A stretch of 64,000 bases of DNA, taken from Anaeromyxobacter terrae (GTDB taxonomy: Bacteria; Myxococcota; Myxococcia; Myxococcales; Anaeromyxobacteraceae). Positions 1 through 64,000 of the stretch are shown here, one piece after another; within the stretch, counting starts at the first letter, position 1; the number at the start of each line of letters is the position of its first letter. Below the pieces are notes generated by a model, which was not told the DNA's origin, made no database searches, and was given only the letters and a program-made list of their open reading frames with translations. The DNA is taken from the NCBI RefSeq assembly GCF_022690685.1, contig NZ_JALCYY010000007.1, forward strand, positions 1-64,000, in the 5' to 3' direction. The position numbers were made by a program, and so were the translations under genes.

Positions 1-615
1 CTGCGCGCCGGGGCCGCCGGCCCGCCCGAGCCGCTCGCCGCCCGGGTCGCCCCGCGCGCGGGCCACGCCGAGGCCACCCTCGATCTCTCCGCCGCGTTCC
101 CGCCCGCGACCGAGCGCGACTTCGGCAACGGGCTCACGAACGTCGTCGCGATCTACGTCTCGGTCGTGCCCGACGGCGCCCGCGCCCCGGCCGCGCTCTA
201 CGGGCGCGTGGTGGAGATCCTCTTCGACGTCTGGGAGGAGACGTACGCGGTGACCGTGAAGGACCCGCGCGCGCCGCAGGGCGTGCACTACGTGCTGCCG
301 GACTTCGCGGCGCTGCGCCGCTTCCTCTCCGAGGCGCGCGGCGTCGACCTCGGCCCGGTGCAGGCGCTGCCCGTTGCGCCCTACCACCTCGAGGCGCGCG
401 TCGAGGTGAACCCGGTCTCCCGCGAGCAGCTCCAGCGCACGCGCGAGTACATCGCGAACCCGGCCGCCGGCACCCGCACCTCCGGCGGAACGCGCAGCGT
501 GCTCGGCGCGGTCGCGAGCTTCCTGCTACGCGAGCCCGATCCGGGCAGCGACGTGCACCTCTTCCGCTCGCGCACGTTCGCGCCGGGTGCCGCCGCGACG
601 GGAGCGGGCCGGTGA
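1..615 (+). CDS. DUF4390-type protein, 5' end outside window
   Basis: The reading frame is open from the first base and ends at the TGA at 613-615, giving at least 204 residues. The visible part has a beta-rich region around Ala-Ile-Tyr-Val-Ser-Val and an alternating hydrophobic/charged C-terminal half. This resembles DUF4390 proteins, which are commonly encoded just upstream of NtrY-like kinases. The stop overlaps the GTG start of the downstream kinase (GTGA), so the two are probably translationally coupled. The biochemical role of DUF4390 is unknown; an extracytoplasmic role linked to the kinase is inference. Family assignment rests on pattern and neighbourhood. Confidence 0.6.
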   Translation: MRAGAAGPPEPLAARVAPRAGHAEATLDLSAAFPPATERDFGNGLTNVVAIYVSVVPDGARAPAALYGRVVEILFDVWEETYAVTVKDPRAPQGVHYVLPDFAALRRFLSEARGVDLGPVQALPVAPYHLEARVEVNPVSREQLQRTREYIANPAAGTRTSGGTRSVLGAVASFLLREPDPGSDVHLFRSRTFAPGAAATGAGR

Positions 616-2138
616 GCGGCGCGCGCTCGCTGTTCCGCCGCGCGGCCGGCGTGCTGCGCGTCTCCCGGTTCGAGGCGAAGATCGCGGTCGCCCTCGTCGT
701 CTCGGCGACGCTGCCGCTCCTCGGCGCGCTCCTGCTCGCCGGGAAGCTCGCCGAGGAGAACCTCGCGCTCGGCCTCGACCCCCGGGTCGTCGAGCGGCTC
801 GAGGCGGTCCCCGCGCTGTACGGCGATCTCTTCCAGGCCCGCAAGCAGCTCTACGCCGAACAGGCGCGCTCGCTCGCGCGCGGGCTCCCCCAGGACCGGA
901 GGCGGACGCGGGCCTACCTCGAGTCGGCGCTCGCGCGGACGCCACGGCTCAGGCGCGTGGCGCTGCACGCCGCGGACGGCGCGGTCGTCGCCGAGGCCGA
1001 GACGCAGGCCGAGAACCCCGAGGGCGAGTGGCGAGAGGCGCCGGCGCGGGTGGCGCTCCCCGGCGGCGGCCGGCTCGACTGCACCTTCGCGATCGAGGCG
1101 CGCTACTTCGCCGAGCTCGGCGAGGCGCGCGAGGTCGGGGAGCTCGTGCAGGGCGTCGACGCGCTCCGCTCGGAGATCCGCCGGAGCTACGTGCGCGCGT
1201 TCGCGCTGCTCCTCGTCGCCTGGGCGGCGGGCGCGGCCGCGATCGGCATCCTGCTCGCGCGCCGCACCACCCGGCGGGTCACGCGGCTCGTCGAGGCGGT
1301 CCGCCGGCTCGCCGCGGGCGATCTCGCGGTCCAGGTCGATCCCGGGCGCGCGAACGACGAGGTCGCCGGGCTCGCGCGCGCGTTCAACGCCATGGTCCGC
1401 GAGGTGCGGGAGAGCCGCGACCGGATCGTCTACCTCGAGAAGATCTCCGGCTGGCAGGACGTCGCGCGGCGGCTCGCGCACGAGATCAAGAACCCGCTCA
1501 CGCCGATGAAGCTCGCGTTCCAGCAGCTCGAGGCCCGCTGGAAGGCGACCCGGCTCCGGGACCCCGACTTCGGCAAGCTGCTCGGCGAGGCGGGCGAGAT
1601 CGTGCGCGAGGAGATCGGCACCCTGCAGCGGCTCGTGGACGAGTTCTCCGCGTTCGCGAAGCTCCCGGAGGTGAAGCCCGAGCCGGCGGAGCTCGGCGCC
1701 TTCGTGAAGGAGTTCCTCCGCACGAGCAAGCAGCTCGGCGCGGCCGCCGAGCTGTCCGTCGTGAAGGCGAGCGGGTCCTGCCCGGTCGCGCTCGACCGCC
1801 AGCTCATGCGCCGCGTGCTCACGAACCTCTGCCAGAACGCGATCGACGCGGCACGCCCCGCGCGCGCCCGGATCCACCTCGGCATCGCGCGCACGCGCCA
1901 GCGCGCCGTGCTCACCGTCGCGGACGAGGGGCCCGGCATCGACCGGGACCTCTGGGATCGGATCTTCGATCCGTACTTCACGACGAAGGGGGTGGGCGGG
2001 ACCGGGCTCGGCCTCGCGATCGTGAAGAAGATCATCCTCCAGCACGGCGGGGAGATCCAGGTCGGCGATCGCCCCGGCGGCGGCGCATCCTTCTCCATCG
2101 CCCTGCCGCTCGCGCCGGAGGCGAAGAGCGCGGCGTGA
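612..2138 (+). CDS. NtrY-like membrane sensor histidine kinase
   Basis: This 508-residue kinase starts at a GTG overlapping the previous stop. It has an N-terminal membrane segment (about residues 24-45), a periplasmic sensor region of about 150 residues, a second membrane segment (about 195-215) and a HAMP linker. The cytoplasmic kinase core has an H box (LAHEIKNP, phospho-acceptor His about 290), an N box (NLCQNAIDAA), a G1 box (DEGPGID) and a G2 box (GGTGLGLAI). It should autophosphorylate and pass phosphate to a response regulator. No receiver gene is adjacent; the NtrC-type regulator at 6555 is a candidate partner, but three unrelated genes lie between. The input signal is unknown. Confidence 0.9.
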   Translation: MSGARSLFRRAAGVLRVSRFEAKIAVALVVSATLPLLGALLLAGKLAEENLALGLDPRVVERLEAVPALYGDLFQARKQLYAEQARSLARGLPQDRRRTRAYLESALARTPRLRRVALHAADGAVVAEAETQAENPEGEWREAPARVALPGGGRLDCTFAIEARYFAELGEAREVGELVQGVDALRSEIRRSYVRAFALLLVAWAAGAAAIGILLARRTTRRVTRLVEAVRRLAAGDLAVQVDPGRANDEVAGLARAFNAMVREVRESRDRIVYLEKISGWQDVARRLAHEIKNPLTPMKLAFQQLEARWKATRLRDPDFGKLLGEAGEIVREEIGTLQRLVDEFSAFAKLPEVKPEPAELGAFVKEFLRTSKQLGAAAELSVVKASGSCPVALDRQLMRRVLTNLCQNAIDAARPARARIHLGIARTRQRAVLTVADEGPGIDRDLWDRIFDPYFTTKGVGGTGLGLAIVKKIILQHGGEIQVGDRPGGGASFSIALPLAPEAKSAA

Positions 2139-2142
2139 CCGG

Positions 2143-2171
2143 TTCAGCTCGAGCGCGCGACGCTGTAGCAT
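2143..2171 (+). promoter_or_regulatory. Putative promoter of the ydfG-like gene, -10 close to start
   Basis: A -10-like TAGCAT (2166-2171) lies 7 nt before the ATG at 2179, with a weak TTCAGC 17 bp further upstream (2143-2148). No Shine-Dalgarno sequence is visible. If this promoter is used, the mRNA begins at or next to the start codon. Confidence 0.4.
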
Positions 2172-2178
2172 CCACCGC

Positions 2179-2943
2179 ATGGCATACGATCTCGGCGGCA
2201 AGGTCGCGCTCGTCACGGGCGCGACCGCGGGTTTCGGGGCGGCGTGCGCGGAGGCGCTCCTCGGCGCGGGCGCCCGGGTGGTCGCGACGGGCCGGCGCGA
2301 GGACCGGCTCGAGGCGCTCGCCGCGAAGGGCGGCGACCGGGTCCACACGGTCGTGCTCGACGTGCGCGACCGGGGGGCGGTCGAGGCGGCGATCGCGGGC
2401 CTCCCCGCGAGGTTCGCGGCGATCGACGTGCTCGTGAACAACGCGGGGCTGGCGCTCGGGCTCGAGCCCGCCCAGCGCGCGTCGCTCGACGAGTGGGAGA
2501 CGATGATCGCCACGAACTGCACCGGGCTCGTGACCGTCACGCGCGCCGTGCTGCCGGGGATGGTCGAGCGGAACCTCGGGCACGTGGTGAACCTCGGCTC
2601 GGTCGCGGGGAGCTACCCGTACCCGGGCGGCAACGTGTACGGCGCGACGAAGGCGTTCGTGCGGCAGTTCTCGCTCAACCTGCGCGCCGACCTCCTCGGC
2701 ACCGCGATCCGGGTGACGTCGATCGAGCCGGGGATGGCCGAGACGGAGTTCTCGGTCGTGCGGTTCGGCGGTGACGCCGAGCGCGCCAAGAAGGTCTACG
2801 AGGGCGTGACCCCGCTCTCGGGCGCCGACGTGGCCGACGCGATCCTCTGGTGCGTCACGCGCCCCGCGCACGTGAACGTGAACGCGCTCGAGCTCATGCC
2901 CGTGCAGCAGGCGTTCGCGCCGTTCTCGGTGAGCCGCAGGTAA
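2179..2943 (+). CDS. ydfG: Short-chain dehydrogenase, YdfG-type NADP-dependent 3-hydroxy acid dehydrogenase
   Basis: This 254-residue protein matches classical SDRs and, from memory, E. coli YdfG (248 aa) almost along its whole length. It has the cofactor motif VTGATAGFG near the N-terminus, an NNAGLALG stretch, the active-site YGATKAF (Tyr and Lys of the catalytic tetrad) and IEPGMAETEF after it. YdfG oxidises L-allo-threonine and related 3-hydroxy acids and also reduces 3-hydroxypropionate-type semialdehydes with NADP(H). It sits alone between a kinase gene and a convergent sigma-factor gene, sharing a hairpin with the latter. Exact substrate is inferred from similarity. Confidence 0.9.
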   Translation: MAYDLGGKVALVTGATAGFGAACAEALLGAGARVVATGRREDRLEALAAKGGDRVHTVVLDVRDRGAVEAAIAGLPARFAAIDVLVNNAGLALGLEPAQRASLDEWETMIATNCTGLVTVTRAVLPGMVERNLGHVVNLGSVAGSYPYPGGNVYGATKAFVRQFSLNLRADLLGTAIRVTSIEPGMAETEFSVVRFGGDAERAKKVYEGVTPLSGADVADAILWCVTRPAHVNVNALELMPVQQAFAPFSVSRR

Positions 2944-2955
2944 GCCCGGTAGAAC

Positions 2956-2996
2956 GGGACGGCGCCGCGCGGCCGAGCGGCCGGCGGCGCCGTCCC
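2956..2996. terminator. Shared hairpin between convergent ydfG and sigma-factor genes
   Basis: A long GC-rich inverted repeat (GGGACGGCGCCG pairing with CGGCGCCGTCCC) sits between the two convergent stop codons. It has no strong U-run on either side, so it may act as a bidirectional terminator or an mRNA-end protecting stem. Confidence 0.6.
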
Positions 2997-3021
2997 TTCG
3001 GGGCTCGAGCCGTCCGCCCCG

Positions 3022-3921
3022 CTACTCGCTCGCCTCCGCCCCCTGGGTCTCGGGGTAGCCGATCTCGTCCGCGAGCGGCTGCAGCTCGCGGCGGAGCTTC
3101 TCCAGGGCGCGGATCTCGAGCTGGCGGGCGCGCTCGCGCGAGAAGCCGAAGTGCTGGCCGAGGTCGCGCAGCGTCTCCTTGCCGTCGCCCATGATGCGCG
3201 CCTCGACGATGTGGCGCTCGCGCGGATCGAGGCGGCTCATCGCCTCGTTGACGCGCCGGTTCACGATCGCGTCCTCCTCGACGCGGGCGAGCTCCTCGTC
3301 CTGCGGGCTGGCGTCGGCGGGGGTGAACTCGAGGTGCGTGCTCGTCCCGTCGGCGACCGGGGCGTCGAGCGAGAGGTCGCGCCCCTCCATCCGCTGCTGC
3401 ATCTCGACGACGTCGCTCGCCCGGACCCGGAGCTTCTTGGCGACGAGGTTCACGTCGATGCCCTCGGACTCGAGGCCGGCGCCGGGCGTCACGCGCTCGA
3501 TCTCGTGCCGGGTGCGGGCGAGCGAGAAGAAGAGCTTCCGCTGCGCCTGCGTGGTCCCGATCTTCACGAGCGACCAGGACTTGAGGATGTGGTTCTGGAT
3601 GTACGCGCGGATCCACCAGACGGCGTAGGAGATGAGCCGGATCTCCTTGTCCGGGTCGAACTTCTGCACGGCCTTCATGAGGCCGATGTTGCCCTCCTGG
3701 ATGAGGTCGGCCATGCGGAGGCCGTAGGAGCGGTACTCGAAGGCCACCTTCACGACGAAGCGCAGGTTCGCCTCGACGAGCCGGTGGGCGGCGCGCGTCT
3801 TCCCTTCGTCCCGGAACTCGCGGGCCAGGCGGCGCTCCTCTTCGACGGTGAGGAGGGCGACCTTGTTGATCTCGCGGAGGTACTGGTCGAGGGTGCTGCT
3901 CGCGGCCGTCGTTCGATTCAT
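3022..3921 (-). CDS. rpoH: Sigma-32-family RNA polymerase sigma factor (RpoH/SigB/SigC type)
   Basis: From the ATG at 3921, preceded by AGGAGG, the protein is 299 residues (E. coli RpoH is 284). Region 2 is well preserved ([13 protein letters not shown], then [12 protein letters not shown]). An RpoH-box-like QRKLFFSL, the signature of the sigma-32 family, follows. The C-terminal region 4.2 has a helix-turn-helix ([16 protein letters not shown]). It should direct RNA polymerase to heat-shock or, as in Myxococcus SigB/SigC, developmental promoters. A sigma-54-type promoter lies 45 bp upstream, which would place it in a sigma cascade. The longer in-frame extension upstream lacks sigma-factor features and is rejected as the start. 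Confidence 0.9.
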
Positions 3922-3965
3922 CGTTCCTGCCTCCTGGTGGCGTCGGTGATGTCGCGTCCCGGCAT

Positions 3966-3983
3966 CGAGCAACTGGCGTGCCG
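3966..3983 (-). promoter_or_regulatory. Putative sigma-54 (RpoN) promoter of the sigma-factor gene
   Basis: On the minus strand the sequence reads GGCACGCCAGTTGCT, matching the TGGCACG-N4-TTGCW consensus with GG and GC exactly 10 nt apart (GG at 3981-3982, GC at 3969-3970). A start about 12 nt downstream gives a leader near 36 nt, which contains the AGGAGG ribosome site. Confidence 0.6.
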
Positions 3984-4281
3984 GGTACGATGTCCCCTGT
4001 TTTCGGCGCAAATACGGGAGATGCCGCGCCGCCGGGGCAGACGCAGACTGTAAGAACGAACGCGGTCGCCCGGTTCGAGGTCGGTAAGCGCGACAGGGGC
4101 GGCCAGCCATGGGCGCGAGCCTCCGCCGGCCACGGCGGCGCTTGCTCGCGCGCTCGCGCTCCGAGCGTCCTCGAGGAAAAGATGGCCTTCCGCCTCGGCG
4201 CGGGGCAACGGCTCACGAGAGGCCAGCCGGCGGTGCGAGCGCGGCCTGCTGCCCTGCCGCCCTGCGCCGAGAAGGCACCGA

Positions 4282-4297
4282 TGGCCGCCCGTTTGCC
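4282..4297 (+). promoter_or_regulatory. Weak sigma-54-like site upstream of glgX
   Basis: TGGCCGCCCGTTTGCC has GG and GC spaced by 10 nt and an intact TTGC, but it deviates at consensus positions 5-7. It lies 43 bp before the chosen glgX ATG. It could be chance in GC-rich DNA. Confidence 0.3.
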
Positions 4298-4340
4298 GCG
4301 GGAGCAACTTGCAGGGAGGCCCGGCACGGAGCGGGCGACC

Positions 4341-6476
4341 ATGACCGGCGAGACCATCTGGCCTGGGCGGCCCCACCCGCTCGGCGCGACCTGCGACGAC
4401 GAGGGCACCAACTTCGCGGTCTACGCGCGCGAGGCGGACGACGTGGATCTCTGCCTCTTCGATCCCGCCGATCCCGCGCGCGAGGTCCGCCGCGTGCGGC
4501 TCACGGAGCGGACGGGGCACGTCTGGCACGGCTACCTTCCCGGCGTGAAGGCGGGGGCGCTCTACGGCTACCGCGCGCACGGCCCCTACGAGCCGGAGGC
4601 GGGCCTCCGCTACAACGGCGCGAAGCTGCTCGTCGACCCGTACGCCCGCGCGATCTCCGGCGAGGTCGATCTCGAGGGCCCCATCTTCTCGTACCGGCAC
4701 GACGCGCCCGAGCAGGACCTCGCCCTCGACGAGCGCGACAGCGCCGCGGCGGTCCCGAAGGCGGTCGTCGTGGGAGCGGGCTTCGACTGGGGCGACGACC
4801 GGCCGCCGCGCACCCCGCTGCACCGGAGCCTCATCTACGAGGTGCACGTGAAGGGCTTCACGGCGCGCCACCCCGAGGTCCCGCCGGAGCTGCGCGGGAC
4901 GTACGCGGGGTTCGGCTCGCCGCCGGCGGTCGCCCACCTGCAGCGGCTCGGCGTGACGGCGGTCGAGCTCCTGCCGATCCACGAGTACCTCGACGACCCC
5001 TTCCTGCGCGCGAAGGGGCTCACGAACTACTGGGGCTACTCCACCCTCGGCTTCTTCGCGCCGGAGCAGAGGTACGCCCGCGGCAGCCGCGGCGAGCAGG
5101 TGACCGAGTTCCGCGAGATGGTGAAGGCGCTGCACGCGGCCGGGATCGAGGTCATCCTCGACGTGGTCTACAACCACACCTGCGAGGGGAACCACCTCGG
5201 CCCGACGCTCTCGCTGAAGGGGCTCGACAACCGCAGCTACTACCGGCTCGTCGAGGAGTCCCCCCGCCACTACTGGGACGCGACCGGCTGCGGGAACTCG
5301 CTCGCCACGACGAACCCCCAGGCGCTGAAGCTCGTCATGGACTCGCTGCGGTACTGGGTCGAGGAGATGCACGTCGACGGCTTCCGCTTCGACCTCGCCG
5401 TCACGCTCGCCCGCGATCCGGAGCTCTTCGACGAGGCGTCCCGCTTCCTCGTCGCCGTCCACCAGGATCCGGTGCTCGCGCAGGTGAAGCTCATCGCCGA
5501 GCCGTGGGACCTCGGGCCGGACGGCTACAAGGTGGGCGCGTTCCCGGTGCGCTGGTCGGAGTGGAACGGCAAGTACCGCGACGTCGTGCGCCGCTTCTGG
5601 AAGGGGGACGAGGACCTGGCGAGCGAGATGGGCTACCGCCTCACCGGCTCCGCCGACCTCTACGAGGGGGCCGGGCGCAAGATCTACGCGAGCGTGAACT
5701 TCATCACCGCCCACGACGGCTTCACGCTGCGCGACCTCGTCAGCTACGGCCAGAAACACAACGAGGCGAACCTCGAGGACAACCGCGACGGCGCCGACGA
5801 CAACCACTCCTGGAACTGCGGCGCCGAGGGGGAGACCGACGACCCCGCGATCCTCGCCCTGCGCGACCGGCAGATGCGGAACCTCATGGCGACGCTGCTC
5901 GTCTCGCAGGGCGTCCCGATGATCACCGCCGGCGACGAGATGGGGAAGACGCAGGGCGGGAACAACAACGCCTACTGCCACGACGACGAGGTGTCCTGGC
6001 TCGACTGGAACCTCGACGAGCGCAGCCGCGCGTTCCTCGCCTTCGTGCGCAAGCTGGTCGGGCTGCGGATGCAGCAGCCGGTGCTGCAGCGGCGCCGGTT
6101 CTTCCGCGGCGGCCACCCGTGGGACTCGTCGCTCAAGGACCTCGCCTGGTTCCGCCCCGACGGCGGCGAGATGACCGAGGAGGACTGGCAGAAGCCGTTC
6201 GCGAAGTCGGTCGCCTTCCTCCTCGGCGGCGACCAGATCGCGACCCCGGACGAGCGGGGCGAGCGGATCACGGGCGACTCCCTGCTCATCCTCCTCAACG
6301 CCTGGCACGAGCCCGTCACCTACGTCCTCCCCGACGTGGACTGGGGGCAGGAGTGGGAGCTGCTCGTGGACACCGCCGGCGCGAGCGAGGAGAAGCACGA
6401 GCACCTGAAGGCGCGCGGCACGGTGCCGGTCGAGGCCCGCTCCCTCGTGATCCTCTCGCGCCCGGCCGACCGCTGA
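4341..6476 (+). CDS. glgX: Glycogen debranching enzyme GlgX (isoamylase-type GH13)
   Basis: From ATG 4341 the protein is 711 residues, close to bacterial GlgX/TreX enzymes. It has an N-terminal CBM48-like beta domain (to about residue 130) followed by the GH13 barrel. Conserved regions are visible: DVVYNHT (region I), DGFRFDLA with the nucleophile Asp (II), AEPWD with the acid/base Glu (III) and TAHDGFT with the His-Asp pair (IV). It hydrolyses alpha-1,6 branches of glycogen after phosphorylase trimming. No other glycogen gene is in the window, so it seems to be transcribed alone. The frame is open for 121 codons upstream, but that stretch does not resemble the family. Confidence 0.93.
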   Translation: MTGETIWPGRPHPLGATCDDEGTNFAVYAREADDVDLCLFDPADPAREVRRVRLTERTGHVWHGYLPGVKAGALYGYRAHGPYEPEAGLRYNGAKLLVDPYARAISGEVDLEGPIFSYRHDAPEQDLALDERDSAAAVPKAVVVGAGFDWGDDRPPRTPLHRSLIYEVHVKGFTARHPEVPPELRGTYAGFGSPPAVAHLQRLGVTAVELLPIHEYLDDPFLRAKGLTNYWGYSTLGFFAPEQRYARGSRGEQVTEFREMVKALHAAGIEVILDVVYNHTCEGNHLGPTLSLKGLDNRSYYRLVEESPRHYWDATGCGNSLATTNPQALKLVMDSLRYWVEEMHVDGFRFDLAVTLARDPELFDEASRFLVAVHQDPVLAQVKLIAEPWDLGPDGYKVGAFPVRWSEWNGKYRDVVRRFWKGDEDLASEMGYRLTGSADLYEGAGRKIYASVNFITAHDGFTLRDLVSYGQKHNEANLEDNRDGADDNHSWNCGAEGETDDPAILALRDRQMRNLMATLLVSQGVPMITAGDEMGKTQGGNNNAYCHDDEVSWLDWNLDERSRAFLAFVRKLVGLRMQQPVLQRRRFFRGGHPWDSSLKDLAWFRPDGGEMTEEDWQKPFAKSVAFLLGGDQIATPDERGERITGDSLLILLNAWHEPVTYVLPDVDWGQEWELLVDTAGASEEKHEHLKARGTVPVEARSLVILSRPADR

Positions 6477-6539
6477 CGCGGCGCGCGAGGAACGCCGTCC
6501 CTGCGGCCGTGGAATCGCGCGGCGGCCGCAACAGGGCCT

Positions 6540-6545
6540 TATAAT
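6540..6545 (+). promoter_or_regulatory. Consensus -10 TATAAT just before the NtrC-type regulator
   Basis: A perfect TATAAT ends 9 nt before the ATG at 6555. The usual -35 spot is GC-rich with no good match, and no Shine-Dalgarno is present. Transcription would start within a few nucleotides of the start codon. Confidence 0.5.
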
Positions 6546-6554
6546 CCCTGCCCC

Positions 6555-7975
<1,421 letters not shown>

Positions 7976-7979
<4 letters not shown>

Positions 7980-10900
7980 GCGACCCCGTGCGCCCGGCCC
8001 ACGCCATCCCCGGCCTCCCGCCCGAGCCGCCCCGCGCGCCCGAGTCCGAGGAGCGCGTCGCGCGGCTCGGGCGCCGCTCCCCCGGCCGCCTCGACGAGGT
8101 CCTCGCGCTGTGCCGGCTCTCCGCCGATCCCGACCTCGCCCTCGCCGGCGTCGAGCGGTACCTGGACGGCGCAGGCGAGCTCCCGGCGGACCGTGATCTG
8201 CTCGAGGCGCTCGTCCTCCTCGCCGGCTCGTCGCGCATGGTCCCGGCGCTCCTCGCGCGGGATCCGCGGCTCCTCCGCCGCGCCGCGCGCTCGCCGTTCC
8301 TCGCTCGCGAGCGCCCGGAGGCCGACCTGCACCGGCTCCTCGCCCGCGCGGTGCGCCGGCTCGATCCGGACGACGTCCCGGGCCTCCTGCGCCTGCTCCG
8401 CGCGCTGCGCGCCCGCGAGATCGTCCGCATCGCCCTGCGCGATCTGCGGCGCGCGCGGGTGAAGGAGGTCACCGCGGAGCTCTCCTCCCTCGCGACCGCC
8501 TCCCTCGACGCGGCGATCCGCTTCCACGACCGCCGCCTGCGCGCTCGCCACGGCCCGCCCGCGGGGCTCGAGGATCGCGAGCCGGGCGCGGGCTTCTGCG
8601 CCATCGCGATGGGGAAGCTCGGCGCCCGCGAGCTCAACTTCTCGTCCGACGTCGACCTCATCTACGTCTACGACCGGGACGGCCAGACCGGCGGCGAGCG
8701 GCCGGTGACGCACTTCGCCTACTTCGCGAAGCTCGCCGAGCTCGTGACCGAGGCGATCGCGAAGCCCACCGAGGACGGCTTCGTCTTCCGCGTCGACCTG
8801 AACCTCCGGCCCGACGGGCAGAACGGGCCCATCGTCAACAGCGTCCGCGCCGCCGAGCTCTACTACCAGTCGTTCGGCCGCACCTGGGAGCGGAACGCGC
8901 TCGTGAAGGCGCGCCCCGCCGCGGGCGACCTCGCGGCGGGCGACGAGCTCCTGCGCCAGCTCGAGCCGTTCGTGTGGCGGCGCAGCCTCGACCTCGACGT
9001 GCTCGCCGAGATCCAGGCGATGAAGGCGCGCATCGACGCGCGCGCCGGCGCGGAGGGGAAGGACGACCTGAAGCTCGGCAAGGGCGGCATCCGCGAGGCC
9101 GAGTTCTTCGTCTCCGCGCTCCAGCTGCTCCACGGCGGCCGCGCGGACGGGAAGGCGCTGCGGGAGCGCGCGGTGCTGCCCGCCCTCGACCGGCTCCTCT
9201 TCGCCGGCGTCGTGCCTGCGAAGGACGGCGACGTGCTCGCCGACGCGTACCTGTTCCTGCGGCGCGCGGAGCACCGCGTCCAGATGGTGGAGGGCGCGCA
9301 GACGCACCGGCTCCCCCCCGCCGGCGAGCGGCTCGGCCTCGCGCGCGGGATGGGCTACGCGACGGAGGAGGCGTTCGAGACCGCGCTCGCGGCGCACCGC
9401 GAGCGGGTGGCGAGGCTCTTCGGCGGGCTCCTCGGGGCGGCGGCCGAGGAGGCGCCGCTCGACCCGGAGCTCGCGCTCCTCGCCGACCCCGACGTCGAGG
9501 CCGCGCGCCGGGCCGAGATCGCCTCCCGGCGCGGGCTCGTCGACCCGGACCGCGTGCTCGCCGCCATCGACGCCATGGCCCGGCGGCGCACGCCCTTCTC
9601 GCCCCACGGCGACCCCGCCGCCGCGGTCGCGCTCCTCGCCGACGCGCTCGGCACGCCCGATCCCGACCAGGCGATCTCGCACCTCGCCGACTTCGCCGCC
9701 GCGCTCTCGAACCCCGGGCCGTACTTCCGCATGCTCGCCGAGCACCGGCGCGTCGCCCGGCTCCTGCTCTCCCTCTTCGGCACCTCCGACTTCCTCTCGA
9801 AGCGGTTCCTGCGCCACCCGGAGCTCATCGACCTGCTGCTCCGCCAGGATCAGGTCCTGCTCGAGAAGGACGCGGCCCGGTTCAGCGCCGACCTCGACGA
9901 GCGGCTCGCCGCGCTCCCGGCGGACCTCGAGCCGGACGACCTCCTCGAGCGCCAGCTCGGCGAGCTCCGGCGCTTCAAGAACGAGGAGATCCTGCGCGTC
10001 GCGATCCACGACATCGCGGGCACGATCGACCTGCCCGCCATCGCCCGCCAGCTCTCCGACCTCGCCGAGGTCTGCCTCGAGCGCTGCCTCGAGCTCGCGG
10101 AGGGCGAGGCGCGCGCGAAGGGGGTGCTGCCCCCGTCGCGGCTGTGCGTCGTCGGGATGGGCAAGCTCGGCGGGCGCGAGCTCGGCTACCACTCCGACCT
10201 CGACCTCGTGTTCCTCTACCGGGGCGGCGGAGGCGAGCACCACACGGCCTACTCGCGGCTCGCGCAGCGCTTCATGTCCTTCCTGCAGATGCCGCTCCGC
10301 GAGGGCCGGCTCTACGCCATCGACACGCGGCTCCGCCCGTCGGGGAACCAGGGCGCGCTCGTCATCGGCACCGAGGGGTTCACGCGCTACCACATGGGCG
10401 ACGCGCTCCCGGGCGGCGGGGCGCGCGACGGCGCCGCCGGCCCGGTGCGGAGCCAGCTGTGGGAGCGGCAGGCGCTCCTCCGCGCGCGGCACGTCGCAGG
10501 CGATCCCGCGCCCTTCGCCGAGATCGAGGCGCAGGTCATCGTGCCGGCGGTGTACGGGCGCCGCGAGGATCGCGCGGAGCTCGCCGCCGAGATCCGCCGC
10601 ATGCGGGAGCGGATGGAGAGCGAGCTCGCGAAGGAGGCCTCGCGCGGCAAGAACCCGAAGACCGGGCACGGCGGCCTCGTGGACGTCGAGTTCGCCGCGC
10701 AGTTCCTCCAGCTCGCCCACGGCCACGCGCACCCGGAGATCCGCACCGGCTCCACTCCGGTCGCCCTCGAGCGGCTCCGGGCGGCCGGGCTCCTGCGCGA
10801 GGCCGAGTTCGAGGCGCTCGCCCGCGGCTACGACTTCCTGCGCCGGGTCGAGCTCCGGCTCCGCATCGTGCACGACTTCGCGATCGACCACCTCCCCGAG

Positions 10901-11032
10901 AGCGGCCCCGCGCTGCACCAGCTCGCGCGCCGGCTCGGGTACTACGGCCCCGCGCCCGGCGACCGGTTCCTCGCGGACTACGCGCGCACCACCGGCGCCG
11001 TCCGCCAGGCGTTCGACGCCGTGGTGCGCTGA
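7976..11032 (+). CDS. glnE: Bifunctional glutamine synthetase adenylyltransferase/adenylyl-removing enzyme
   Basis: A GTG start overlapping the upstream stop gives 1018 residues (E. coli GlnE has 946). It contains two nucleotidyltransferase cores: GKLGARELNFSSDVD near residue 212 (deadenylylation half) and GKLGGRELGYHSDLD near 728 (adenylylation half). Each is followed by a GlnD-UR-like helical domain ending with HGG(L/I)VDVEF/REAEFF-type motifs. The enzyme adenylylates a tyrosine of glutamine synthetase when nitrogen is plentiful and reverses this when it is scarce. Coupling to an NtrC-type regulator suggests a nitrogen-control operon. A 15-bp duplication spans its stop codon. Confidence 0.95.
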
Positions 11033-11047
11033 GCCGTGGTGCGCTGA
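11018..11047 (+). repeat. Tandem 15-bp duplication over the glnE stop codon
   Basis: GCCGTGGTGCGCTGA occurs twice back to back. The first copy provides the last codons and stop of glnE; the second supplies another in-frame TGA. It is probably a recent slippage duplication that leaves the protein unchanged. Confidence 0.85.
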
Positions 11048-11101
11048 CGTGGGCGGGCGGCGGGCGTCCGGGCCGGTCTTCGTCGCCGGAGCGGACTCGT
11101 C

Positions 11102-11107
11102 TACAAT
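11102..11107 (+). promoter_or_regulatory. -10-like TACAAT before the patatin gene
   Basis: TACAAT ends 9 nt before the TTG start at 11117, the same spacing as for the regulator at 6555. TTCGTC lies 17 bp upstream (11079-11084) as a poor -35. No ribosome-binding site is visible. Confidence 0.45.
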
Positions 11108-11116
11108 CCCGCCGCC

Positions 11117-12544
11117 TTGCCCTCCGACGACGCCCTCGACGCGCTGCACCAGGACCTCCGGCCCTTCTGCGAGGCGGAGGCCGTGCTCGTCCGCGACGTC
11201 GTGTCGAGCTCGCCCTGGCTCTCGGAGCCGGACGAGGCCGCGCTCCGCTACGCGCTCAACCTCGCGCGCACCACGCTCGTCCGCGCGCCGGACGGCGGCG
11301 ACGTCGATCTGGGTGGGCTCCTCGCCCCCTTCCGCGAGGACGTCCGCGCGCTCGCGCTGCCCGCGTTGCTCGGCAAGGGCGGCATCGACCGCGGCGAGCT
11401 CGCCCGCGTCTTGCCCGGCCTGGCGCTCCACGCGCGCGCCTGGCGCGGCCGCGCCGCCGCCGCGTTCGCGGGCCGGCTGCCGCCCGAGGCCATCGACCGG
11501 GAGGTCTGCGAGAAGGCGCTCGTGCTCGTGGCGGGCGGCGGCGGCGGCGTCGCGTGGTCCTACCTCGGCGCCTTCGCGCTCCTCGAGCAGTACGGCCTCG
11601 TGCCGCGCCTCCTCGCCGGCACGAGCATGGGCGCGGTGCTCCTCCTCTTCCGCGCGCGACGCCTCCGCTGGCACCCGGGCGACGTCGACGAGGCGATGCG
11701 CTCGCTCTCGTTCCGCTCGATCTTCCGCTTCCTCCAGACCGGCTCGCGCTACGGCCTGCCCGCCGCGATGCGGCTCTACCTCCGCGCCGCCATCGGCGAG
11801 TTCCTGCGCGGCCCCGACGGCCACCCGCTCACCCTGGGCCAGCTCGCCGTCCCGCTCGTCGTCGCCGTCACCGGCATCCGCAACGGCGCCCTCCCGCGCG
11901 ACCCGAGCTACTACGAGCACCTCCTCGACCTGCACGGCCGCGAGGCCCGCCCCCACGTCGTGAAGCGGATGATGTCGGAGGCGTTCCAGGCGGTCGCCGA
12001 GCTCATCGTGCAGCGGGACCGCTTCGCCCGCGTCTACCTCGGCGGCGACGACGGGACCCGCGCGTTCGACGCCATCGACGCGGTCGGCTTCTCCTCCGCG
12101 CTGCCGGGCGTCATTCACTACGACGTGCTGCGCGACGACGAGCGCATGCACCGGCTCCTCGCCGAGCTCTTCGAGCGCCACGATCTGTTCCGGCTGGTGG
12201 ACGGCGGCCTCGTCGACAACCTCCCCGCGCGCGAGGCGTGGGTCAACGTGCAGCGCGGCGCCATCGGCGCGCGGAACGCGTTCGTGCTCGCGCTCGAGGG
12301 CTTCGGGCCCAAGATCACCCAGCCGCTCTGGTTCGGCCTCGAGCAGCTCGCCGCCCAGAACGTGGCGCGCAACCGCCCCTTCGTGCACCACCACCGCTCG
12401 TTCGCGCAGGTGCTCTCGCCGGTGGAGGTCGTGCCCTCCGAGCGCGCGCTCCAGCGGGCCATCCAGGCGGGCAAGGCCGAGCTCCACCCGGACATGCCGT
12501 TCATAGCGCGCATGTGCCGGCCCTTCCCGCCGCTCGCGGCCTGA
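11117..12544 (+). CDS. Patatin-like phospholipase (RssA/NTE-type esterase)
   Basis: This 475-residue protein has about 130 residues of helical N-terminal extension followed by a patatin domain. The domain shows a glycine-rich oxyanion loop (AGGGGGVAWS), the nucleophile elbow GTSMG near residue 167 and the second dyad residue in VDGGLVDN near 361. Patatins hydrolyse acyl esters of phospholipids with a Ser-Asp dyad. No signal peptide is evident, so it is probably cytosolic or membrane-associated. The TTG start is chosen because a -10-like hexamer precedes it and no ATG or GTG is better placed. Substrate is unknown. Confidence 0.85.
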   Translation: MPSDDALDALHQDLRPFCEAEAVLVRDVVSSSPWLSEPDEAALRYALNLARTTLVRAPDGGDVDLGGLLAPFREDVRALALPALLGKGGIDRGELARVLPGLALHARAWRGRAAAAFAGRLPPEAIDREVCEKALVLVAGGGGGVAWSYLGAFALLEQYGLVPRLLAGTSMGAVLLLFRARRLRWHPGDVDEAMRSLSFRSIFRFLQTGSRYGLPAAMRLYLRAAIGEFLRGPDGHPLTLGQLAVPLVVAVTGIRNGALPRDPSYYEHLLDLHGREARPHVVKRMMSEAFQAVAELIVQRDRFARVYLGGDDGTRAFDAIDAVGFSSALPGVIHYDVLRDDERMHRLLAELFERHDLFRLVDGGLVDNLPAREAWVNVQRGAIGARNAFVLALEGFGPKITQPLWFGLEQLAAQNVARNRPFVHHHRSFAQVLSPVEVVPSERALQRAIQAGKAELHPDMPFIARMCRPFPPLAA

Positions 12545-12577
12545 CGGCGGCGTCCGCCTCGGGGCCCGCCCCGGCCC

Positions 12578-12606
12578 TTGAAACGCCCCACGCCGTCGGG
12601 CATGTT
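12578..12606 (+). promoter_or_regulatory. Possible promoter of ilvE
   Basis: TTGAAA (12578-12583) is followed after 17 bp by CATGTT (12601-12606). The -35 is good and the -10 weak. It sits about 35 bp upstream of the ilvE ATG. Confidence 0.35.
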
Positions 12607-12641
12607 CGACCCTCCACCATCGCTAAAGCGGGAAGGCCGGC

Positions 12642-13556
12642 ATGATCAAGGCGGACAAGATCTGGCTCGACGGGAAGCTCGTCGCCTTCGAGGACGCGAA
12701 GGTCCACGCCCTCACCCACGCCCTGCACTACGGCATGGGCGTCTTCGAGGGCATCCGCGCGTACCGCGGAGCCGACGGCCGCCCGGCCGTGTTCCGGCTG
12801 CGCGAGCACGTACAGCGCCTCTTCGACTCCGCGCACATCGTGCTGATGGAGATCCCATACTCGGTCGAGCAGCTCGAGCAGGCCTGCGTCGAGACGCTCA
12901 AGGCGAACAAGCTCGACGCCGGCTACCTCCGCCCGCTCGCCTTCTTCGGAGCGGGGGCCCTGGGCGTCGGCGCGGTGAACCCGGTCCAGGTCATGGTCGC
13001 CGCCTGGCCGTGGGGCGCCTACCTCTCGGAGGAGGGCATGAAGCGCGGCATCCGCGCGAAGGTCTCCTCGTTCACGCGCATGCACGTGAACGTGAACATG
13101 GTCCGCGCCAAGATCTCGGGCCAGTACGTGAACTCGTTCCTCGCCACCCGCGAGGCGGCCCTGAGCGGCTTCGACGAGGCGATCCTCCTCGACACCGAGG
13201 GCTACGTGGCCGAGGGCGCGGGCGAGAACATCTTCATCGTGAAGAACGGCGTGCTCCAGACGCCGCCGCTCTCGTCGCCGGTCCTCGCCGGCATCACCCG
13301 CGACACGGTCCTCCGCATCGCGCGCGACCTCGGGATCCCGGTGCGCGAGGAGAAGTTCACGCGCGACACGATGTACCTCGCCGACGAGCTCTTCATGACC
13401 GGCACGGCCGCCGAGGTAACCCCGGTGCGCGAGGTGGACGGCCGCCGCATCGGCAAGGGCGAGCCCGGGCCGGTGGTGAAGAAGGTCCAGGAGACCTTCT
13501 TCCGCGCCGTGCGCGGCGAGGAGCAGCGCTACCGGGAGTGGCTCACGGCGTACTGA
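12642..13556 (+). CDS. ilvE: Branched-chain amino acid aminotransferase
   Basis: This 304-residue fold-type IV PLP enzyme matches IlvE in length (E. coli 309). Visible landmarks are the N-terminal [15 protein letters not shown] segment, the PLP lysine in VRAKISGQY (about residue 156), [13 protein letters not shown] near the cofactor phosphate, and [10 protein letters not shown] near the C-terminus. It transfers amino groups between glutamate and the branched 2-oxo acids in the last step of Leu/Ile/Val synthesis and the first of their breakdown. It appears monocistronic, followed by a terminator hairpin. Confidence 0.95.
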
Positions 13557-13597
13557 GCCTCCGCCTGACGGGCCGTCCAGGGACGGCCCCCCTCTCC

Positions 13598-13636
13598 GAC
13601 GCCGCCGCGCGCTCCCGCCGGCGGCGTCTCCTTTTG
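13598..13636 (+). terminator. Rho-independent-type terminator after ilvE
   Basis: GACGCCGCCG pairs with CGGCGGCGTC, followed by TCCTTTTG. It lies 41 bp past the ilvE stop. Confidence 0.7.
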
Positions 13637-13977
13637 GGGGTGCCTCGCGCCCGCGGCCGAGGCGGGGATCTGCCCCCAACAGGGCCCCGGCTCGAGCGCC
13701 CCGTCTCTCCAGCACAAGTCATCGGAATGGCGGCGATTTCTGAAGCTCGCCCCGACGAGGTACGGGCGACCGTACGAGCGCGCGGAACAAAACCGCCCGA
13801 AGGCCCGTTCCAACCGCCAGAGTCGATGTTGGGTTGACGATGGGCGAAGCCTTCGGCTAGATTGCGCGCGGCTTCCGGCCAGGATGACCTGAAAATCACC
13901 CCACAGTACAAGCACTTGAGGCTGGTCACCGGGCAACGTTCCCGGGGAGACCGCCGGGGCTCGAGGAGCACGACAAA
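13637..13977 (+). other. Intergenic region upstream of the Fic gene
   Basis: This 341-bp stretch holds no convincing gene. It is less GC-rich than its surroundings. The only clear signal is the promoter-like pair at 13834-13863. Confidence 0.5.
13834..13863 (+). promoter_or_regulatory. Putative sigma-70-type promoter of the Fic gene
   Basis: TTGACG (13834-13839) and TAGATT (13858-13863) are separated by 18 bp. The expected start near 13870 gives a leader of roughly 108 nt before the ATG at 13978. Confidence 0.55.
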
Positions 13978-14736
13978 ATGCGGACCCGATACGTCGACAT
14001 CGACGATCGCATGGAGGACCTCGCCGACCGGATGCAGAGCGCACCCGAGCTCGGCGCGGACTTCCTCCAGAAGTACGAGCTTTCGTGGCTGTACCACGAG
14101 AACGCGCTCGAGGGCGTCGTCTACACGCCCCAGGAGCTCGCGGCGGCGCTCGCGAACCAGCCGCTCGCGGACGCCACGTTCGTCACCGCCCTCTCGGCGC
14201 TGCGGAACCACAAGACCGCGCTCGATCTCGTCCGCGAGGAGGCGAAGGCCAAGCGGCCGAAGCTCACCCTCGCGCTCGTGAAGCGGCTCTACGAGACGCT
14301 CTGCGGCGGACCCGAGAAGACGCCGCCCGACTTCCGGAGGGACATGCCCCTTCACCGGGCGTACTTCCACGAGATCGCCCAGCCCGCCAAGATCCCCGCC
14401 GCCCTGGAGAAGGTCCTCGAGGCGACCGAGGCGTCGGAGTTCCGTCACCTCCACCCGATCCAGCAGATCGCCCGGCTGCAGCACGGCTTCATGCAGGTGT
14501 TCCCGTACACCGACCAGTCCGGCCGCATCGCCCGGCTGCTCGCGAACCTCCTGCTCGTGCACGCCGGCTACCCGCTCCTCCTCATCGTCCACTCCACCGA
14601 TCGGCAGCGGTACTACGACTCGCTCCGCTTCGCGGAGGCGGTGCTCCGCGACCTCACCGTGGAGGCGCTCGACAACGCGCTCGAGCAGGCCGAGAAGTAC
14701 TTCGCCGCGAACGTCCGGGCGAAGGCCGCCCGCTAG
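13978..14736 (+). CDS. Fic-domain protein with degenerate catalytic motif
   Basis: This 252-residue protein has a Fic-like fold. An early HENALEGVVY segment resembles the inhibitory (S/T)xxxE(G/N) helix. The core motif FPYTDQSGRIARLLAN (about residues 173-188) follows. Canonical Fic motifs read HPFx(D/E)GNGRxxR. Here the first His is Phe and GN is QS, while Asp, Gly and both Arg remain. The downstream YPLLLIVHSTDRQRYY also fits Fic proteins. Fic enzymes usually transfer AMP from ATP to target hydroxyls using that His, so AMPylation is doubtful here. Its function could be altered chemistry or binding only. It has its own promoter and terminator. Confidence 0.8.
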   Translation: MRTRYVDIDDRMEDLADRMQSAPELGADFLQKYELSWLYHENALEGVVYTPQELAAALANQPLADATFVTALSALRNHKTALDLVREEAKAKRPKLTLALVKRLYETLCGGPEKTPPDFRRDMPLHRAYFHEIAQPAKIPAALEKVLEATEASEFRHLHPIQQIARLQHGFMQVFPYTDQSGRIARLLANLLLVHAGYPLLLIVHSTDRQRYYDSLRFAEAVLRDLTVEALDNALEQAEKYFAANVRAKAAR

Positions 14737-14745
14737 TGATGTTCT

Positions 14746-14776
14746 GGGGGGGGGGGGGGGGGCCCGCCCCCCCCCC
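14746..14776. repeat. G17/C10 homopolymer inverted repeat
   Basis: A run of 17 G (14746-14762) is followed by CCCG and 10 C (14767-14776), nine bases after the Fic stop. It could fold into a very stable hairpin or a G-quadruplex. Run length may be unreliable, as such tracts are prone to sequencing error. Confidence 0.85.
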
Positions 14777-15074
14777 GCGCGCCGGGCCCAGGCCGCCCCC
14801 GCGAGCGGCTTCGCCGATTCCGCGTTGCCGCCCCGGCGGCTCGCTTCGCTCGCGTTTAGCACCTCGGACATCGCTCGAGCAGCGCTGCGCCCGGTCGGGG
14901 AATCCCCCGACCGGGTGTCTTATTTCACGATCCGGAGGGGCTCGGAGGAGACCGGCGCGGCGACCATGCCCTCGGGCATGGCCCCGGAGTGCTGGCAAGG
15001 GTGCGCGTCTCTTGGGCTTTTCGTCCCGGCTGGGACGATCGGGGCGAGCATGGCGATGCCACGCCCGCCTATTG
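14777..15074 (+). other. Intergenic region upstream of endonuclease IV
   Basis: This 298-bp stretch contains a strong terminator at 14889-14924 and then promoter DNA for the next gene. No gene is supported in it. Confidence 0.5.
14889..14924 (+). terminator. Strong rho-independent terminator
   Basis: CCCGGTCGGGG pairs with CCCCGACCGGG across a short AATC loop and is followed by TGTCTTATTT. It probably ends Fic transcription. Confidence 0.8.
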
Positions 15075-15080
15075 TATAGA
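15075..15080 (+). promoter_or_regulatory. -10-like TATAGA before endonuclease IV
   Basis: TATAGA ends 10 nt before the ATG at 15091, with no recognisable -35 or Shine-Dalgarno. It belongs to the set of promoters placed too close for a normal leader. Confidence 0.4.
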
Positions 15081-15090
15081 TGCGCGCCCC

Positions 15091-15921
15091 ATGTTCCTCG
15101 GAGCCCACGAAGGCATCGCAGGCGGAGTGTCGACCGCCTTCTCCCGCGCCGAAGCGGACGGGGCCGATTGCCTGCAGATCTTCACGCGCAACGCGCGCGG
15201 CTGGGCGGCGAAGCCGCTCGAGGACGACGAGGTCGCGCGCTTCAAGGGCGAGGCCAGGCGAACGAAGCTGCCCACCGCCGCCCACTCCTCCTACCTCCTC
15301 AACTGCGCCGCGCAGGACGTCGAGATCCGCAAGAAGAGCTGGGAGGGGCTGGCCGACGAGCTCGGCCGCTGCGACCGGCTCGGGATCCCTTCGCTCATCT
15401 TTCACCCCGGCAGCCACGACGACGAGGCCGCGGGGGTCCGGCTCGTGGCGGAGGCCATCGAGCGCGCGCTGGACGCGGTCCCGGGGAGGTCGCGGCTGCT
15501 CGTCGAGACCACCGCCGGCCAGGGGACCAGCCTCGGCTGGCGCTTCGAGCAGCTCGCCGCCATCCGCGCGGCGGTCCCGGCCGCGCCGCGCAGGCGCGTC
15601 GGCGTGTGCGTCGACACCTGCCACCTCTTCGCGGCCGGCTACGACTTCGGCACCGAGGCGGGCTACGCGCGGACCTTCGAGGAGCTCGACCGGGTCGTCG
15701 GCCTCGCGCACGTGCGCGCGTTCCACCTGAACGACTCGAAGAAGCCGCTCGGGTGCCGGGTCGATCGGCACGAGCACATCGGAGAGGGGGCGATGGGGCT
15801 CGCCCCGTTCCGCCTCCTCGTGAACGACGCCCGGTTCGCGGACCTGCCCGGGTTCGTGGAGACCGAGTCGCGCTGGAAGGAGAACATCGAGGTGCTCCGC
15901 GGCCTCGTTCGTCGCCGATGA
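15091..15921 (+). CDS. nfo: AP endonuclease family 2 (endonuclease IV)
   Basis: From ATG 15091 (MFLGAHEGIAGGV) the protein is 276 residues, near the 285 of E. coli Nfo. It is a TIM barrel with trinuclear zinc ligands: FHPGSH, the Glu in VETTAGQG, CVDTCHLFAAGYDF, HLNDSK and DRHEHIGEG, with a final ETE. It cleaves DNA 5' to abasic sites in base-excision repair and trims blocked 3' ends. The frame is open further upstream, but the conserved start and the adjacent -10 support 15091. The stop overlaps a possible ATG for the following DHH gene. Confidence 0.93.
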   Translation: MFLGAHEGIAGGVSTAFSRAEADGADCLQIFTRNARGWAAKPLEDDEVARFKGEARRTKLPTAAHSSYLLNCAAQDVEIRKKSWEGLADELGRCDRLGIPSLIFHPGSHDDEAAGVRLVAEAIERALDAVPGRSRLLVETTAGQGTSLGWRFEQLAAIRAAVPAAPRRRVGVCVDTCHLFAAGYDFGTEAGYARTFEELDRVVGLAHVRAFHLNDSKKPLGCRVDRHEHIGEGAMGLAPFRLLVNDARFADLPGFVETESRWKENIEVLRGLVRRR

Positions 15922-15998
15922 AGTCCCCCCATCCCATGCGCCACCAGAATGAAGAGCCGACTCGATCACGTGCGCGGCCGCCCGTGCAATCCGCCCGG

Positions 15999-17045
15999 AT
16001 GACGCTCTACCCGCGCCATATCGCGAGCACGAAGGCGAAGCTCGACCGTCTCATCGAGTACGCCCGCTCCCACAAGCGCGCGCTGATCCTCACGCACGAC
16101 AACCCGGACCCGGACTCCATCGCGGCCGGCGTCGCGCTCGCCCACCTCCTCGACAAGCTCGCCGGGGTCGAGGCGATCGTCGCCTACGGCGGCATCGTCG
16201 GCCGCGCCGAGAACCGCGCCCTCGTCCGCGTGTTGAAGCTCCCGGTCGTGCCGGTGTCGCGCGTCGTCTTCGACGAGTACGACCTCATCTGCATGGTCGA
16301 TACCCAGCCGGAGCAGGGGAACCACTCGCTGCCGGCCCGCCACTTCCCCGACGTGGTGATCGACCACCACCCGGAGCGGCCCGACTCGCACCTCGCTCCC
16401 ATCGCCGACGTGGGCGGCCCGCTCGGCGCGACCTCCACGGTGCTCGCCGAGTACTTCCGCGCGAGCGGGCTCGAGATGCCCGCCCAGGTCGCGACCGCGC
16501 TCTTCTACGGCATCAAGGCGGACACGCGCGACCTGGGCCGTCAGACCACGCAGATCGACGTGGACGCGTACCTGTGGCTGTTCCCGATGGTGGACAAGGA
16601 AGCCCTCGGCGACATCGAGCACCCGCGGTTGCCCGACGACTACTTCCGCCTCTACCACGTGGCGATCGAGAAGGCGCACGTCTACGAGGACGAGGTCGTG
16701 ATCTGCGACCTCGGCGAGATCTACACGCCGGACATGGTCGCGGAGGTCGCCGAGCGGTTCATGTACCTCGAGGGCATGCGCTGGTCGCTCGCCTTCGCGG
16801 AGTACGAGGACCAGCTCTACTTCTCGGTCCGGACGGGCGACCGTCGCATGAACGCGGGCCGGCTCATCCGCGAGGTCATCGAGGCGATGGGCGGCTCCGC
16901 CGGCGGTCACGGGACGATGGCCGGCGCCCGGTTGCCGATGAAGGGGCTCTCCGGCGCGGCGAAGAAGCGGCTGCGGGAGGAGGTCGTCCGGAGCTTCCTC
17001 GACGCGTTCGGGGTGAGCGCCCGGAAGGTCCGCAGCCTCGTGTGA
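15999..17045 (+). CDS. DHH-family phosphoesterase (RecJ/NrnA-like)
   Basis: The protein is 348 residues from ATG 15999. Motif I is THDNPDPDSI, motif II MVDTQPEQ and motif III VVIDHHPER (the DHH signature). A C-terminal DHHA1 domain ends in the glycine-rich GGSAGGHGTMAG substrate loop. Such proteins hydrolyse short oligoribonucleotides, pAp or cyclic dinucleotides with Mn2+; which one cannot be decided. An in-frame ATG at 15918 overlaps the nfo stop (ATGA) and would add 27 low-complexity residues, so translational coupling to nfo is possible. Confidence 0.88.
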   Translation: MTLYPRHIASTKAKLDRLIEYARSHKRALILTHDNPDPDSIAAGVALAHLLDKLAGVEAIVAYGGIVGRAENRALVRVLKLPVVPVSRVVFDEYDLICMVDTQPEQGNHSLPARHFPDVVIDHHPERPDSHLAPIADVGGPLGATSTVLAEYFRASGLEMPAQVATALFYGIKADTRDLGRQTTQIDVDAYLWLFPMVDKEALGDIEHPRLPDDYFRLYHVAIEKAHVYEDEVVICDLGEIYTPDMVAEVAERFMYLEGMRWSLAFAEYEDQLYFSVRTGDRRMNAGRLIREVIEAMGGSAGGHGTMAGARLPMKGLSGAAKKRLREEVVRSFLDAFGVSARKVRSLV

Positions 17046-17099
17046 TCCGCGGTGGCGCCCCGGCGGGCTCGCTTCGCTCCGCCCGGTCGTGAATCACGC

Positions 17100-18242
17100 A
17101 TGATCTACCTCGATCACAACGCCATCACGCCCATGCGCCCCGAGGCGATCGCCGCGGTGCACGCGGCGCTCGAGGTGTTCGGGAACCCGAGCTCGGTCCA
17201 CGCCGCGGGCCGCGCCGCCCGCGACGTCCTCGACCGCGCCCGCGGCCAGGTGGCGGCCGCGCTCGGGGCCGCGCCCGCCGACCTCGTCTTCACGAGCGGC
17301 GCGACCGAGTCCGCCGCCCTCGCGATCCGCGGCGTGCTCGGCACCGCGCCCGCCGGCCGTCGCCGGCTCGTCGTCACCGCGGTCGAGCACCCCTGCGTGC
17401 TCTCGCTCGCCCGTGCGCTCGAGCGGAGCGGGACGCCGCTCACGGTCGTGCCGGTGGATCGCCGCGGCCTCGTCGATCCCGAACGGTTCCGCGCCGCGCT
17501 CGGGCCGGACGTGGCCCTCGCCTGCGCGATGCGCGCGAACAACGAGACCGGCGTCCTCCTGCCCGTCCCGGAGCTCGCCCACGCGGCGCGCGACGCGGGG
17601 GCCCTCTTCTTCTGCGACGCGGTCCAGGCGATCGGAAAGATCCCGCTCGACGTGCGGACGCTCGGCGCGGATCTCGTGGCGCTCACCGGCCAGAAGTTCG
17701 GCGGGCCCCGCGGAGCCGGCGCGCTGTGGGTGACCCCCGGCCTGCCGCTCGCGCCGCTCGGCGGCGGGGAGCAGGAGCGCGGCCGCCGGCCGGGCACGGA
17801 GAACCTGCCCGGCATCGCCGGGCTCGGAGCGGCCATCGAGGCGGCCTGTGCGCGGCGCGAGGAGGAGGCCGCACGGGTGGCGGCGCTCCGTGACCGCCTC
17901 GAGGCGGGGCTCCTCGCGGCGGTGCAGGGCGCGCGCGTGAACGGCGCGGACGCGCCGCGCCTGCCGGGCACGGCCTCGCTGACGTTCGAGGGCTGCGACG
18001 CCGAGGCGCTCCTCATGGCGATGGACGTGGACGGCCTCTGCGCGAGCGCGGGGTCGGCCTGCCACTCCGGGTCGACGAAGCCGTCGGGCGTGCTCCTCGC
18101 GCTCGGGCTCTCCGAGGCGGAGGCGCGGAGCACGATCCGCTTCTCGCTCGGCTGGACCACGAGCGCCGCGGACGTCGACGCCGCGCTGCGGATGGTCCCG
18201 CCGCTCGTGGCCCGCATCCGCGCCGCGATCCCGGCGGCCTGA
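17100..18242 (+). CDS. Cysteine desulfurase (NifS/IscS family)
   Basis: This 380-residue fold-type I PLP enzyme has MIYLDHNAITP at the N-terminus, GNPSSVHAAGR, the PLP lysine in LTGQKFGGPRG (about 198) and the persulfide cysteine in SAGSACHSG (about 321). It removes sulfur from cysteine for Fe-S clusters, thiamine or tRNA thiolation. There is no IscU, IscR or ThiI neighbour, so the acceptor is unknown. Two iron-sulfur ferredoxins lie 5.5 kb downstream. Its stop is only 17 bp from the convergent kinase gene. Confidence 0.92.
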   Translation: MIYLDHNAITPMRPEAIAAVHAALEVFGNPSSVHAAGRAARDVLDRARGQVAAALGAAPADLVFTSGATESAALAIRGVLGTAPAGRRRLVVTAVEHPCVLSLARALERSGTPLTVVPVDRRGLVDPERFRAALGPDVALACAMRANNETGVLLPVPELAHAARDAGALFFCDAVQAIGKIPLDVRTLGADLVALTGQKFGGPRGAGALWVTPGLPLAPLGGGEQERGRRPGTENLPGIAGLGAAIEAACARREEEAARVAALRDRLEAGLLAAVQGARVNGADAPRLPGTASLTFEGCDAEALLMAMDVDGLCASAGSACHSGSTKPSGVLLALGLSEAEARSTIRFSLGWTTSAADVDAALRMVPPLVARIRAAIPAA

Positions 18243-18259
18243 CGCGCCGGGGCGCGGCG

Positions 18260-19180
18260 TCACGCCCCGAACAGCCCCCGCACCACCGCCGCGATGGCGA
18301 GCTCGGTCCCCACCGCGCGGTCGTAGCGGAGGGCGAGCTCGGCGGCGACCTCGGCCGCGCTCTGCCAGCGCTCGTCCGGATCGGGCGCGAGGCAGCGCAG
18401 GACGAGCGCGTCGAGCTCGAACGGCAGCTCCGGCCGCACCTCCGACGGAGCGCGCAGGCGGCCCGCGAGGATCCGCTGGCCGACCTCGTTCACGTCCTGC
18501 CCCGGGAACGCGGGCGCGTTCGTGAGCAGCTCGAAGAGCACCGCGCCGAGGGCGAACACGTCGGTGCGCGGCGCGGGCGGCTCGCCGCGGATGAGCTCCG
18601 GGGCGAGGTAGTGCACCTTGCCGACCGCCCCCGGAGCGCGTCCGACCGCTCCCGCTGCGCGCGCGACGCCGAAGTCGCCGAGCTTCACCGCGCCGAGGCG
18701 AGAGACGAACACGTTGGAGGGGGAGACGTCGCAGTGGACGACCCGGAGCGGCGCGCCGTCCTCGTCCCGCCCCTCGTGCGCGTGGGCGAGCGCGCCCGCC
18801 ACGACGTGGCCCACGTAGCAGCCGAAGTCGACGGGGAGGAGGATCCCCCGCGCCGCGCAGCGCGCGAGCACGTCGCGCAGGTTCCGCCCGTCCACGTACT
18901 CCATCGCGATGAAAGGCGCGCCGCCGGCGACGCCGGTCTCGAGCACCTCCACGATGGCCGGGTGTCGGAGCCGGCGCGTGACCGCCGCCTCCTCGGCGAG
19001 GAGCGCGACGTGCTCGGGGTCACGCGCCAGCTCGGGGAGGAGGCGCTTCAGCGCCACGGTGCGTCCGGCGTGCGGGCCGCGCCGGGCGACGGCGCGGTAC
19101 ACCTCGGCCATGCCGCCACGTCCGACGAGCGCCTCCACCGCGTAGTCGGCGAGCTCCGGCAGGACGCTCACGCGCGCCAC
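18260..19180 (-). CDS. Ser/Thr protein kinase with HCD catalytic loop
   Basis: This 306-residue Hanks-type kinase consists almost entirely of the catalytic domain. It has a glycine loop (GRGGMAEVYRA), VALKRL with the ATP lysine, a catalytic loop HCDVSPSNV, DFGVARA and an activation-segment end YLAPELIRGE. The usual Arg before the catalytic Asp (HRD) is Cys, making it a non-RD kinase that may not depend on activation-loop phosphorylation. No membrane segment or sensor domain is seen. The start is a GTG at 19180. Targets are unknown; myxobacteria encode many such kinases. Confidence 0.9.
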   Translation of the reverse strand: MARVSVLPELADYAVEALVGRGGMAEVYRAVARRGPHAGRTVALKRLLPELARDPEHVALLAEEAAVTRRLRHPAIVEVLETGVAGGAPFIAMEYVDGRNLRDVLARCAARGILLPVDFGCYVGHVVAGALAHAHEGRDEDGAPLRVVHCDVSPSNVFVSRLGAVKLGDFGVARAAGAVGRAPGAVGKVHYLAPELIRGEPPAPRTDVFALGAVLFELLTNAPAFPGQDVNEVGQRILAGRLRAPSEVRPELPFELDALVLRCLAPDPDERWQSAAEVAAELALRYDRAVGTELAIAAVVRGLFGA

Positions 19181-19277
19181 CCGGCGGCGCGAGGCGCCGC
19201 GCCGGTGTAGGTGCAGCCGAGCGTACGAAGGGGTGCCCGCACGGGGTGATTCTACCCGTGGAGGCTGACGTCACCGC

Positions 19278-19306
19278 TTGACACTCCTCGCTCGGCCGCC
19301 TACGAT
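19278..19306 (+). promoter_or_regulatory. Strong sigma-70-type promoter of the 6S RNA gene
   Basis: TTGACA (19278-19283) is spaced exactly 17 bp from TACGAT (19301-19306). The predicted start near 19313 lies about 50 nt before the mature 6S 5' end, suggesting a precursor that is trimmed. Confidence 0.75.
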
Positions 19307-19361
19307 CTGATTCGTAAAAACACTGCGCGTTCCGCGATGTTAGCTCTTTTTCTTGATCTAG

Positions 19362-19563
19362 ATCTGCCCCTGCCGAGCTCGTGCTTGGGCCCCGCGTCGT
19401 TTGGGCCGACTTTGTGCCAAAGCGGAGCGCCCGCCCTCGTCCATGAGCAAGCTCCCAGCAGCGAGGGAGAAGCCTACGGACGCTGGTGCACCGGGTGCCC
19501 CACCTGTAGAAATACAGGTCCAAGCAACCGGGCCACACGGCTCTACGCGGGGGCTCTTTTTTT
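19362..19563 (+). ncRNA. ssrS: 6S RNA
   Basis: About 200 nt folds as the 6S RNA long hairpin. The closing stem pairs GCCCC, GCCGAGC and GCTTGG on the 5' side with CCAAGC, GGCTC and GGGGGC on the 3' side. The upper arm carries the conserved block GAGCAAGCTCCCAGC followed by GAGAAGCCTACGGA, matching E. coli GAGCATGCTCGG...GAGAAGCCT, opposite GCGGAGCGCC. A small hairpin CACCTGTAGAAATACAGGT lies on the 3' side. A T7 run ends it. Position just upstream of 5-formyl-THF cyclo-ligase is the classic ssrS-ygfA arrangement. 6S RNA binds the housekeeping RNA polymerase by mimicking an open promoter. End positions are estimates. Confidence 0.88.
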
Positions 19564-19579
19564 GCCCGCGGAGGCAGCG

Positions 19580-20182
19580 CTGAGCGGAACGCGCGAGATC
19601 GGGGCGAGCGAAGAGAAGCGCGCCCTCCGCGCCGCTCTCGTCGCCGCCCGCCGCGCCGTCCCCCCTGCCGAGCGGCTCGAGAAGTCCCGCACCATCGCAG
19701 CGCGGCTCGACGAGGTCCCCGCCTTTCGCTCGGCGCGCATCATCGCCCTCTACTCCGGGCTCGGCGCGGAGGTCGATACGGGCGCGATCGCCGCCCGCGC
19801 GCTCGCCCGCGGCGCCCTCCTCGTCTTCCCTCGCGTGGTCCCCGGCGATCGCCGCCTCGCCTTCGGGCGCTGCGCGCCGGACGCGCTCGCGTCCGGCTCC
19901 CTCGGCGCGCTGGAGCCGCCCGCCGACGCGCCCGAGGTTCCGCGCGAGGCGGTGGACCTGGTCCTCATGCCGGGCGTCGCGTTCTCGGCGGACGGTCACC
20001 GGCTCGGCCGCGGCGGCGGCTACTACGACGCCACCCTCGAGTCGATGCCGCGCGCCGTTCGCATCGGCCTGGCCTTCGAGCTCCAGGTCGTGCCCGCCCT
20101 GCCGTTCGAGGCGCACGACGCGCGCCTCGACGCGCTCGTGACGGAGGAGCGCACGCTCCTGTTCCGCCGAGAATCCCGTTGA
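19580..20182 (+). CDS. ygfA: 5-formyltetrahydrofolate cyclo-ligase
   Basis: About 200 residues, the family's normal size (E. coli YgfA 182-200). It has an N-terminal EKRALRAALVAARRA, the ATP/substrate segment LPGVAFSADGHRLGRGGGYYD (glycine-rich loop) and a hydrophobic DALVTEERTL end. The enzyme converts 5-formyl-THF to 5,10-methenyl-THF using ATP. No ATG or GTG precedes the conserved region. A CTG at 19580 follows GGAGG by 5 nt; a TTG at 19562 lies in the 6S U-run. CTG is preferred but unproven. Expression by read-through from the 6S promoter is likely, as in other bacteria. Confidence 0.85.
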   Translation: MSGTREIGASEEKRALRAALVAARRAVPPAERLEKSRTIAARLDEVPAFRSARIIALYSGLGAEVDTGAIAARALARGALLVFPRVVPGDRRLAFGRCAPDALASGSLGALEPPADAPEVPREAVDLVLMPGVAFSADGHRLGRGGGYYDATLESMPRAVRIGLAFELQVVPALPFEAHDARLDALVTEERTLLFRRESR

Positions 20183-20215
20183 CGCGGGACCCTCCCGCTT
20201 GCGACACCTCCAACC

Positions 20216-21010
20216 TTGAAGGTCCTCTTCCTCGGTGACGTCTTCGGAAAGCCCGGCCGCCAGGCCGTGCAGCGGCTCGTCCCGCGCCTCATCGCGCGGG
20301 AGGGGCTCGACCTCGTGATCGCGAACGCGGAGAACTCGGCGTCGGGCGTGGGCGTCACGCCGGACACCGCCGAGGAGCTCCTCGCCGCCGAGGTCGACCT
20401 CCTCACGAGCGGCAACCACATCTGGTCCAAGCGCGAGATCGTGCCGTACCTCGAGCGCCCGGACGCCCGCCTGCTGCGCCCGGCGAACTATCCGCCCGGC
20501 ACGCCGGGCCGGGGCCGTGCCGTCGTGCGGACGCCCGACGGCCGCCGCCTCGGCGTCGTGAACCTCGAGGGGCGCGTGTTCATGCGCTCGCTCGAGGATC
20601 CGTTCCGGGTCGCGGAGGAGGAGATCGCCGCCCTGCGGGCCGAGGGCGTGAAGGCGATCCTCGTCGACATGCACTGCGAGGCGACGAGCGAGAAGAACGC
20701 GATGGGCCACTTCCTCGACGGCAGAGTCTCGGCGGTGCTCGGCACGCACACGCACGTGCAGACCGCCGACGCGCGCGTCCTCGCCGGCGGCACCGCCTTC
20801 GTCACCGACGTGGGGATGTGCGGGCCGTGGGACTCGGTCATCGGCGTGAAGAAGGAGCTCGTCGTGGAGCGCTTCCTCACCGCGCGCCCCGTGCCGTTCG
20901 AGCCGGCGAAGCGCGACGTGTGGCTCCAGGGCGCCATCCTGGACATCGACGAAGACAGCGGCCGCGCGCGCGCCATCGCGCGCGTGCAGGAGAGGCTCGA
21001 GGAGACCTAG
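20216..21010 (+). CDS. YmdB-family metallophosphoesterase
   Basis: This 264-residue protein equals B. subtilis YmdB in length. It opens with MKVLFLGDVFGKPGR (TTG start) and carries NAENSASGVGVT, LLTSGNHIWSKRE (metal-binding Asn-His), DMHCEATSEKNAMG and GTHTHVQTADARVL (metal His). These are the dinuclear-metal ligands of this calcineurin-like family. YmdB hydrolyses 2',3'-cyclic nucleotides (and reportedly cAMP) and affects RNA turnover and biofilm decisions in Bacillus. It sits 33 bp after the cyclo-ligase and 3 bp before tyrS, so it is probably part of one operon. Confidence 0.88.
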   Translation: MKVLFLGDVFGKPGRQAVQRLVPRLIAREGLDLVIANAENSASGVGVTPDTAEELLAAEVDLLTSGNHIWSKREIVPYLERPDARLLRPANYPPGTPGRGRAVVRTPDGRRLGVVNLEGRVFMRSLEDPFRVAEEEIAALRAEGVKAILVDMHCEATSEKNAMGHFLDGRVSAVLGTHTHVQTADARVLAGGTAFVTDVGMCGPWDSVIGVKKELVVERFLTARPVPFEPAKRDVWLQGAILDIDEDSGRARAIARVQERLEET

Positions 21011-21013
21011 GCG

Positions 21014-22264
21014 ATGGACCCCAACGCGAAGCTCAGGAGCGCGACGCCGGACGAGCAGTTCCAGGAGGTCACCCGCGCGGCGGTGGACCTGCACCTCGAG
21101 AAGGACCTCCGCGCGCGGCTCCAGAAGGCGTACGACACGGGCGTGCCGCTGCGGGTGAAGACGGGGTTCGACCCGACCGCGCCGGACCTGCACCTCGGCC
21201 ACACGGTGCTCCTCTCCCGGATGCGCCGCTTCCAGCAGTTCGGCCACACCGTCATCTTCCTCATCGGCGACTTCACCGGCCTCATCGGCGATCCGACCGG
21301 CCGCAACAGCACGCGGCCGCCGCTCACGCCCGAGCAGCTCGCGGAGAACGCCGAGACCTACAAGAAGCAGGTCTTCAGGATCCTCGATCCCGCCGTGACC
21401 GAGGTCCGCTACAACTCCGAGTGGCTCGGCAAGATGGGCTTCGCCGACGTCATCCGGCTCGCGTCGCGCTACACGGTCGCGCGCATGCTCGAGCGCGACG
21501 ACTTCAAGAAGCGCCACACCGGCAACATCCCCATCAGCGTGCACGAGTTCCTCTACCCGCTCGCGCAGGCGTACGACTCGGTCGCGCTGAAGGCGGACGT
21601 CGAGCTCGGCTCGTCGGACCAGCTCTTCAACCTGCTCGTCGGCCGCGCGATCATGCCGGACTACCAGCTCGCGCCGCAGGTGGTGCTCACCGGCCCGATC
21701 CTCGAGGGGCTCGACGCGAAGCTCGATCCCATCTCCGGCCGGATCTCCGGCAGCAAGATGTCGAAGTCGCTCGGCAACTACGTGGGCGTCGCCGAGGCGC
21801 CGGAGGAGCAGTTCGGCAAGCTCATGAGCGTCAGCGACGACCTCATGTGGCGCTACTACGAGCTCCTCTCCGACCGGACGAGCGCCGAGATCGGCGCGCT
21901 CCGGGCCGGGCACCCGAAGGACGCGAAGATCGCCCTCGCGAAGGAGATCGTCACCCGCTTCCACGGCGCGGACGCCGCGCGGCGGGCGGAGGAGCACTTC
22001 GCGCAGGTGCACGCGCGGCGCGAGGTGCCGGACGAGGTCGAGGAGCGGTCCGTCGCGCTCGACGGGCAGCCGAGCCTCCCGCTCGCGCGCCTGCTCGCGG
22101 ACGTGAAGGTGGTCGCCTCCGGCAGCGAGGCGCGCCGGCTCATCGCCCAGGGCGGCGTGTCGGTGAACGGCGAGCGCGTGTCCGACGACAAGGCCACCCT
22201 CGGCGCGGGCGAGTGGCTCGTGAAGGTCGGGAAGCGCCGCTTCGTCAGGCTGAAGCTCGCCTGA
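21014..22264 (+). CDS. tyrS: Tyrosyl-tRNA synthetase
   Basis: This 416-residue class I synthetase (E. coli 424) has the HIGH-like HLGH in DPTAPDLHLGHTVLL, an ATP-binding KMSKS in SGSKMSKSLGN (about 246) and a C-terminal S4 RNA-binding domain starting around SLPLARLLADVKVVASGSE. It charges tRNA-Tyr. The long connective region (IPISVHEFLYPL) fits the TyrRS subtype of Gram-negative bacteria also called TyrZ-like. It follows the YmdB gene by 3 bp. Confidence 0.95.
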   Translation: MDPNAKLRSATPDEQFQEVTRAAVDLHLEKDLRARLQKAYDTGVPLRVKTGFDPTAPDLHLGHTVLLSRMRRFQQFGHTVIFLIGDFTGLIGDPTGRNSTRPPLTPEQLAENAETYKKQVFRILDPAVTEVRYNSEWLGKMGFADVIRLASRYTVARMLERDDFKKRHTGNIPISVHEFLYPLAQAYDSVALKADVELGSSDQLFNLLVGRAIMPDYQLAPQVVLTGPILEGLDAKLDPISGRISGSKMSKSLGNYVGVAEAPEEQFGKLMSVSDDLMWRYYELLSDRTSAEIGALRAGHPKDAKIALAKEIVTRFHGADAARRAEEHFAQVHARREVPDEVEERSVALDGQPSLPLARLLADVKVVASGSEARRLIAQGGVSVNGERVSDDKATLGAGEWLVKVGKRRFVRLKLA

Positions 22265-22296
22265 GGCTGCCTCTCACCCGTTGAGCGACGCGCGGA

Positions 22297-23211
<915 letters not shown>

Positions 23212-23279
23212 GTGCTCGATTTGCCGCCCCGGGGCGGCGGCGGGTATCCTGCGCGCTCTCGCAGAGCAGTCAAGCCGAC

Positions 23280-23660
23280 ATGTCCCGGACCAAGACCGCC
23301 CTGCTCTGCGCCGTCGCCCTCACCGGGCTCGCCGCCACCGTCCGCTCCTCCCTCCGCGTGCGCTCCCTCGAGGCGGAGCTCCAGTCCGCCCGCATCGCCG
23401 GGCAGGCGGAGGGCGCCTCGTTCGTCGAGACGCTGCGGGGCGAGCACGCGGAGCGGCAGCGACTCGCGTTCGACCGCCGCCGCGATGTCGCCCTGGCGCT
23501 CGCGGGGGCCCGCCGCGACCGGCTCCTCGGGGCCCTCGCGATCGCCGCCGCCGCGCTCGGCCTCGGCTCGGGACGCGTGCTCTCGCGGCTCGCCGCGGAG
23601 GTCGAAGAGGACCGTCGCCACGTCCGCGCGGACGCGGAACGCGGACCGAATCGGTCCTGA
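23280..23660 (+). CDS. Small hypothetical membrane protein with coiled-coil region
   Basis: This 126-residue protein has a hydrophobic N-terminal segment (residues 7-23), a charged helical middle that could form a coiled coil, and a second hydrophobic segment (about 82-100) followed by an acidic/basic tail. It is divergently arranged with rlmE. I do not recognise a family. Its layout suggests an inner-membrane protein with both ends in the cytoplasm. Codon use is like its neighbours, supporting a real gene. Confidence 0.6.
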   Translation: MSRTKTALLCAVALTGLAATVRSSLRVRSLEAELQSARIAGQAEGASFVETLRGEHAERQRLAFDRRRDVALALAGARRDRLLGALAIAAAALGLGSGRVLSRLAAEVEEDRRHVRADAERGPNRS

Positions 23661-23721
23661 CCGCCGGCAAATGTCGATTGGAAAGGTCTGGATTTTCCCC
23701 AGGAAATTCGCGGGCCCACGC

Positions 23722-23990
<269 letters not shown>

Positions 23991-24014
23991 GCGGACTCAG
24001 ACGGCGGTGACCCC

Positions 24015-24056
24015 GCGCCGGCCCGTCCCCAGGGGACGCGCCGGCGCTTCGCTTTT
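24015..24056 (+). terminator. Terminator between the two ferredoxin genes
   Basis: A GCGCCGG...CCGGCGC stem containing an inner CGTCCCC/GGGGACG stem is followed by TTCGCTTTT. Confidence 0.75.
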
Positions 24057-24173
24057 GGAAGGACGGCCCGGGCGGGCGCCAGGACGCTCCGGGCGCTTGG
24101 AGTATCCTGTCGCGCACCGGGCGGCGGACGGCCCGATGGACCCGCGCGGCCGGCGCCGCACCAGGAGCAGAGC

Positions 24174-24476
24174 ATGGCGACCAAGATCACGGACGAGTGC
24201 ATCAACTGCGGCGCGTGCGAGCCCGAGTGCCCGAACAGCGCGATCACCCAGGGCGAGGACATCTACGTCATCGACCCGAACCTCTGCACCGAGTGCGTCG
24301 GCTTCCACGGCGAGGAGGCCTGCGCTGCGGTGTGCCCGGTGGACTGCTGCATCCCGGACGAGGAGAAGGCCGAGACCGAGGAGCAGCTCTACGCGCGCCT
24401 CGCGATCGTCCACCCGGACAAGCAGTTCCCGCCGCTCGCCGAGCTCACCTCGGCGCTGTCGCGCTTCCGCAAGTAG
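24174..24476 (+). CDS. 2[4Fe-4S] ferredoxin, Allochromatium type, C-terminally extended (copy 2)
   Basis: This 100-residue paralogue of the preceding ferredoxin is nearly identical through the first cluster motif. Cysteines are at 9, 12, 15 and 19, then 38, 41, 50, 54 and 58. A 40-residue acidic/hydrophobic extension (from about residue 60) ends in ALSRFRK, longer than the usual Alvin-type C-terminal helix. The extension may set partner choice. The first gene lacks it, which suggests duplication followed by loss or gain of the tail. Confidence 0.92.
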   Translation: MATKITDECINCGACEPECPNSAITQGEDIYVIDPNLCTECVGFHGEEACAAVCPVDCCIPDEEKAETEEQLYARLAIVHPDKQFPPLAELTSALSRFRK

Positions 24477-24504
24477 CGCGGGCGCTTCGGCCCGGGAGTC
24501 TCGA

Positions 24505-24536
24505 ACGCCCCGCCCGCCTCGCAGCGCGCGGGGCGT
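24505..24536 (+). terminator. Hairpin after ferredoxin 2
   Basis: ACGCCCCGC pairs with GCGGGGCGT, followed by CGTCGTCTTA. There is no clean U-run, so termination is only likely. Confidence 0.5.
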
Positions 24537-24572
24537 CGTCGTCTTAGGTGGATCCACCCTGAGGAGGCATCG

Positions 24573-26225
24573 ATGGAGACGCTCACCGGTGGCCGGCTCG
24601 TCGCCCGCATGCTGCGCAAGGAGGGGGTGACGACGGCGTTCACGCTGTCCGGCCTGCACGTCGCGCCCATCTACGCGGGCTGCGTGGACGAGGGCGTCCG
24701 GCTCGTCGACACCCGCCACGAGCAGGCCGCCGCGCACGCCGCCGACGCCTGGGCGCGGCTCACGCGCGGCGTGGGCGTCGCCATCGTCACCGCGGGCCCG
24801 GGGGTCACCGACGCCGTGACCGGCGTCGCGAACGCCTGGGCGGCGAACGTGCCGCTCGTGCTCCTGGGCGGCGCCGCGCCGACCTTCAACCAGGGGCGCG
24901 GATCGCTGCAGGAGATGCCGCAGGTCCAGCTCTTCGCGGGCATCACCAAGTGGTCGGACCGCGTCCCCTCCGCGGACCTCGTGCCGAGCTTCCTCGCGAA
25001 GGCGTTCCGCGTGGCGCGCGCCGGGCGGCCGGGCCCGGTCTTCCTCGAGCTGCCCTGGGACGTGCTCTCGAACGGCGCCGACGAGGCGCTCGCCGAGGCG
25101 CAGACGCTGTACCGCACCGACGCGCGGATGCCCGGCGACCCGCGCAAGCTCGACGCCGCGCTCGCGCTCCTCGCCCGCGCCGAGCGGCCGGTGCTGCTCG
25201 GCGGCTCGTCGGTCTGGTGGGACGACGGCGTGGACGCGCTCGCGCGGCTCGCCACGCGCAGCGGGATCCCGGTCTACCTGAACGGCATGGGGCGCGGCTG
25301 CCTCCCGCCCGACCACCCGTCGGCGTTCCAGCTCTCGCGCAAGGAGGCGCTCGCGCAGGCGGACGTGGTCGTCGTCGTGGGCACGCCGCTCGACTTCCGC
25401 GTCGGCTACGGCACCGAGCCCACCTTCGCCCCCGGCGCCCGCGTCGTGCAGGTGGACGTGGAGGGCGCCGAGATCGGCCGGAACCGTCCGGTCGAGGTGG
25501 GCATCGTCGGCGACGCGCGGAGCGTGCTCGAGGCGCTCGAGGCGGGCGCGAAGCTCGCGCCGGGCGCGGCGGGGTGGCGGACGTTCCTGCGCGAGAAGGA
25601 GACCGCCCGCGCGGAGAAGCAGCGCGCGTACGAGGAGAGCGACCAGCGGCCCATCCACCACTTCCGGCTCGCGAAGGCGCTCGACCGCGTGGCGTCTCGC
25701 GCGGGCGACGTGACCTTCGTCGGCGACGGCGGGAACGTGGTCGCGGTCGCGGCGAAGGTGCTGAAGGTGCGGAAGCCCGGGCGCTGGCTCGACCCGGGCC
25801 CGCTCGGCTGCCTCGGCGTCGGCGCGCCGTTCGCGATCGCCGCGAAGCTGCTCGCGCCGGAGCGACCCGTGTGCGTCGTCCAGGGCGACGGCGCGTTCGG
25901 CCTGAACGGCTTCGACTTCGAGACCGCCGTGCGGTTCGGGCTGCCGATGGTGGTCGTCGTCGGGAACGACGCCGCCTGGGGACAGATCCTCGTCCCGCAG
26001 CGCGGCCTCTACGGCGACGACCACGCGGTCGCGACGAAGCTCGCGCCCACCCGCTACGACCGCGTCGTCGAGGCGTTCGGCGGCAAGGGCGAGCACGTCG
26101 ACGACCCGGCCGACCTCGAGCCCGCGCTCGAGCGCGCGTTCGCCTCGGGGACGGTCTACTGCGTGGACGTGGCGATCGATCCGGAGGCGGCGGCGGCGAG
26201 CGGGGCGGCGGGGTACGCGATCTAG
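24573..26225 (+). CDS. Thiamine diphosphate-dependent enzyme (acetolactate synthase / 2-hydroxyacyl-CoA lyase-like)
   Basis: This 550-residue protein has the three-domain plan of the POX/AHAS family. The PYR domain has the catalytic Glu50 in TRHEQAAAHAADAWAR. A Rossmann-like middle domain follows. The PP domain carries the ThDP motif starting QGDGAFGLN (about 437) and ending with VVGNDAAWG. An SD site GAGGAGG lies about 7 nt before the ATG. Family members decarboxylate 2-oxo acids or cleave 2-hydroxyacyl-CoA. No AHAS small subunit or acyl-CoA gene is adjacent, and the details do not settle the substrate. The next gene, an isochorismatase-like hydrolase, is probably co-transcribed. Confidence 0.87.
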   Translation: METLTGGRLVARMLRKEGVTTAFTLSGLHVAPIYAGCVDEGVRLVDTRHEQAAAHAADAWARLTRGVGVAIVTAGPGVTDAVTGVANAWAANVPLVLLGGAAPTFNQGRGSLQEMPQVQLFAGITKWSDRVPSADLVPSFLAKAFRVARAGRPGPVFLELPWDVLSNGADEALAEAQTLYRTDARMPGDPRKLDAALALLARAERPVLLGGSSVWWDDGVDALARLATRSGIPVYLNGMGRGCLPPDHPSAFQLSRKEALAQADVVVVVGTPLDFRVGYGTEPTFAPGARVVQVDVEGAEIGRNRPVEVGIVGDARSVLEALEAGAKLAPGAAGWRTFLREKETARAEKQRAYEESDQRPIHHFRLAKALDRVASRAGDVTFVGDGGNVVAVAAKVLKVRKPGRWLDPGPLGCLGVGAPFAIAAKLLAPERPVCVVQGDGAFGLNGFDFETAVRFGLPMVVVVGNDAAWGQILVPQRGLYGDDHAVATKLAPTRYDRVVEAFGGKGEHVDDPADLEPALERAFASGTVYCVDVAIDPEAAAASGAAGYAI

Positions 26226-26283
26226 GAGTTGGCTTCGAGCCCGGGACCGCCGCTGCCGCGTCGGTTCCCTGCGGAGGTTGGCG

Positions 26284-26841
26284 ATGGGACGCAAGGTGAA
26301 GCTGGACCGGACGACGGCCGCGGTGCTGGTGGTGGACGTGCAGGAGCGGCTCACCCCGGCGATGCCGGAGGAGACGCTCGAGCGGCTCGTGAAGTACGCG
26401 CGCGCGACGATCGGCGCGGCGAAGGAGCTCGGGCTGCCGGTGCTCGCGACCGAGCAGTATCCGAAGGGGCTCGGCCGGACGATCCCGGAGCTCCGCGAGC
26501 TCCTCCCCTCCCCGCCCCTCGAGAAGACCCGCTTCTCCTGCGGCGCCGACCCTGCGTTCGCGGCCGCGCTCGAGCAGACCGGCCGGAGGCAGGTGATCAT
26601 CGTCGGGATGGAGACGCACGTGTGCGTGTTCCAGACGACGCGCGACCTCGTGGCGATGGGCTACGAGGTCCATGTCTGCGCCGACGCCGTGTCGAGCCGG
26701 ACCGAGGAGCACCGCCGCGTCGGCCTCGAGCTCTGCCGCGAGGTGGGCGCCATCGTGACCACCGCGGAGACCGCGATCTTCGACCTGCTGCACGAGGCCG
26801 CGACCCCCGAGTTCCGGAAGGTGGCGCCGCTCGTGAAGTAG
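26284..26841 (+). CDS. Isochorismatase-family cysteine hydrolase
   Basis: This 185-residue protein has the family triad: Asp18 in VVDVQERL, Lys81 in LEKTRFSC and the nucleophile Cys114 in METHVCVFQTT, following the cis-peptide region. Members hydrolyse isochorismate, nicotinamide, N-carbamoyl compounds or simple amides. This short form resembles YcaC/nicotinamidase-like proteins of unassigned substrate. The ATG at 26284 is preceded by GGAGG with 6-nt spacing, which decides the start over the TTG at 26278. It follows the TPP enzyme by 58 bp. Confidence 0.87.
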   Translation: MGRKVKLDRTTAAVLVVDVQERLTPAMPEETLERLVKYARATIGAAKELGLPVLATEQYPKGLGRTIPELRELLPSPPLEKTRFSCGADPAFAAALEQTGRRQVIIVGMETHVCVFQTTRDLVAMGYEVHVCADAVSSRTEEHRRVGLELCREVGAIVTTAETAIFDLLHEAATPEFRKVAPLVK

Positions 26842-26944
26842 CCCCGCGGCCCCGGCCCGGACTCGCCGCCTGCCCTCCGTGCGCCGCAGGCGGAAGCCTC
26901 CCCGCCGCCCGCTCGCCCGTCAGCGCCAGGGAGCGGGAAGCCGG

Positions 26945-26973
26945 TTGACCGTGTCCGGTCGCGGTGCTACGTA
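26945..26973 (+). promoter_or_regulatory. tRNA-Pro promoter
   Basis: TTGACC (26945-26950) and TACGTA (26968-26973) have 17-bp spacing. A start near 26980 precedes the tRNA by about 12 nt. Confidence 0.6.
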
Positions 26974-26991
26974 TCCGCTCCCCGCAGTTCC

Positions 26992-27065
<74 letters not shown>

Positions 27066-27072
27066 CTCTCTG

Positions 27073-27124
27073 AAGGCCCCGGAGTTCCTCGCGAAAGCGA
27101 TCGGCTCCGGGGCCTTCGCTTTTT
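27073..27124 (+). terminator. Terminator after tRNA-Pro
   Basis: AGGCCCCGGAG pairs with CTCCGGGGCCT across a 20-nt loop, followed by TCGCTTTTT. Confidence 0.85.
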
Positions 27125-27279
27125 CGGGTGAGCGGCTGCGGGTTGCGCCCAGGTTGCGCTTTGGCCGCCGCTGCGGGCCGAGCACGCTGCTCAACGACTC
27201 CCGCCGGCCCTACATGCGCGCGCGACACGGTTCGTGAACCACGTTGGCGTGCGTCGCGTTCAGTGCGAGGGTGTTCTCG

Positions 27280-27639
27280 ATGAGGCCAGCCTTCCAAGCC
27301 GTGCTGTGGTGGGAGCGGCGGCGAGTCGTCTTCAACCTCGCGCTGCTCGTGACCGGCATGGTGTCGGGAGCGACGATGGTCGCCGTCGGTGGGCTCATGG
27401 TCGAGCCCGGACAGGACTTCATCGAGCCCACGCTGCTCTTCGTGGGCTCGGCCGCGTTCGCCGTCGTGGCGAATGCGTTCTACTGCGTCGGGTGGATCAG
27501 CGAGCTCCTCTGGAGCGGCGGCGATCCTTCCCGCACGGCCCCGTTCCGCGGGCGCGTGTTCCGGCACGGGACGCTGTTCCCCGTCGCGGTGACGCTCCTT
27601 CCCGCGCTCGTGACAGCCGCCTTGTGGGTGGTCTTCTAG
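27280..27639 (+). CDS. Small hypothetical membrane protein
   Basis: This 119-residue protein has three clear hydrophobic segments (about residues 19-43, 50-75 and 99-119) separated by short charged loops, so it is an integral membrane protein ending at the membrane face. I do not recognise the family. The ATG at 27280 is chosen because the earlier in-frame start adds a non-conserved-looking stretch. It is the first gene after tRNA-Pro. Confidence 0.55.
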   Translation: MRPAFQAVLWWERRRVVFNLALLVTGMVSGATMVAVGGLMVEPGQDFIEPTLLFVGSAAFAVVANAFYCVGWISELLWSGGDPSRTAPFRGRVFRHGTLFPVAVTLLPALVTAALWVVF

Positions 27640-27754
27640 GTGATCGCGCGGCGGCGGTAGACGCGCCACCCGGCGACGAGCTTCGAAGACACCGCCGAGG
27701 TGGGCCCTGCGCGAACTGCAGATGGGGGCGGACGCGACGATCTCGCCGCTTCGC

Positions 27755-28324
27755 TCATCGCGACCATGTGACACAACCTGGCGGTCGCGACGCTTCCGGC
27801 GGCCCGCCGTCGAACGCCGTGACCTGCGCGACACCTCCGCGGCAGTCGTACGTGATCAGCCGGTCGACGTAGACGTCGCCAACGAAGCCGCAGACGAGGA
27901 GCCCGTCCGTCGAGTCGATGAACTTCGGGCCCTCGCACGAGTACGTCGGCTGGCCGCACGCGCTGCGAACCTGGGTGCGAGTCGCGCCGACGCTGACGAC
28001 GCAGGTCCCTCGCTCCTGCGGGACCGTCCACCGCGCGTGCGCCCAGATCCACGGCGGGAATGCGATGCTTGCGTAAAGCGCCGCTGCGACCACAAGCAGC
28101 CTCTGCCACCTCCGGCGCGCGAGCCGCCAGACGAGCACACCAGCCACGAGCGCGGCGAGGAGGGCGACGCTGTAGAGCATCACCTTGTCGGACTCGGATC
28201 GACACGACGCCTCGGCGCACAACCGCGCCGGGCAGACGGAGGCGACCGTGAAGCCGATCAGGCCGGCGGCGAAGAGCGAGTCGAGGCGCTTCAGCGCGGC
28301 AACGGCAGTCCGGGCGATCAGCAT
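27755..28324 (-). CDS. Hypothetical membrane protein with C-terminal BamE-like Cys-containing domain
   Basis: This 189-residue protein has membrane segments near residues 14-30, 48-66 and 72-90. A roughly 85-residue extracytoplasmic C-terminal domain contains five cysteines. Its segment VSVGATRTQVRSACGQPTY resembles the SmpA/BamE-type repeat (G-x-T-x-x-x-V-x-x-x-x-G-x-P). The disulfide potential and beta-rich pattern fit an exported domain. Function is unknown. It is oriented opposite to its neighbours. Confidence 0.55.
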   Translation of the reverse strand: MLIARTAVAALKRLDSLFAAGLIGFTVASVCPARLCAEASCRSESDKVMLYSVALLAALVAGVLVWRLARRRWQRLLVVAAALYASIAFPPWIWAHARWTVPQERGTCVVSVGATRTQVRSACGQPTYSCEGPKFIDSTDGLLVCGFVGDVYVDRLITYDCRGGVAQVTAFDGGPPEASRPPGCVTWSR

Positions 28325-28530
28325 GGAGAACTCTGCGTCAGAGCGTAGCAGCCGGCGACGTTCGGGTCGCCTCATCGCTCTCCGACAGCGGCACGCCTCG
28401 TCGCACCTTCCGCCAGTGAAGGCTCGCGGTTGCCGGCCGAGCACCGTGAGGACGACCCGAGCCCTCGCGCGCAGACCGAGAGCGCGACCCGTCCCGACCG
28501 GACCCGTCCCGACCGAGAGCACCCGTCCCT
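28325..28530. other. Gene-free region upstream of the RAYT repeats
   Basis: No gene is supported. The right half has degenerate copies of CGACCGAGAGC and GACCGGACCCGTCCC, apparently worn copies of the repeat described next. Confidence 0.5.
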
Positions 28531-28574
28531 ACCGAGAGTACCGCCGCGCGAACCGCCGGCCATCCCGCGGCCGT
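28531..28574 (+). repeat. RAYT-linked direct repeat, copy 1
   Basis: A 44-bp unit starts ACCGAGAGTACCGCCGCGCG and ends in GCGGCCGT. It recurs 56 bp downstream with a single mismatch. It holds the core CCGAGAGTA shared by other repeats in this region. Confidence 0.85.
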
Positions 28575-28586
28575 GCGGAGGCCCCG

Positions 28587-28630
28587 ACCGAGAGTACCGC
28601 CGCGCGAACCGCCGGCCATTCCGCGGCCGT
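28587..28630 (+). repeat. RAYT-linked direct repeat, copy 2
   Basis: Second 44-bp copy, ending about 70 bp before the transposase start. The CGGCCATTCCGCGGCCG part can form an imperfect hairpin, as REP sequences do. Confidence 0.85.
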
Positions 28631-28698
28631 TCTCGCATCGCGTAATCGTCTGTGATGACAAGGACGGGCGCGGCACGGCTCCTGCCTGCCCTCGCCGC

Positions 28699-29598
28699 GT
28701 GACCCCGCCTCGTCGCGTTTTGCCCGGAACCACCTACCTCGTGACGCGCCGCTGCTCGGAGCGACGCTTCTTCCTGCGGCCGAGTCGGGTCGTGAACGAG
28801 ATCTTCCTCTACGTCCTCGCGGTCGCCGCGCGCCGCTACGGCGTCTGCGTCCACGCGGTCTGCGTCCTCTCGAACCACGCACATCTGGTGGTCACCGACT
28901 CCGAGGGCCGGCTCCCCGCGTTCATGCAGTACCTCGACTCCCTCGTCGCGCGGGCAGTGAACGCGTCCCTGGGGCGCTTCGAGGGCTTCTGGGCGACCGA
29001 CGGCAGCTACAGCGCGGTCGAGCCGCTCGATCCGGCCGACGTCGTCGCCAAGACCGCCTATGTGCTCGCGAACCCGGTCGCCGCCGGCCTCGTCCGCCGC
29101 GGCGCCGAGTGGCCGGGCCTCTGGACCGCCCCCGCCCAGCTGGCGGGCACGAAGCTCTCGGTGCGGCGCCCCAAGGTCTTCTTCGACCCGAAGAGCCATT
29201 TGCCGGACGTCGCGGAGCTCGAGCTGACCGTCCCTCCCGGTTTCGCATCGGCGGAGGACTTCCGCGCGCTCGTATCGGAGGCGCTCGACGGCCTCGAGGC
29301 AAAGCACCAGGAGGAGGCCGCGTCGGAAAAGCGCAGGTTTCTCGGAGCTGCGCGCGTCCTCGCCCAGAACCCGTTTTCGCGTCCGCAGCCCGGCGAGCCG
29401 CGCTTCGGGCTCAGGCCGCGGATCGCCGCCCGCGACAAGTGGAGGCGGATCGAGGGGATCTTCCGTTTGAAGACGTTCCTGCGGGAGTACCGACAGGCCT
29501 GGACCGCGCGGCAGTCGGGCGCGTCCGACGCGAAGTTCCCGGCGGGCACCTACCTCCTGCGCCTCATGCACGGCGTGCTGTGCGCCGGCGCCGCGTAG
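28699..29598 (+). CDS. REP-associated tyrosine transposase (RAYT, IS200-like Y1 family)
   Basis: From GTG 28699 the protein is 299 residues. Its N-terminal 150 residues match the Y1_Tnp fold: PGTTYLVTRRCSERRFF, then the metal-binding HUH-type SNHAHLVV (about 59-66), and YLDSLVARAVN with a candidate nucleophile Tyr nearby. The C-terminal half is a basic extension typical of RAYTs. RAYTs are single-copy, domesticated IS200-type nucleases that spread REP palindromes but do not move themselves. Short repeats with a common core flank this gene in opposite orientations, supporting the assignment. No ATG is available upstream of the conserved region. Confidence 0.82.
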   Translation: MTPPRRVLPGTTYLVTRRCSERRFFLRPSRVVNEIFLYVLAVAARRYGVCVHAVCVLSNHAHLVVTDSEGRLPAFMQYLDSLVARAVNASLGRFEGFWATDGSYSAVEPLDPADVVAKTAYVLANPVAAGLVRRGAEWPGLWTAPAQLAGTKLSVRRPKVFFDPKSHLPDVAELELTVPPGFASAEDFRALVSEALDGLEAKHQEEAASEKRRFLGAARVLAQNPFSRPQPGEPRFGLRPRIAARDKWRRIEGIFRLKTFLREYRQAWTARQSGASDAKFPAGTYLLRLMHGVLCAGAA

Positions 29599-29714
29599 AC
29601 CGCTCCGCGCTCCATCAAGTCGATGAGGAACTCGGTCGCGATCGCATCCGGCGTCGCCGTGTGCGCGGCGTAGTGCCGACGATCGTCTGGCGTCGTCCGA
29701 GCCGCTTGGCGATC

Positions 29715-29736
29715 GGTTCGAGCGGTACTCACGGTC
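29715..29736 (-). repeat. Inverted degenerate copy of the RAYT repeat
   Basis: On the minus strand this reads GACCGTGAGTACCGCTCGAA, close to GACCGAGAGTACCGC...CGAACC of the upstream copies. It flanks the transposase on the other side in opposite orientation. Confidence 0.6.
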
Positions 29737-29765
29737 ACTCGGTCTCGCGAGCGGTCTGTTCCGCA

Positions 29766-29841
29766 CACCAGAGAGTCGGCCCTTAGGGTTCGCGAGCGGA
29801 GCCCGCGCCGGGCCCGGCCGATTACTCTCGGGCAGGGCCCC
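29766..29841. repeat. 76-bp dispersed repeat, copy 1
   Basis: CACCAGAGAGTCGGCCC ... GATTACTCTCGGGCAGGGC matches 40209-40284 at roughly 80% by eye. The last 22 bp are identical. The minus strand carries the CCGAGAGTA core. Confidence 0.8.
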
Positions 29842-29850
29842 GGGCGACGT

Positions 29851-31359
29851 TCACCCCGCCGTCCGGGGTCGCGGCCACCCTCGAGCGCCGGGAGGGCCGC
29901 GGTGCGCCGCGTGGTCCGACCTGGGCACGGTCGCGACGATCGAGCCGATGGCGATCAGCACCATGAGCGCGTTGAACAGCAGGGCGGCGCCCGCCGCGAA
30001 CCTGACCTGAACGTTGTCCGTTCGTCCCATGAAGATGCCAGCCAGAGGCGTGAAATCCTGCTCGTGGGCGAGGCCGGTGAACAGGGCGCCGGACAACGCG
30101 ACGCCCAACGCCGCGCCGAGCGACGAGGCCATCTTGTAGATTCCCGAGGCGCTCCCAGCCTTTTCTTGCGGAACGTTCGATAGGGCGGCATCGGTGGACG
30201 GTGTCGCGTAGAGGCCGAGGCCGACGCCGAAGAGCGTGAACCCGACGAATGCCACGGCGATGTACTGCCGTGCCAGGAGGAAGGTGAACGTCGTGAGGAC
30301 GATGCCGAGGGCGGTGATCCAGCAGCCGAGCAGCATGGGCCTTCTCGGGCCCCACTGCTGCAGGAGCTTCTCGCCCACACGAATCGTGGAGAGGATCGCC
30401 ACCAGGTACCCGGCGGTCATCAGGCCGGACTGCAGGGACGACAACCCGGCCTCTTGCTGAACCAGCGTCAGGGCCACGAGGAGAGTCCCGGCGGCGCCGT
30501 TCAGCAAGAAGTTCGACAGCGTCGCCCCGGTGTAGGTCGTGTTCGAGAATAGCCGCAGGTCGATGAAGCCGTGGGAGCCGCGAGCCTCGATCCGCAGGAA
30601 TGCGATCGTGCACACGACGAACAGAGCCGACAGCAGCTGCACCGACGGGCTCGTCCAACCCAGGGCGGATCCCTGCCCCATGACGACGTTCAGGGAGACC
30701 ATCGCGCCCACGAACGCGAGGAGCCCGGGCCAGTCGAAGGGGCCGTGCGTGGCGGACGCGGCCTTGCTCTCGGGCGTGCCCCGGATGAGCAGGAAGCTCG
30801 CCGCCGAAACCGCGATGGACATCCAGAAGATCCAGCGCCAGCCCAGCGTGGAGGCAACGAGGCCGCCGAAGAGCGCGGACAGGCCCGAGCCACCCCACGA
30901 GCCGATGGACCAGTAGCTCACCGCGCGTTGGCGCTCCTTCCCCTCGAACCTGGCTTTTAGGAGGGCGAGCGTCGCCGGCATGATGCAGGCGGCGGACAGG
31001 CCCTGGATGATGCGCCCGGCCATCAGGAACGCCGCCGTGCCGCGCGGGGAGATGGCGATGAGCAGCGAGCCAACCACGCTGAAGGCCAGCCCGACGTAGG
31101 TCAACTTCACGCGACCGAGGCGGTCCGCCAGCCCGCCCGCGACGACGATGAAGATCCCCGAGAAGAGGGCGGTGATGCTGACGGCGATGTTGCTCGTGCC
31201 CTCCCCGATCCCGAGCCCGTCGCGCATGGCCGGCGCGACGTTCAGCGTGGTCTGGGCGAACAGCCAAAACGTCACAACCGCCAGGACGATCCCGATGACG
31301 AGCGAAGCGTCCCAACCGCCCGCGAAAGGTCGGCTACTGGAAGAGATCGAACTCGCCAT
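29851..31359 (-). CDS. MFS drug:H+ antiporter, DHA2 (14-TM) type
   Basis: This 502-residue protein has about 14 hydrophobic segments. Motif A between segments 2 and 3 reads GGLADRLGRVKL, and a motif-C-like stretch reads GRIIQGLSAACIMPATLALL. These are marks of the DHA2 family (QacA, SmvA, EmrB relatives), which export cationic drugs or toxic metabolites using the proton gradient. Its start lies 26 bp inside the end of the upstream amidohydrolase gene, so the two form an operon. This suggests that the exporter handles the substrate or product of that hydrolase, but this is inference. Confidence 0.9.
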   Translation of the reverse strand: MASSISSSSRPFAGGWDASLVIGIVLAVVTFWLFAQTTLNVAPAMRDGLGIGEGTSNIAVSITALFSGIFIVVAGGLADRLGRVKLTYVGLAFSVVGSLLIAISPRGTAAFLMAGRIIQGLSAACIMPATLALLKARFEGKERQRAVSYWSIGSWGGSGLSALFGGLVASTLGWRWIFWMSIAVSAASFLLIRGTPESKAASATHGPFDWPGLLAFVGAMVSLNVVMGQGSALGWTSPSVQLLSALFVVCTIAFLRIEARGSHGFIDLRLFSNTTYTGATLSNFLLNGAAGTLLVALTLVQQEAGLSSLQSGLMTAGYLVAILSTIRVGEKLLQQWGPRRPMLLGCWITALGIVLTTFTFLLARQYIAVAFVGFTLFGVGLGLYATPSTDAALSNVPQEKAGSASGIYKMASSLGAALGVALSGALFTGLAHEQDFTPLAGIFMGRTDNVQVRFAAGAALLFNALMVLIAIGSIVATVPRSDHAAHRGPPGARGWPRPRTAG

Positions 31360-32563
31360 GGCGATAGACCCGACCAGCCTTCATGACGAAGTCCACCTTG
31401 CGGGTCACGGCGATGTCCTCGAGAGGATCACCCGGCATGGCGACCAGATCGGCCTTCATGCCGGGGGCGATCACACCCAGATCGTTTCGCAGCAAGAGCG
31501 CGGCGGCCTGACTCGTACCCGCCTTCAATGCGCGGGCGGGGGAGAGGCCCGACGCTACCATCGCCTGGAACTCGAGGATGCCCTCGCTGAACGGAAACAT
31601 CCCGCAATCCGTCCCGAGCGCCACATCGACCTTGCTCCGTGCAATACGCCGCTGCGCTTGCTCGATCGCGGCAACATCGCGGCGAAACTTCCAAACCGCC
31701 TGATCGGGAAGCTTGCCTGCTTCGAGGAGCGCCTTGTCCTCCTGCGTCATCTGCATGGTGGGCACGAGGAACGCTCCAGCCTTCTCGGCCATCGCGACTC
31801 CTTCGTCGTCGATGAGGTAGCAGTGCTCGAGGCTGCGGGCGCCTGCACGCAGTGCTTGCTTGCACCCGTCCGCTGCCCCGGTGTGCACGGCGAGCGGCAT
31901 CCCGAGTTGCTGGGCGGTCTGCCCGAGGGTCTGCATCTCGTCCTCGAACCAGGTCACTCTGGCCGGATCGTCGCCGGCGCTCATGTAGCCTCCTGTGTTC
32001 ATCGTCTTGATCCAGTCGCCGGAGAACGCACGCTCCATCCGGACCAACTCGCGAATCCTCGCGGGAGAATCCGCAACCCGAGACGTCTCAGTGTGGCAAC
32101 GGCACGGAAGCATCCCCTGCAAGTCGCCGTGGCCCGCGGTCGAGCTGATCATGTGGGCGGCCACGATCAGGCGCGGCCCCAGGGCTAGACCCCCGTCGAT
32201 CGCGTCGCGCAGATCGATCGTGGGCCATCCCGGATCCAGAACCCCCAGATCGCGGAGCGTCGTGAAGCCGTAGCGCATGTACTGCTGGGCGTGGCGAAGT
32301 CCCGCGAGCGCCTTGGTCGACGCGCGCTGAAGGGTCTGGCGCGCGAGATTCAGGCCATCTACGCAGAGATGAACGTGCGTATCGATGAAACCCGGAGCTA
32401 CGGTGCGGTCGCTCAGATCGTAGATCTTGGTGCCGGCGGAGCGGCGGGCCGAGCGGGAGAGCTCGGCGATCGTGTCATCCTCAATCACAATCTCGGTGGG
32501 CCCGAGCAATCGGTCATCGCGACCGTCGAACAGATCTCCGCAGATCACCACAGTCGTCGTCAT
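31334..32563 (-). CDS. Metal-dependent amidohydrolase (imidazolonepropionase/prolidase-like)
   Basis: This 409-residue amidohydrolase-superfamily protein has the HxH metal motif at H63/H65 (APGFIDTHVHL), a lysine in WIKTMNTGG that could be carboxylated, His in LAVHTGA and LEHCYLI, and the metal Asp in LGTDCGMF. The C-terminal beta domain includes IAPGMKADLVAMPGDPLED. It resembles the Xaa-Pro dipeptidase/organophosphate-acid-hydrolase-like subgroup, which cleaves cyclic amides or dipeptides. Its coding end overlaps the start of a 14-TM exporter, implying a shared detoxification or catabolic role. The exact substrate cannot be told. Confidence 0.87.
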   Translation of the reverse strand: MTTTVVICGDLFDGRDDRLLGPTEIVIEDDTIAELSRSARRSAGTKIYDLSDRTVAPGFIDTHVHLCVDGLNLARQTLQRASTKALAGLRHAQQYMRYGFTTLRDLGVLDPGWPTIDLRDAIDGGLALGPRLIVAAHMISSTAGHGDLQGMLPCRCHTETSRVADSPARIRELVRMERAFSGDWIKTMNTGGYMSAGDDPARVTWFEDEMQTLGQTAQQLGMPLAVHTGAADGCKQALRAGARSLEHCYLIDDEGVAMAEKAGAFLVPTMQMTQEDKALLEAGKLPDQAVWKFRRDVAAIEQAQRRIARSKVDVALGTDCGMFPFSEGILEFQAMVASGLSPARALKAGTSQAAALLLRNDLGVIAPGMKADLVAMPGDPLEDIAVTRKVDFVMKAGRVYRHGEFDLFQ

Positions 32564-32862
32564 CGGACGCCCCAGAGGTCCTGAAGGTCCCTGATTGCGA
32601 CCGCGGCGCCGAGGATCGCGGAGGAGGATCCTTCAACCTTCAAGAAGGATGAAGCGAGGCCGCGCACACGCCAAGGCATCCCATCGCGGGACCTGATGCG
32701 GCGCTCGCCGGCCACCGGTGGAGGAGCGCGGCGCCTCTTCGCAGCCACCTTCCGAGGGCCACCGCACGGTCGGCCCTCATGTTCGAGGAGCTCCGTAGCG
32801 CCGGGGGCAACCGCCGTGTCGGTGCGCCGGCAGTCAAACGCTCGGCGCTCCGCACGGAGCGC
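32564..32862. other. Divergent intergenic region
   Basis: This stretch lies between the divergent amidohydrolase and ArsR genes. No gene is supported; the regulatory signals seen are at its ArsR end. Confidence 0.45.
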
Positions 32863-32891
32863 TTGCACGTAACCATCGGGTTAGATAGCCT
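32863..32891 (+). promoter_or_regulatory. Promoter and possible ArsR operator
   Basis: TTGCAC (32863-32868) and TAGCCT (32886-32891) are 17 bp apart. Between them is the palindrome TAACCATCGGGTTA (32870-32883). An ArsR-type repressor bound there would block its own promoter. The -10 ends 9 nt before the ATG. Confidence 0.45.
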
Positions 32892-32900
32892 CCTGGTTAG

Positions 32901-33266
32901 ATGCCAGCAGACGCGTTGAGCCTGACGTTTGCCGCGCTCGCCGACCCGACGCGGCGAGCGATCCTGAAGCGGCTGGCCGCCGGGACCGCGAACGTGAAGG
33001 AGCTGTCGCGGCCCTTCGACATGAGCGGTCCGGCGGTGTGCAAGCACCTGCGTGTGCTGGAGCGAGCCGGGTTGATCCGGCGCGGTCGCGAGGCGCAGTC
33101 GCGGCCGTGCCAGCTCGAGCCCGCGCCGCTCAAGCAGGTCGTCGCCTGGGCGGAGGGGTACCGCGCGTTCTGGGACGCGGGCTTCGACCGCCTCGACGTG
33201 TACCTTCAGAAGGCGCACGCGCAGCGCCGGAAGGAGGTGCGCGATGCCCGCCGCCGGAAGCGCTAG
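32901..33266 (+). CDS. ArsR-family winged-helix repressor
   Basis: This 121-residue protein has the ArsR DNA-binding fold: FAALADPTRRAILKRL at the N-terminus and recognition region FDMSGPAVCKHLRVLERAGL. There is no metal-binding Cys cluster of the ELCVC type, so it belongs to the non-metal group that is usually paired with an SRPBCC protein. Its end overlaps the start of that gene by 23 bp. It probably represses its own operon through the palindrome just upstream. The effector is unknown. Confidence 0.88.
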   Translation: MPADALSLTFAALADPTRRAILKRLAAGTANVKELSRPFDMSGPAVCKHLRVLERAGLIRRGREAQSRPCQLEPAPLKQVVAWAEGYRAFWDAGFDRLDVYLQKAHAQRRKEVRDARRRKR

Positions 33267-33771
33267 CGACCTACTCGACGAACGCGAGTTTGCGGTCCCG
33301 CGCGAGCTGGTGTTCGAGGCCTGGACCGTGGCGGAGCACTTCGCGCGCTGGTTCGCTCCGCACGGCGTCGACGTTCCGCTGTGCGAGATGGATGCGCGCC
33401 CCGGCGGCGCGCTCCGCTTCCATCATCGGTTCGCCACCGGCGAGCTGGTGTCGATCAAGGGCGTGTTCGACGAGGTGATCGCGCCGTCCCGGCTGCGCTT
33501 CACGTTCACGTTCGTCGATGCCGATGACCGGCCGAGCGCGCCGCCGGTGTTCCCGGAGTGGCCGGTCGGCGTCCACATCGTGATGACCGTCGAGCTGTAC
33601 GCGACACCGCGCGGCACGCGCATGACGGTTCGCCAGCGCGTCGCGGAGCCCGAGGCGGCCGGCACCCCGCCGGTGGTGCGCCACCACAAGCTCGCCGGCG
33701 AGGGCTGGCGTCAGACCGCCGAGCGGCTGGTCGAGTACCTCGAACACAGGAGCACGCGATGGCCAGGCTGA
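33244..33771 (+). CDS. SRPBCC-family protein (AHSA1/START-like)
   Basis: This 175-residue protein has the AHSA1-type helix-grip fold: VPRELVFEAWTVAEHFARWFAP, an RPGGALRFHH strand pair, and a C-terminal helix GWRQTAERLVEYLE. Such proteins form a deep hydrophobic ligand pocket and are very often encoded next to ArsR repressors. It overlaps the ArsR gene by 23 bp and the reductase gene by 13 bp, so all three are translationally linked. Ligand and activity are unknown. Confidence 0.88.
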   Translation: MPAAGSASDLLDEREFAVPRELVFEAWTVAEHFARWFAPHGVDVPLCEMDARPGGALRFHHRFATGELVSIKGVFDEVIAPSRLRFTFTFVDADDRPSAPPVFPEWPVGVHIVMTVELYATPRGTRMTVRQRVAEPEAAGTPPVVRHHKLAGEGWRQTAERLVEYLEHRSTRWPG

Positions 33772-34334
33772 TCTATGCGATGAACATCTCCCTCGACGGC
33801 TACATCTCCGATCGCGACGGCAAGTTCGACTGGTCCGTGCCGACGCCGGAGCTGTTCGCGGCCTTCAACGACCTCCAGCGCCCGATCGGCACGTACCTCT
33901 ACGGCCGCCGCCTGTACGAGACGATGGCCGTCTGGGACACCGCCCATCTCGAGCCCGGCGGGCCTGCGTTCATCCCCGGCCTGGGCGAGCTCGAGCGCGA
34001 GTTCGCGACGATGTGGCGGGCCGCGGACAAGGTCGTGTTCTCGACGACGCTGGCGCGCGCGTCGACCCCGCGCACGCGCATCGAGCGCGCCTTCGAGCCC
34101 GACCAGGTGCGCCGGCTCAAGGCGACGAGCGAGCTCGACCTCACCGTCGGCGGCCCGCACCTCGCGGGGGCGATGATCGCCGCGAACCTCGTCGACGAGC
34201 TCCAGGCGTTCATCCACCCGATCATGATCGGCGGCGGCCATCCCTGGCTGCCGGGCGACCTCCGCGTTCCGCTCGAGCTCGTCGGCGAGCGCCGCCTCGG
34301 CCGCGTCGTTCACCTGCGCTATCGACCGAGCTAG
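33759..34334 (+). CDS. Dihydrofolate reductase-like protein (RibD C-terminal family)
   Basis: This 191-residue protein shows the RibD_C/DHFR-like fold: MNISLDGYISDRDGKFDW, YLYGRRLYETMAVWD, a VVFSTTL strand, and a cofactor loop in LTVGGPHLAGAMIA. Family members (YwjB, YyaP) are presumed NADPH-dependent reductases of unidentified substrates. It is the third gene of an ArsR-SRPBCC-reductase operon, an arrangement seen in many actinobacteria and myxobacteria. The start ATG lies inside the SRPBCC gene end. Confidence 0.87.
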   Translation: MARLIYAMNISLDGYISDRDGKFDWSVPTPELFAAFNDLQRPIGTYLYGRRLYETMAVWDTAHLEPGGPAFIPGLGELEREFATMWRAADKVVFSTTLARASTPRTRIERAFEPDQVRRLKATSELDLTVGGPHLAGAMIAANLVDELQAFIHPIMIGGGHPWLPGDLRVPLELVGERRLGRVVHLRYRPS

Positions 34335-34690
34335 TGCACGCGGTCGATCCCCTTGCGCAGCGACGTGCCGGCGAGCACCGGCGCCCCGGGACAGACGAGG
34401 CCCTCGAGGTCCAGCTTGCGGCGGCCGAGCTCGTCGAACACGCGGACCGCGCCGGTCGCCGGATCGGCGAACGTGACCCCGGCGAGGAACGAGGACAGCT
34501 GGCCTCGGTGCCGGGCGTGCGCGGCGAGATGTGGACGAACACCGTGTTGGTCTCCTGGGCCGCGTGGCAGCCGTTGCACGTGTTGAGCGCGAAGTGATGC
34601 CGGGCGCTGGGATCGCTGCCGGGCGAGAACCACGTGCCGAGGTCGTTGAACACGGCCCCGGCCTGTAACGGCTGGCCCGCGAAGACGAGC
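34331..34690 (-). pseudogene. C-terminal remnant of a haem-binding (CxxCH) secreted protein, frameshifted
   Basis: On the minus strand one frame gives GAVFNDLGTWFSPGSDP followed by HFALNTCNGCHAAQETNTVF, with a CNGCH haem site, and HISPRTPGTEA. The continuation, FLAGVTFADPATGAVRVFDE to LRKGIDRVH and a stop, is in another frame, so a shift lies near 34500. The pattern resembles myxobacterial secreted proteins with an NTCNGCH motif. The N-terminal part is missing and the remnant begins where the SDR remnant starts, at about 34690. Confidence 0.7.
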
Positions 34691-35121
34691 GGCACTTCGA
34701 GCGCCGCCCGTACGATCCGTGGTCGGCGTACGGTCAGTCCAAGACCGCCAACGCTCTCTTCGCCGTCGCGGCGACCACGCGCTGGCGCGACGACGGCATC
34801 ACCGCGAACGCGCTGCACCCGGGCGCCATCCACACCGCCCTCCAGCGTCACGTCTCGGAGGAGGAGCTGGAGCGCCTCCGGCGGTCCATGGGGGGAGCGC
34901 AGACGATCCCGTGGAAGACGCCGGAGCAGGGCGCGGCGACCTCGGTCGTGCTCGCGACGTCCCCGCAGCTCGAGGGGCTCGGCGGGCGCTACTTCGAGGA
35001 CTGCAGCGAGGCGCTGCCCAACAACCCCGGGACGCGCACCGGCGTCGCCCCGTGGGCCCTGGATCCCGAGGTGGCGGCGCGGCTCTGGACGGTGTCCGAG
35101 CACGCGGTCGATCGCGCGTAG
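34678..35121 (+). pseudogene. C-terminal fragment of a short-chain dehydrogenase
   Basis: The frame gives HFERRPYDPWSAYGQSKTAN, holding the catalytic YxxxK (Tyr-Gly-Gln-Ser-Lys), then DGITANALHPGAIHT and an SDR C-terminus to the TAG at 35121. The Rossmann motif TGxxxGIG and the Asn-Ala-Gly segment, about 160 residues, are absent. The fragment abuts the haem-protein remnant on the opposite strand, so a deletion or recombination joined the two at about 34.69 kb. A downstream ATG at 34888 could make only 77 residues, unlikely to be functional. Confidence 0.75.
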
Positions 35122-35282
35122 TCACCTCACAGCAAAGGAGAGACTCGAGTGACCACCCGACAATGCCTGTGGAGCCTGGGCGAGCGGCTCCTCGGCTCGA
35201 ATCGGTGAACGGAAGAAGACCGGCCAGTATGCAAACCCCTCCCGTACCACCTGCGCCGAAGCACGGCGATCGAGGACCTGCC

Positions 35283-36368
35283 ATGCCTCTCAACCACTAC
35301 CTGACGCTCGGCCGCTCGGGGCTCCGGGTGAGCCCCCTCTGCCTCGGCGGTATGACCTTCGGCGAGGATCTCGGCTGGGGCTCCACCGTCGAGGAGTCCC
35401 AGCAGATCATCGATCGATTCATCGAGCTGGGCGGCAACTTCATCGACACGGCGAACTTCTACACCAAGAGCCACTCCGAGAAGATCATCGGCGACCACGT
35501 CGGCCGGCACCCGTCGCGCCGCGACCGGCTCGTCATCGCCACGAAGTTCAGCGGCAACCTCTACCCCGGCGACCCGAACGGCGGCGGATCGAGCCGGAAG
35601 TCGATCGTCTCGGCGTGCGAGAACTCGCTGCGGCGCCTCCAGACCGACTACATCGACCTGTACTGGCTGCACAACTGGGACGTCCACACGCCGATCGAGG
35701 AGACGATGTCGGCGCTCGACGCCCTCGTGCGCGCGGGCAAGGTGCGCTACCTCGGCGTGTCGGACACGCCGGCCTGGAAGGTGGCCCAGGCGAACGTGCT
35801 GGCCGGGTTCAGGGGATGGTCGGCGTTCGTCGGGCTCCAGATCGAGTACTCGCTCCTCGAGCGCACCGTGGAGCAGGAGCTCGTCCCGATGGCGCTCGAG
35901 CTCGGCCTCGGGATCACTCCGTGGTCGCCGCTCAAGAGCGGCGCGCTGAGCGGGAAGTACACTCGCCGCAACGCCGGCGAGGTCAAGCAGGACCGCAGCC
36001 AGTTCCTCGAGCCCTTCCTCAACGAGCGGACCTACGCCCTCGTGGAGGAGCTGGAGGTCGTCGCGCGGGCGCACGAGAGCACCGTGGCGCGCGTGGCGCT
36101 CGCGTGGGTGCGCGGGAAGCCCGGGGTGACCTCGACCATCATCGGCGCGCGGCGCCTCGCGCAGCTCGACGACAACCTGCGATCGCTCGAGCTCGAGCTC
36201 ACGCCGGACGAGCGCGCCCGGCTCGACGCGCTCACCGCGCCCACCTTCGGCTTCCCGCAGAACATGCAGCCCATCTTCCCTGCCATCCACAACGGCGGGA
36301 CGACCGTGAACGGCGTCTACGCACCGCCCTCGCCGTTCGGGCTGGTGTGGGGCGACGAGCCCTACTGA
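35283..36368 (+). CDS. Aldo/keto reductase
   Basis: This 361-residue (alpha/beta)8 oxidoreductase shows the catalytic tetrad: Asp55 and Tyr60 in FIDTANFY, Lys88 in IATKFSG and His130 in LYWLHNWD. NADPH contacts lie in GITPWSPLKSGALSGKY and STIIGARRLAQLDDNL. The sequence is of the AKR11/YajO-like or Tas-like class acting on small aldehydes. It appears intact and stands alone after the SDR remnant; both might once have belonged to one cluster. Confidence 0.92.
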   Translation: MPLNHYLTLGRSGLRVSPLCLGGMTFGEDLGWGSTVEESQQIIDRFIELGGNFIDTANFYTKSHSEKIIGDHVGRHPSRRDRLVIATKFSGNLYPGDPNGGGSSRKSIVSACENSLRRLQTDYIDLYWLHNWDVHTPIEETMSALDALVRAGKVRYLGVSDTPAWKVAQANVLAGFRGWSAFVGLQIEYSLLERTVEQELVPMALELGLGITPWSPLKSGALSGKYTRRNAGEVKQDRSQFLEPFLNERTYALVEELEVVARAHESTVARVALAWVRGKPGVTSTIIGARRLAQLDDNLRSLELELTPDERARLDALTAPTFGFPQNMQPIFPAIHNGGTTVNGVYAPPSPFGLVWGDEPY

Positions 36369-36433
36369 CGTTGGGAGCGGCAGCGTCGTAACGAGCAGGG
36401 TGCGCACCGGCCCGCGACGCCTCTCACCGAAGG

Positions 36434-39400
36434 TTACGGCCCGACATGCACATCGGTCACGCCCGAGATCCCGCTGTTCCAGACGTCCCACCACCTGAAC
36501 GTGGCGCCGGCGTCCGTCGAGACGCCCAGCTCCGAGCTCCCGCCGACCCAGATGGCGCTGTCCGGCGTGACGAGGAGCGCCTTCGGGTACGTGCCCGCCG
36601 TCGCGGCGAGCGCCGTGAAGGACGCGCCGCGGTCGGTCGAGACCTCGACCTGCCGACCGTCGGCCACGTAGACGTCCCCGCTCGACGCGATGAACACGTC
36701 CGCGACCGTCGAGGGATAGGCGATCCCCGCCGACTCCGTGCGGAGCGCGAACGAGGTCGCGCCGCCGTCGTTCGAGACCGCGAGGCCGCCGGACGTCGCG
36801 ACGTAGACGTCCTGGCCGGAGAAGGCGATCGCGTTCGGCAGGTTCGGGTACATGGCGATGCGCGGCCCGAAGGTCTGGCCTCCGTTCGTGGACTTCCAGA
36901 CCTCCCCCGACGTGCCGTACCAGACCGTGCTGCCGCTGGCCGCCACGCACTCTCCGGAGTTGCCGTTCAGCCCCGCGTTTCCGCTCGGCGGGTTCGTCCA
37001 GTCGTTCGCACCGGTCCGGAGATCGAACGTGCTTCCCCCGTCGTACGAGATGGACAGCCCGTAGGACGTCGCGACGTAGAGCTTCCCCGTGCCGACGTCG
37101 AGGAAGAGGTCCTCGGGCGTGGTCGACTTGAACGGCCCCTGCCCGGCGAGCGTGTACGCGCTCCGGAACACCGGCCAGGTGCGGCCGCGATCGCGGGAGA
37201 TCGCGATCCCACTGTAACCGCCGCCGCCGACGAGCGCGTAGAGCTCGGTCGCGTTCCCGGTGATGCGTTCGATCCCGCCGGTCAGGTCCGCCGGCGCGAA
37301 CGTGACGCCCGCGTCCGTGGAGCGCCAGAGGGAGGGAGCCGCGCCCACCCAGACCGTGCTGCCCTCGGCCAGGATCGCCGCTGGCGCCGGGTCGTGCTCG
37401 GGGATGCCGATGGAGCGCGCGGTGAACGTGGCGCCACCGTCCGTCGACGTCGCGAAGCTCTTGCCTCCGCCCGACAGCGGGCTCGTGGCGGCGTGGACAT
37501 GGGTACCGGAGACGGCGACGCGGCGCACGTCGTTGGTGTCCAGGCCCTGTGCGGTCGTTCGGAGCGCGCCGAAGCCGTCGCCGCCGTCGGTGGAGATCGC
37601 GAGGCCCACGTCCGTGGCGACGTACACTTTCGTCCCGTCGCAGGCGACGTGGTGGTTCGCCGTCGCGCCGGCGGCCGCGGTCACCGTCGTCCACGTGACG
37701 CCCGCGTCATGCGAGACCTCCACCCCGCCGGAGTGCGTCGCGTAGACGTCGTCGCCGCAGGCCGCGACCGAGGTGAACCAGACGCCGTCGGCGTGACGAA
37801 GCGAGCTCCTCATCCGGTCGTGCGACACGAGCAGCCCGGAGCGCGTTCCGACGAACCCATGCCGATCGGAGAGCGCGATGGCGGTGACGGAGTCCCGGTC
37901 GTAGATCCCGTAGTGCCGCTCGTCGAACGACGCACCAGCGTCGCACGAGACGAAGAGGCCCCGGTCCGTGCCGACGTAGATCCGGCTCCCGAAGGCCGCC
38001 GCGGCGGTGAGCTGAGACGGCGCGCCATCGCTCGCGCGCACCGTGAAGTGGTGCCACGTCGCGCCGTCGTCGTCGCTGTAGGCGAGCCTCCCTCCGAGTC
38101 GGCGATAGAGGCGGCCGCTCGCGCGGTCCCGGAACAGCTCCAGGGCCTCGCCGATCATTCCCGTCGACACCCAAGCCGTCGGGACCCTCCCCGCGCCGCG
38201 GAAGAGGTCGCCGCCACCCGCGACGTAGACGAAGCCGTCGCCGGAGACCGAGTAGTCGTTCTCGCGGATGACCTCGACGTGCCCGACCGCGTCCTCGGCC
38301 CGATACCGGAGGACCGTCTCGCCGGGCCCGGCGTGGATCGGTCCCGCTGTCGCGCCCTGCACGATCGTGCCGGTTCCGCCGTCGAAGCTCGGGATGGAGC
38401 CGTCCGTGGTGTAGACGATGCGCTCACAGCCGGAGCCTGCGCCGTCGAAGCAGGTCAGGGTCACGTCCTGCGCGGTCGCGTACGCGCCCGACGCCACGCT
38501 CGCCGTCGTTCGTGGCTCGTCGCAGTCGGCGGCGGTGGTGAAGGACCAGGTGGTCGGCGCCGGGAGAGCGTTGCCGGCGAGATCGGTCGCGCCCGAGACG
38601 GTGAGCGTGTACGCCGTGCCGCACTCGAGGAGTTCGGCGGGCTGGGCGGTCGAGGTCCGCGTGGGCTCGTCGTAGCTCGCGCCGCCTGGCGCCGCGGGGA
38701 CCGCCACGATCGCGCCCCGGAGGGCGCCGTCATCGCGCATCGGCTCGTCGAACGTGACGTGGAACGGGGTGTCTAGCCGCACGCCGATCGCGCCGTCGGG
38801 CGGGAACACCGAGGCCACCCCCGGTGGATCGGTGTCCATCACGTAGGTCTCGCTGCGAGGCGCCTCGGCATTGCCCTGCGCATCGACGGAGAAGAACCGC
38901 AGCGTCAGCGAACGGTCCACCGTGATCGGCGCGACGTACGCAGGAGACGCGGCCGTCGGGTTCGAGCCGTCCACCGTGTAGTGCGTGACGCTGCAGCCCG
39001 TACCGCCCACGTCGTCCTGGCAGACGAGGGTCACCTGCCGCGGGAAGCTGTAGAAGCCGCCCGGGGGCGTCGCGGTGGTGGTCGGGGGAATCGTCTCCGG
39101 CGTCGCCTGCGTGGTGAAGACGAAGAACCGAACCGGCCCGACCTCGCCGTGAGCGCCTCGGAGCGCGGTCGAGAGGCTGACCGAGTAGGTCGTCGAGTAC
39201 GCGAGCGGCTGGGCCGGATCGATGACGATCGCCGCGCGCGACGCGTCGTAGGTGATCGCGGCCGGGACGGGAGCGCCCCAGAGGGCGAGGGTGGCCGCGC
39301 CCGGGATGCTCGCCGGGTCGAGGCAGGTGTTGTAGCGGATCACCAGGTCGCCGTTCACCGCGACGCCGGTCTGGCCGGGGTACGGCGTCGAGTCCGCGAT

Positions 39401-39547
39401 CTCCAGCGCGGTGGCGCGCGGGAGCGGACAGGCGCCGCTCGCGGGGCCGCCCTCCTCGCTCGATCCGCCGGAGCACGCCAGGGTGGCGGCGAGGAGGGCT
39501 GTGAAGGTCGCGCGGCGCGCGCCCGGGGTGGCGGTGGCGGGGCTCAT
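36434..39547 (-). CDS. Large surface lipoprotein with Ig-like, chitobiase-type and beta-propeller (BNR) repeats
   Basis: From ATG 39547 the protein is 1037 residues. A signal peptide ends in the lipobox LAATLAC. It then has an SbsA/Big_5-like Ig domain (about 45-165), a CHB_HEX-type domain (FYSFPRQVTLVCQDDVGG, YTVDGSNP), a second Ig domain (FPPDGAIGVRLDTPFHVTF) and a second CHB_HEX-type domain (YTTDGSIPS). Residues about 440-1037 form at least ten BNR/Asp-box-like propeller blades of the STDGGATF pattern, as in sortilin and sialidases. It is likely anchored in the outer membrane and surface-exposed. No catalytic residues are apparent; a binding role is inferred. Confidence 0.85.
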   Translation of the reverse strand: MSPATATPGARRATFTALLAATLACSGGSSEEGGPASGACPLPRATALEIADSTPYPGQTGVAVNGDLVIRYNTCLDPASIPGAATLALWGAPVPAAITYDASRAAIVIDPAQPLAYSTTYSVSLSTALRGAHGEVGPVRFFVFTTQATPETIPPTTTATPPGGFYSFPRQVTLVCQDDVGGTGCSVTHYTVDGSNPTAASPAYVAPITVDRSLTLRFFSVDAQGNAEAPRSETYVMDTDPPGVASVFPPDGAIGVRLDTPFHVTFDEPMRDDGALRGAIVAVPAAPGGASYDEPTRTSTAQPAELLECGTAYTLTVSGATDLAGNALPAPTTWSFTTAADCDEPRTTASVASGAYATAQDVTLTCFDGAGSGCERIVYTTDGSIPSFDGGTGTIVQGATAGPIHAGPGETVLRYRAEDAVGHVEVIRENDYSVSGDGFVYVAGGGDLFRGAGRVPTAWVSTGMIGEALELFRDRASGRLYRRLGGRLAYSDDDGATWHHFTVRASDGAPSQLTAAAAFGSRIYVGTDRGLFVSCDAGASFDERHYGIYDRDSVTAIALSDRHGFVGTRSGLLVSHDRMRSSLRHADGVWFTSVAACGDDVYATHSGGVEVSHDAGVTWTTVTAAAGATANHHVACDGTKVYVATDVGLAISTDGGDGFGALRTTAQGLDTNDVRRVAVSGTHVHAATSPLSGGGKSFATSTDGGATFTARSIGIPEHDPAPAAILAEGSTVWVGAAPSLWRSTDAGVTFAPADLTGGIERITGNATELYALVGGGGYSGIAISRDRGRTWPVFRSAYTLAGQGPFKSTTPEDLFLDVGTGKLYVATSYGLSISYDGGSTFDLRTGANDWTNPPSGNAGLNGNSGECVAASGSTVWYGTSGEVWKSTNGGQTFGPRIAMYPNLPNAIAFSGQDVYVATSGGLAVSNDGGATSFALRTESAGIAYPSTVADVFIASSGDVYVADGRQVEVSTDRGASFTALAATAGTYPKALLVTPDSAIWVGGSSELGVSTDAGATFRWWDVWNSGISGVTDVHVGP

Positions 39548-39760
39548 GCGTTTCTCTCGCGGTGATGAACGTGTGGTGGACGTCTTGACTGCACGACCAG
39601 TGACGACCGCGGCCAGGAAATCATCTCGCCGGCCGGATGTCATGCGGTTGCGGCTCGAGGAGGGCCCAACGGCTGCGAGACGTCCACGCTCGGCCGTTAC
39701 CCCCAGCGTCCGCCCCGCGTCGGCAGGGAGGCAGGAGGGACAAGCCGCCCTCGGCCGGGG

Positions 39761-40003
39761 TTACTGCCGACCCGAAGGCAGCAACGCAGCAAGCGCGAGA
39801 CAGCCAAGACCAACGCAAATCAGGATGAGACCTGGCCGAGTGAACGCGCCCGTCATCGCGACTCTCTCGAAGAGGCTCTGCGTGAGGGCCTTCGGACTTA
39901 CGCGGGGGAATGGCAGCGCCATTACTCCGATCCCGGCAACGCAGATGCCCAGGACTAGCAGGATCCGTTTCGCGCGTGTCACACGAACAAGCATACCGGG
40001 CAT
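39761..40003 (-). CDS. Small two-helix membrane protein, hypothetical
   Basis: This 80-residue frame has two strong hydrophobic segments (about residues 12-31 and 55-75) separated by a loop with ALTQSLFERV and ends SGRQ. It resembles generic two-TM hypothetical proteins. No clear ribosome-binding site is visible, so it may be spurious. It ends the coding part before the repeat-rich stretch. Confidence 0.45.
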   Translation of the reverse strand: MPGMLVRVTRAKRILLVLGICVAGIGVMALPFPRVSPKALTQSLFERVAMTGAFTRPGLILICVGLGCLALAALLPSGRQ

Positions 40004-40049
40004 CTACAAGCGCCGGACTACTTGTTGAGACGTGCCGGGCGGTCGTTCT

Positions 40050-40203
40050 CCGACCGAGAGTAATCGCCAGAACCTCAGGACGCGGCGCGGGACTCTCCTG
40101 ACGCGAAGCATCGGAATCCACAAAGACCTTCCGTGATAGGCATGACGCACAGACGACGCCGCCTCGCGCGTCATTGCGTGCGACCGGATTACTCTCGGCA
40201 TGT
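40050..40203 (+). mobile_element. MITE-like element, copy A
   Basis: About 155 bp bounded by inverted ends. The left end is CCGACCGAGAGTAATC and the right end GGATTACTCTCGG. It is about 90% identical by eye to copy B at 41493 in the same orientation. The interior, containing GAAGCATCGGAATCCAC and ACGACGCCGCCTCGCGCGTC, has no coding capacity for a transposase. The termini share the CCGAGAGTA core with the RAYT repeats, so a common origin is plausible. Confidence 0.8.
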
Positions 40204-40208
40204 CCGCC

Positions 40209-40284
40209 CACCAGCGTCGGCCCGTCAGGCTTGGCGAGCCGACCGCGCGCCGGGGCCCGCCCGATTACTCTCGGGCAGGGCCCC
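40209..40284. repeat. 76-bp dispersed repeat, copy 2
   Basis: This matches 29766-29841 at about 80% by eye, with the final 22 bp identical. It starts five bases beyond the right end of MITE copy A. Confidence 0.8.
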
Positions 40285-40461
40285 CCGATCGATGCCGATT
40301 CCACGCGCACGGACAGTGAGTCCGCGCCAGGCCGCCGCATGCGTCTGAGTCGCCCCCAGACGCAGCTCGCCGTCGCGAGGGCCGAGAGGGATATGCTTTG
40401 GCGAGCCCTGCCGCGCGGACCGCTGGTCGGGCTAATAGACGTGCGGGACAGACCACGCAAG
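40285..40461. other. Upstream region of the broken secreted-protein gene
   Basis: No gene is supported here. GC content falls across the stretch toward the foreign-looking gene. The only strong signal at its end is the AAGGAGG ribosome site at 40462-40468. Confidence 0.4.
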
Positions 40462-40473
40462 AAGGAGGCAGAA

Positions 40474-41110
40474 ATGACACTTCTAAGGCGTCAGTGTCTC
40501 CTAATTTCGGCCGTGGCATCAGTCTTGATCGCGGGCCACTGCCCCCCCGGAACAGATGGACAAATTGGCAGCGGATCTCAAGAAGTACCAGACTATGTAT
40601 GGATGTCAAAGCGCCGAATCGGTGTGCAAGACGTATAACGCGGGAACACCTAGCGTGAGTAGCCCTTCATCCTCAGGAGTGTGTACGGACGGTCAGTCAC
40701 CGCCACAGTGGGGCTGCTGCCAGGGCATGGAGTGCCTTATGGCGAATTTCGTCAAAAACGATCACATACAAGTTCAGGCACTACTGGATCCTACGCACCC
40801 CGCCAGCATCTTCACCAACAATTTTCCGCAATGGAAGGTCACATTTCTGAAGACCGCAACGCTATTCAGCGTGACCAAGAATTCCGCGGGCAAGCCCGTC
40901 TGCACCTTATCCGATCCCGGAATCAATGGCGTGTACCAACCAGACAGCGTCGTCGTAATCACGATTGACGGGAAGGTTCTCTCATACGAGGTGTGCGAGA
41001 TTGGTTTACAGATTAACGGAACCAAATACTACGAGCACTTTGCATCCGATGCGCCTCCCGGGAACATTCAGCCGGGGTGCGTAGGATGGGTGGAGTGTGT
41101 AACACAGTGA
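40474..41110 (+). pseudogene. Secreted Cys-rich protein gene broken in a C7 run
   Basis: A strong Shine-Dalgarno AAGGAGG (40462-40468) precedes ATG 40474, which opens a signal peptide (LLISAVASVLIAG). After seven C (40542-40548) that frame leaves the gene. The next frame continues from EQMDKLAADLKKYQTMYGC to a TGA at 41110 with about 185 residues, ten of them Cys (including WGCCQGMEC). Removing one C would join both parts into roughly 210 residues. Base composition is near 50% GC, unlike its neighbours, suggesting transfer. The family is unknown. It may be a real inactivation or a sequencing error in the C-run. Confidence 0.7.
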
Positions 41111-41492
41111 TCACGAAAGCGGCTCCCCGCGTCGTGGGGACGGAAACCGGCGCCCGCGCGAAAGCAACTTGCGTCACGGTTCGGAAATAGCGCGCTTCTC
41201 ATGCTGGCGCCAACGGGACGGTTGCCTGCGCTGCGGGTTCGACATGCCGACCCCCCTCGACCAGACTACCCGCGGCGCAGACATAGCTGCTTAATCGGCA
41301 TCCACCTCGCGAGGGGCGGAAGCACTCAGCTGCCGGGGAGCAATCCGGCGCACGACCGCGGCGCTTTGCGAGCGCGCCGCGCGAGCACGCATCCGCCAAA
41401 GCCAGAGAAGCTGCGCGATCCTTCCAAGGCACCGCGCCTACGGCGCGGGCGATCTTTCCGCGCCGGAGCGCCTGGATCGCAGCAGCGATTCC
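41111..41492. other. Gene-free region between the secreted-protein gene and MITE copy B
   Basis: No gene is supported. It includes GCGCCTACGGCGC- and GCCGCGGC-type short palindromes but no clear terminator. GC rises gradually back to the local average. Confidence 0.4.
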
Positions 41493-41648
41493 CCGACCGA
41501 GGGTAATCGCCAGAACCTCATGACGCGGCCGCGGAACTCTCCTGGCGCGAAGCATCGGAATCCACGAAGACTTTCCGTGATAGGCCTGACGCACAGACGA
41601 CGCCGCCTCGCGCGTCATTGCGTCCGACCGGATTAGTCTCGGTCAGGT
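41493..41648 (+). mobile_element. MITE-like element, copy B
   Basis: Same element as copy A, about 1.44 kb downstream and in the same orientation. Its ends are CCGACCGAGGGTAATC and GATTAGTCTCGGTCAGG, an inverted repeat of about 16 bp with three mismatches. Around a dozen base differences separate the copies, so neither insertion is recent. Confidence 0.8.
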
Positions 41649-42077
41649 CCGCACAGCTTCAAGCGCCCGATCGACTTGCGCGGCATCGGAACCTCCGCGC
41701 TCCGCTCCAGGACGCAGCAGCTCGGGCAAGTCGCTTCCTCCGGGACAGCGTCGCGTCGATCCGGCCGACCGCGCCGCATAGGTCGACGCCGCGGATGAGC
41801 AGGTGGATCACCGGGCCACGCCATGCCAGCGAGCGACGGAGCCTTGGTCCCCGTGCTCGCGGTAGTGAAGGCTCCCCGCACGGGTGAAGAAGCGTGCTCG
41901 CCGCACCGACACACGCCTACCCGGTCCGTATGCACGTTCGGCGAATCTTCACGCTGGGTAGCTGTTGGTCTAAAATGGAGCATGCGACCCTTTGTCGTGC
42001 GTACCCCGGGAGCGCCGGAACGGTTGGCTCCCTCCTGATCGTCTTGCGCTTCCGGGGTCCGCTTCCTCGCAGGTCTC
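41649..42077. other. Gene-free region upstream of the small HTH gene
   Basis: About 430 bp with no convincing gene. Open frames on both strands have irregular codon use and end within the MITE. The part near 41930-41985 is locally AT-richer and may hold a promoter for the HTH gene, but no clean hexamer pair was found. Confidence 0.4.
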
Positions 42078-42359
42078 ATGAACCTCGACAAGCTGGCGCT
42101 CCGGATCGAGAGACTTCGCGTCGCGCGGCGCGTACGGTTCGACGAGCTCGCTGCCGCGATCGATCTGACGGCAGGGAGCCTGCGGAGCCGGATGCTCGGC
42201 GACATCGCCTTCAGCGAGACCGAGCTGTGGTCGATCGCGTGCGCGCTCGAGGCGCCAGCCGGGTGGCCGGAGCGCGAGCCCGCCGAGCTTCCAACCGGCC
42301 GCATCGCGCTCACCGCGCCGACGCCTCGGCGATCCGCCTCACGGCAGGTGCCGAAGTAG
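42078..42359 (+). CDS. Small XRE-like helix-turn-helix protein
   Basis: This 93-residue protein has a single DNA-binding-like domain: RIERLRVARRVRFDELAAAI, then DLTAGSLRSRMLGDIAF as the probable turn and recognition helix, then ELWSIACALEAP. This fits the Cro/C1 (XRE) pattern of five helices, followed by a proline-rich tail of about 30 residues. It may regulate itself or the TetR gene 200 bp downstream. The tail is unlike family members; the gene is small and could be a remnant. Confidence 0.55.
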   Translation: MNLDKLALRIERLRVARRVRFDELAAAIDLTAGSLRSRMLGDIAFSETELWSIACALEAPAGWPEREPAELPTGRIALTAPTPRRSASRQVPK

Positions 42360-42530
42360 TTCGGCGTGGTCGCGCGGGACCTGCACGGCGGGCAGACGGT
42401 CGGCGGGCCCTTCGGCGTCGTCGTCGCGCCGCAGCGCCGCGCCTGCGCCTCGCGACTTGCCGTGCAAGGCCGGCCCGCGACCGGCAGCGGGGCGCGGCGG
42501 GGCGGGGCGGCAAGGGCATTTCATGTGACC

Positions 42531-42558
42531 TTGACTAACATCAATTCCGCCTTATGAT
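42531..42558 (+). promoter_or_regulatory. TetR gene promoter with possible auto-operator
   Basis: TTGACT (42531-42536) and TATGAT (42553-42558) are 16 bp apart; the -10 ends 6 nt before the ATG at 42565. TTGACTAACATCAA (42531-42544) is a TTGA/TCAA dyad overlapping the -35 and could bind the regulator itself. The mRNA would be leaderless. Confidence 0.6.
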
Positions 42559-42564
42559 GCGTCC

Positions 42565-43230
42565 ATGACCGTTGCAGCTCCAGCGGGAGCGACAGGGAAC
42601 CGGCGCGCGCGCGCGAAGCCGGCTCGCAAGCGGGCATACCGGATGGGCGCGCGCGCGGCGGCAGCCGCGGCCACGCTCGAGCGCATCCGCGACGCGGCGA
42701 CGGGCCTCTTCTCCGAGCTGTCCTACGACGAGGTGAGCCTGGAGGCGGTCGCTCGACGCGCTCGCGTCTCCCTCCCGACGATTCTGCGCAAGTTCGGCTC
42801 GAAGGACGCGCTCTTCGTGGAGTGCGCTCGCGCCATGAACGAGCGCGAGCAGGAAGCCCGCAAGGTGGTCCCCGGGGACGTGCGGGGAGCGGCCCGGATG
42901 CTGGCGCTGCGCTACGAGCAGCTCTTGCCCCTCTGGCGTCACCTGGGTCTCGAGGAGCGCTTCCCCTCGGTCGCCGAGGTCATGGCGGGGGTCCGCGAGC
43001 GCCACCTGGCCTGGCTCGCGGACGCGTTCGCGCCCTTCCTGTCGCCGCGTCGTGGGAAGCTTCGCGCCCGCCAGCTCGCCGCGCTCTTCGGCGCCACCGA
43101 GATCTACCTGTGGTGGACCTGGAGGACGCACCTCGGCCTCGACGCGCTCGAGGCCGAGCAGACGATGTTCGAGGTCCTCGAGGCGCTCGTGGTGCGCTGG
43201 GCGGAGGGCGCGAAGGAGGAGCGCCGATGA
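42565..43230 (+). CDS. TetR/AcrR-family transcriptional regulator
   Basis: This 221-residue protein has a basic N-terminal extension of about 35 residues, then the TetR HTH: IRDAATGLFSELSYDEVSLE followed by VARRARVSLPTILRKFGSKD. A helical ligand domain of about 140 residues follows. It is followed by an ATGA overlap with a glycosyltransferase remnant and preceded by AAGGAGGA near that junction. TetR genes of this size often control neighbouring natural-product or efflux genes. Here the downstream gene is truncated, so the former target is probably lost. Confidence 0.88.
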   Translation: MTVAAPAGATGNRRARAKPARKRAYRMGARAAAAAATLERIRDAATGLFSELSYDEVSLEAVARRARVSLPTILRKFGSKDALFVECARAMNEREQEARKVVPGDVRGAARMLALRYEQLLPLWRHLGLEERFPSVAEVMAGVRERHLAWLADAFAPFLSPRRGKLRARQLAALFGATEIYLWWTWRTHLGLDALEAEQTMFEVLEALVVRWAEGAKEERR

Positions 43231-43535
43231 GCGAGCCTCTCCGCTTCCTCTTCGCCACGTGGGACGGGGGCGGCAACGTCCCCCCCGAGCTCGGCGTCGC
43301 CAGGCGTCTCGTCGAACGGGGCCACGCGGTGCGCGTGCTCGGGGATCCCACGCTGGCGCACGCGGCGCACCTCGCCGGAGCCGAGCACCGCTCCTGGGTG
43401 ATGGCGCCACACCGCGACAGCGCTCGCCCCGAAGACGACGTCATCAAGGACTACGAGAGCGCCAATCCCGTCGCGATGAGCCGCGACTTCGTCGAAGGCT
43501 TCGTCGGGCGGCCGGCGATCCACTGGGCCGAGGCT
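43227..43535 (+). pseudogene. N-terminal fragment of a UDP-glycosyltransferase-like (MGT/GT1) protein
   Basis: About 100 residues start at an ATG overlapping the TetR stop and preceded by AAGGAGGA. FLFATWDGGGNVPPELGVAR, then LVERGHAVRVLGDPTLAHAA is the usual N-terminal beta-alpha pattern of GT1 macrolide/flavonoid glycosyltransferases, which are about 400 residues long. The acceptor loop ends at DFVEGFVGRPAIHW. The rest, including the whole nucleotide-sugar domain, is missing. At about 43535 the sequence passes into a different gene in another frame. Confidence 0.75.
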
Positions 43536-44190
43536 TCTTCAAAAGATCGGTCCGCGCGACGAGGACTGGGCGGCGGTCGCCTACGTATGGAACGACGACG
43601 GCTCGGACGCGATCGCCCGGCCCGCGGGCGTCTCGAACGTCCGCGGGACACGTCACGACGTGCCGTCGGCCGCGGAGTGCATGGCGTGCCACGGCGGACG
43701 CCGGAGCCGCGTGCTGGGATTCTCCGCAGTCCAGTTCTCCTACGAGGCGGGCGCCGGACAGCTCGATCTCGCCGATGTCATCGCGCGCGGCTGGCTGTCC
43801 TCGCCCCCGTCACGGCGCATCGCCGTGCCCGGCACGGCCACGGAGCGCGCGGCGCTCGGCTACCTGCAGGGGAATTGCGCGCATTGTCACAATCAGGCGA
43901 GGCCCGCGCGCAGCGGCTCGAGGTGCTACGACCCCTACAACTCCCTGGACTTCTGGCTGCGCGCCGATGGATCCGGCTCGCCGGCCGAGACGCCGACGTA
44001 CCGTTCGGCCGTCGGCAACGTGATCCAGCCAGGCGACGCCAGCAGGAGCAGGCTCCTGGACCTCGTCGCGCATCGCGCGAGGGGGCGGCAGATGCCACCG
44101 CTCGCCACCGAGGAGGTGGACGAACACGCGGTCCGCCTCCTGCGAGAGTGGATCGACGACATGCGGTGGTCGAGGTCGCCCATCCCATGA
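43536..44190 (+). pseudogene. C-terminal fragment of a di-haem cytochrome c-like protein
   Basis: The frame reads LLQKIGPRDEDWAAVAYVW, then TRHDVPSAAECMACHGGRRS (haem site CMACH), LGYLQGNCAHCHNQARPA (second site CAHCH) and a C-terminus with MPPLATEEVDEHAVRLLREW. This matches the C-terminal part of SO2930/TIGR03806-type secreted di-haem proteins. The start, signal peptide and N-terminal domain are lost where it joins the glycosyltransferase fragment. The stop overlaps the ATG of the following methyltransferase remnant, suggesting that the two were once an operon. Confidence 0.7.
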
Positions 44191-44540
44191 AACACAAGAT
44201 CGTTCCGGAATCGCTTGCCGAACGGCTGGCCCTGTGGGCCGGAAGGGTCCCCGTTCCGGTCGTGGACACCCTTTTCCCGCTGGTGAAAGCACGCTCCCTC
44301 ATGGCGGCGGAGCGGCTGGGGATCTTCGAGGCGCTGCGAGACGAAGCGCTGCCGCCGGCTGCCCTCGCGAGCAGGCTGGGCCTGGACGAGGACTGCCTTC
44401 GCTTGCTCCTGCGCGTCCTCGCGGCGTCCGGCTACCTGCAGGAACGCGGCGCCCGTCACCGGCTTTCGCCCATGGCCCGCAGGACCGTGATCCGCGGGGG
44501 CGCCCAGGAATCGTCTGCCTTCCTCCGAGGGGGCCTGCGA
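44187..44540 (+). pseudogene. N-terminal fragment of an O-methyltransferase (dimerisation domain)
   Basis: About 110 residues read as a winged-helix dimerisation domain: FPLVKARSLMAAERLGIFEA, then LPPAALASRLGLDEDCLRLL and ASGYLQERGARHRLSPMA. These are followed by off-family translation after ARRTVIRGGAQES. The SAM-binding domain (about 200 residues with the GGG motif) is absent. Its ATG overlaps the cytochrome remnant's stop (ATGA). The intergenic DNA to 44729 shows no recognisable rest of it. Confidence 0.65.
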
Positions 44541-44729
44541 ACCCCCAGTACGATTGGCCCTCGACCCCGGGGACGGCCCTCCCTCATCGGGAGATCGTTG
44601 ACCGACCTTCTCACGGTGCGTCATGCTCGCCGGACGCTCGGTCGATCGAGACGACGCGGCCCGGAGTCATGCTCATGGACGCACCCCACCCCACTCCCGA
44701 CCTGGGCTGACCTGCGGCGGAGAACAGCG

Positions 44730-45191
44730 ATGTGCATTGCCGTCTACCTCTCGTCGCCGTCTCCCCTGCCGCTGGTGCCGTGGCGTGAGGAGAACCCCGG
44801 CTTCTACGTCGACGAGGTGCAGGGCGACGACGCCGTGCACTCCCACTTCACGTGGCCGAACGTCTACTACGCCGGCTCGCACGAGGGCTGCGGGTGCGGG
44901 TTCGCGTACAACCAGATGCCCAACCACTTGCAGGAGCCGGACGACGAGGTGCGCCGCCGCGCCTCGGTCGCGGCGTTGCGGCAGTACGTGACCGAGGCGA
45001 CCGCCGTCGGCCCCGTGCAGCTCTATGCCTGCTGGGAGAGCGAGCAGGCGCTTCCTGAGAAGGACCGGCTCGCGGCCTCGCCCGACGTTCTGGGCGGCGA
45101 GTCGTTCGACTTCGTGCAGTTCAGGATGCTGGAGTTCCCCGGGACGCGCTCGCGCGACCGTACAGCAGCTGGGCAGCAGGATCGTCGGTGA
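44730..45191 (+). CDS. Hypothetical protein
   Basis: This 153-residue protein starts at ATG 44730 with GGAG about 7 nt upstream. It begins MCIAVYLSSPSPLPLVPW and contains GSHEGCGCGFAYNQ, a tyrosine-rich middle and a C-terminal FDFVQFRMLEF. The GCGCG segment could bind metal. It has no membrane segment. I do not recognise the family. Codon use fits a real gene, and it lies immediately past the remnants. Confidence 0.65.
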   Translation: MCIAVYLSSPSPLPLVPWREENPGFYVDEVQGDDAVHSHFTWPNVYYAGSHEGCGCGFAYNQMPNHLQEPDDEVRRRASVAALRQYVTEATAVGPVQLYACWESEQALPEKDRLAASPDVLGGESFDFVQFRMLEFPGTRSRDRTAAGQQDRR

Positions 45192-45381
45192 GCACCTGAT
45201 GCGCGCATGGTGTCGGCGCCGGCGCCGGCTGCGATGTCTCGAACGTGACCTCGCTAATGGCGAGGGCTTCGTTGGCGACTCTCGCAGCGCAGACGCCGCG
45301 CCCTGCGGATCCTCGCAGACCGCGATTCGCTCGCCGCCCGGCAGCGGGCTGTCGAGGCGAAGCCGCCGAGCGGGCCCTGCC

Positions 45382-47064
45382 TCAGATTCTGCCGTGATCG
45401 CCCGCGGCGCCGGCCCGCTCGCGGGTGTCCGCGAGAAACGCGTGAATCGTCGCGATGACCTTCGCGCCCTCTCCGACCGCCGCGGCGACGCGCTTCGTCG
45501 AGCCCGCGCGAACGTCGCCGATCGCGAAGACTCCATCGCGGCTCGTCTCCAGCTCCTGGCGGCCCTTGGAGACGTCCGCCCCTGTTCGCACGAACCCTCT
45601 GGGATCGAGCGCGACGCCTGACCCGGACAGCCACGACGTGTTCGGGTCCGCACCGATGAACAGGAACAGATGACGGATCGGTCGGCGCGTCTCCTCGCCC
45701 GACGGCGCCTGCCGCCAGCGCAGGGTCTCGAGGACGCCGCCCTGTCCTTCGATGGCGACGACCTGCGTCTGGAGCAACACCTCGATGTTCGCCGTGGCGG
45801 CGATACGGTCGACCAGGTAGCGCGACATGCTCGCCTGCAGGCTGCTCCCGCGCGCGAGGAGCGAGACCTTTGGGACCTGCGCCGCCAGGTAGACCGCCGC
45901 CTGTCCCGCGGAGTTGCCGGCACCGACCAGCGCTACCTCCTGTCCAGCGCAGAGCTTTCTCTCCAGCGGCGAAGCCCAGTAGTGGATGCCCGAGCCCTCG
46001 AACGTCGCGAGGTTCTCCAGATCCAGACGGCGATACCTGGCGCCGCTGGCGATGACCAGGGTGCGGGCCCTGACCCGTTCACCGTTCGAGAGACCCAGCT
46101 CGAACCCTCCGTCGACGTCGGCCGTGGGCTGCAGCCTGACGACCTCATCCGGTATCGCCATCTCGGCGCCAAACTTCTGCGCCTGGTTGAAGGCCCGGGC
46201 CATGAGGGCCATCCCGGAGACGCCGGTCGGAAACCCGAGATAGTTCTCGATCCGTGCCGACGCGCCAGCCTGGCCGCCGAACGCGCGACAATCGAGCACG
46301 AGGACGGACAGTCCTTCCGATGCTCCGTACACCGCCGCGGCGAGACCCGCCGGTCCGGCGCCGACGATGGCGACGTCGTAGACCTTCCTCGGATCGATCG
46401 GCTGGACCAGGCCGAGGCACCCGGCGAGCTCGACCTCGCTCGGATTGCGAAGGACTCGGCCGTTGGGGCAGAGCACGATCGGCAGCTCGGACGCCGCGAC
46501 GTGGAAGCGCTCGACCAGCGCCCTGGCGGACGGATCTTCATCGGGATCGAGCCGCTGATGCGGGTGCCCGTTGCGGGCGAGGAACCCCGCCAGGCGCAAC
46601 ACGTCGCCGCCCTCCGCAGGCCCGACGATCACCGGTCCGCTGAGACCGCTCTCGAGCAGGCCGACGCGCCGCAGGATGAGCGCACGCATGATGCGTTCCC
46701 CGACCTCCGCCTCGGCCACGAGCACGTCCGGTATTCTGCGCGAAGGGATGAGGAGCGCCTCGACCGGCCTCGTCGCACGTGCATCGACCAGCGAGGGACG
46801 TCCCGAGAGCTGGGCGAGCTCGCCCATGAACGAGCCCGGGCCGTGGAGGACGATGGCCTCGTCGTGCCCGAGCACGCTGTGCTGGGTGATCGCAACCTCG
46901 CCCGTCAGGATGACGAACATGCCCGGGCTGACGTCGCCGGTCGTCACGAGGCGCTCGCCCGCGCCGTAGGCTCGTGCGGAGCCGAAACGCCGCAGCCGGT
47001 CGATCTCGGCGGGATCGAGCCTCGGGAACATCTGGTCGTACCGGCTCTCGATGACCGATGCCAT
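45382..47064 (-). CDS. Fusion of cyclic-nucleotide-binding domain with thioredoxin-reductase-like flavoprotein
   Basis: This 560-residue protein starts at 47064 with GAGGAGG before the ATG. Residues about 1-125 form a cNMP-binding domain (PGSFMGELAQLSGRPSLVDA, with the phosphate-binding G-E-L). About 140-220 resemble a thioredoxin-like domain without cysteines. From about 235 comes a TrxR/AhpF-type flavoprotein: IVGAGPAGLAAAVYG for FAD, LVGAGNSAGQAAVYLA for NAD(P)H and DGVFAIGDVRAG near the C-terminus. The CxxC redox centre normally in SYCATC is here HYWASP, so disulfide reduction is unlikely. It may transfer hydride to another acceptor under cNMP control. Confidence 0.85.
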   Translation of the reverse strand: MASVIESRYDQMFPRLDPAEIDRLRRFGSARAYGAGERLVTTGDVSPGMFVILTGEVAITQHSVLGHDEAIVLHGPGSFMGELAQLSGRPSLVDARATRPVEALLIPSRRIPDVLVAEAEVGERIMRALILRRVGLLESGLSGPVIVGPAEGGDVLRLAGFLARNGHPHQRLDPDEDPSARALVERFHVAASELPIVLCPNGRVLRNPSEVELAGCLGLVQPIDPRKVYDVAIVGAGPAGLAAAVYGASEGLSVLVLDCRAFGGQAGASARIENYLGFPTGVSGMALMARAFNQAQKFGAEMAIPDEVVRLQPTADVDGGFELGLSNGERVRARTLVIASGARYRRLDLENLATFEGSGIHYWASPLERKLCAGQEVALVGAGNSAGQAAVYLAAQVPKVSLLARGSSLQASMSRYLVDRIAATANIEVLLQTQVVAIEGQGGVLETLRWRQAPSGEETRRPIRHLFLFIGADPNTSWLSGSGVALDPRGFVRTGADVSKGRQELETSRDGVFAIGDVRAGSTKRVAAAVGEGAKVIATIHAFLADTRERAGAAGDHGRI

Positions 47065-47432
47065 GGTGGGCCTCCTCAGGGGCGCGGCCACCCCGGGTAG
47101 CATTGACGTTGTCTGAATAGCGTCCCGCGCGCTGGCCTCTCGTGTAATGGCGAGCGGGCGAGCGGTGTTCGCCGGGTTGCGCGAGGGCGCAGCGCTCCAG
47201 CCGCGCGCGTGATCGTATTCGAGCTCTACGAGGCGCGTAGCCCTCGCCGGTGACGCCCGGAACCTCCACCGGGCGCGCTCGCAGCACGCATCGGCGGGGC
47301 ACCCCATCGATAGACCCTGGAATCCCGCGCCCCTCGGCCGCTCGGCTCGCCCCTCGAGCCCCCTCGCTGCGCGTTGATGTCGCTCCACAGAGGGCGCACG
47401 CTCTCTCGGGAGGTCGTCACCGGGAGGAGCAT
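47065..47432. other. Divergent intergenic region
   Basis: This 368-bp stretch between the flavoprotein and the lipoprotein genes contains no supported gene. Minus-strand GAGGAGG serves the flavoprotein; GGGAGGAG at 47422-47429 serves the lipoprotein. No clean promoter pair was found. Confidence 0.45.
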
Positions 47433-49874
47433 ATGACGCGCTGGATGGCGGTGGTTGCCTCTGCGCTCGTACTCGCGTGCTCTGGGGATGGCGACGGCGC
47501 AGGGCGATCGAACGGCCCACCGAACACGGTCTCGCTGACGGTCCACCGCTCCGGAGAATGCACCGGTGTCGTCAGCAGCGAGCCGGCAGGACTGTCGTGC
47601 ACCGACGCGAGCTGCAGCGGGACGTTCGCGGCCGGGACGACGCTGACGTTGATCGGGACGCCTGATCCCGGATGCCGATTCGACGGGTGGAGCGGCGCCT
47701 GTACTGGACTCGGGCCCTGCACGATCGTGCTCGACGCGTCCGCCACGGCGACGGCGACGTTCACCCTCCGGTTCGACCAGGACGGCTTCCTGGCGGACCT
47801 GCTGGACGCGCCGATTCCGGTCGAGGACACGATCCCGTCCGCCCCGCTGCGCAGCACCTGTGCGACCCGGACGGTGAACGGTCCCGGAAACGAGGCGTTC
47901 GGCGGCCCGGTTCCGTGCGTCAGCGGGTTCTGCCTCGAGAATGCACCGGGCTCCACGTGGCTATGGGCGATCGCGGGAGCTTCTCGATCGAGCCTCTGGG
48001 CCGTAGGCGAGGGCGCGCTGCTGCACTACGGCTCCCGCTGGGACACGGCGTGCGGGCCGCTCGACGGCTGGATACTTTACTCCGCGTACGCCAAAGACGA
48101 TCGCGACGTGTGGGTCGCCGGCCAGGGGACCATCGGCCACTTCGACGGAGCGTCCTGGAGCGCGACGCCCTCCGACCCCGGCTGGCGGGTGTTCGAGATC
48201 TTTGGCGACGCACGAGAGGCGTTTGCAGCCTACTCCGGGACCACGAGCGGCATCCTCCGCTGGAATGGCGCGGGATGGGCGCCGAGCTACGGCGGCCCGT
48301 CCGCGTCTGGCCTCTCGGTGTGGGGTGACGGAGCGGGCCGCGCCTGGGGAACGGACGGTGGACTTCTCGTCACGTGGGACGGGACGCGTTGGACCCATTC
48401 CGTCCGGCCTTTCAACCTGAACGACCTCTGGGCGCCCGCGGGTGGGGAGCCGTGGTTCGCCGGTTTCACCTTCCGCGATCCGGAGTGGTGGATTCACGAC
48501 GCTGCGGTCTGCACGCTCGAGCGCGGCGCTTACCTGTCGGTCCCCTTGCCGCCGGGATACCGGGAGGCGAACTGGGTGCGCGGAAGCGCATCCGACGACG
48601 TCTGGGTCAACGCCTGGAGCACCGAATCCGGGGCAGAAGGCGTCATGCTGCGATGGGATGGCGCTGCGTGGACGATCGTCGCGTCGCCGGGAGAATCGTA
48701 TCCGCCGCTGGTTCTAGCGCGAGACGAGGCGTGGCTCGTGCAAAACGCGCGCGACCCCGGCACGGTCCGGAGCGTTCCTCGTGTGATGCGCTTCGACGGG
48801 ACGCAGTGGACCACCTCGCTCGAGTTGGAGGCCCCCAGCTTGGCCGCAGCCGTGACGGCGTCTGGCGCGGTGTGGGCCGCCGCCGAGGACGGGCTCTGGC
48901 GTTTCGATGGTACTCGCTGGACGAGCATGCACGGCCGGCTCGGCTACTCAGCGCACCTCGCGAGCGACGGGTTGCGCGTCTGGGCAGCCGGCTACGATGG
49001 CGGTGGCTCCAGCACCGTCGCCGCGTGGGACGGCTCGCAGATGACGACGTTCCGTCTCTCGGGCGACGCTACCGCGCTCTACGCAACAGGTGGGCACGCG
49101 TGGCTCGCGACCGCGGGGTCGACGAGGGACGGTGCGAACGCCAGGGTGCACCACTGGGACGGCGTGTCCTGGACCGAGCTCGACACCGGAACGCCGATGT
49201 ACGTCCACGCCCTCTGGGCGTCCGCTCCCACCGACCTCTGGGCCGTCGGAGTCGTCTATCCGGCGACGTGGACCTCTCTGACGGGCATCATCGCGCACTG
49301 GGACGGCGCCGCGTGGGTGCGTCGCGAGATGCGGGATTACGAGCTCCGGTCGGTGTGGGGCTCCGGCGCTCGTGACGTCTGGGTGAGCGGCGACACGGCC
49401 TATTGCACGAAGTGCCCGCAAGTCGAACCGGATCCGCTGCTGCTGCGCTGGAATGGCAACAAGCTCGCGAAGGTCGCGAGCCTCGCTTTCGAGGAGCTCG
49501 CCGGCCGGAGCGCCAGCGAGGTCTGGGGTATCGCAGCGGAGCAGCGCTCAGGGAGCGCGGACCGGACTGCCGTGCTCCATCGCTTCGACGGGACGCGCTG
49601 GTCCGCGACGGCTCGCCTGGACCCGCCGTTCCGGCCGTATCGGCTCCATGCGGCGCCGGACGGTACGCTGTGGGGCGTGGATGGGGGGCCGCCTCCTGCG
49701 GCGCGCGCCGCCTCCTTCTCCTTAGTGCGCCCCGAGGCTCGCCGAGGGTCGCGACGCTCCGGGCCCCGGCGCGGGAGCTTCGGTGCAAGTTTGCGGCTGC
49801 ACGGCGAGCTCGCTCACGAGGGAAAGCCGCCCCGCAATCATCGGACGAACGCAGCGCCGCTTCGTCGGCGGTGA
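47433..49874 (+). CDS. Beta-propeller lipoprotein
   Basis: This 813-residue protein has a signal peptide with lipobox LVLACSG, then a Cys-rich repeat-type domain (about 35-115: GCRFDGWSGACTGLGPC) like those found before propellers in myxobacterial surface proteins. Next come at least nine repeats of the WDG..W / DVWV pattern (RWDGAAWTIV, WGSGARDVWVSG). These form one or two propellers. The last 60 residues are basic and low-complexity, so the natural C-terminus may end earlier or the end may be frame-shifted. It is probably surface-exposed. GGGAGGAG 3 nt from the ATG supports the start. Confidence 0.8.
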   Translation: MTRWMAVVASALVLACSGDGDGAGRSNGPPNTVSLTVHRSGECTGVVSSEPAGLSCTDASCSGTFAAGTTLTLIGTPDPGCRFDGWSGACTGLGPCTIVLDASATATATFTLRFDQDGFLADLLDAPIPVEDTIPSAPLRSTCATRTVNGPGNEAFGGPVPCVSGFCLENAPGSTWLWAIAGASRSSLWAVGEGALLHYGSRWDTACGPLDGWILYSAYAKDDRDVWVAGQGTIGHFDGASWSATPSDPGWRVFEIFGDAREAFAAYSGTTSGILRWNGAGWAPSYGGPSASGLSVWGDGAGRAWGTDGGLLVTWDGTRWTHSVRPFNLNDLWAPAGGEPWFAGFTFRDPEWWIHDAAVCTLERGAYLSVPLPPGYREANWVRGSASDDVWVNAWSTESGAEGVMLRWDGAAWTIVASPGESYPPLVLARDEAWLVQNARDPGTVRSVPRVMRFDGTQWTTSLELEAPSLAAAVTASGAVWAAAEDGLWRFDGTRWTSMHGRLGYSAHLASDGLRVWAAGYDGGGSSTVAAWDGSQMTTFRLSGDATALYATGGHAWLATAGSTRDGANARVHHWDGVSWTELDTGTPMYVHALWASAPTDLWAVGVVYPATWTSLTGIIAHWDGAAWVRREMRDYELRSVWGSGARDVWVSGDTAYCTKCPQVEPDPLLLRWNGNKLAKVASLAFEELAGRSASEVWGIAAEQRSGSADRTAVLHRFDGTRWSATARLDPPFRPYRLHAAPDGTLWGVDGGPPPAARAASFSLVRPEARRGSRRSGPRRGSFGASLRLHGELAHEGKPPRNHRTNAAPLRRR

Positions 49875-49908
49875 ACAGCGGAAGACCGCTGGACGCACCC
49901 GCTGAATG

Positions 49909-49924
49909 CTCGGCGTTTGCCGAG
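49909..49924. promoter_or_regulatory. 16-bp palindrome upstream of epoxide hydrolase 1
   Basis: CTCGGCGTTTGCCGAG is a 6-bp dyad about a 4-base centre. An almost identical site lies upstream of the second epoxide hydrolase. It is 194 bp before the ATG at 50111. Confidence 0.6.
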
Positions 49925-50110
49925 CCCTCGGCGTGAAGGCTCCGTCTCGAACGACTCGCCGCCGTCGCGGACGCGCGCCGCGATCGCGCGTCGCGCACGA
50001 GATCTCCGCGGAAGCTTCGCGGACCGTGGAGTGGGCACGAACGTTGCTCGGCGCGGCGAAGAGCGGCGGGTCGATCCGCGGAGGCTCGAAACAGCAAGAA
50101 GGAGGATGTC

Positions 50111-51496
50111 ATGTCGGCATCACCGTCGATGCCCGGCCGGCGCAGCTCCGGTGCGCGCCCGGTGACCGCGAGTGCCCTCGGCGCCCTGCTGCTCGCGGGC
50201 GTCGGCTGCACCCGAATGGTGTCGGCCGCGGACGGTGACGCCTCTGCCGCCCCCGGCGTCGGGAACCCCATGTCCACCGGACTCGAGATCCGCCCCTTCC
50301 ACGTCCACGTCCCGGACGCGGCCCTCGTAGATCTGCGCAGACGCATCGCCGCCACGCGGTGGCCGGATCGGGAGACGGTCACGGATCCGTCGCAGGGGGC
50401 TCAGCTCGCCAAGCTGCAGGGGCTCGTCCAGTACTGGGGCAGCGGATACGACTGGCGGAAGGCGGAAGCGAAGCTGAATGCGTTGCCGCAATTCACGACG
50501 AACATCGACGGGATCGACGTCCACTTCATCCACGTCCGTTCCCGTCACAAGAACGCGCTTCCGGTGATCATCACGCACGGTTGGCCGGGCTCCGTGCTCG
50601 AGCTCATCAAGGTCATTGGCCCGCTCACGGATCCCACCGCGCACGGAGGCCGCGCCGAGGACGCGTTCGACGTCGTGATCCCGTCGGTGCCTGGCTACGG
50701 CTTCTCCGGCAAGCCGACGGGCACCGGCTGGGACCCCGACCGCATCGCGCGGGCCTGGGCGGAGCTGATGAAGCGCCTCGGATACAACCGCTACGTCGCC
50801 CAGGGTGGCGACTGGGGTGCTCCCATCTCCAGCGCGATGGCGCGCCAGGCGCCGGCAGGATTGCTTGGCATCCACCTCAACCTGGCGGCGACGGTGCCGC
50901 CCGAGGTGGAGGCCGCGCTGGCCAGCGGGGGGGCCGCGCCGGCGGGACTCTCCGAGAACGAGCGCGCGGTGTTCGACGCGCTCGCCGCATACCGCAAGGC
51001 GGGGAGCTCGGCCTACTTCGTGATGATGACCGCGCGGCCGCAGGCAGTCGGGTACGGGCTGACGGACTCTCCGGCCGGGCTCGCGGCATGGATCCTCGTG
51101 CATCCGGGGTTCGCGCAGTGGACGTACGGCGACGCTCCCGGGAAGTCCCCGACGAAGGACGACGTGCTGGACGACATCACGCTGTACTGGCTGACGAACA
51201 GCGCGAGCTCGTCGGCGCGACTTTACTGGGAGAACCGGGGGCGTAGCGTGACGGGCGCCGCTGCGCAGAAGACCGCCGAGATCTCACTCCCCGTGGCCAT
51301 CACGGTCTTTCCGGAGGACGTCTATCGGCCCCCGGAGACCTGGGCCCGGCGCGCCTATCGCAACCTGATCTACTTCCACGAGGTCGACAGGGGGGGACAC
51401 TTCGCGGCGTGGGAGCAGCCAGAGCTCTTCGCAGCAGAGCTCCGCGCGGCGTTCAGCCCACTGCGCGCCTCCGCCACCAACGTCGCCCGTCCGTGA
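50111..51496 (+). CDS. Epoxide hydrolase, exported lipoprotein form
   Basis: This 461-residue protein starts after AAGGAGG (50099-50105). An N-terminal signal ends in the lipobox LAGVGC, so it is probably anchored in the membrane. Then comes the EHN domain (FHVHVPDAALVDLRRRI) and an alpha/beta-hydrolase core with the oxyanion HGWPGS, nucleophile Asp234 in QGGDWGA and catalytic His430 in RGGHFAAWEQPE. A lid region carries the ring-opening Tyr candidates. It should open epoxides to diols outside the cytoplasm. It is a close paralogue of the downstream gene. Confidence 0.9.
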   Translation: MSASPSMPGRRSSGARPVTASALGALLLAGVGCTRMVSAADGDASAAPGVGNPMSTGLEIRPFHVHVPDAALVDLRRRIAATRWPDRETVTDPSQGAQLAKLQGLVQYWGSGYDWRKAEAKLNALPQFTTNIDGIDVHFIHVRSRHKNALPVIITHGWPGSVLELIKVIGPLTDPTAHGGRAEDAFDVVIPSVPGYGFSGKPTGTGWDPDRIARAWAELMKRLGYNRYVAQGGDWGAPISSAMARQAPAGLLGIHLNLAATVPPEVEAALASGGAAPAGLSENERAVFDALAAYRKAGSSAYFVMMTARPQAVGYGLTDSPAGLAAWILVHPGFAQWTYGDAPGKSPTKDDVLDDITLYWLTNSASSSARLYWENRGRSVTGAAAQKTAEISLPVAITVFPEDVYRPPETWARRAYRNLIYFHEVDRGGHFAAWEQPELFAAELRAAFSPLRASATNVARP

Positions 51497-51540
51497 GCCC
51501 CACGAGCGCGCAGGCTCGCGACCCTGGCACTCGCCGAATG

Positions 51541-51556
51541 CTCGGCATTTGCCGAG
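51541..51556. promoter_or_regulatory. 16-bp palindrome upstream of epoxide hydrolase 2
   Basis: CTCGGCATTTGCCGAG differs in one central base from the site at 49909. The surrounding sequence, including GAATG before and CTCGGCGTG after, is also shared. It lies 153 bp before the ATG at 51709. Confidence 0.6.
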
Positions 51557-51708
51557 TTCTCGGCGTGGGACCCGGTCGCTCGCGCGACCCGGGACCCGAC
51601 GAGCGGCGCGCCACGAACGCACGTGACGAACGAAACCTTCGCGGATCATCGCGGTACGGCGGAGGGCACGAATGTTGCTCCACGTTTGCGAGAGAAAGGT
51701 CTGAAGCC

Positions 51709-52980
51709 ATGACTGAAGCCACACCACAGACGGGCAGTGACAGACCGCGTCCGGGCAGTGAGGAGACCGCCGATGTTCGTCCATTTCGCGTGAATGTTCC
51801 GGAGGCGGAACTCACGGAGCTGCGCAGGCGCGTCAAGGCGACGAGGTGGCCTCAACGGGAGCCGGTCACGGATCAATCCCAGGGCGTGCAGCTCGCGACG
51901 ATCCAGGAACTCGCGCGCTACTGGGCGACGGACTACGACTGGCGCAAGTGCGAGGCGAAGTTGAACGCCCTTCCGCAGTTCATGACCGAGATCGATGGGC
52001 TCGACATTCACTTCATTCACGTTCGGTCGAAGCATGACGATGCGCTGCCGCTCATCGTCACACATGGATGGCCCGGCTCGGTCATCGAGCAGCTGAAGAT
52101 CGTCGATCCACTCACGAATCCGACGGCGCACGGCGCGAATCCATCGGACGCCTTCCACCTGGTGATCCCGTCCTTGCCGGGCTACGGCTTCTCGGGCAAG
52201 CCGGCCACGACCGGCTGGAGCCCCGACCGCATCGCACGCGCCTGGGTGGAGCTGATGAAGCGCCTTGGCTACACGCGCTTCGCCGCGCAAGGCGGCGATT
52301 GGGGCGCGATGGTCACGGATGTCATGGGCACGCAGGCGCCTCCGGAGTTGCTCGGCATTCACGTCAACTGGCCTTTCACGGTTCCACCGGACATCGACAA
52401 GGCGGTCCAGACTGGAAACCCGCTGCCATCCGATCTCTCAGCCGATGAACGACGCGCGTGCGAGCAGCTGGACTTCTTCTACAAGCACGGGGTGGGATAC
52501 GCCCTCGAGATGGCGAGCCGCCCGCAGACCCTCTACGGAATCGAGGATTCGCCCGTTGGCCTCGCCGCCTGGCTCCTCGACCACGACGCGCGCAGTTACG
52601 CGCTGATCGCACGCGTCTTCGGCGGTCAGACCGAGGGCCTCACGCGAGACGACATCGTCGACAACATCACGCTCTACTGGCTGACTCGTACGGCGGTCTC
52701 TTCGGGGCGCATCTATTGGGAGAACAAGTTCGCCTTCTTTGCACCGAAACACGTCGCCATCCCGGTCGCGGTGAGCGCCTTTCCTGACGAGGTATTGCAG
52801 ACGCCACGGAGCTGGGCAGAGCGAGCGTATCCCAAGCTCATTTATTACAACAAGCTCGACAAAGGCGGGCATTTTGCGGCGTGGGAACAGCCGCAACTCT
52901 TTTCAGGGGAGGTTCGCGCGGGCTTCAGACCACTGCGGGGTGCGCAGGGCCAGCAGGAATCGCAGCGCACCGTGCACTGA
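51709..52980 (+). CDS. Epoxide hydrolase, cytosolic form
   Basis: This 423-residue paralogue of the preceding gene has no signal peptide. The EHN domain begins RPFRVNVPEAELTELRRRV. The core has HGWPGSV, nucleophile Asp197 in QGGDWGA and His388 in GGHFAAWEQPQ. The two proteins share long identical runs, but this one is the cytoplasmic member. Upstream DNA also resembles that of the first gene (shared palindrome and GGGCACGAA block), so the duplication included the control region. Confidence 0.9.
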   Translation: MTEATPQTGSDRPRPGSEETADVRPFRVNVPEAELTELRRRVKATRWPQREPVTDQSQGVQLATIQELARYWATDYDWRKCEAKLNALPQFMTEIDGLDIHFIHVRSKHDDALPLIVTHGWPGSVIEQLKIVDPLTNPTAHGANPSDAFHLVIPSLPGYGFSGKPATTGWSPDRIARAWVELMKRLGYTRFAAQGGDWGAMVTDVMGTQAPPELLGIHVNWPFTVPPDIDKAVQTGNPLPSDLSADERRACEQLDFFYKHGVGYALEMASRPQTLYGIEDSPVGLAAWLLDHDARSYALIARVFGGQTEGLTRDDIVDNITLYWLTRTAVSSGRIYWENKFAFFAPKHVAIPVAVSAFPDEVLQTPRSWAERAYPKLIYYNKLDKGGHFAAWEQPQLFSGEVRAGFRPLRGAQGQQESQRTVH

Positions 52981-53119
52981 GGCCGGCGTCGAAGGGGCGT
53001 GAAGACGTCGTTCGTCATGAGCGGCGCCGCGGCGGGCGCGCCCTGCGGGTGGCCGACGCCTGGGGGCACTCACCGCGCCCGCGACGAGGGTTCCGGGTCG
53101 GGCGCCGGCGTCTGCGCGG

Positions 53120-54001
53120 TCAGGCGGACTGTGCCCCGCTCGTGTCGCGCATCAGGATCTCCTGCGCCACGCTCGCGACGAGCCGCCCGCTGCGGTCGAA
53201 CACGAGACCGCGCGCGAGACCCCGCGCGGACTGCGCGGACGGGGAGTCCATCGCGTAGAGGAGCCACTCGTCGACGCGCGCCCCGCGATGAAACCAGAGC
53301 GCGTGGTCGAGCGAGGCGACGATCATCGACGGCTGCCACCAGCTCCTGCCGTGCGGCCGCAGCGGCGCCCCCGCCAGCGTCGAGTCCGACGCGTACGCGA
53401 GGATGCACCGGTGCAGCCGGGGATCGTCGGGAAGCCGGTCGACGGCGCGGAACCAGGCGGCCTGGCGCGGCTCACCGGGAGCGCGGCGGAGCGGATTCTG
53501 CGGCTCCACGGGCCGGAACTCGATCGCCCCGGGAGTGCGCATCGCCTCGGCGATCCGCGGCGGTACGGGACCCGCGTCGGCGAGCCAGCGCTCGGCCAGC
53601 TCGGGGTAGCTCGCGAGCGCCTCCGGCGGCGGCACCTCCGGCATGGGCGCGGCGTGCTCGAGGCCGGGCTCAGGCGTCTGGAACGACGCGATCATGGAGA
53701 GGATAGGCCGCCCGTGCTGGATGGCCTGGATGCGCCGCGCGGAGAAGCTCCGCCCGTCGCGGATCCGCTCCACCTGGTAGACGATGGGTGCGGTCACGTC
53801 GCCGGGCAGCAGGAAGTACGCATGGAGCGAATGCGGCAGGCGACCGTCCACGGTGCGCTCCGCGGCCACCAGCGCCTGGCTGATCACCTGTCCCCCGAAA
53901 ACCCGGGGCGAGCCGAGGTGTCTCGATTCGCCCCGGAACAGGTTCACCTCCAGCTGCTCCAGATCGAGCTGCCGGATGAGCGCGCTCAGCGACGGGTCCA
54001 T
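53120..54001 (-). CDS. tesB: Acyl-CoA thioesterase II
   Basis: This 293-residue protein is close to E. coli TesB (286) and shows the double hotdog plan. The N-terminal repeat contains FGGQVISQALVAAERTV and the conserved PHSLHAYFLLPGD. The C-terminal repeat has LAYASDSTL with the catalytic Asp, ASLDHALWFHRG and the Gln-containing QSARGLARGLVF. It hydrolyses medium- and long-chain acyl-CoA to fatty acid and CoA. AAGGAGAG lies about 7 nt before the ATG at 54001. Confidence 0.93.
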   Translation of the reverse strand: MDPSLSALIRQLDLEQLEVNLFRGESRHLGSPRVFGGQVISQALVAAERTVDGRLPHSLHAYFLLPGDVTAPIVYQVERIRDGRSFSARRIQAIQHGRPILSMIASFQTPEPGLEHAAPMPEVPPPEALASYPELAERWLADAGPVPPRIAEAMRTPGAIEFRPVEPQNPLRRAPGEPRQAAWFRAVDRLPDDPRLHRCILAYASDSTLAGAPLRPHGRSWWQPSMIVASLDHALWFHRGARVDEWLLYAMDSPSAQSARGLARGLVFDRSGRLVASVAQEILMRDTSGAQSA

Positions 54002-54206
54002 TCGTCCTCTCCTTCCCGAGCGCCGAGCATACTCGACGGCGCCGCCTCCGCCTGGATCGCGCCCCACGCGGATCAGCCAGGCAGGCCTCGCGCGCGCGGG
54101 CAGCCGACCCAGCAGCGCCGCGTTCATCCTTCTTCACGTTCCCGACGCGCGCCGCACACGGCCGCTCGTCACGATGCCTTGCGTGGACTTCACGGAGGCT
54201 TCGCCC

Positions 54207-54662
54207 ATGAGCTCGTTCCTGTCCGGCGCCCTCGGCGCCATCGTCGTTCTCTTCGCCGCCGGCCTCGCCCGCGCAGCGGTCTTCCGCCGCTGGCGGCGCC
54301 GCGCCCCCGCCCACGCCGCCCGGCTCCTCCGCCGCATCGGCGCGACCCCGGACCAGGAGCGCGCCGTCCGCGCCGAGCTCGACGCGCTCTCCGAGGCGTT
54401 CCTCGCGCTCCGCGCCGACGCGCGCCCGCTGCGCGGCGATCTCGCCGACCTCATCGTCGCGCCCGCGCTCGACGCCGCGCGCGTCGGGGAGATCATCGAC
54501 GCGCGGCTCGAGCGCGCCGCGGCGCTCCGGACCCGCGTCGCCGAGGCGATCGCGCGCGTCCACGACGTGCTCGATCCGGGGCAGCGCGAGCGGCTCGCCG
54601 CGCTCGTGCGGCACGGTCCGCGGCGGCACGGCTGCGGCCGCATGCGCAGCGCGCACGCGTGA
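54207..54662 (+). CDS. Spy/CpxP-like (heavy-metal-resistance-type) periplasmic or membrane-anchored protein
   Basis: This 151-residue protein starts after GGAGG (54194-54198). A hydrophobic N-terminal segment (about 6-25) is followed by an Arg-rich stretch and then long amphipathic helices: GATPDQERAVRAELDALSEA and DVLDPGQRERLAALV. The latter resembles the LTxxQ motif of the Spy/CpxP/CnrX family. The end carries His and Cys (HGPRRHGCGRM). It may be a chaperone or metal-sensing protein facing the periplasm. No two-component system is adjacent. Confidence 0.6.
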   Translation: MSSFLSGALGAIVVLFAAGLARAAVFRRWRRRAPAHAARLLRRIGATPDQERAVRAELDALSEAFLALRADARPLRGDLADLIVAPALDAARVGEIIDARLERAAALRTRVAEAIARVHDVLDPGQRERLAALVRHGPRRHGCGRMRSAHA

Positions 54663-55010
54663 TGGCGCCCGCGGAACGTCCCCGCGACGGGCAGCCGGCT
54701 GCGCTCGCGTCTACGCCCACACGACCTCGAGGAGCGTGCTCGGCCGGCTGCTCAGCGCCGCGCGGAGGCAGCGGAGGTAGCGCCGCGACGGCGCCCAGGT
54801 CCGGGAGGGCGCTCCATGAGACGACCGTGCGGGTCATGGCGCCGTGCGTACCACGATATGACACGGCGTGGAGTGTCGCCGCCGTCGCCGCCAGCTACCG
54901 CCGCTACCCGCCCGCGGTGGTTGCAGCGCATCCGTGGATGCGCGAGATGCCGCCGTTTTGCCAGCGACTCATCATCGCACGGCGAGTCCGAGCGCGTTGA
55001 TCAATCCGAA
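54663..55010. other. Gene-free region
   Basis: No gene is supported in these 348 bp. Open frames on both strands have no recognisable pattern or start signal, and GC falls toward the right end. Confidence 0.4.
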
Positions 55011-55508
55011 TCATTGAGCGAACGCGCAGATCGCCAGCGCCGTCGCCTGTCGCGTCACTGTCCCCTCATTGTGAACCATCACGTTCCACCCATGGTCGAT
55101 GATGTTACCGCGTCCATCGCTGGGTTCGGAGGAGTACACCTTCACGTCATCCGGAGTCTCCACATTGAAGCCTCCGCCGAGCACCTTCTTCCCTGCCGGA
55201 CACTCTACATGAACGTCGGCGACCGATCCGGCAGGCAGAAATTCCTGGTGCGCCACGATCTCGTAGCCCGACACCCCGCTACCCTGGGGGCCCTGGATGT
55301 TCCAGTCCAGCGCTAGCTCCTGTGGGCGACAAGCTCTGGATGCGACGACCATGTGGATCTCGCCGCTGCTAGGATTCACGCAGGCGTGGATCACACTCGC
55401 GTCCCCACCATCCGCACGCGCGACCCATGGTAGCGCCGCAAGAACGGCGAGCATGATCGCTCCAACAGCCAAGCGTCGCCACCACGTCGTCGTAACGTTC
55501 GCAAACAC
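55011..55508 (-). CDS. Secreted hypothetical protein
   Basis: This 165-residue protein starts at a GTG (55508) with GGAGG 7 nt upstream. A signal peptide (RRLAVGAIMLAVLAALPWVARA) is followed by a CVNPSSGEIHMVVASRACRP segment with a Cys pair, the collagen-like IQGPQGSG and a globular domain containing HVECPAGKKVLGGGF and LAICAFAQ at the end. The CVNPSSG...C pattern with Gly-Pro repeats is common in secreted actinobacterial and myxobacterial proteins of unknown function. Confidence 0.7.
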   Translation of the reverse strand: MFANVTTTWWRRLAVGAIMLAVLAALPWVARADGGDASVIHACVNPSSGEIHMVVASRACRPQELALDWNIQGPQGSGVSGYEIVAHQEFLPAGSVADVHVECPAGKKVLGGGFNVETPDDVKVYSSEPSDGRGNIIDHGWNVMVHNEGTVTRQATALAICAFAQ

Positions 55509-55907
55509 GGTTCGTCCTCCATCCCGGAATGTGTGGGTCGGCAACACGAAGGGTGCGGGTCGACGACGCCCGCGGTCAGCCGTTCAGAAGGGTCCGCTCT
55601 CCCGGGATCGGTCGGACGGGTGAACCAGAGGTGGATACCCTCTCCACTGAGCGGTAAGCGAGCGAGCGCAACTACGGCACACCTCCTGCTCTGGATCATC
55701 GCGGGTGGGCTCGGTTCGAATGCCCCACTTGAATCGGGTTCATCGAGATCGGCCGCGGCAGACCGTGGACTTGGAGGTCCGCGATGCCCGCCACGACCTG
55801 CGCGCAACCTCGGGCAGGAAGGAGTCCTGGGCGGTCCGTCGGCTGGCTCCGTCCGGCATCGCTCGCATGGAAGCGGACCCTCGAACACGTCACCGCATGA
55901 CCACGGG
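55509..55907. other. Gene-free region between the secreted protein and MetRS fragment
   Basis: About 400 bp without a supported gene. It contains TGGGCTCGGTTCGAATGCCCC near 55710, which looks like a tRNA T arm but has no matching tRNA. Confidence 0.4.
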
Positions 55908-56960
55908 TCAGTCGACGCGCCCTGCGGTACCTCTGTCCCCGATACGCCGGAACAACGGGGCACCGCGTGAGAGCGGGACGCCGGTCGGCAGCGCGTTCCA
56001 ACCGAACCGGCTTTCCAGCGGTGGCGCTTGAAGGCGCGTCCGGAGGTCCTCCGACGTCGCCGGCAGGAACGGCGCCAGCTCGCGCGCGATGACGTGCAGC
56101 GCCTCGAGCGCCGTCCTCAGCGTCGCTGCGGCGCGCGCGGCGCGTCCTTCGCGAGCGTGTTCCCAGGGTGCAACCGTCGTCACGTACCGATTCGTCGCGT
56201 CGACGAGCCGGAAGACGGCCGAGAGCGCCTCGTCCAGGGACAGCCGTTCGACGGCCGCGTCCACTTCCGAGCACAGCGTCAGGGCTGCTTCTCGAAGCTC
56301 CCGGTCTTCCGCGAGCTCCACGCCGGGAGCGGGTACGTGCCCGCCGCTCACCTTCTCCACCAGCGCCAGGATCCGGCTCGTCAGGTTTCCGAGCCCGTTC
56401 GCGAGCTCCGCGTCGTTGGCCTGGTGGAACCGCGCGATGCTGAAGTCGCCGTCGCGCGCCGTCCGGATGTGCCGGAGCAGGAAATACCGCACTGCGTCCG
56501 CGCCGTACTGCGCGATGAGAGGAGCCGGATCGATCGTTCGGCCCGACTTGCTGATCTTCTCACCCTCGAGGGTGACGTACCCGTGCACGAGCAGGTCCGT
56601 CGGCCACGGCAGCCCCGCCGACTCCAGGAACGCGGGCCAGTACGCCGCGTGGAAGCGCGAGATCCCCTTGCCGATGACGTGGACGCGCTCGCCCTCACCA
56701 CACCAGAAGACATCGAGGTGGCGCCGATCGCTCCCTCTGTACCCCAACGCCGCGATGTAGCCGCAGAGGGCATCGAACCAGACCCAGATCACCTGTGACG
56801 GGTCGCCCGGGACGGGGAGCCCCCACCCTCTCGCGCGCGCGGCCGACCGCGACACCGAGAGGTCGCGCACAGGGCCGCGCAGGAACGCCAGGGTCTCCTC
56901 GCGCGCCCCGTCGTGGACGATGCGCAGCCTTCCGCCCTCGATCGTCCCCCCCCCGACGGC
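55908..56960 (-). pseudogene. 5'-truncated methionyl-tRNA synthetase copy
   Basis: About 350 residues match the C-terminal two-thirds of MetRS. They include VIWVWFDALCGYIAAL, KGISRFHAAYWPAFLE, the KMSKS loop EGEKISKSGRTIDP, and an anticodon-binding helical domain (NGLGNLTSRILALVEKVSGG) ending ESRFGWNALPTG. The N-terminal third with the HIGH motif, zinc knuckle and start is missing. The frame upstream runs into the end of the neighbouring GFA gene through a C9 tract (56946-56954). It is presumably a second, decayed MetRS; the essential copy must lie elsewhere. Confidence 0.8.
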
Positions 56961-56992
56961 AGGAACCGCCCCGGCGTGACCACTCGACGCGA

Positions 56993-57433
56993 TCAGAGCG
57001 GAAGGCCTCGCACCGTCGCGGGGGTCCATGCGCGCCGACGGCGCCCGAGCCGCTCCTCCGCGGTCTCGCCGTCGTAGGCGACCGGCACGGGGCGCTGCGT
57101 GAGCGCCTCACGGGCCTCGAGCACGTTCGCGTTGAGGGTCGCGAACGTGGCTCCGTCGATCGTGCTCACCGCCGCGACGTACACGCCGCACGTGCGGCAG
57201 ACGAGGAAGTCCGAGGTGCGCAGACCGAACCGATAGCGAGAGACGTCCCCGGCATCGCGTATCCGCACCTCGAGCGAACCGGCCGGATCCGTCACCGCGA
57301 GCGCACCGTGCCGGCGGCAGAACGTACATCCGCACTCGCGCAGCACGAGCGCCTCGGGCCGCTGCGACGTGTGGAACGTGACCTCGAGATTTCCGCAGTG
57401 ACATCGTCCTTCGAATCGCATGAGCTCGGTCAT
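56993..57433 (-). CDS. GFA-family zinc protein (glutathione-dependent formaldehyde-activating-like)
   Basis: This 146-residue protein has the GFA/CENP-V zinc ligands: C11 and C13 (GRCHCGN), C34, C36 and C39 (ECGCTFCRRHG), and C79 and C82 (CRTCGVY). This is the Mss4-like beta fold. Gfa of Paracoccus was proposed to speed glutathione-formaldehyde condensation, but most family members, such as this one, have no proven reaction. Start at 57433 is chosen (MTELMRFEG). It lies head-to-tail with the MetRS remnant, whose upstream end meets it. Confidence 0.87.
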   Translation of the reverse strand: MTELMRFEGRCHCGNLEVTFHTSQRPEALVLRECGCTFCRRHGALAVTDPAGSLEVRIRDAGDVSRYRFGLRTSDFLVCRTCGVYVAAVSTIDGATFATLNANVLEAREALTQRPVPVAYDGETAEERLGRRRRAWTPATVRGLPL

Positions 57434-57658
57434 AGAAGATTCCGCCGTGTCGCGCACGGCGGCGCGAGCTCCGGACCGGCCCGGGGGCGCGAAGGAGTAG
57501 AAGAGGCAGGCCTGCTCACGCGCTGAGCGACCCGTCCGCCGTCGCCGCTCACGCGTTGCGTATGAGTTGTCATCGGGTCACTATCCGTGTAGGTTTCAAT
57601 TTCTTGTAGTGCGGCAGCGGCCTCGCTGCGCACGACCCACTCCAGGGGGGAACCGGAC

Positions 57659-58192
57659 ATGACACGTGCAACCGGAACCGCGGTCCTCATCGCGTCACTC
57701 GTGCTTGCGGGATGCGGCGGGGGCGACTCGAGCAGTTCACCCACGGACTACTCGGGTATCTTCGTGGGGAGGTGGGAGGGCCTGTCGAGCTTCACGTTCG
57801 GGGGCCAGAGCAGCTCGTCGCAGACCTACATTCCGATCACGTCCGCTGGTACGAACTCCGTCGTGCTCCGTGAGTTCTGCGGAGACGGCACCGGCCCGCG
57901 CGCCGAGATCCTCTCGAGCAGCTCGTTGCACATCCAGGGGCTGACGTGCCCCGCCCAGGCAATCGGAACCTGCGCAGCCGTCACGTTCGTGGTGAATCCG
58001 GGCGGGACGGGAAACCTCGCGAATGGTCAGCTGGCGATCCGCTTCTCCGGGTCGGCGACGGGTTGCGGACAGACGTTCTCGTACACGTCGACGTTCGACG
58101 GTCAAAGAACGTCTACCAATCCCCAGGCGCTCACGGCTGAGCTCGGGACGGTCGGCGCCGCACTCGAGTCGGAGCTCGCGCGTTCGTTCTGA
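57659..58192 (+). CDS. Small hypothetical lipoprotein
   Basis: This 177-residue protein has a signal peptide with lipobox SLVLAGCGGG and a Ser-rich linker. A beta-rich domain follows with FVGRWEGLSSFTFGG, four internal Cys that could pair, and a C-terminal helix AELGTVGAALESELARSF. A G-rich purine tract before the ATG is a good ribosome site. The beta pattern is like small lipocalin-like lipoproteins of myxobacteria. Function unknown. Confidence 0.75.
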   Translation: MTRATGTAVLIASLVLAGCGGGDSSSSPTDYSGIFVGRWEGLSSFTFGGQSSSSQTYIPITSAGTNSVVLREFCGDGTGPRAEILSSSSLHIQGLTCPAQAIGTCAAVTFVVNPGGTGNLANGQLAIRFSGSATGCGQTFSYTSTFDGQRTSTNPQALTAELGTVGAALESELARSF

Positions 58193-58254
58193 TCGACGGG
58201 AGACCCTCGCGACCCGGCTGCGCGTCCCGAGATCTTCGGAGACGTGTAGGGCCA

Positions 58255-58881
58255 ATGACACGGAGCCAGCCCCAGGTGACGAACGGCACGACCCGGACCA
58301 TGATGGCGGCCACGTTCGCGGTCGTCATCCTGGCCTCGTTCCCCCTGCACGAGCTCGGGCACTGGGTCGGCTTCTCGCTCGCCGGCATCCCGGCCGCGAT
58401 CTCGCTCAACCACACGTACTTCACCGAGCGCTGGGAGCCGTCGCTCGCAGGTGCCGCGGGCGGGCCCGTCGCCACGATCGCCCTCGCCTGGATCGGGGTG
58501 TACCTCGTCCTTCGGCGTGGCCGACTGCAGCCGCTGGGCTTCGCCTTGGCCGTCGTGATGCCGTTCACGCGTCTCGCGACGTACGCGATCTGCGCAGCCA
58601 TCCCCCGCGCCATGGCCATCAACGACGAGGGCGTCATGGCCCTGGACTGCGGCTGGCCGACCTGGAGCTGGGTCTGGATCCTGTTGCCGTTCCTCGTCGC
58701 GCCCTGGGTGGTCGCCTGGCGCGCCGCGCCGGGATCACCGGTCCGTAAGCTCGGCCGCTTCGGCGGAACGGCCGTCGCCTGGGTGGTCCTCGGCCTCGTC
58801 CTCGAGGCCGGCGTGCTCGATCCCCGGCTCTTCCCGGACGCGGCCGCGCGCGAGCTGGTGATGCCGCACGCGCCGCGGTGA
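58255..58881 (+). CDS. Integral membrane protein with HELGH metalloprotease-like motif
   Basis: This 208-residue protein has about five hydrophobic segments. The zinc motif HELGH (residues 32-36) is placed at the end of the first membrane segment (residues 16-40), as in M50/site-2-protease-like families. The second conserved element (NxxPxxxxDG) is not visible; GGPVATI near residue 69 may take part. It may be an intramembrane metalloprotease of an unusual type or a relative that lost activity. It lies 62 bp after a lipoprotein gene. Confidence 0.65.
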   Translation: MTRSQPQVTNGTTRTMMAATFAVVILASFPLHELGHWVGFSLAGIPAAISLNHTYFTERWEPSLAGAAGGPVATIALAWIGVYLVLRRGRLQPLGFALAVVMPFTRLATYAICAAIPRAMAINDEGVMALDCGWPTWSWVWILLPFLVAPWVVAWRAAPGSPVRKLGRFGGTAVAWVVLGLVLEAGVLDPRLFPDAAARELVMPHAPR

Positions 58882-59000
58882 GGCGCCCACGTGCGCCGCG
58901 AGCACGGGACTGGGATCCTGCGTACGCCCGCACCCTCGAGCCTGCGCGGTGATCGTTCGGCCCTTCGACGGAGTCTGCGTCCGTGCCCGCCAGCGCCCGC

Positions 59001-59258
59001 TCAGCGCGCGTGAGGCCGGCGACGCAGATCCACCAGCTCCTTGCCGGCCATGACGAGCAGGAGCCCGCCGATCGCCAGGAGCACGACGGCGATCACGATG
59101 ACCAGGGTCTCCGGAGTTGCGGCGCCGCCCGGTGACCCGCCCGCTACACCTGGCAATGCACGCCGGACGTCGAGCAGCATCGCGCTTCCCAGGAAGGCGA
59201 CCACGGCGGCCAGCGAGAACGCCATCGCGCTCCTCGTCTCCCGCGTCGGGTGCCACAT
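59001..59258 (-). CDS. Small two-TM hypothetical membrane protein
   Basis: This 85-residue protein has hydrophobic segments at about residues 12-32 and 50-70 and a C-terminal basic tail (DLRRRPHAR). I do not recognise the family. A related small gene lies just upstream on the same strand, with only about 65 bp between, so they could form an operon of tiny genes. Confidence 0.5.
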   Translation of the reverse strand: MWHPTRETRSAMAFSLAAVVAFLGSAMLLDVRRALPGVAGGSPGGAATPETLVIVIAVVLLAIGGLLLVMAGKELVDLRRRPHAR

Positions 59259-59323
59259 GACGCCCTCCCTGGCGTGTCAGCCTCTACGACCCAAGGAGCG
59301 GCCTCGCGCGACGAACGTCCACG

Positions 59324-59515
59324 TCACGCCTTCTTCCGCGTCGGGGTCCGCACCCTGCGCAGCACCTCGTCCGTGAGCGCGGTCAGCGCGCCCGCCGCGG
59401 CGGTCAACGTCGTGCTCGCCGCGTTGAGCAGCGTGCGCGCAAGCTCCAGGAACGCACCCCGGACGGCCTTGAGCTCGTCGAGCGCCGTGGACTCGCGCTT
59501 CGTCCTGGTTGCCAT
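59324..59515 (-). CDS. Small basic helical protein, hypothetical
   Basis: This 63-residue protein starts after a strong GGGGGAGG site. It has an N-terminal KRESTALDELKAVRGAFLEL and a long Ala/Thr/Leu-rich amphipathic helix ending in VRTPTRKKA. It could associate with membranes, granules or other proteins, as phasin-like and histone-like small proteins do. The ribosome site and codon use make it a convincing gene despite its length. Confidence 0.6.
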   Translation of the reverse strand: MATRTKRESTALDELKAVRGAFLELARTLLNAASTTLTAAAGALTALTDEVLRRVRTPTRKKA

Positions 59516-59739
59516 GGATCGACCTCCCCCTGTGCATATATGCGGACGCCGTCCCGGCAGACCGAGGCGTTCAGGGCTGACACGAAGGAGCCTGCCGCCC
59601 GAGCGCACGCGCGCCGGCGCACGGCTGACGCAAACGGAGCGTCCGCGCGCGATGTTGCGGGAGAGCGCGATCGCGAGCGTTCGCTCGTGTTCCAGGCGTC
59701 GGTCCCCAGCCCTCCCAGCCAGGCGGGGCTCCTGGCACG

Positions 59740-60879
59740 ATGCCGAAGCGCTCCAGCGGCCGCGCCTTAACACTTGGGAGCATGCTCTTTGAGTTCCTGC
59801 AGGAGCACCGCGCCGCGATCGTGGAGCGAGCCCGCGCGAGGGTCGCCTCGAGGCGCGTGCCTCTCGCCTCGCCGGCGGAGGTCGCCGACGGCGTCCCGCT
59901 GTTCCTCACGCACCTCACCGATCTGCTGCGCGAAGAGCACCGGGAGGCGCCACACCCGCTGGTGCCCACGACGGACGAGCGGGTCAACGAGGCGCTCGGG
60001 CTGAACGCAGACCAGCGCGGCGACGAGATGCTGCGCGAAGGCCTGACCGTCGCGCAGGTCATCGAGGGCTACGGTGACGTCTGCCAGGCGATCACCGAAC
60101 ACGCCGTCCACCAGAACGTGAACATCACCGCCGACGAGTACCGTACGCTGAACCTGTGCCTCGACGTCGCGACCGCGAGGGCGGTGACCGCGTTCTCGCT
60201 CGGGCGCGACCGTTCGATGAACAGGCAGAGCACCGAACGTCTGGGGATGCTCGCGCACGAGCTGCGGAACCTCCTCTCGACCGCGTTCCTGTCCTTCGAG
60301 GCGATGAAGCGAGGGACCGTCGGCACCGAGAGCCGCACCGGCGCCTTGCTCGGACGGAGCCTTCAAGGCCTTCGAGATGTCATCGACCGATCGCTGGCCG
60401 AGGTCCGCCTCGCGGCCACCCTCAACAGCCCGCAACGCGTCGTCCTCGCCCAGCTCATCGAGGACATCGAGGTCGGTGCCGCCCTCGACGCGAAAGCCCG
60501 AGACGTGGAGCTGAGCGCACCGGCCGTCGACTACGCTCTCGCAGTCGTCGTGGATCGTCCGCTCCTCGCGTCCGCGGTGGCAAACCTGCTCCAGAACGCC
60601 ATCAAGTTCACCCCTCCCGGCGGTCGCGTCTCGCTCACCACCCGGCGTGCGTCGGGGCACGTCCTCATCGAGGTCGCGGACCAGTGTGGCGGCCTCCCGC
60701 CCGGCAAGGCGGAGGAGTTGTTCCGGCCGTTCGAGCGCCACGGCGCGGATCGGACGGGGCTCGGTCTCGGCCTCAAGATCAGCCTCGATGCCGTGAGGGC
60801 GAACGGCGGCGAAATCCGGGTCCGCAACCTCCCCGGCGAGGGCTGCGTCTTCACCATCGAGCTGCCGGTGGCTTCCTAG
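59740..60879 (+). CDS. Soluble sensor histidine kinase with RsbR/RsbU-like N-terminal domain
   Basis: This 379-residue kinase has no membrane segment. Its N-terminal 150 residues (FLQEHRAAIVERARARVASR, EGLTVAQVIEGYGDVCQAI) resemble the RsbRD/co-antisigma-type helical sensor. Then follow the HisKA H box LAHELRNLLSTA (His173), N box NLLQNAIKFTPP, G1 DQCGGLPPG and G2 TGLGLGLKI. It should sense a cytosolic signal. There is no adjacent response regulator. An in-frame ATG at 59782 (MLFEFLQEH) is an alternative start. RsbRD-HisKA kinases with this plan are frequent in myxobacteria. Confidence 0.85.
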   Translation: MPKRSSGRALTLGSMLFEFLQEHRAAIVERARARVASRRVPLASPAEVADGVPLFLTHLTDLLREEHREAPHPLVPTTDERVNEALGLNADQRGDEMLREGLTVAQVIEGYGDVCQAITEHAVHQNVNITADEYRTLNLCLDVATARAVTAFSLGRDRSMNRQSTERLGMLAHELRNLLSTAFLSFEAMKRGTVGTESRTGALLGRSLQGLRDVIDRSLAEVRLAATLNSPQRVVLAQLIEDIEVGAALDAKARDVELSAPAVDYALAVVVDRPLLASAVANLLQNAIKFTPPGGRVSLTTRRASGHVLIEVADQCGGLPPGKAEELFRPFERHGADRTGLGLGLKISLDAVRANGGEIRVRNLPGEGCVFTIELPVAS

Positions 60880-60973
60880 GCTCGTACATCGCTCACCGCC
60901 GCGCGCGAGAGCGAGTCGTCGACCCCTGCATCGTCCTCCGACCTGGAGCCCGTGATTTGCGCCGCCTCGCGCG

Positions 60974-62098
60974 TCACGCCGCGCTGGCGGCGGCCTCGGT
61001 CCCGCCGCCACGCTCCGCGCCGCGCGGGATGGCGAACCGGACGAGCCGGCGCATCGCGCTCGCGAACTGCGATGCCAGCGAGCCGGTCGTGTACGGGACC
61101 CCGTGGCGCTCGCAGATCGCGCGCACGCGAGGGGCCATCTCCGGATAGCGCCAGGCCGGGATGTTCGGAAAGAGGTGGTGCTCGATCTGGAACCCCAGGT
61201 GACCGCTGAGCACGTGGCCGAGCCTTCCGGTCTCGAAGTTGCTGCTGCCCATGACCTGACGGACGTACCACCCGGCGCGATCCTCGCCCGCGAGATCCTC
61301 CTCGCGGAACGTCGCCGTCCGCTCCGTGAGGTGGCCGCAGTAGATGACGGCGTACGCCCAGCCGTTTCGCAGCGTGTTCGCGAGCACGTTCCCGGCGAGG
61401 ACCTTCACCCCAAGCGGACCCGCGAGGGCGGGATAGAACACGTACTCGACGAACCCCTTCCGCGCGGCCTTTCGCGCGAAGGCCCAGAGATCGCGGGCCA
61501 CCTCGCGACGAGGACGCCGCCTTCTGGCCGCTTCGCTCGACGCCGGGCCGAGCCCATCGAGGAGGCCGAGGTCGTAGGCGCCGATGGAGTACTCGAAGAA
61601 GAGTCCGCTGAGCGGGCTCACCAGCGGCTGGAGCAGGTGGATCGGCTTCCAGGGCACCTCACCGGAGAAGCGGAAGGCGTTGTAGCCGAAGTCGCGATCT
61701 CGCCCGATGACGTTGGTGAAGACGTGGTGCGTGGCGTTGTGGGCCCGCTTCCAGCTCTTCGCCGTGCCGACCATGTCCCACTCGTAGGTCGCCGAGCTGA
61801 GCGATGGGTCGTGCATGAAGTCGTACTGACCGTGCAGCACGTTGTGGCCGATCTCCATGTTCTCGAGCACCTTGTAGGTGCCGAGCGCGCAGACGCCGGC
61901 CGCCCAGCTGATCGGCTCCAGGCTGAAGTGGATGAGGAGGCGCCCCGCGACGCGGGAGATGCGCGCGACCGCCCTGACGGTCCGGATGTAGTCGGCGTCG
62001 CGCGCGCCGATCTTCGCCACGTACTCCTGCCGGAGCGCATCGAGCTCCGCACGCAAGGACTGCGACTGCTTTGCTGACAAGGTCACCCGTTCCCCCAT
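60974..62098 (-). CDS. Membrane fatty acid desaturase
   Basis: This 374-residue integral membrane protein carries the three His boxes of front-end/acyl-lipid desaturases: HNVLH (H85-H89), HNATHH (H120-H125) and QIEHH (about 312). Hydrophobic segments surround them. The di-iron centre inserts a cis double bond using reduced ferredoxin or cytochrome b5. There is no b5 domain, so an external electron donor is needed; the tandem ferredoxins elsewhere in this window are only possible donors. The enzyme presumably adjusts membrane fluidity. It is convergent with the kinase gene. Confidence 0.9.
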   Translation of the reverse strand: MGERVTLSAKQSQSLRAELDALRQEYVAKIGARDADYIRTVRAVARISRVAGRLLIHFSLEPISWAAGVCALGTYKVLENMEIGHNVLHGQYDFMHDPSLSSATYEWDMVGTAKSWKRAHNATHHVFTNVIGRDRDFGYNAFRFSGEVPWKPIHLLQPLVSPLSGLFFEYSIGAYDLGLLDGLGPASSEAARRRRPRREVARDLWAFARKAARKGFVEYVFYPALAGPLGVKVLAGNVLANTLRNGWAYAVIYCGHLTERTATFREEDLAGEDRAGWYVRQVMGSSNFETGRLGHVLSGHLGFQIEHHLFPNIPAWRYPEMAPRVRAICERHGVPYTTGSLASQFASAMRRLVRFAIPRGAERGGGTEAAASAA

Positions 62099-62104
62099 CC
62101 CCGC

Positions 62105-62363
62105 GGTGCCGCCGCGAGCCTCGTGATCTGTGCGCTCGTTGTCATGAGCGGGTCACGAAGGCTTCCGGGCGAAGCCGGCGGTGTGCGGGAGGAGCGCGGC
62201 GCGCGGGAGCTCGCGCCGTTATGTCCTGCTTGCAGAGGCGGCCGTTCCAGTCGATGACTGGAGACTTCCAGTCGGGCTCGAGTGACCCGTTGGACGCGCC
62301 CGCCAGCGGACCCTCGGCCACCTGGGCCAACGCCCCGGTGACCGACAGCCCGTGTACTCGGGC
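62105..62363. other. Gene-free region
   Basis: No gene is supported between the desaturase start and the PRC-barrel gene. An inverted-repeat-like CCAGTCGATGACTGG lies near 62246-62260 and may be a regulatory dyad. Confidence 0.4.
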
Positions 62364-62666
62364 TCAGTGGGCGGAAGCGGACTCGCCCTCGCCAGGCAGC
62401 ACCTCGCGGAGCCCGTCGACCGGTACCGAGAGCACGACGGCGTCGCCGACCGACTGGATGAGTCGGATCGGGATCTCGACCGTCCCGGCGTGGAACATCG
62501 TCCGCGACGCGCCCAGCTGGTCGGCGACGTCCTTTCGCAGCTTCACCCGGAGCGACTCCACGCTCCACGCGTCGCTGTCCAGGAAGAGCGCTGCGATCTC
62601 GCCGACCGCCCGCCCGTCCGCGCCGATGACCGTCCGTCCCCGCAGGTTCTCGTCAGATAGCCGCAT
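62364..62666 (-). CDS. PRC-barrel domain protein
   Basis: This 100-residue protein starts MRLSDENLRGRTVIGADGRA and continues VGEIAALFLDSDAWSVESLR, the beta-barrel pattern of PRC domains. A V-rich C-terminal part and an acidic/polar tail follow. PRC-barrel proteins bind other proteins or RNA, or act in photosynthetic and sporulation systems; no partner is evident here. It precedes an AtpZ-like membrane gene on the same strand. Confidence 0.7.
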   Translation of the reverse strand: MRLSDENLRGRTVIGADGRAVGEIAALFLDSDAWSVESLRVKLRKDVADQLGASRTMFHAGTVEIPIRLIQSVGDAVVLSVPVDGLREVLPGEGESASAH

Positions 62667-62769
62667 GCCGCTGCTCTCTTTCCAGTTTCCTGGAAGGTAA
62701 GGCTCCCCTGGCGAGCAGACGGCGCCGACTACGGGGCTCGCGTGACGGCTCGGCCTCGTCGACCTGTCC

Positions 62770-63069
62770 TCACGTACGATGGTCGGCGCGCGTCGCTGCC
62801 GCGATCTTCGTGAAGAAGGCGGTGAACCCCACCGCGATGCCGACCACCGCCCCCACGACGAGCATCCACTGCACCGAGTGCCCCAGCCAGCGGTCGAGCC
62901 CATAGCCGAGGAGCGTGAAGACCGCGACGGAGGCGAGCAGCGTGCTCGACGCGGCCATGTACGGCTCGGCCTTCCGGTACCCCGCCGCGAGGCTCGAGAG
63001 CCCGTGCGCGGGGTCCGCCGCACCACCACCGCCCGGCTCGCCGGTCGGCTCGCGCGCTCGCTGTGCCAT
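62770..63069 (-). CDS. AtpZ/AtpI-like small membrane protein
   Basis: This 99-residue protein has a Gly/Pro-rich N-terminus, then LSSLAAGYRKAEPYMAASST, two hydrophobic segments with LGYGLDRWLG between them (the ATPase_gene1 signature) and a VGIAVGFTAFFTKI helix. Relatives are encoded at the head of atp operons and are thought to assist F0 assembly or Mg2+ uptake. Here no ATP synthase genes are near, so it is an orphan copy. Confidence 0.75.
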   Translation of the reverse strand: MAQRAREPTGEPGGGGAADPAHGLSSLAAGYRKAEPYMAASSTLLASVAVFTLLGYGLDRWLGHSVQWMLVVGAVVGIAVGFTAFFTKIAAATRADHRT

Positions 63070-63339
63070 TCGGCTCTCCCCTCTCGACCCTTTCGACGTG
63101 GACGTCGGCGGAGCGGTTCAGAGGCGCGGAGTCGGACGCGGCTCGGCGCAGGAGCCGGATCGCCGAGGAGGACGTCACCGCTCGGTCGAGAAGAACGTAA
63201 CGGGCGCGACCTTCCCGCGCGCGATTGTCCCGCCCCATCGCTCCGACGAACCCGACGATCGCACGGCCTGTCTAACGCCCCTCGGGTCCAATAGAGGGCC
63301 CGGGGCATCCGAACCTGCTACACAGCCGGTAGAGGTTCC

Positions 63340-64000
63340 ATGCCCGACCGCAAGTCCGTACCGCCCCATCCGAGCGACGAGCATGAAGCCGACTGGCGCG
63401 CTCGGGAAGGCGAGCGTCTCCTCATCGTGGGCGTCGGCGCCTCGGCAGGCGGCCTCGAGGCGTTCGAGCGCTTCCTCGGCCAGCTCCCGTCGGACAGCGG
63501 GCTGGCGTACGTCCTCGTCCAGCACCTCTCTCCCGAGCACGAGAGCAGCCTCGTCGACATCCTGTCCCGCGCCACGAAGCTTCCGGTGGAGACCGCGCGC
63601 GAAGGGCAGCGCATCGAGCGCGACCACGTGTACGTCATCCCACCGGGGACGGGCCTCAGCGTCGAGGGCGGCGCCCTGCGCCTCGTCCCGGCGGAGTCGA
63701 AGGGCACTCGCCTGCTGGTGAACGCGTTCCTGACGTCGCTCGCGGAGGACCAGCGTGAGAACGCCGTCGGCGTCGTGCTCTCCGGAACCGGCTCCGACGG
63801 CGCGCTCGGCATCGCCGCCGTGAGGCGACACGGGGGCAGGACGTTCGCGCAGCTCCCCGGCGACGCGCGGTACGAGAGCATGCCTGCCGCCGCGATCGCG
63901 ACGGGGATGGTGGAGCAGGTCCTCCCAGCGAGCGAGATCCCGGCGGCGCTCGCCGAGCTCGCCGCCGAGCGACGGCGCCACCCGCCCGAGAGCGTGCGGG
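63340..64000 (+). CDS. CheB-type methylesterase domain protein, 3' end outside window
   Basis: 220 residues are visible. After a 25-residue hydrophilic start, the CheB catalytic domain has Ser35 in GVGASAGGLEA, His62 in VQHLSPEHES and Asp153 in LSGTGSDGALG, the standard triad of glutamate methylesterases. There is no N-terminal receiver domain. Proteins that start this way often continue into CheR and PAS/kinase domains (CheB-CheR fusions), but the rest lies outside. AGAGG 4 nt before the ATG supports the start. Confidence 0.85.
   Translation, partial: MPDRKSVPPHPSDEHEADWRAREGERLLIVGVGASAGGLEAFERFLGQLPSDSGLAYVLVQHLSPEHESSLVDILSRATKLPVETAREGQRIERDHVYVIPPGTGLSVEGGALRLVPAESKGTRLLVNAFLTSLAEDQRENAVGVVLSGTGSDGALGIAAVRRHGGRTFAQLPGDARYESMPAAAIATGMVEQVLPASEIPAALAELAAERRRHPPESVR

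Follow-up and report, generated by a model that had tools for sequence, protein, structure and literature searches.

RAYT enzymes and their repeats

In the one-ended transposition of IS91 and Helitrons, the moved piece has one fixed and one variable limit. In vitro work on cleavage by RAYT enzymes covers a few of them, acting on hairpin REPs. The way in which these enzymes spread repeats is poorly understood (PMC8266576). The Anaeromyxobacter repeats described here share with IS91 and Helitrons a fixed and a variable limit of the moved piece, but they are associated with a small enzyme of the Y1 type and both ends of their element behave alike.

Among the known RAYT systems are the REPtrons with their REPs and REPINs. 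According to the accessible portions of three accounts (PMC2817692; PMC8266576; PMC6006769), they comprise a class 2 Y1 enzyme with a Y---NP motif, inverted ends that track the phylogeny of the enzyme and small gene-less derivatives, all of which are encountered here. REPtron repeats carry a 5' GT[AG]G head and a palindrome and usually exceed 100 per genome, whereas the core studied here has neither and is of low copy, with at most 42 exact G-type matches per genome among 24 genomes. The TnpAREP subclasses 2.1 and 2.3, as far as the available text goes, resemble the present case in that their class 2 proteins are long, are extended at the C-terminus and come without REP hairpins; subclass 2.3 exceeds five copies in certain genomes (PMC6006769).

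The Anaeromyxobacter element resembles the TIRtrons (Di Nocera et al. 2013) more than the REPtrons, since no REP hairpin was found at its right end and no target duplication at its limits. In the part of the TIRtron account at hand (PMC3733652), a RAYT homologue (TIRYT) lies between inverted repeats that differ from the GTAG REPs and are spaced from the gene much as here, and further copies of the repeats occur single or grouped in the genome. The same arrangement is observed here, with inverted repeats unrelated to GTAG REPs at both ends of 41 of 57 RAYT genes and further repeats elsewhere (15 of 24 core matches in A. terrae). In contrast, the motif GGGGWSAS of many TIRtron repeats is absent by reading from either strand of our core consensus, and the available text mentions neither Anaeromyxobacter nor stacked ends whose outer limit is constant.

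The RAYT element and its terminal signal

The window, i.e. the whole stretch of DNA analysed, comprises 64,000 nt of the soil bacterium Anaeromyxobacter terrae (GCF_022690685.1, contig NZ_JALCYY010000007.1, positions 1-64,000, forward strand). The limits of its RAYT element are set by the cores plus the 8-nt limit of stacked ends described below.

at 28511: third left core GACCGAGAGCA, more degenerate
28530-28540, + strand: second left core TACCGAGAGTA, outside the first and 56 bp upstream of it
28578-29841, + strand: RAYT element, 1264 bp, reaching 8 nt beyond each of its two cores
28586-28596, + strand: left core GACCGAGAGTA of the RAYT element
28699-29598, + strand: RAYT-like Y1 HUH gene, with a putative GTG start and HAH and Y...NP motifs
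29726-29736, - strand: degenerate inverted core copy GACCGTGAGTACCG, also in loci L114 and L052
29823-29833, - strand: right core GCCCGAGAGTA of the RAYT element, its outer 8 nt being 29834-29841

Two 44-bp direct repeats upstream of the gene and a degenerate inverted copy after it had been reported in an earlier note on this DNA. Both were recovered, the former as 48 nt matching at 96% (28527-28574 and 28583-28630) and the latter at 29726. Genome G005 has the conserved neighbours without the RAYT locus that genomes G001 and G002 carry between them; 91 bp separate the matches, and divergence blurs the limits.

The encoded protein is a real but divergent RAYT. It matches NCBIfam REP_Tyr_transpos with an E-value of 8.2e-15 and 54.9 bits, under the curated cut-off of 80, and Pfam Y1_Tnp with 17.8 bits, under the cut-off of 23. 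It carries the HuH and Y---NP motifs of class 2 Y1 (RAYT) proteins, with Ala between the two histidines, while scoring below the curated family thresholds. Among full-length RAYTs, HxH is present in 57/57 proteins and Y...NP in 56/57. Y1_Tnp was the sole report of the Pfam search; neither an HTH nor a DnaA-like (Bac_DnaA_C) domain was found, whereas one or the other lies at the C-terminus of subclass 2.1 in the available text of PMC6006769. A sequence search for a solved structure returned none at E<=0.1.

The sequence CCGAGAGTA occurs six times in the window against a mean of 0.30 and a maximum of 2 in 100 dinucleotide shuffles, so that the core noticed earlier in repeats around the RAYT gene is real. 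About 26 chance copies of the 9-mer alone are expected per 5.65 Mb (scaled from the window shuffles); the 14-nt form CCNGACCGAGAGTW is specific, with 19 matches in the A. terrae genome and none for the reversed pattern. The terminal signal of the RAYT-encoding element is about CCNGACC[G/C]AGAGTW, of which the core is a part; the core consensus is CCNGACCSAGAGTW. The A. terrae genome holds 24 exact G- or C-type core matches, 15 of them, by our count, away from RAYT ends. In the Anaeromyxobacteraceae, the 17 genomes that encode a close RAYT hold 221 matches, including the elements' own ends, against one in the 7 genomes that lack such a RAYT, a contrast partly due to shared ancestry. The core is therefore neither common at random positions, its 14-nt form being rare by chance, nor equally represented in RAYT-less relatives, the two cases that the earlier note had set against its own proposal.

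Inward-facing cores (9/11 matches or better) were found at the left end of 51/57 RAYT genes of the Anaeromyxobacteraceae, the right end of 45/57 and both ends of 41/57, whereas controls gave 0/54 upstream and 1/9 downstream. Full-length RAYTs with flanks were scored (2/59 were left out for a short upstream flank), and RAYT fragments, which carry the same ends as full-length elements, do not enter the both-ends count. Twelve of the 57 have no right core at 9/11. At least L114 counts among the 45 right ends solely through its degenerate inner copy, and for the window's own element the 29726 copy was taken in this count and the true right core in the outer-limit test. The left core lies 114-130 bp upstream of the gene in 50/51 cases. 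Left and right core variants match within an element (9.80 of 11 positions against 9.19 when permuted, n=46, 0/10000 as high), and the core type, G or C, follows the RAYT tree with 5 changes against 16.4 for shuffled labels (0/500 as low; 3/57 rows had no G/C label).

The link to REP palindromes drawn in the earlier note does not hold for these ends: the GT[AG]G head beside a hairpin is absent, and no REP hairpin was found at the 45 right ends (mean folding z -0.16), with weak folding at the 51 left ends (-0.88). IS200/IS605-type elements have subterminal hairpins at both ends, of which the folding here gives a weak sign at the left and no excess at the right. The Anaeromyxobacter core was not found at RAYT ends outside the family, where a core-free search for inverted repeats gave 13/14 or better in 16/45 loci against 2/45 reversed controls (two further loci were dropped for short flanks).

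Gene-less units and lone ends

Some 10 kb from the RAYT element, the window contains the following features.

40044-40207, + strand: gene-less unit 1, with inward-facing cores at 40052-40062 (left) and 40190-40199 (right, one base short)
40203-40284, - strand: lone copy of the right end of the RAYT element, core at 40266-40276
40556-41110, + strand: 184-aa ORF, located between gene-less units 1 and 2 in DNA of low G+C content, with no match in Pfam and NCBIfam searches
41487-41652, + strand: gene-less unit 2, oriented as unit 1

The three repeat families that the earlier note described around the RAYT gene are not independent. The 76-bp repeat was recovered at two sites (29760-29841 and 40203-40284, 84.5% over 84 columns); the one near 29.8 kb forms the right terminus of the RAYT element, and the one near 40.2 kb is a lone copy of that terminus. 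Both share the outer 8 nt AGGGCCCC, and the lone end begins at the outer edge of gene-less unit 1. The 155-bp units align at 91.6% over 167 columns (40046-40210 and 41489-41655). Their description as MITE-like units that the RAYT may mobilise stands in part: they have the same kind of ends, but exist as just two copies, both within the window, and have only the core and some inner bases in common with the RAYT element. This RAYT copy may have moved them.

Clearer examples of gene-less units, with a left and a right end of RAYT type, are found elsewhere in the A. terrae genome, at C62:63093 and C70:25349. The former shares its ends with an autonomous element, as a non-autonomous derivative (MITE) does, its right-type end resembling that of a broken RAYT element 4 kb away. 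Lone or gene-less copies of the core occur far from any RAYT, and most dispersed copies inspected are lone ends rather than paired units.

Stacked ends and their outer limits

Ends stack as same-orientation arrays in which neighbours have the 8 nt outside the core in common. Their inner limit varies and sometimes lies even within the RAYT gene. Of 68 stacked pairs, which within one array or among orthologous loci are not independent, 38 share at least 8 outer nt and 25 exactly 8, against about 1% between loci; the remaining 30 share fewer. The chance that sharing stops does not exceed 0.13 at any length shorter than 8 nt and is 0.66 at 8 nt. In a second lineage, with core GGTGTCAAAG, 25/44 pairs share at least 7 outer nt against 1.9%, with a limit of 7-8 nt, a broader peak (6-9) and 19/44 pairs under 7. 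Fixed outer and variable inner limits suggest one-ended addition by an HUH nuclease nicking about 8 nt outside the core.

Alternatively, whole elements with terminal inverted repeats could move, and replication slippage or unequal crossing-over could produce the stacked ends, enzyme-free, as ordinary tandem repeats. In its favour, many units are short (about 20-60 bp) and slippage may occur in G+C-rich ends; only 29/68 units match the next one at 85% or more by our simple measure. We nevertheless regard this explanation as unlikely: unit lengths differ within an array (23 to 59 bp in L120), yet the outer limit is 8 nt in 15 loci, a limit near 7-8 nt recurs with an unrelated core, and local slippage does not explain a right-end copy at the outer edge of another unit 10 kb away.

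No target duplication was detected at the 8-nt limits of whole elements (2.74 of 8 matches against 2.86 when permuted, n=43), as in IS200/IS605-type elements. In the inverted sense the outer nucleotides do match (4.63 against 3.97 of 8, 0/5000 permutations as high). The left-flank homology of unit 1 in G005 and G003 ends near 40039-40042 and the right flank is not shared; a clean empty site was found neither there nor at the RAYT locus in G005. The missing direct repeat also speaks against a staggered-cutting, transposase-like insertion, in which the mobile unit would start at CCN and stacking would duplicate a 5-bp target, the shared 8 nt being 5 duplicated plus 3 carried. The dispersed lone ends agree with it, as CC at -3 and -2 is all that every copy keeps, which falls 5 nt short of the stretch common to stacked ends. 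The lone right end of the window has, however, kept all 8 nt at 10 kb from its likely donor, and Y1 enzymes are not known to produce target duplications of this kind, which makes such an insertion distinctly improbable. The near-constant distance of the left core from the RAYT gene might suggest that the core serves this gene as a binding site or promoter element rather than as a transposon end, but this is hardly credible given the downstream inverted partners with matched variants, the RAYT fragments with the same ends and the copies remote from any RAYT.

A proposed model of one-ended addition

The repeats probably represent a family of RAYT transposons bounded by terminal inverted repeats and accompanied by gene-less and one-ended derivatives. 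Its Y1 HUH enzyme would nick DNA at a distance of about 8 nt on the outer side of the core. From the limits of the copies we infer the cutting by this enzyme, the choice of strand and the joining chemistry. The RAYT-like enzyme would recognise CCNGACC[G/C]AGAGTW on the strand where the signal points inward, nick it some 8 nt to the 5' side of GACC, and remain on the new 5' end. A free 3'-OH, after copying an end over a variable length, would be joined to the enzyme-bound 5' end. Addition beside the parent element would yield stacks of ends and addition elsewhere lone ends, whereas processing of both ends would move a whole element or a gene-less unit. One-ended addition is weakened by the lone left ends of the A. 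terrae genome, nine of which belong to a single type and yet share pairwise 0-6 outer nt where one donor should bring 8. The stacked pairs with shorter shared stretches in both lineages, the two-copy state of the window's gene-less units, the failure to find a clean empty site, the RAYTs with no right core and the protein scores below the cut-offs also count against the model.

More generally, and more tentatively, RAYT-family enzymes might spread DNA by one-ended end addition, with a fixed nick about 8 nt outside a lineage-specific core, variable capture of the 3' end and existing ends, even those of other units, as landing sites. If so, a single reaction would account for the stacks, the lone ends and the gene-less units alike, in two or more myxobacterial lineages that differ in their core. 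The likely reaction products in these genomes have a sharp outer limit that recurs with two unrelated cores and predicts a directly testable cleavage site, and the RAYT here multiplies along with its ends rather than staying single.

Core and element ends

The repeat positions claimed for the window in an earlier note were borne out by the repeat comparison. In the window, CCGAGAGTA occurs in six copies against 0.30 expected. In the source genome (5.65 Mb, 142 contigs), the 14-nt form CCNGACCGAGAGTW has 19 matches and the reversed pattern none; in this form the core is rare by chance. This genome holds 11 RAYT matches at E<=1e-3, whole and broken, and the core, with at most one mismatch to GACCGAGAGTA, adjoins RAYT copies on contigs C110, C61, C62, C63, C92 and C134. 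The named genomes with the nearest RAYT relatives are Anaeromyxobacter soli, A. oryzae and A. oryzisoli.

Flanks were sufficient in 57 of 59 full-length RAYT copies. At 9/11 or better, the left core was found in 51/57, the right core in 45/57 and both in 41/57, as against 0/54 control windows further upstream and 1/9 further downstream. In 50/51, the distance from the left core to the aligned second codon downstream is 114-130 bp. Left and right variants agree within an element (9.80 of 11 positions versus 9.19 when permuted, n=46, 0/10000 as high), as exemplified by locus L161 with GTCCCAGAGAC at both ends, and the variants track the RAYT protein tree (5 changes versus 16.4 when shuffled, 0/500 as low).

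Eight RAYT copies (L136, L138, L139, L142, L148, L164, L165 and L166), apparently common by position to genomes G001, G002 and G007, keep the left core and have no right core at 9/11; they look as if fixed in place. Many left ends, e.g. at L144, L150 and L165, carry about 15-35 nt inside the core a GTCCGC...GCGGAC-like inverted repeat, possibly an extra recognition site.

Distribution in the Anaeromyxobacteraceae

In 17 of the 24 family genomes a RAYT matches at E<1e-50; four have weak matches only and three none. The 17 RAYT genomes contain 143 core matches of the G form and 78 of the C form versus 1 and 0 in the other seven (Mann-Whitney p=2e-4), counts that include the elements' own ends and a contrast partly accounted for by shared ancestry. 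Equal copy numbers in relatives lacking the gene, the outcome that the earlier note had set against its own proposal, were not seen. The reversed patterns gave 1 (G) and 5 (C) matches in all 24 genomes. Genome G011 has RAYTs and 0 core matches; its left ends read GAGAGAA, a form excluded by the search patterns.

Stacked ends and their outer limit

Features of the window bearing the core
28578 to 29841, RAYT element
40044-40207, gene-less unit 1
40203-40284, second copy of the element's right end (lone end), 10 kb from the element
41487-41652, gene-less unit 2

The right end of the element and its lone copy have exactly 8 nt in common outside the core and then diverge. In stacked ends, sampled as 68 adjacent core pairs in the same orientation, the exact outer match stops at 8 nt in 25/68 pairs from 15 loci (one of the 25 being limited by its 19-bp unit) and extends to at least 8 nt in 38/68, compared with about 1% between loci. 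At any shorter length the probability that the match ends is no more than 0.13; at 8 nt it is 0.66. The sequence of these 8 nt varies among loci. The inner limit is variable and can fall even within the RAYT gene, as in G001 (437 bp) and on C134 (322 bp); an orthologous locus differs between G001 and G002 by such stacked units.

Another family of the order (L270, L271, L272, L277-L305), whose RAYTs are 31-44% identical to that of the window, has the core GGTGTCAAAG in 28/29 RAYT loci, with arrays at the RAYT ends. At least 7 outer nucleotides are common to 25/44 pairs, versus 1.9% between loci, and the peak at 7-8 nt is broader than in the Anaeromyxobacteraceae, the count shifting by one with the chosen core start. 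A RAYT 51% identical, found in another family of the class, is bounded by inverted ends peculiar to it, GAACCAGGATAGTT, at 129 and 239 bp.

Gene-less units and lone ends

The lone end starts at the outer edge of unit 1, oriented like its right core, and 40203-40207 may belong to either. Units 1 and 2 have 7/8 outer nucleotides in common on the right and 5/8 on the left. No further copies were found in nine genomes of the genus, except a 30-nt match in G003. The units lie in direct orientation around a low-G+C stretch (40285-41488; 0.57 at 40285-41110 versus 0.71 for the window) with a 184-aa ORF, whose upstream start is seemingly lost through a frame change near a C run; this stretch may be a foreign passenger. 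Elsewhere in the window, at 22320-22634, direct repeats overlap one another in steps of 12 and 18 bp, probably a low-complexity protein tail.

A clearer derivative than the window units is C62:63093 (166 bp), with one left-type and one right-type end, the latter resembling the right end of a broken RAYT 4 kb away. Of 22 dispersed places, 16 from the window's genome and including both units, 5 have an inward-facing partner at 9/11 within 60-500 bp versus 0/40 control pieces, unit 1 being scored by a wrong pair since its true right core was one base short; at this threshold the remaining 17 are lone ends. One lone left-end type of about 25-30 nt, like the left end of the C63 RAYT, occurs at at least 7 places in the genome, one of them being the end of that RAYT itself (control 0). 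At G000:C1:82282 and 82704 (L317), unrelated flanks surround two lone ends that are identical over 41 bp and lie 422 bp from each other in direct orientation.

Known systems and possible mechanism

The literature search pairing RAYT with Anaeromyxobacter gave no match. The closest known kind is the TIRtron, described in excerpts of PMC3733652 as a RAYT homologue between inverted repeats other than REPs. The motif published there is not present in this Anaeromyxobacter family, and no description of a constant outer limit of stacked ends was found in those excerpts. Priority for the 8-nt rule is not claimed, the search having been confined to non-subscription papers.

Y1 HUH enzymes form a 5'-phosphotyrosine and leave a 3'-OH (PMC8266576, in part). 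If such an enzyme nicked 8 nt outside the core and a copied strand were joined to the new 5' end, the product would be a unit whose outer limit is fixed and whose inner limit varies, the pattern of the arrays. The weak point of this nick-and-join mechanism is that nine left ends of one type, lone or in an element, have only 0-6 outer nucleotides in common pairwise; the donors may have differed, or CCN alone may be carried along, with the extra 5 nt added when ends stack. No direct repeat was found at the elements' outer limits. In genome G004, eleven RAYT copies form one clade (SH-aLRT 90) and their left outer flanks differ, save 8 nt common to L149 and L155; the RAYT gene and its ends have thus multiplied together.

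Follow-up and report, generated by a model that had tools for sequence, protein, structure and literature searches.

A putative sigma-54 control module shared by two adjacent epoxide hydrolase genes and other predicted detoxification genes of Anaeromyxobacter

Introduction

The best known epoxide-responsive control of epoxide hydrolases is the CifR circuit of Pseudomonas, in which a TetR repressor governs cif, and similar circuits occur in Acinetobacter and Burkholderia (PMC8244358). In other bacteria, a MEDS domain is found beside epoxide-metabolism genes, as in EtnR1 and EtnR2 of Mycobacterium and a MEDS-HTH regulator of Methylohalobius crimeensis; the domain, which regulators of epoxide metabolism contain, is regarded as a sensor of simple hydrocarbon derivatives (PMC11507031). 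Among sigma-54 systems, the one-component EBP regulons of Desulfovibrio vulgaris have inverted-repeat or multi-half-site motifs upstream (one with three half-sites, gel-shift tested), a promoter consensus tGGcacg/tTGCt, and EBP genes co-localised with their target operons (PMC4641369). GabR of Bacillus thuringiensis is described as a PAS-AAA+-HTH sigma-54 activator with a metabolic target (PMC4279683). In the open-access literature we found no paper tying an epoxide hydrolase to sigma-54 control, the one match concerning ECF sigma factors.

Here we describe the control regions of two adjacent epoxide hydrolase genes, EH1 and EH2, in a 64,000-nt stretch of Anaeromyxobacter terrae DNA (the window). 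They resemble the D. vulgaris regulons in the -24/-12 consensus, the multi-half-site upstream motif and the presence of an EBP gene near targets (PMC4641369), but differ in that the predicted targets are epoxide hydrolases and other detoxification enzymes, that there are four GCCGA half-sites, and that some of the predicted members lie apart from the EBP gene. With CifR-cif and its Acinetobacter and Burkholderia counterparts the system would share inducible control of bacterial epoxide hydrolases; the predicted regulator is, however, a sigma-54 activator instead of a TetR repressor, and the hydrolases belong to the EHN (microsomal-EH-like) family and not to the Cif-type alpha/beta epoxide hydrolases. 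As for EtnR1/EtnR2 and the M. crimeensis regulator, a MEDS domain is encoded beside epoxide-metabolism genes, but as a separate protein whose gene lies just ahead of that of the sigma-54 activator, and in contrast to EtnR-type systems no coenzyme-M pathway genes were seen in the stretches read. Finally, the candidate activator has the PAS-AAA+-HTH architecture of GabR and would differ from it in ligand and targets (PMC4279683).

Results and Discussion

Two epoxide hydrolases with different predicted locations

In what follows, G000 is the genome of the window, G006 and G007 are sister genomes, and the comparison set comprises 147 genomes of the class. What is said of whole genomes comes from pattern searches, which miss weaker members, and the start codons of several regulon genes come from a simple GC-frame caller.

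EH1 and EH2 (Table 1) share about 55-57% identity, contain the domains PF06441 (EHN) and PF00561 (alpha/beta-hydrolase core), and have solved relatives 5f4z, 4i19, 4qla (a juvenile-hormone epoxide hydrolase) and 6ix4 (a microsomal one). The nucleophile Asp (GGDWG) and the catalytic His (GGHFAA) are invariant in the two proteins and align with those of 5f4z. Both are predicted EHN-type epoxide hydrolases, of the microsomal/juvenile-hormone type.

Export signals were read by eye and with a lipobox pattern, not with a trained signal-peptide predictor. EH1 starts with a hydrophobic stretch and a lipobox of PROSITE-type pattern at residues 23-33, a weak box with Gly at position -3, whereas EH2, read in the same way, has no recognisable signal. 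This agrees with the first-pass annotation of the window, which had taken one of the two for a lipoprotein and the other for a cytosolic protein, and control of epoxide detoxification on both sides of the membrane is plausible. The EH1 orthologue of G006 also carries a lipobox (LLLLGIGC), EH1 relatives in G035 and G055 are lipoprotein-like, and Sec-like and Tat-like signals were read in the G007 counterpart and in an alphaproteobacterial relative, respectively, indicating that the EH1 clade is commonly exported. EH3, encoded on contig C99 of G000, and its G006 counterpart have Sec-like signals at the N-terminus. As a side observation, exported microsomal-type epoxide hydrolases may be widespread, judged by the Tat-like or lipoprotein signals of EH1 relatives (L181 3901-5175, L275/L276).

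Table 1. Predicted features of the EH1-EH2 region (positions in the window)
Feature	Position	Strand	Description
UAS1	49901..49932	+	GCTGA-ATGC-TCGGC-GTTT-GCCGA-GCCC-TCGGC, four half-sites, 1 mismatch to array consensus
EH1 sigma-54 -24/-12 promoter	50033..50048	+	GGGCACGAACGTTGCT, GG-N10-GC; predicted transcription start ~50059
EH1 epoxide hydrolase	50111..51496	+	EHN + Abhydrolase_1, 461 aa
EH1 predicted lipoprotein signal	50111..50209	+	up to lipobox Cys33, LGALLLAGVGC
UAS2	51533..51564	+	GCCGA-ATGC-TCGGC-ATTT-GCCGA-GTTC-TCGGC, perfect four-half-site array
EH2 sigma-54 -24/-12 promoter	51664..51679	+	GGGCACGAATGTTGCT; predicted transcription start ~51690
EH2 epoxide hydrolase	51709..52980	+	EHN + Abhydrolase_1, 423 aa; no export signal, predicted cytosolic

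A four-half-site array at a fixed distance from predicted sigma-54 promoters

The palindrome CTCGGC-N4-GCCGAG, already noticed ahead of both genes in the first pass, matches exactly at 49909-49924 and 51541-51556, within a 41-nt repeat that is 88% identical between the two copies (49895-49935 and 51527-51567). It forms the core of a 32-bp array, GCCGA-N4-TCGGC-N4-GCCGA-N4-TCGGC: two outer half-sites, missed previously, flank the palindrome, giving four half-sites separated by 4-bp spacers with a 9-bp period. A search of the 5.65-Mb genome for CTCGGCNTTTGCCGAG returned two exact matches, both ahead of EH1/EH2, so the palindrome is not spread widely without regulatory logic. With two mismatches allowed, the bare 16-mer is no commoner than chance (33 matches in the window for 29.6 expected), indicating that what carries the signal is an exact palindrome set within the longer element. 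The sole one-mismatch match, C24:83484, adjoins a bEBP gene and was considered as the site of an autoregulated regulator; it was rejected, as it sits within a serine-hydrolase coding sequence. Palindrome matches in other genera come without the extended array and without such a promoter, and were attributed to chance.

Between each array and its gene lie GGGCACGAA (50033 and 51664) and GTTGCTC (50043 and 51674), which had been recorded as separate shared blocks. Together they make up one 17-nt block with 94% identity between copies, placed at a distance from the palindrome that is equal within 1 bp, and they correspond to the two halves of a sigma-54 -24/-12 promoter (GG-N10-GC). In both genes GGGCACGAAYGTTGCT matches the consensus TGGCACG-N4-TTGCW at 11 of the 12 fixed positions, with GG and GC ten bases apart. 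The predicted transcription starts fall about 52 nt (EH1) and 19 nt (EH2) ahead of the start codons, and the array is upstream, its centre 116.5-117.5 bp from the -24 GG. By its sequence, this geometry of array and promoter is that of a predicted enhancer (UAS) for an NtrC-type activator (bEBP). The genome encodes RpoN (PF04552 at C121:39196, E 8e-65).

Could the inverted repeats instead act as RNA hairpins (terminators or attenuators), or be dispersed REP-like repeats with no regulatory meaning? They are GC-rich, and UAS2 begins about 37 nt past the EH1 stop codon, but the region showed no terminator-like site, the few exact copies in the genome are not scattered, the half-sites are periodic and the distance to the promoter is nearly fixed, so that we consider this explanation highly improbable. 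Alternatively, a TetR-type repressor that leaves its operator on binding an epoxide could act at the palindrome, a palindromic site being the expected target of such a protein and CifR its best known precedent (PMC8244358). However, the sites are placed some 117 bp ahead of a sigma-54 promoter instead of overlapping a sigma-70 promoter, no sigma-70-like promoter was found in the region, and inspection by eye of the listed ORFs near EH1 and EH2 revealed no TetR-like ORF, so that neither mark of the CifR/TetR class, an adjacent TetR gene and an operator over the promoter, was recognised here. Since the site moreover co-occurs with a subfamily of sigma-54 activators (see below), a TetR operator seems improbable, and an activator acting from an enhancer is the reading that we retain.

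Further copies of the module in this genome and its relatives

Two further exact extended elements were found in G000, both on contig C61. One precedes a glyoxalase - nitrilase/DUF302 - amidase operon and has GGGCATGCCACTTGCT at +124 from the 16-bp palindrome; GG-N10-GC promoters thus stand at +123/+124 at EH1, EH2 and this operon. The other (C61:27110) precedes an alpha/beta-hydrolase - zinc-type oxidoreductase pair, and a clear GG-N10-GC promoter is absent at this UAS as well as at that of the alpha/beta-hydrolase in G006 (G006:4626316). On C99, a redoxin/SDR/EH3 cluster follows a three-mismatch copy of the extended element, whose promoter stands at +95, and EH3 has its own sigma-54-like promoter and a degenerate array. 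In G006, exact elements precede the EH1 operon, the glyoxalase operon and the alpha/beta-hydrolase, and variant elements precede the EH3 orthologue and an SDR; G007 has two degenerate array copies, with promoters. A shared UAS was thus found roughly 80-150 bp upstream of several sigma-54 promoters, as in NtrC-type bEBP regulons.

The extended UAS occurs exactly four times in G000 and three times in G006, and not at all in the reversed control. At one mismatch or less, the array was detected in only 2 of the 147 genomes of the class, G000 and G006, and was absent from the other 145. In the 400 bp upstream of 80 homologous epoxide hydrolase loci of other bacteria, a sigma-54-like site was present once and the array never. 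This arrangement with epoxide hydrolases looks particular to the genus.

The strict promoter pattern GGGCAYN5TTGCT was found at 13 places in G000 among the matches listed (none in the reversed control), which amount to 12 distinct ones because contigs C61 and C99 overlap. As the window sites had guided the choice of this pattern, independent tests are the other sites only: the strict promoter is present at two of the three further UAS copies in G000, against an expectation per site of about 6e-5, the chance of finding it within the right 60 bp of a given UAS.

The overlap of the two contigs (C61:1-15000 and C99:129911-144910) extends over at least 15 kb at 100% identity, indicating that this stretch is double-counted in the assembly and that the contigs are probably neighbours. 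The activator gene described below, the redoxin/EH3 cluster and the C61 operons would then belong to one neighbourhood, with EH1 and EH2 elsewhere. A supposed further gene, 'EH4' (C61:1-984), is for the same reason EH3 itself and was counted once. Separately, we observed that a nitrilase-type CN_hydrolase is fused in frame to DUF302 in G000 (L068:9073-10575, on C61), the two being separate ORFs in G006.

A candidate activator encoded next to a MEDS-domain protein

The candidate activator is encoded at about 123.9-125.8 kb of C99 (C99:124840) and contains a PAS domain, a sigma-54 AAA+ domain with Walker motif and GAFTGA loop, and a Fis-type HTH (HTH_8). Its subfamily, represented by the G007 protein (66-100% identity), occurs in 3 of the 147 genomes, once in G000, four times in G006 and once in G007; for the remaining six genomes of the genus, no bEBP among the matches listed exceeds 56-57% identity. 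In all three genomes an activator gene is linked to UAS-promoter pairs. In G006, one activator gene and the EH1 operon are transcribed away from each other, the UAS standing between them (activator start 6611, UAS 6280-6305 of L115), and another lies directly ahead of the EH3 orthologue. In G007 and G000 the gene is close to other UAS-promoter pairs, and in G000 EH1 and EH2 are on a different contig from the activator gene. Sequence alone shows the module with its spacing, this linkage, and the restriction of the module to genomes that encode the activator; linked inheritance of an island within one genus could account for part of the co-occurrence.

The first-pass annotation had proposed one regulator for both genes, and thought of a repressor. 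With a shared UAS and promoter and a co-occurring activator subfamily, a single regulator is likely, but the sigma-54 promoter and enhancer point to an activator. Another bEBP gene, C61:33169, lies near two UAS copies; its product was not among the subfamily matches, and C99:124840 was preferred. The window itself encodes a response-regulator-type bEBP (6555-7979, with an NtrC-like receiver as judged by eye), which falls outside the array-tied subfamily.

In G000, a MEDS-domain gene (PF14417, E 5e-46) directly precedes the activator gene, and its product is 80% identical to one encoded ahead of a G006 activator. Pairs of a free-standing MEDS gene and a PAS-bEBP gene are located at L118:6185-8787 (C99 of G000) and L115:14763-17362 (G006); near the G007 activator, no MEDS gene was found in the stretches searched. 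This proximity, together with the literature on MEDS domains, suggests that the inducer is plausibly an epoxide or a related small molecule. A separate survey of such MEDS and sigma-54 activator pairs may be worthwhile.

Separate histories of the hydrolases and their control regions

The two genes had been regarded as tandem duplicates whose control region was copied along with the gene. They are adjacent and about 55% identical, and their control regions are homologous, spacer included: the UAS-promoter spacers of EH2 and EH1 align with a score of 85.5, for a mean of 56.7 (s.d. 5.2) in shuffles, none of 1000 being as good. In such a case the shared palindrome would reflect inheritance and have little bearing on shared control. 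However, a tree of 63 proteins places EH1 beside its counterparts from G006 and G007 in a large, mostly proteobacterial clade (support 100/98), and EH2 in a separate clade (support 100/100) together with its orthologue from G006, EH3 (72-75% identical to EH2) and two more relatives. Each clade holds members from other families of the order, indicating that EH1 and EH2 are neither recent tandem duplicates nor each other's nearest relatives. Furthermore, the same elements with the same spacing also precede unrelated genes, and the control regions are far more diverged outside the elements than within them. Joint duplication of gene and control region is therefore quite improbable, although the homology of the control regions stands.

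The EH2 spacer also aligns with the G006 EH1 spacer, and not with the C99 spacer. The EH2 orthologue of G006 has no UAS directly upstream; it follows EH1 and a redoxin gene that are encoded on its own strand. The simplest reading of these sequences is that EH2 acquired a copy of the EH1 control region, which was apparently duplicated or captured independently of the gene. Derivation from the UAS of the alpha/beta-hydrolase was also considered, and the spacer test favours the EH1 control region.

A proposed sigma-54 regulon

Taken together, the data suggest, with a probability that we estimate at about 0.8, that the palindrome belongs to a sigma-54 control module served by the C99 PAS-AAA+-Fis-HTH activator and directed at detoxification genes. 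Since the same switch is found on other detoxification genes of this genome and of two sister species, both hydrolases seem to be members of a single inducible stress regulon that had not been recognised before. Dimers of the NtrC-type activator, likely the protein encoded right after the MEDS-domain protein, would bind the four-half-site enhancer and, by looping, reach RNA polymerase-sigma-54 at the -24/-12 promoter, whose -24 element lies about 117 bp beyond the UAS centre, and would open this promoter by ATP hydrolysis. Two of the predicted targets are in the window, EH1 (predicted lipoprotein) and EH2 (predicted cytosolic). The others are close to the activator gene: the redoxin-SDR-EH3 cluster, the glyoxalase-nitrilase-amidase operon and the alpha/beta-hydrolase-oxidoreductase operon. 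We infer that the C99 protein binds the array, that the promoters depend on sigma-54 and that a small reactive molecule, such as an epoxide or a hydrocarbon derivative, acts as the inducer.

More tentatively, a separate MEDS hydrocarbon/epoxide sensor could activate the PAS-type sigma-54 activator, in a regulon that would unite envelope epoxide hydrolases (the lipoprotein EH1 and the Sec-exported EH3), the cytosolic EH2 and other electrophile-detoxifying enzymes, and that would have spread by promoter capture; this fuller scheme is possible, and we hold it with some doubt. If true, an epoxide response would be run by sigma-54 and not by a TetR repressor, and would have spread by promoter capture independently of gene duplication. 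EH2 itself is an apparent example of a control region reaching a gene without duplication of that gene. The defined predicted site, the named activator and the linked MEDS gene make up a circuit that can be tested directly in Anaeromyxobacter, probably soil-dwelling myxobacteria, and a sigma-54 epoxide circuit is a possible biosensor part.

Two minor observations concern the rest of the window. Upstream of EH1, one ORF on the minus strand (45382-47520) seems to combine cyclic-nucleotide-binding and thioredoxin-reductase-like domains, as judged by eye, and a 49-bp stretch at 29005-29053 is 94% identical to C61:2277-2325.
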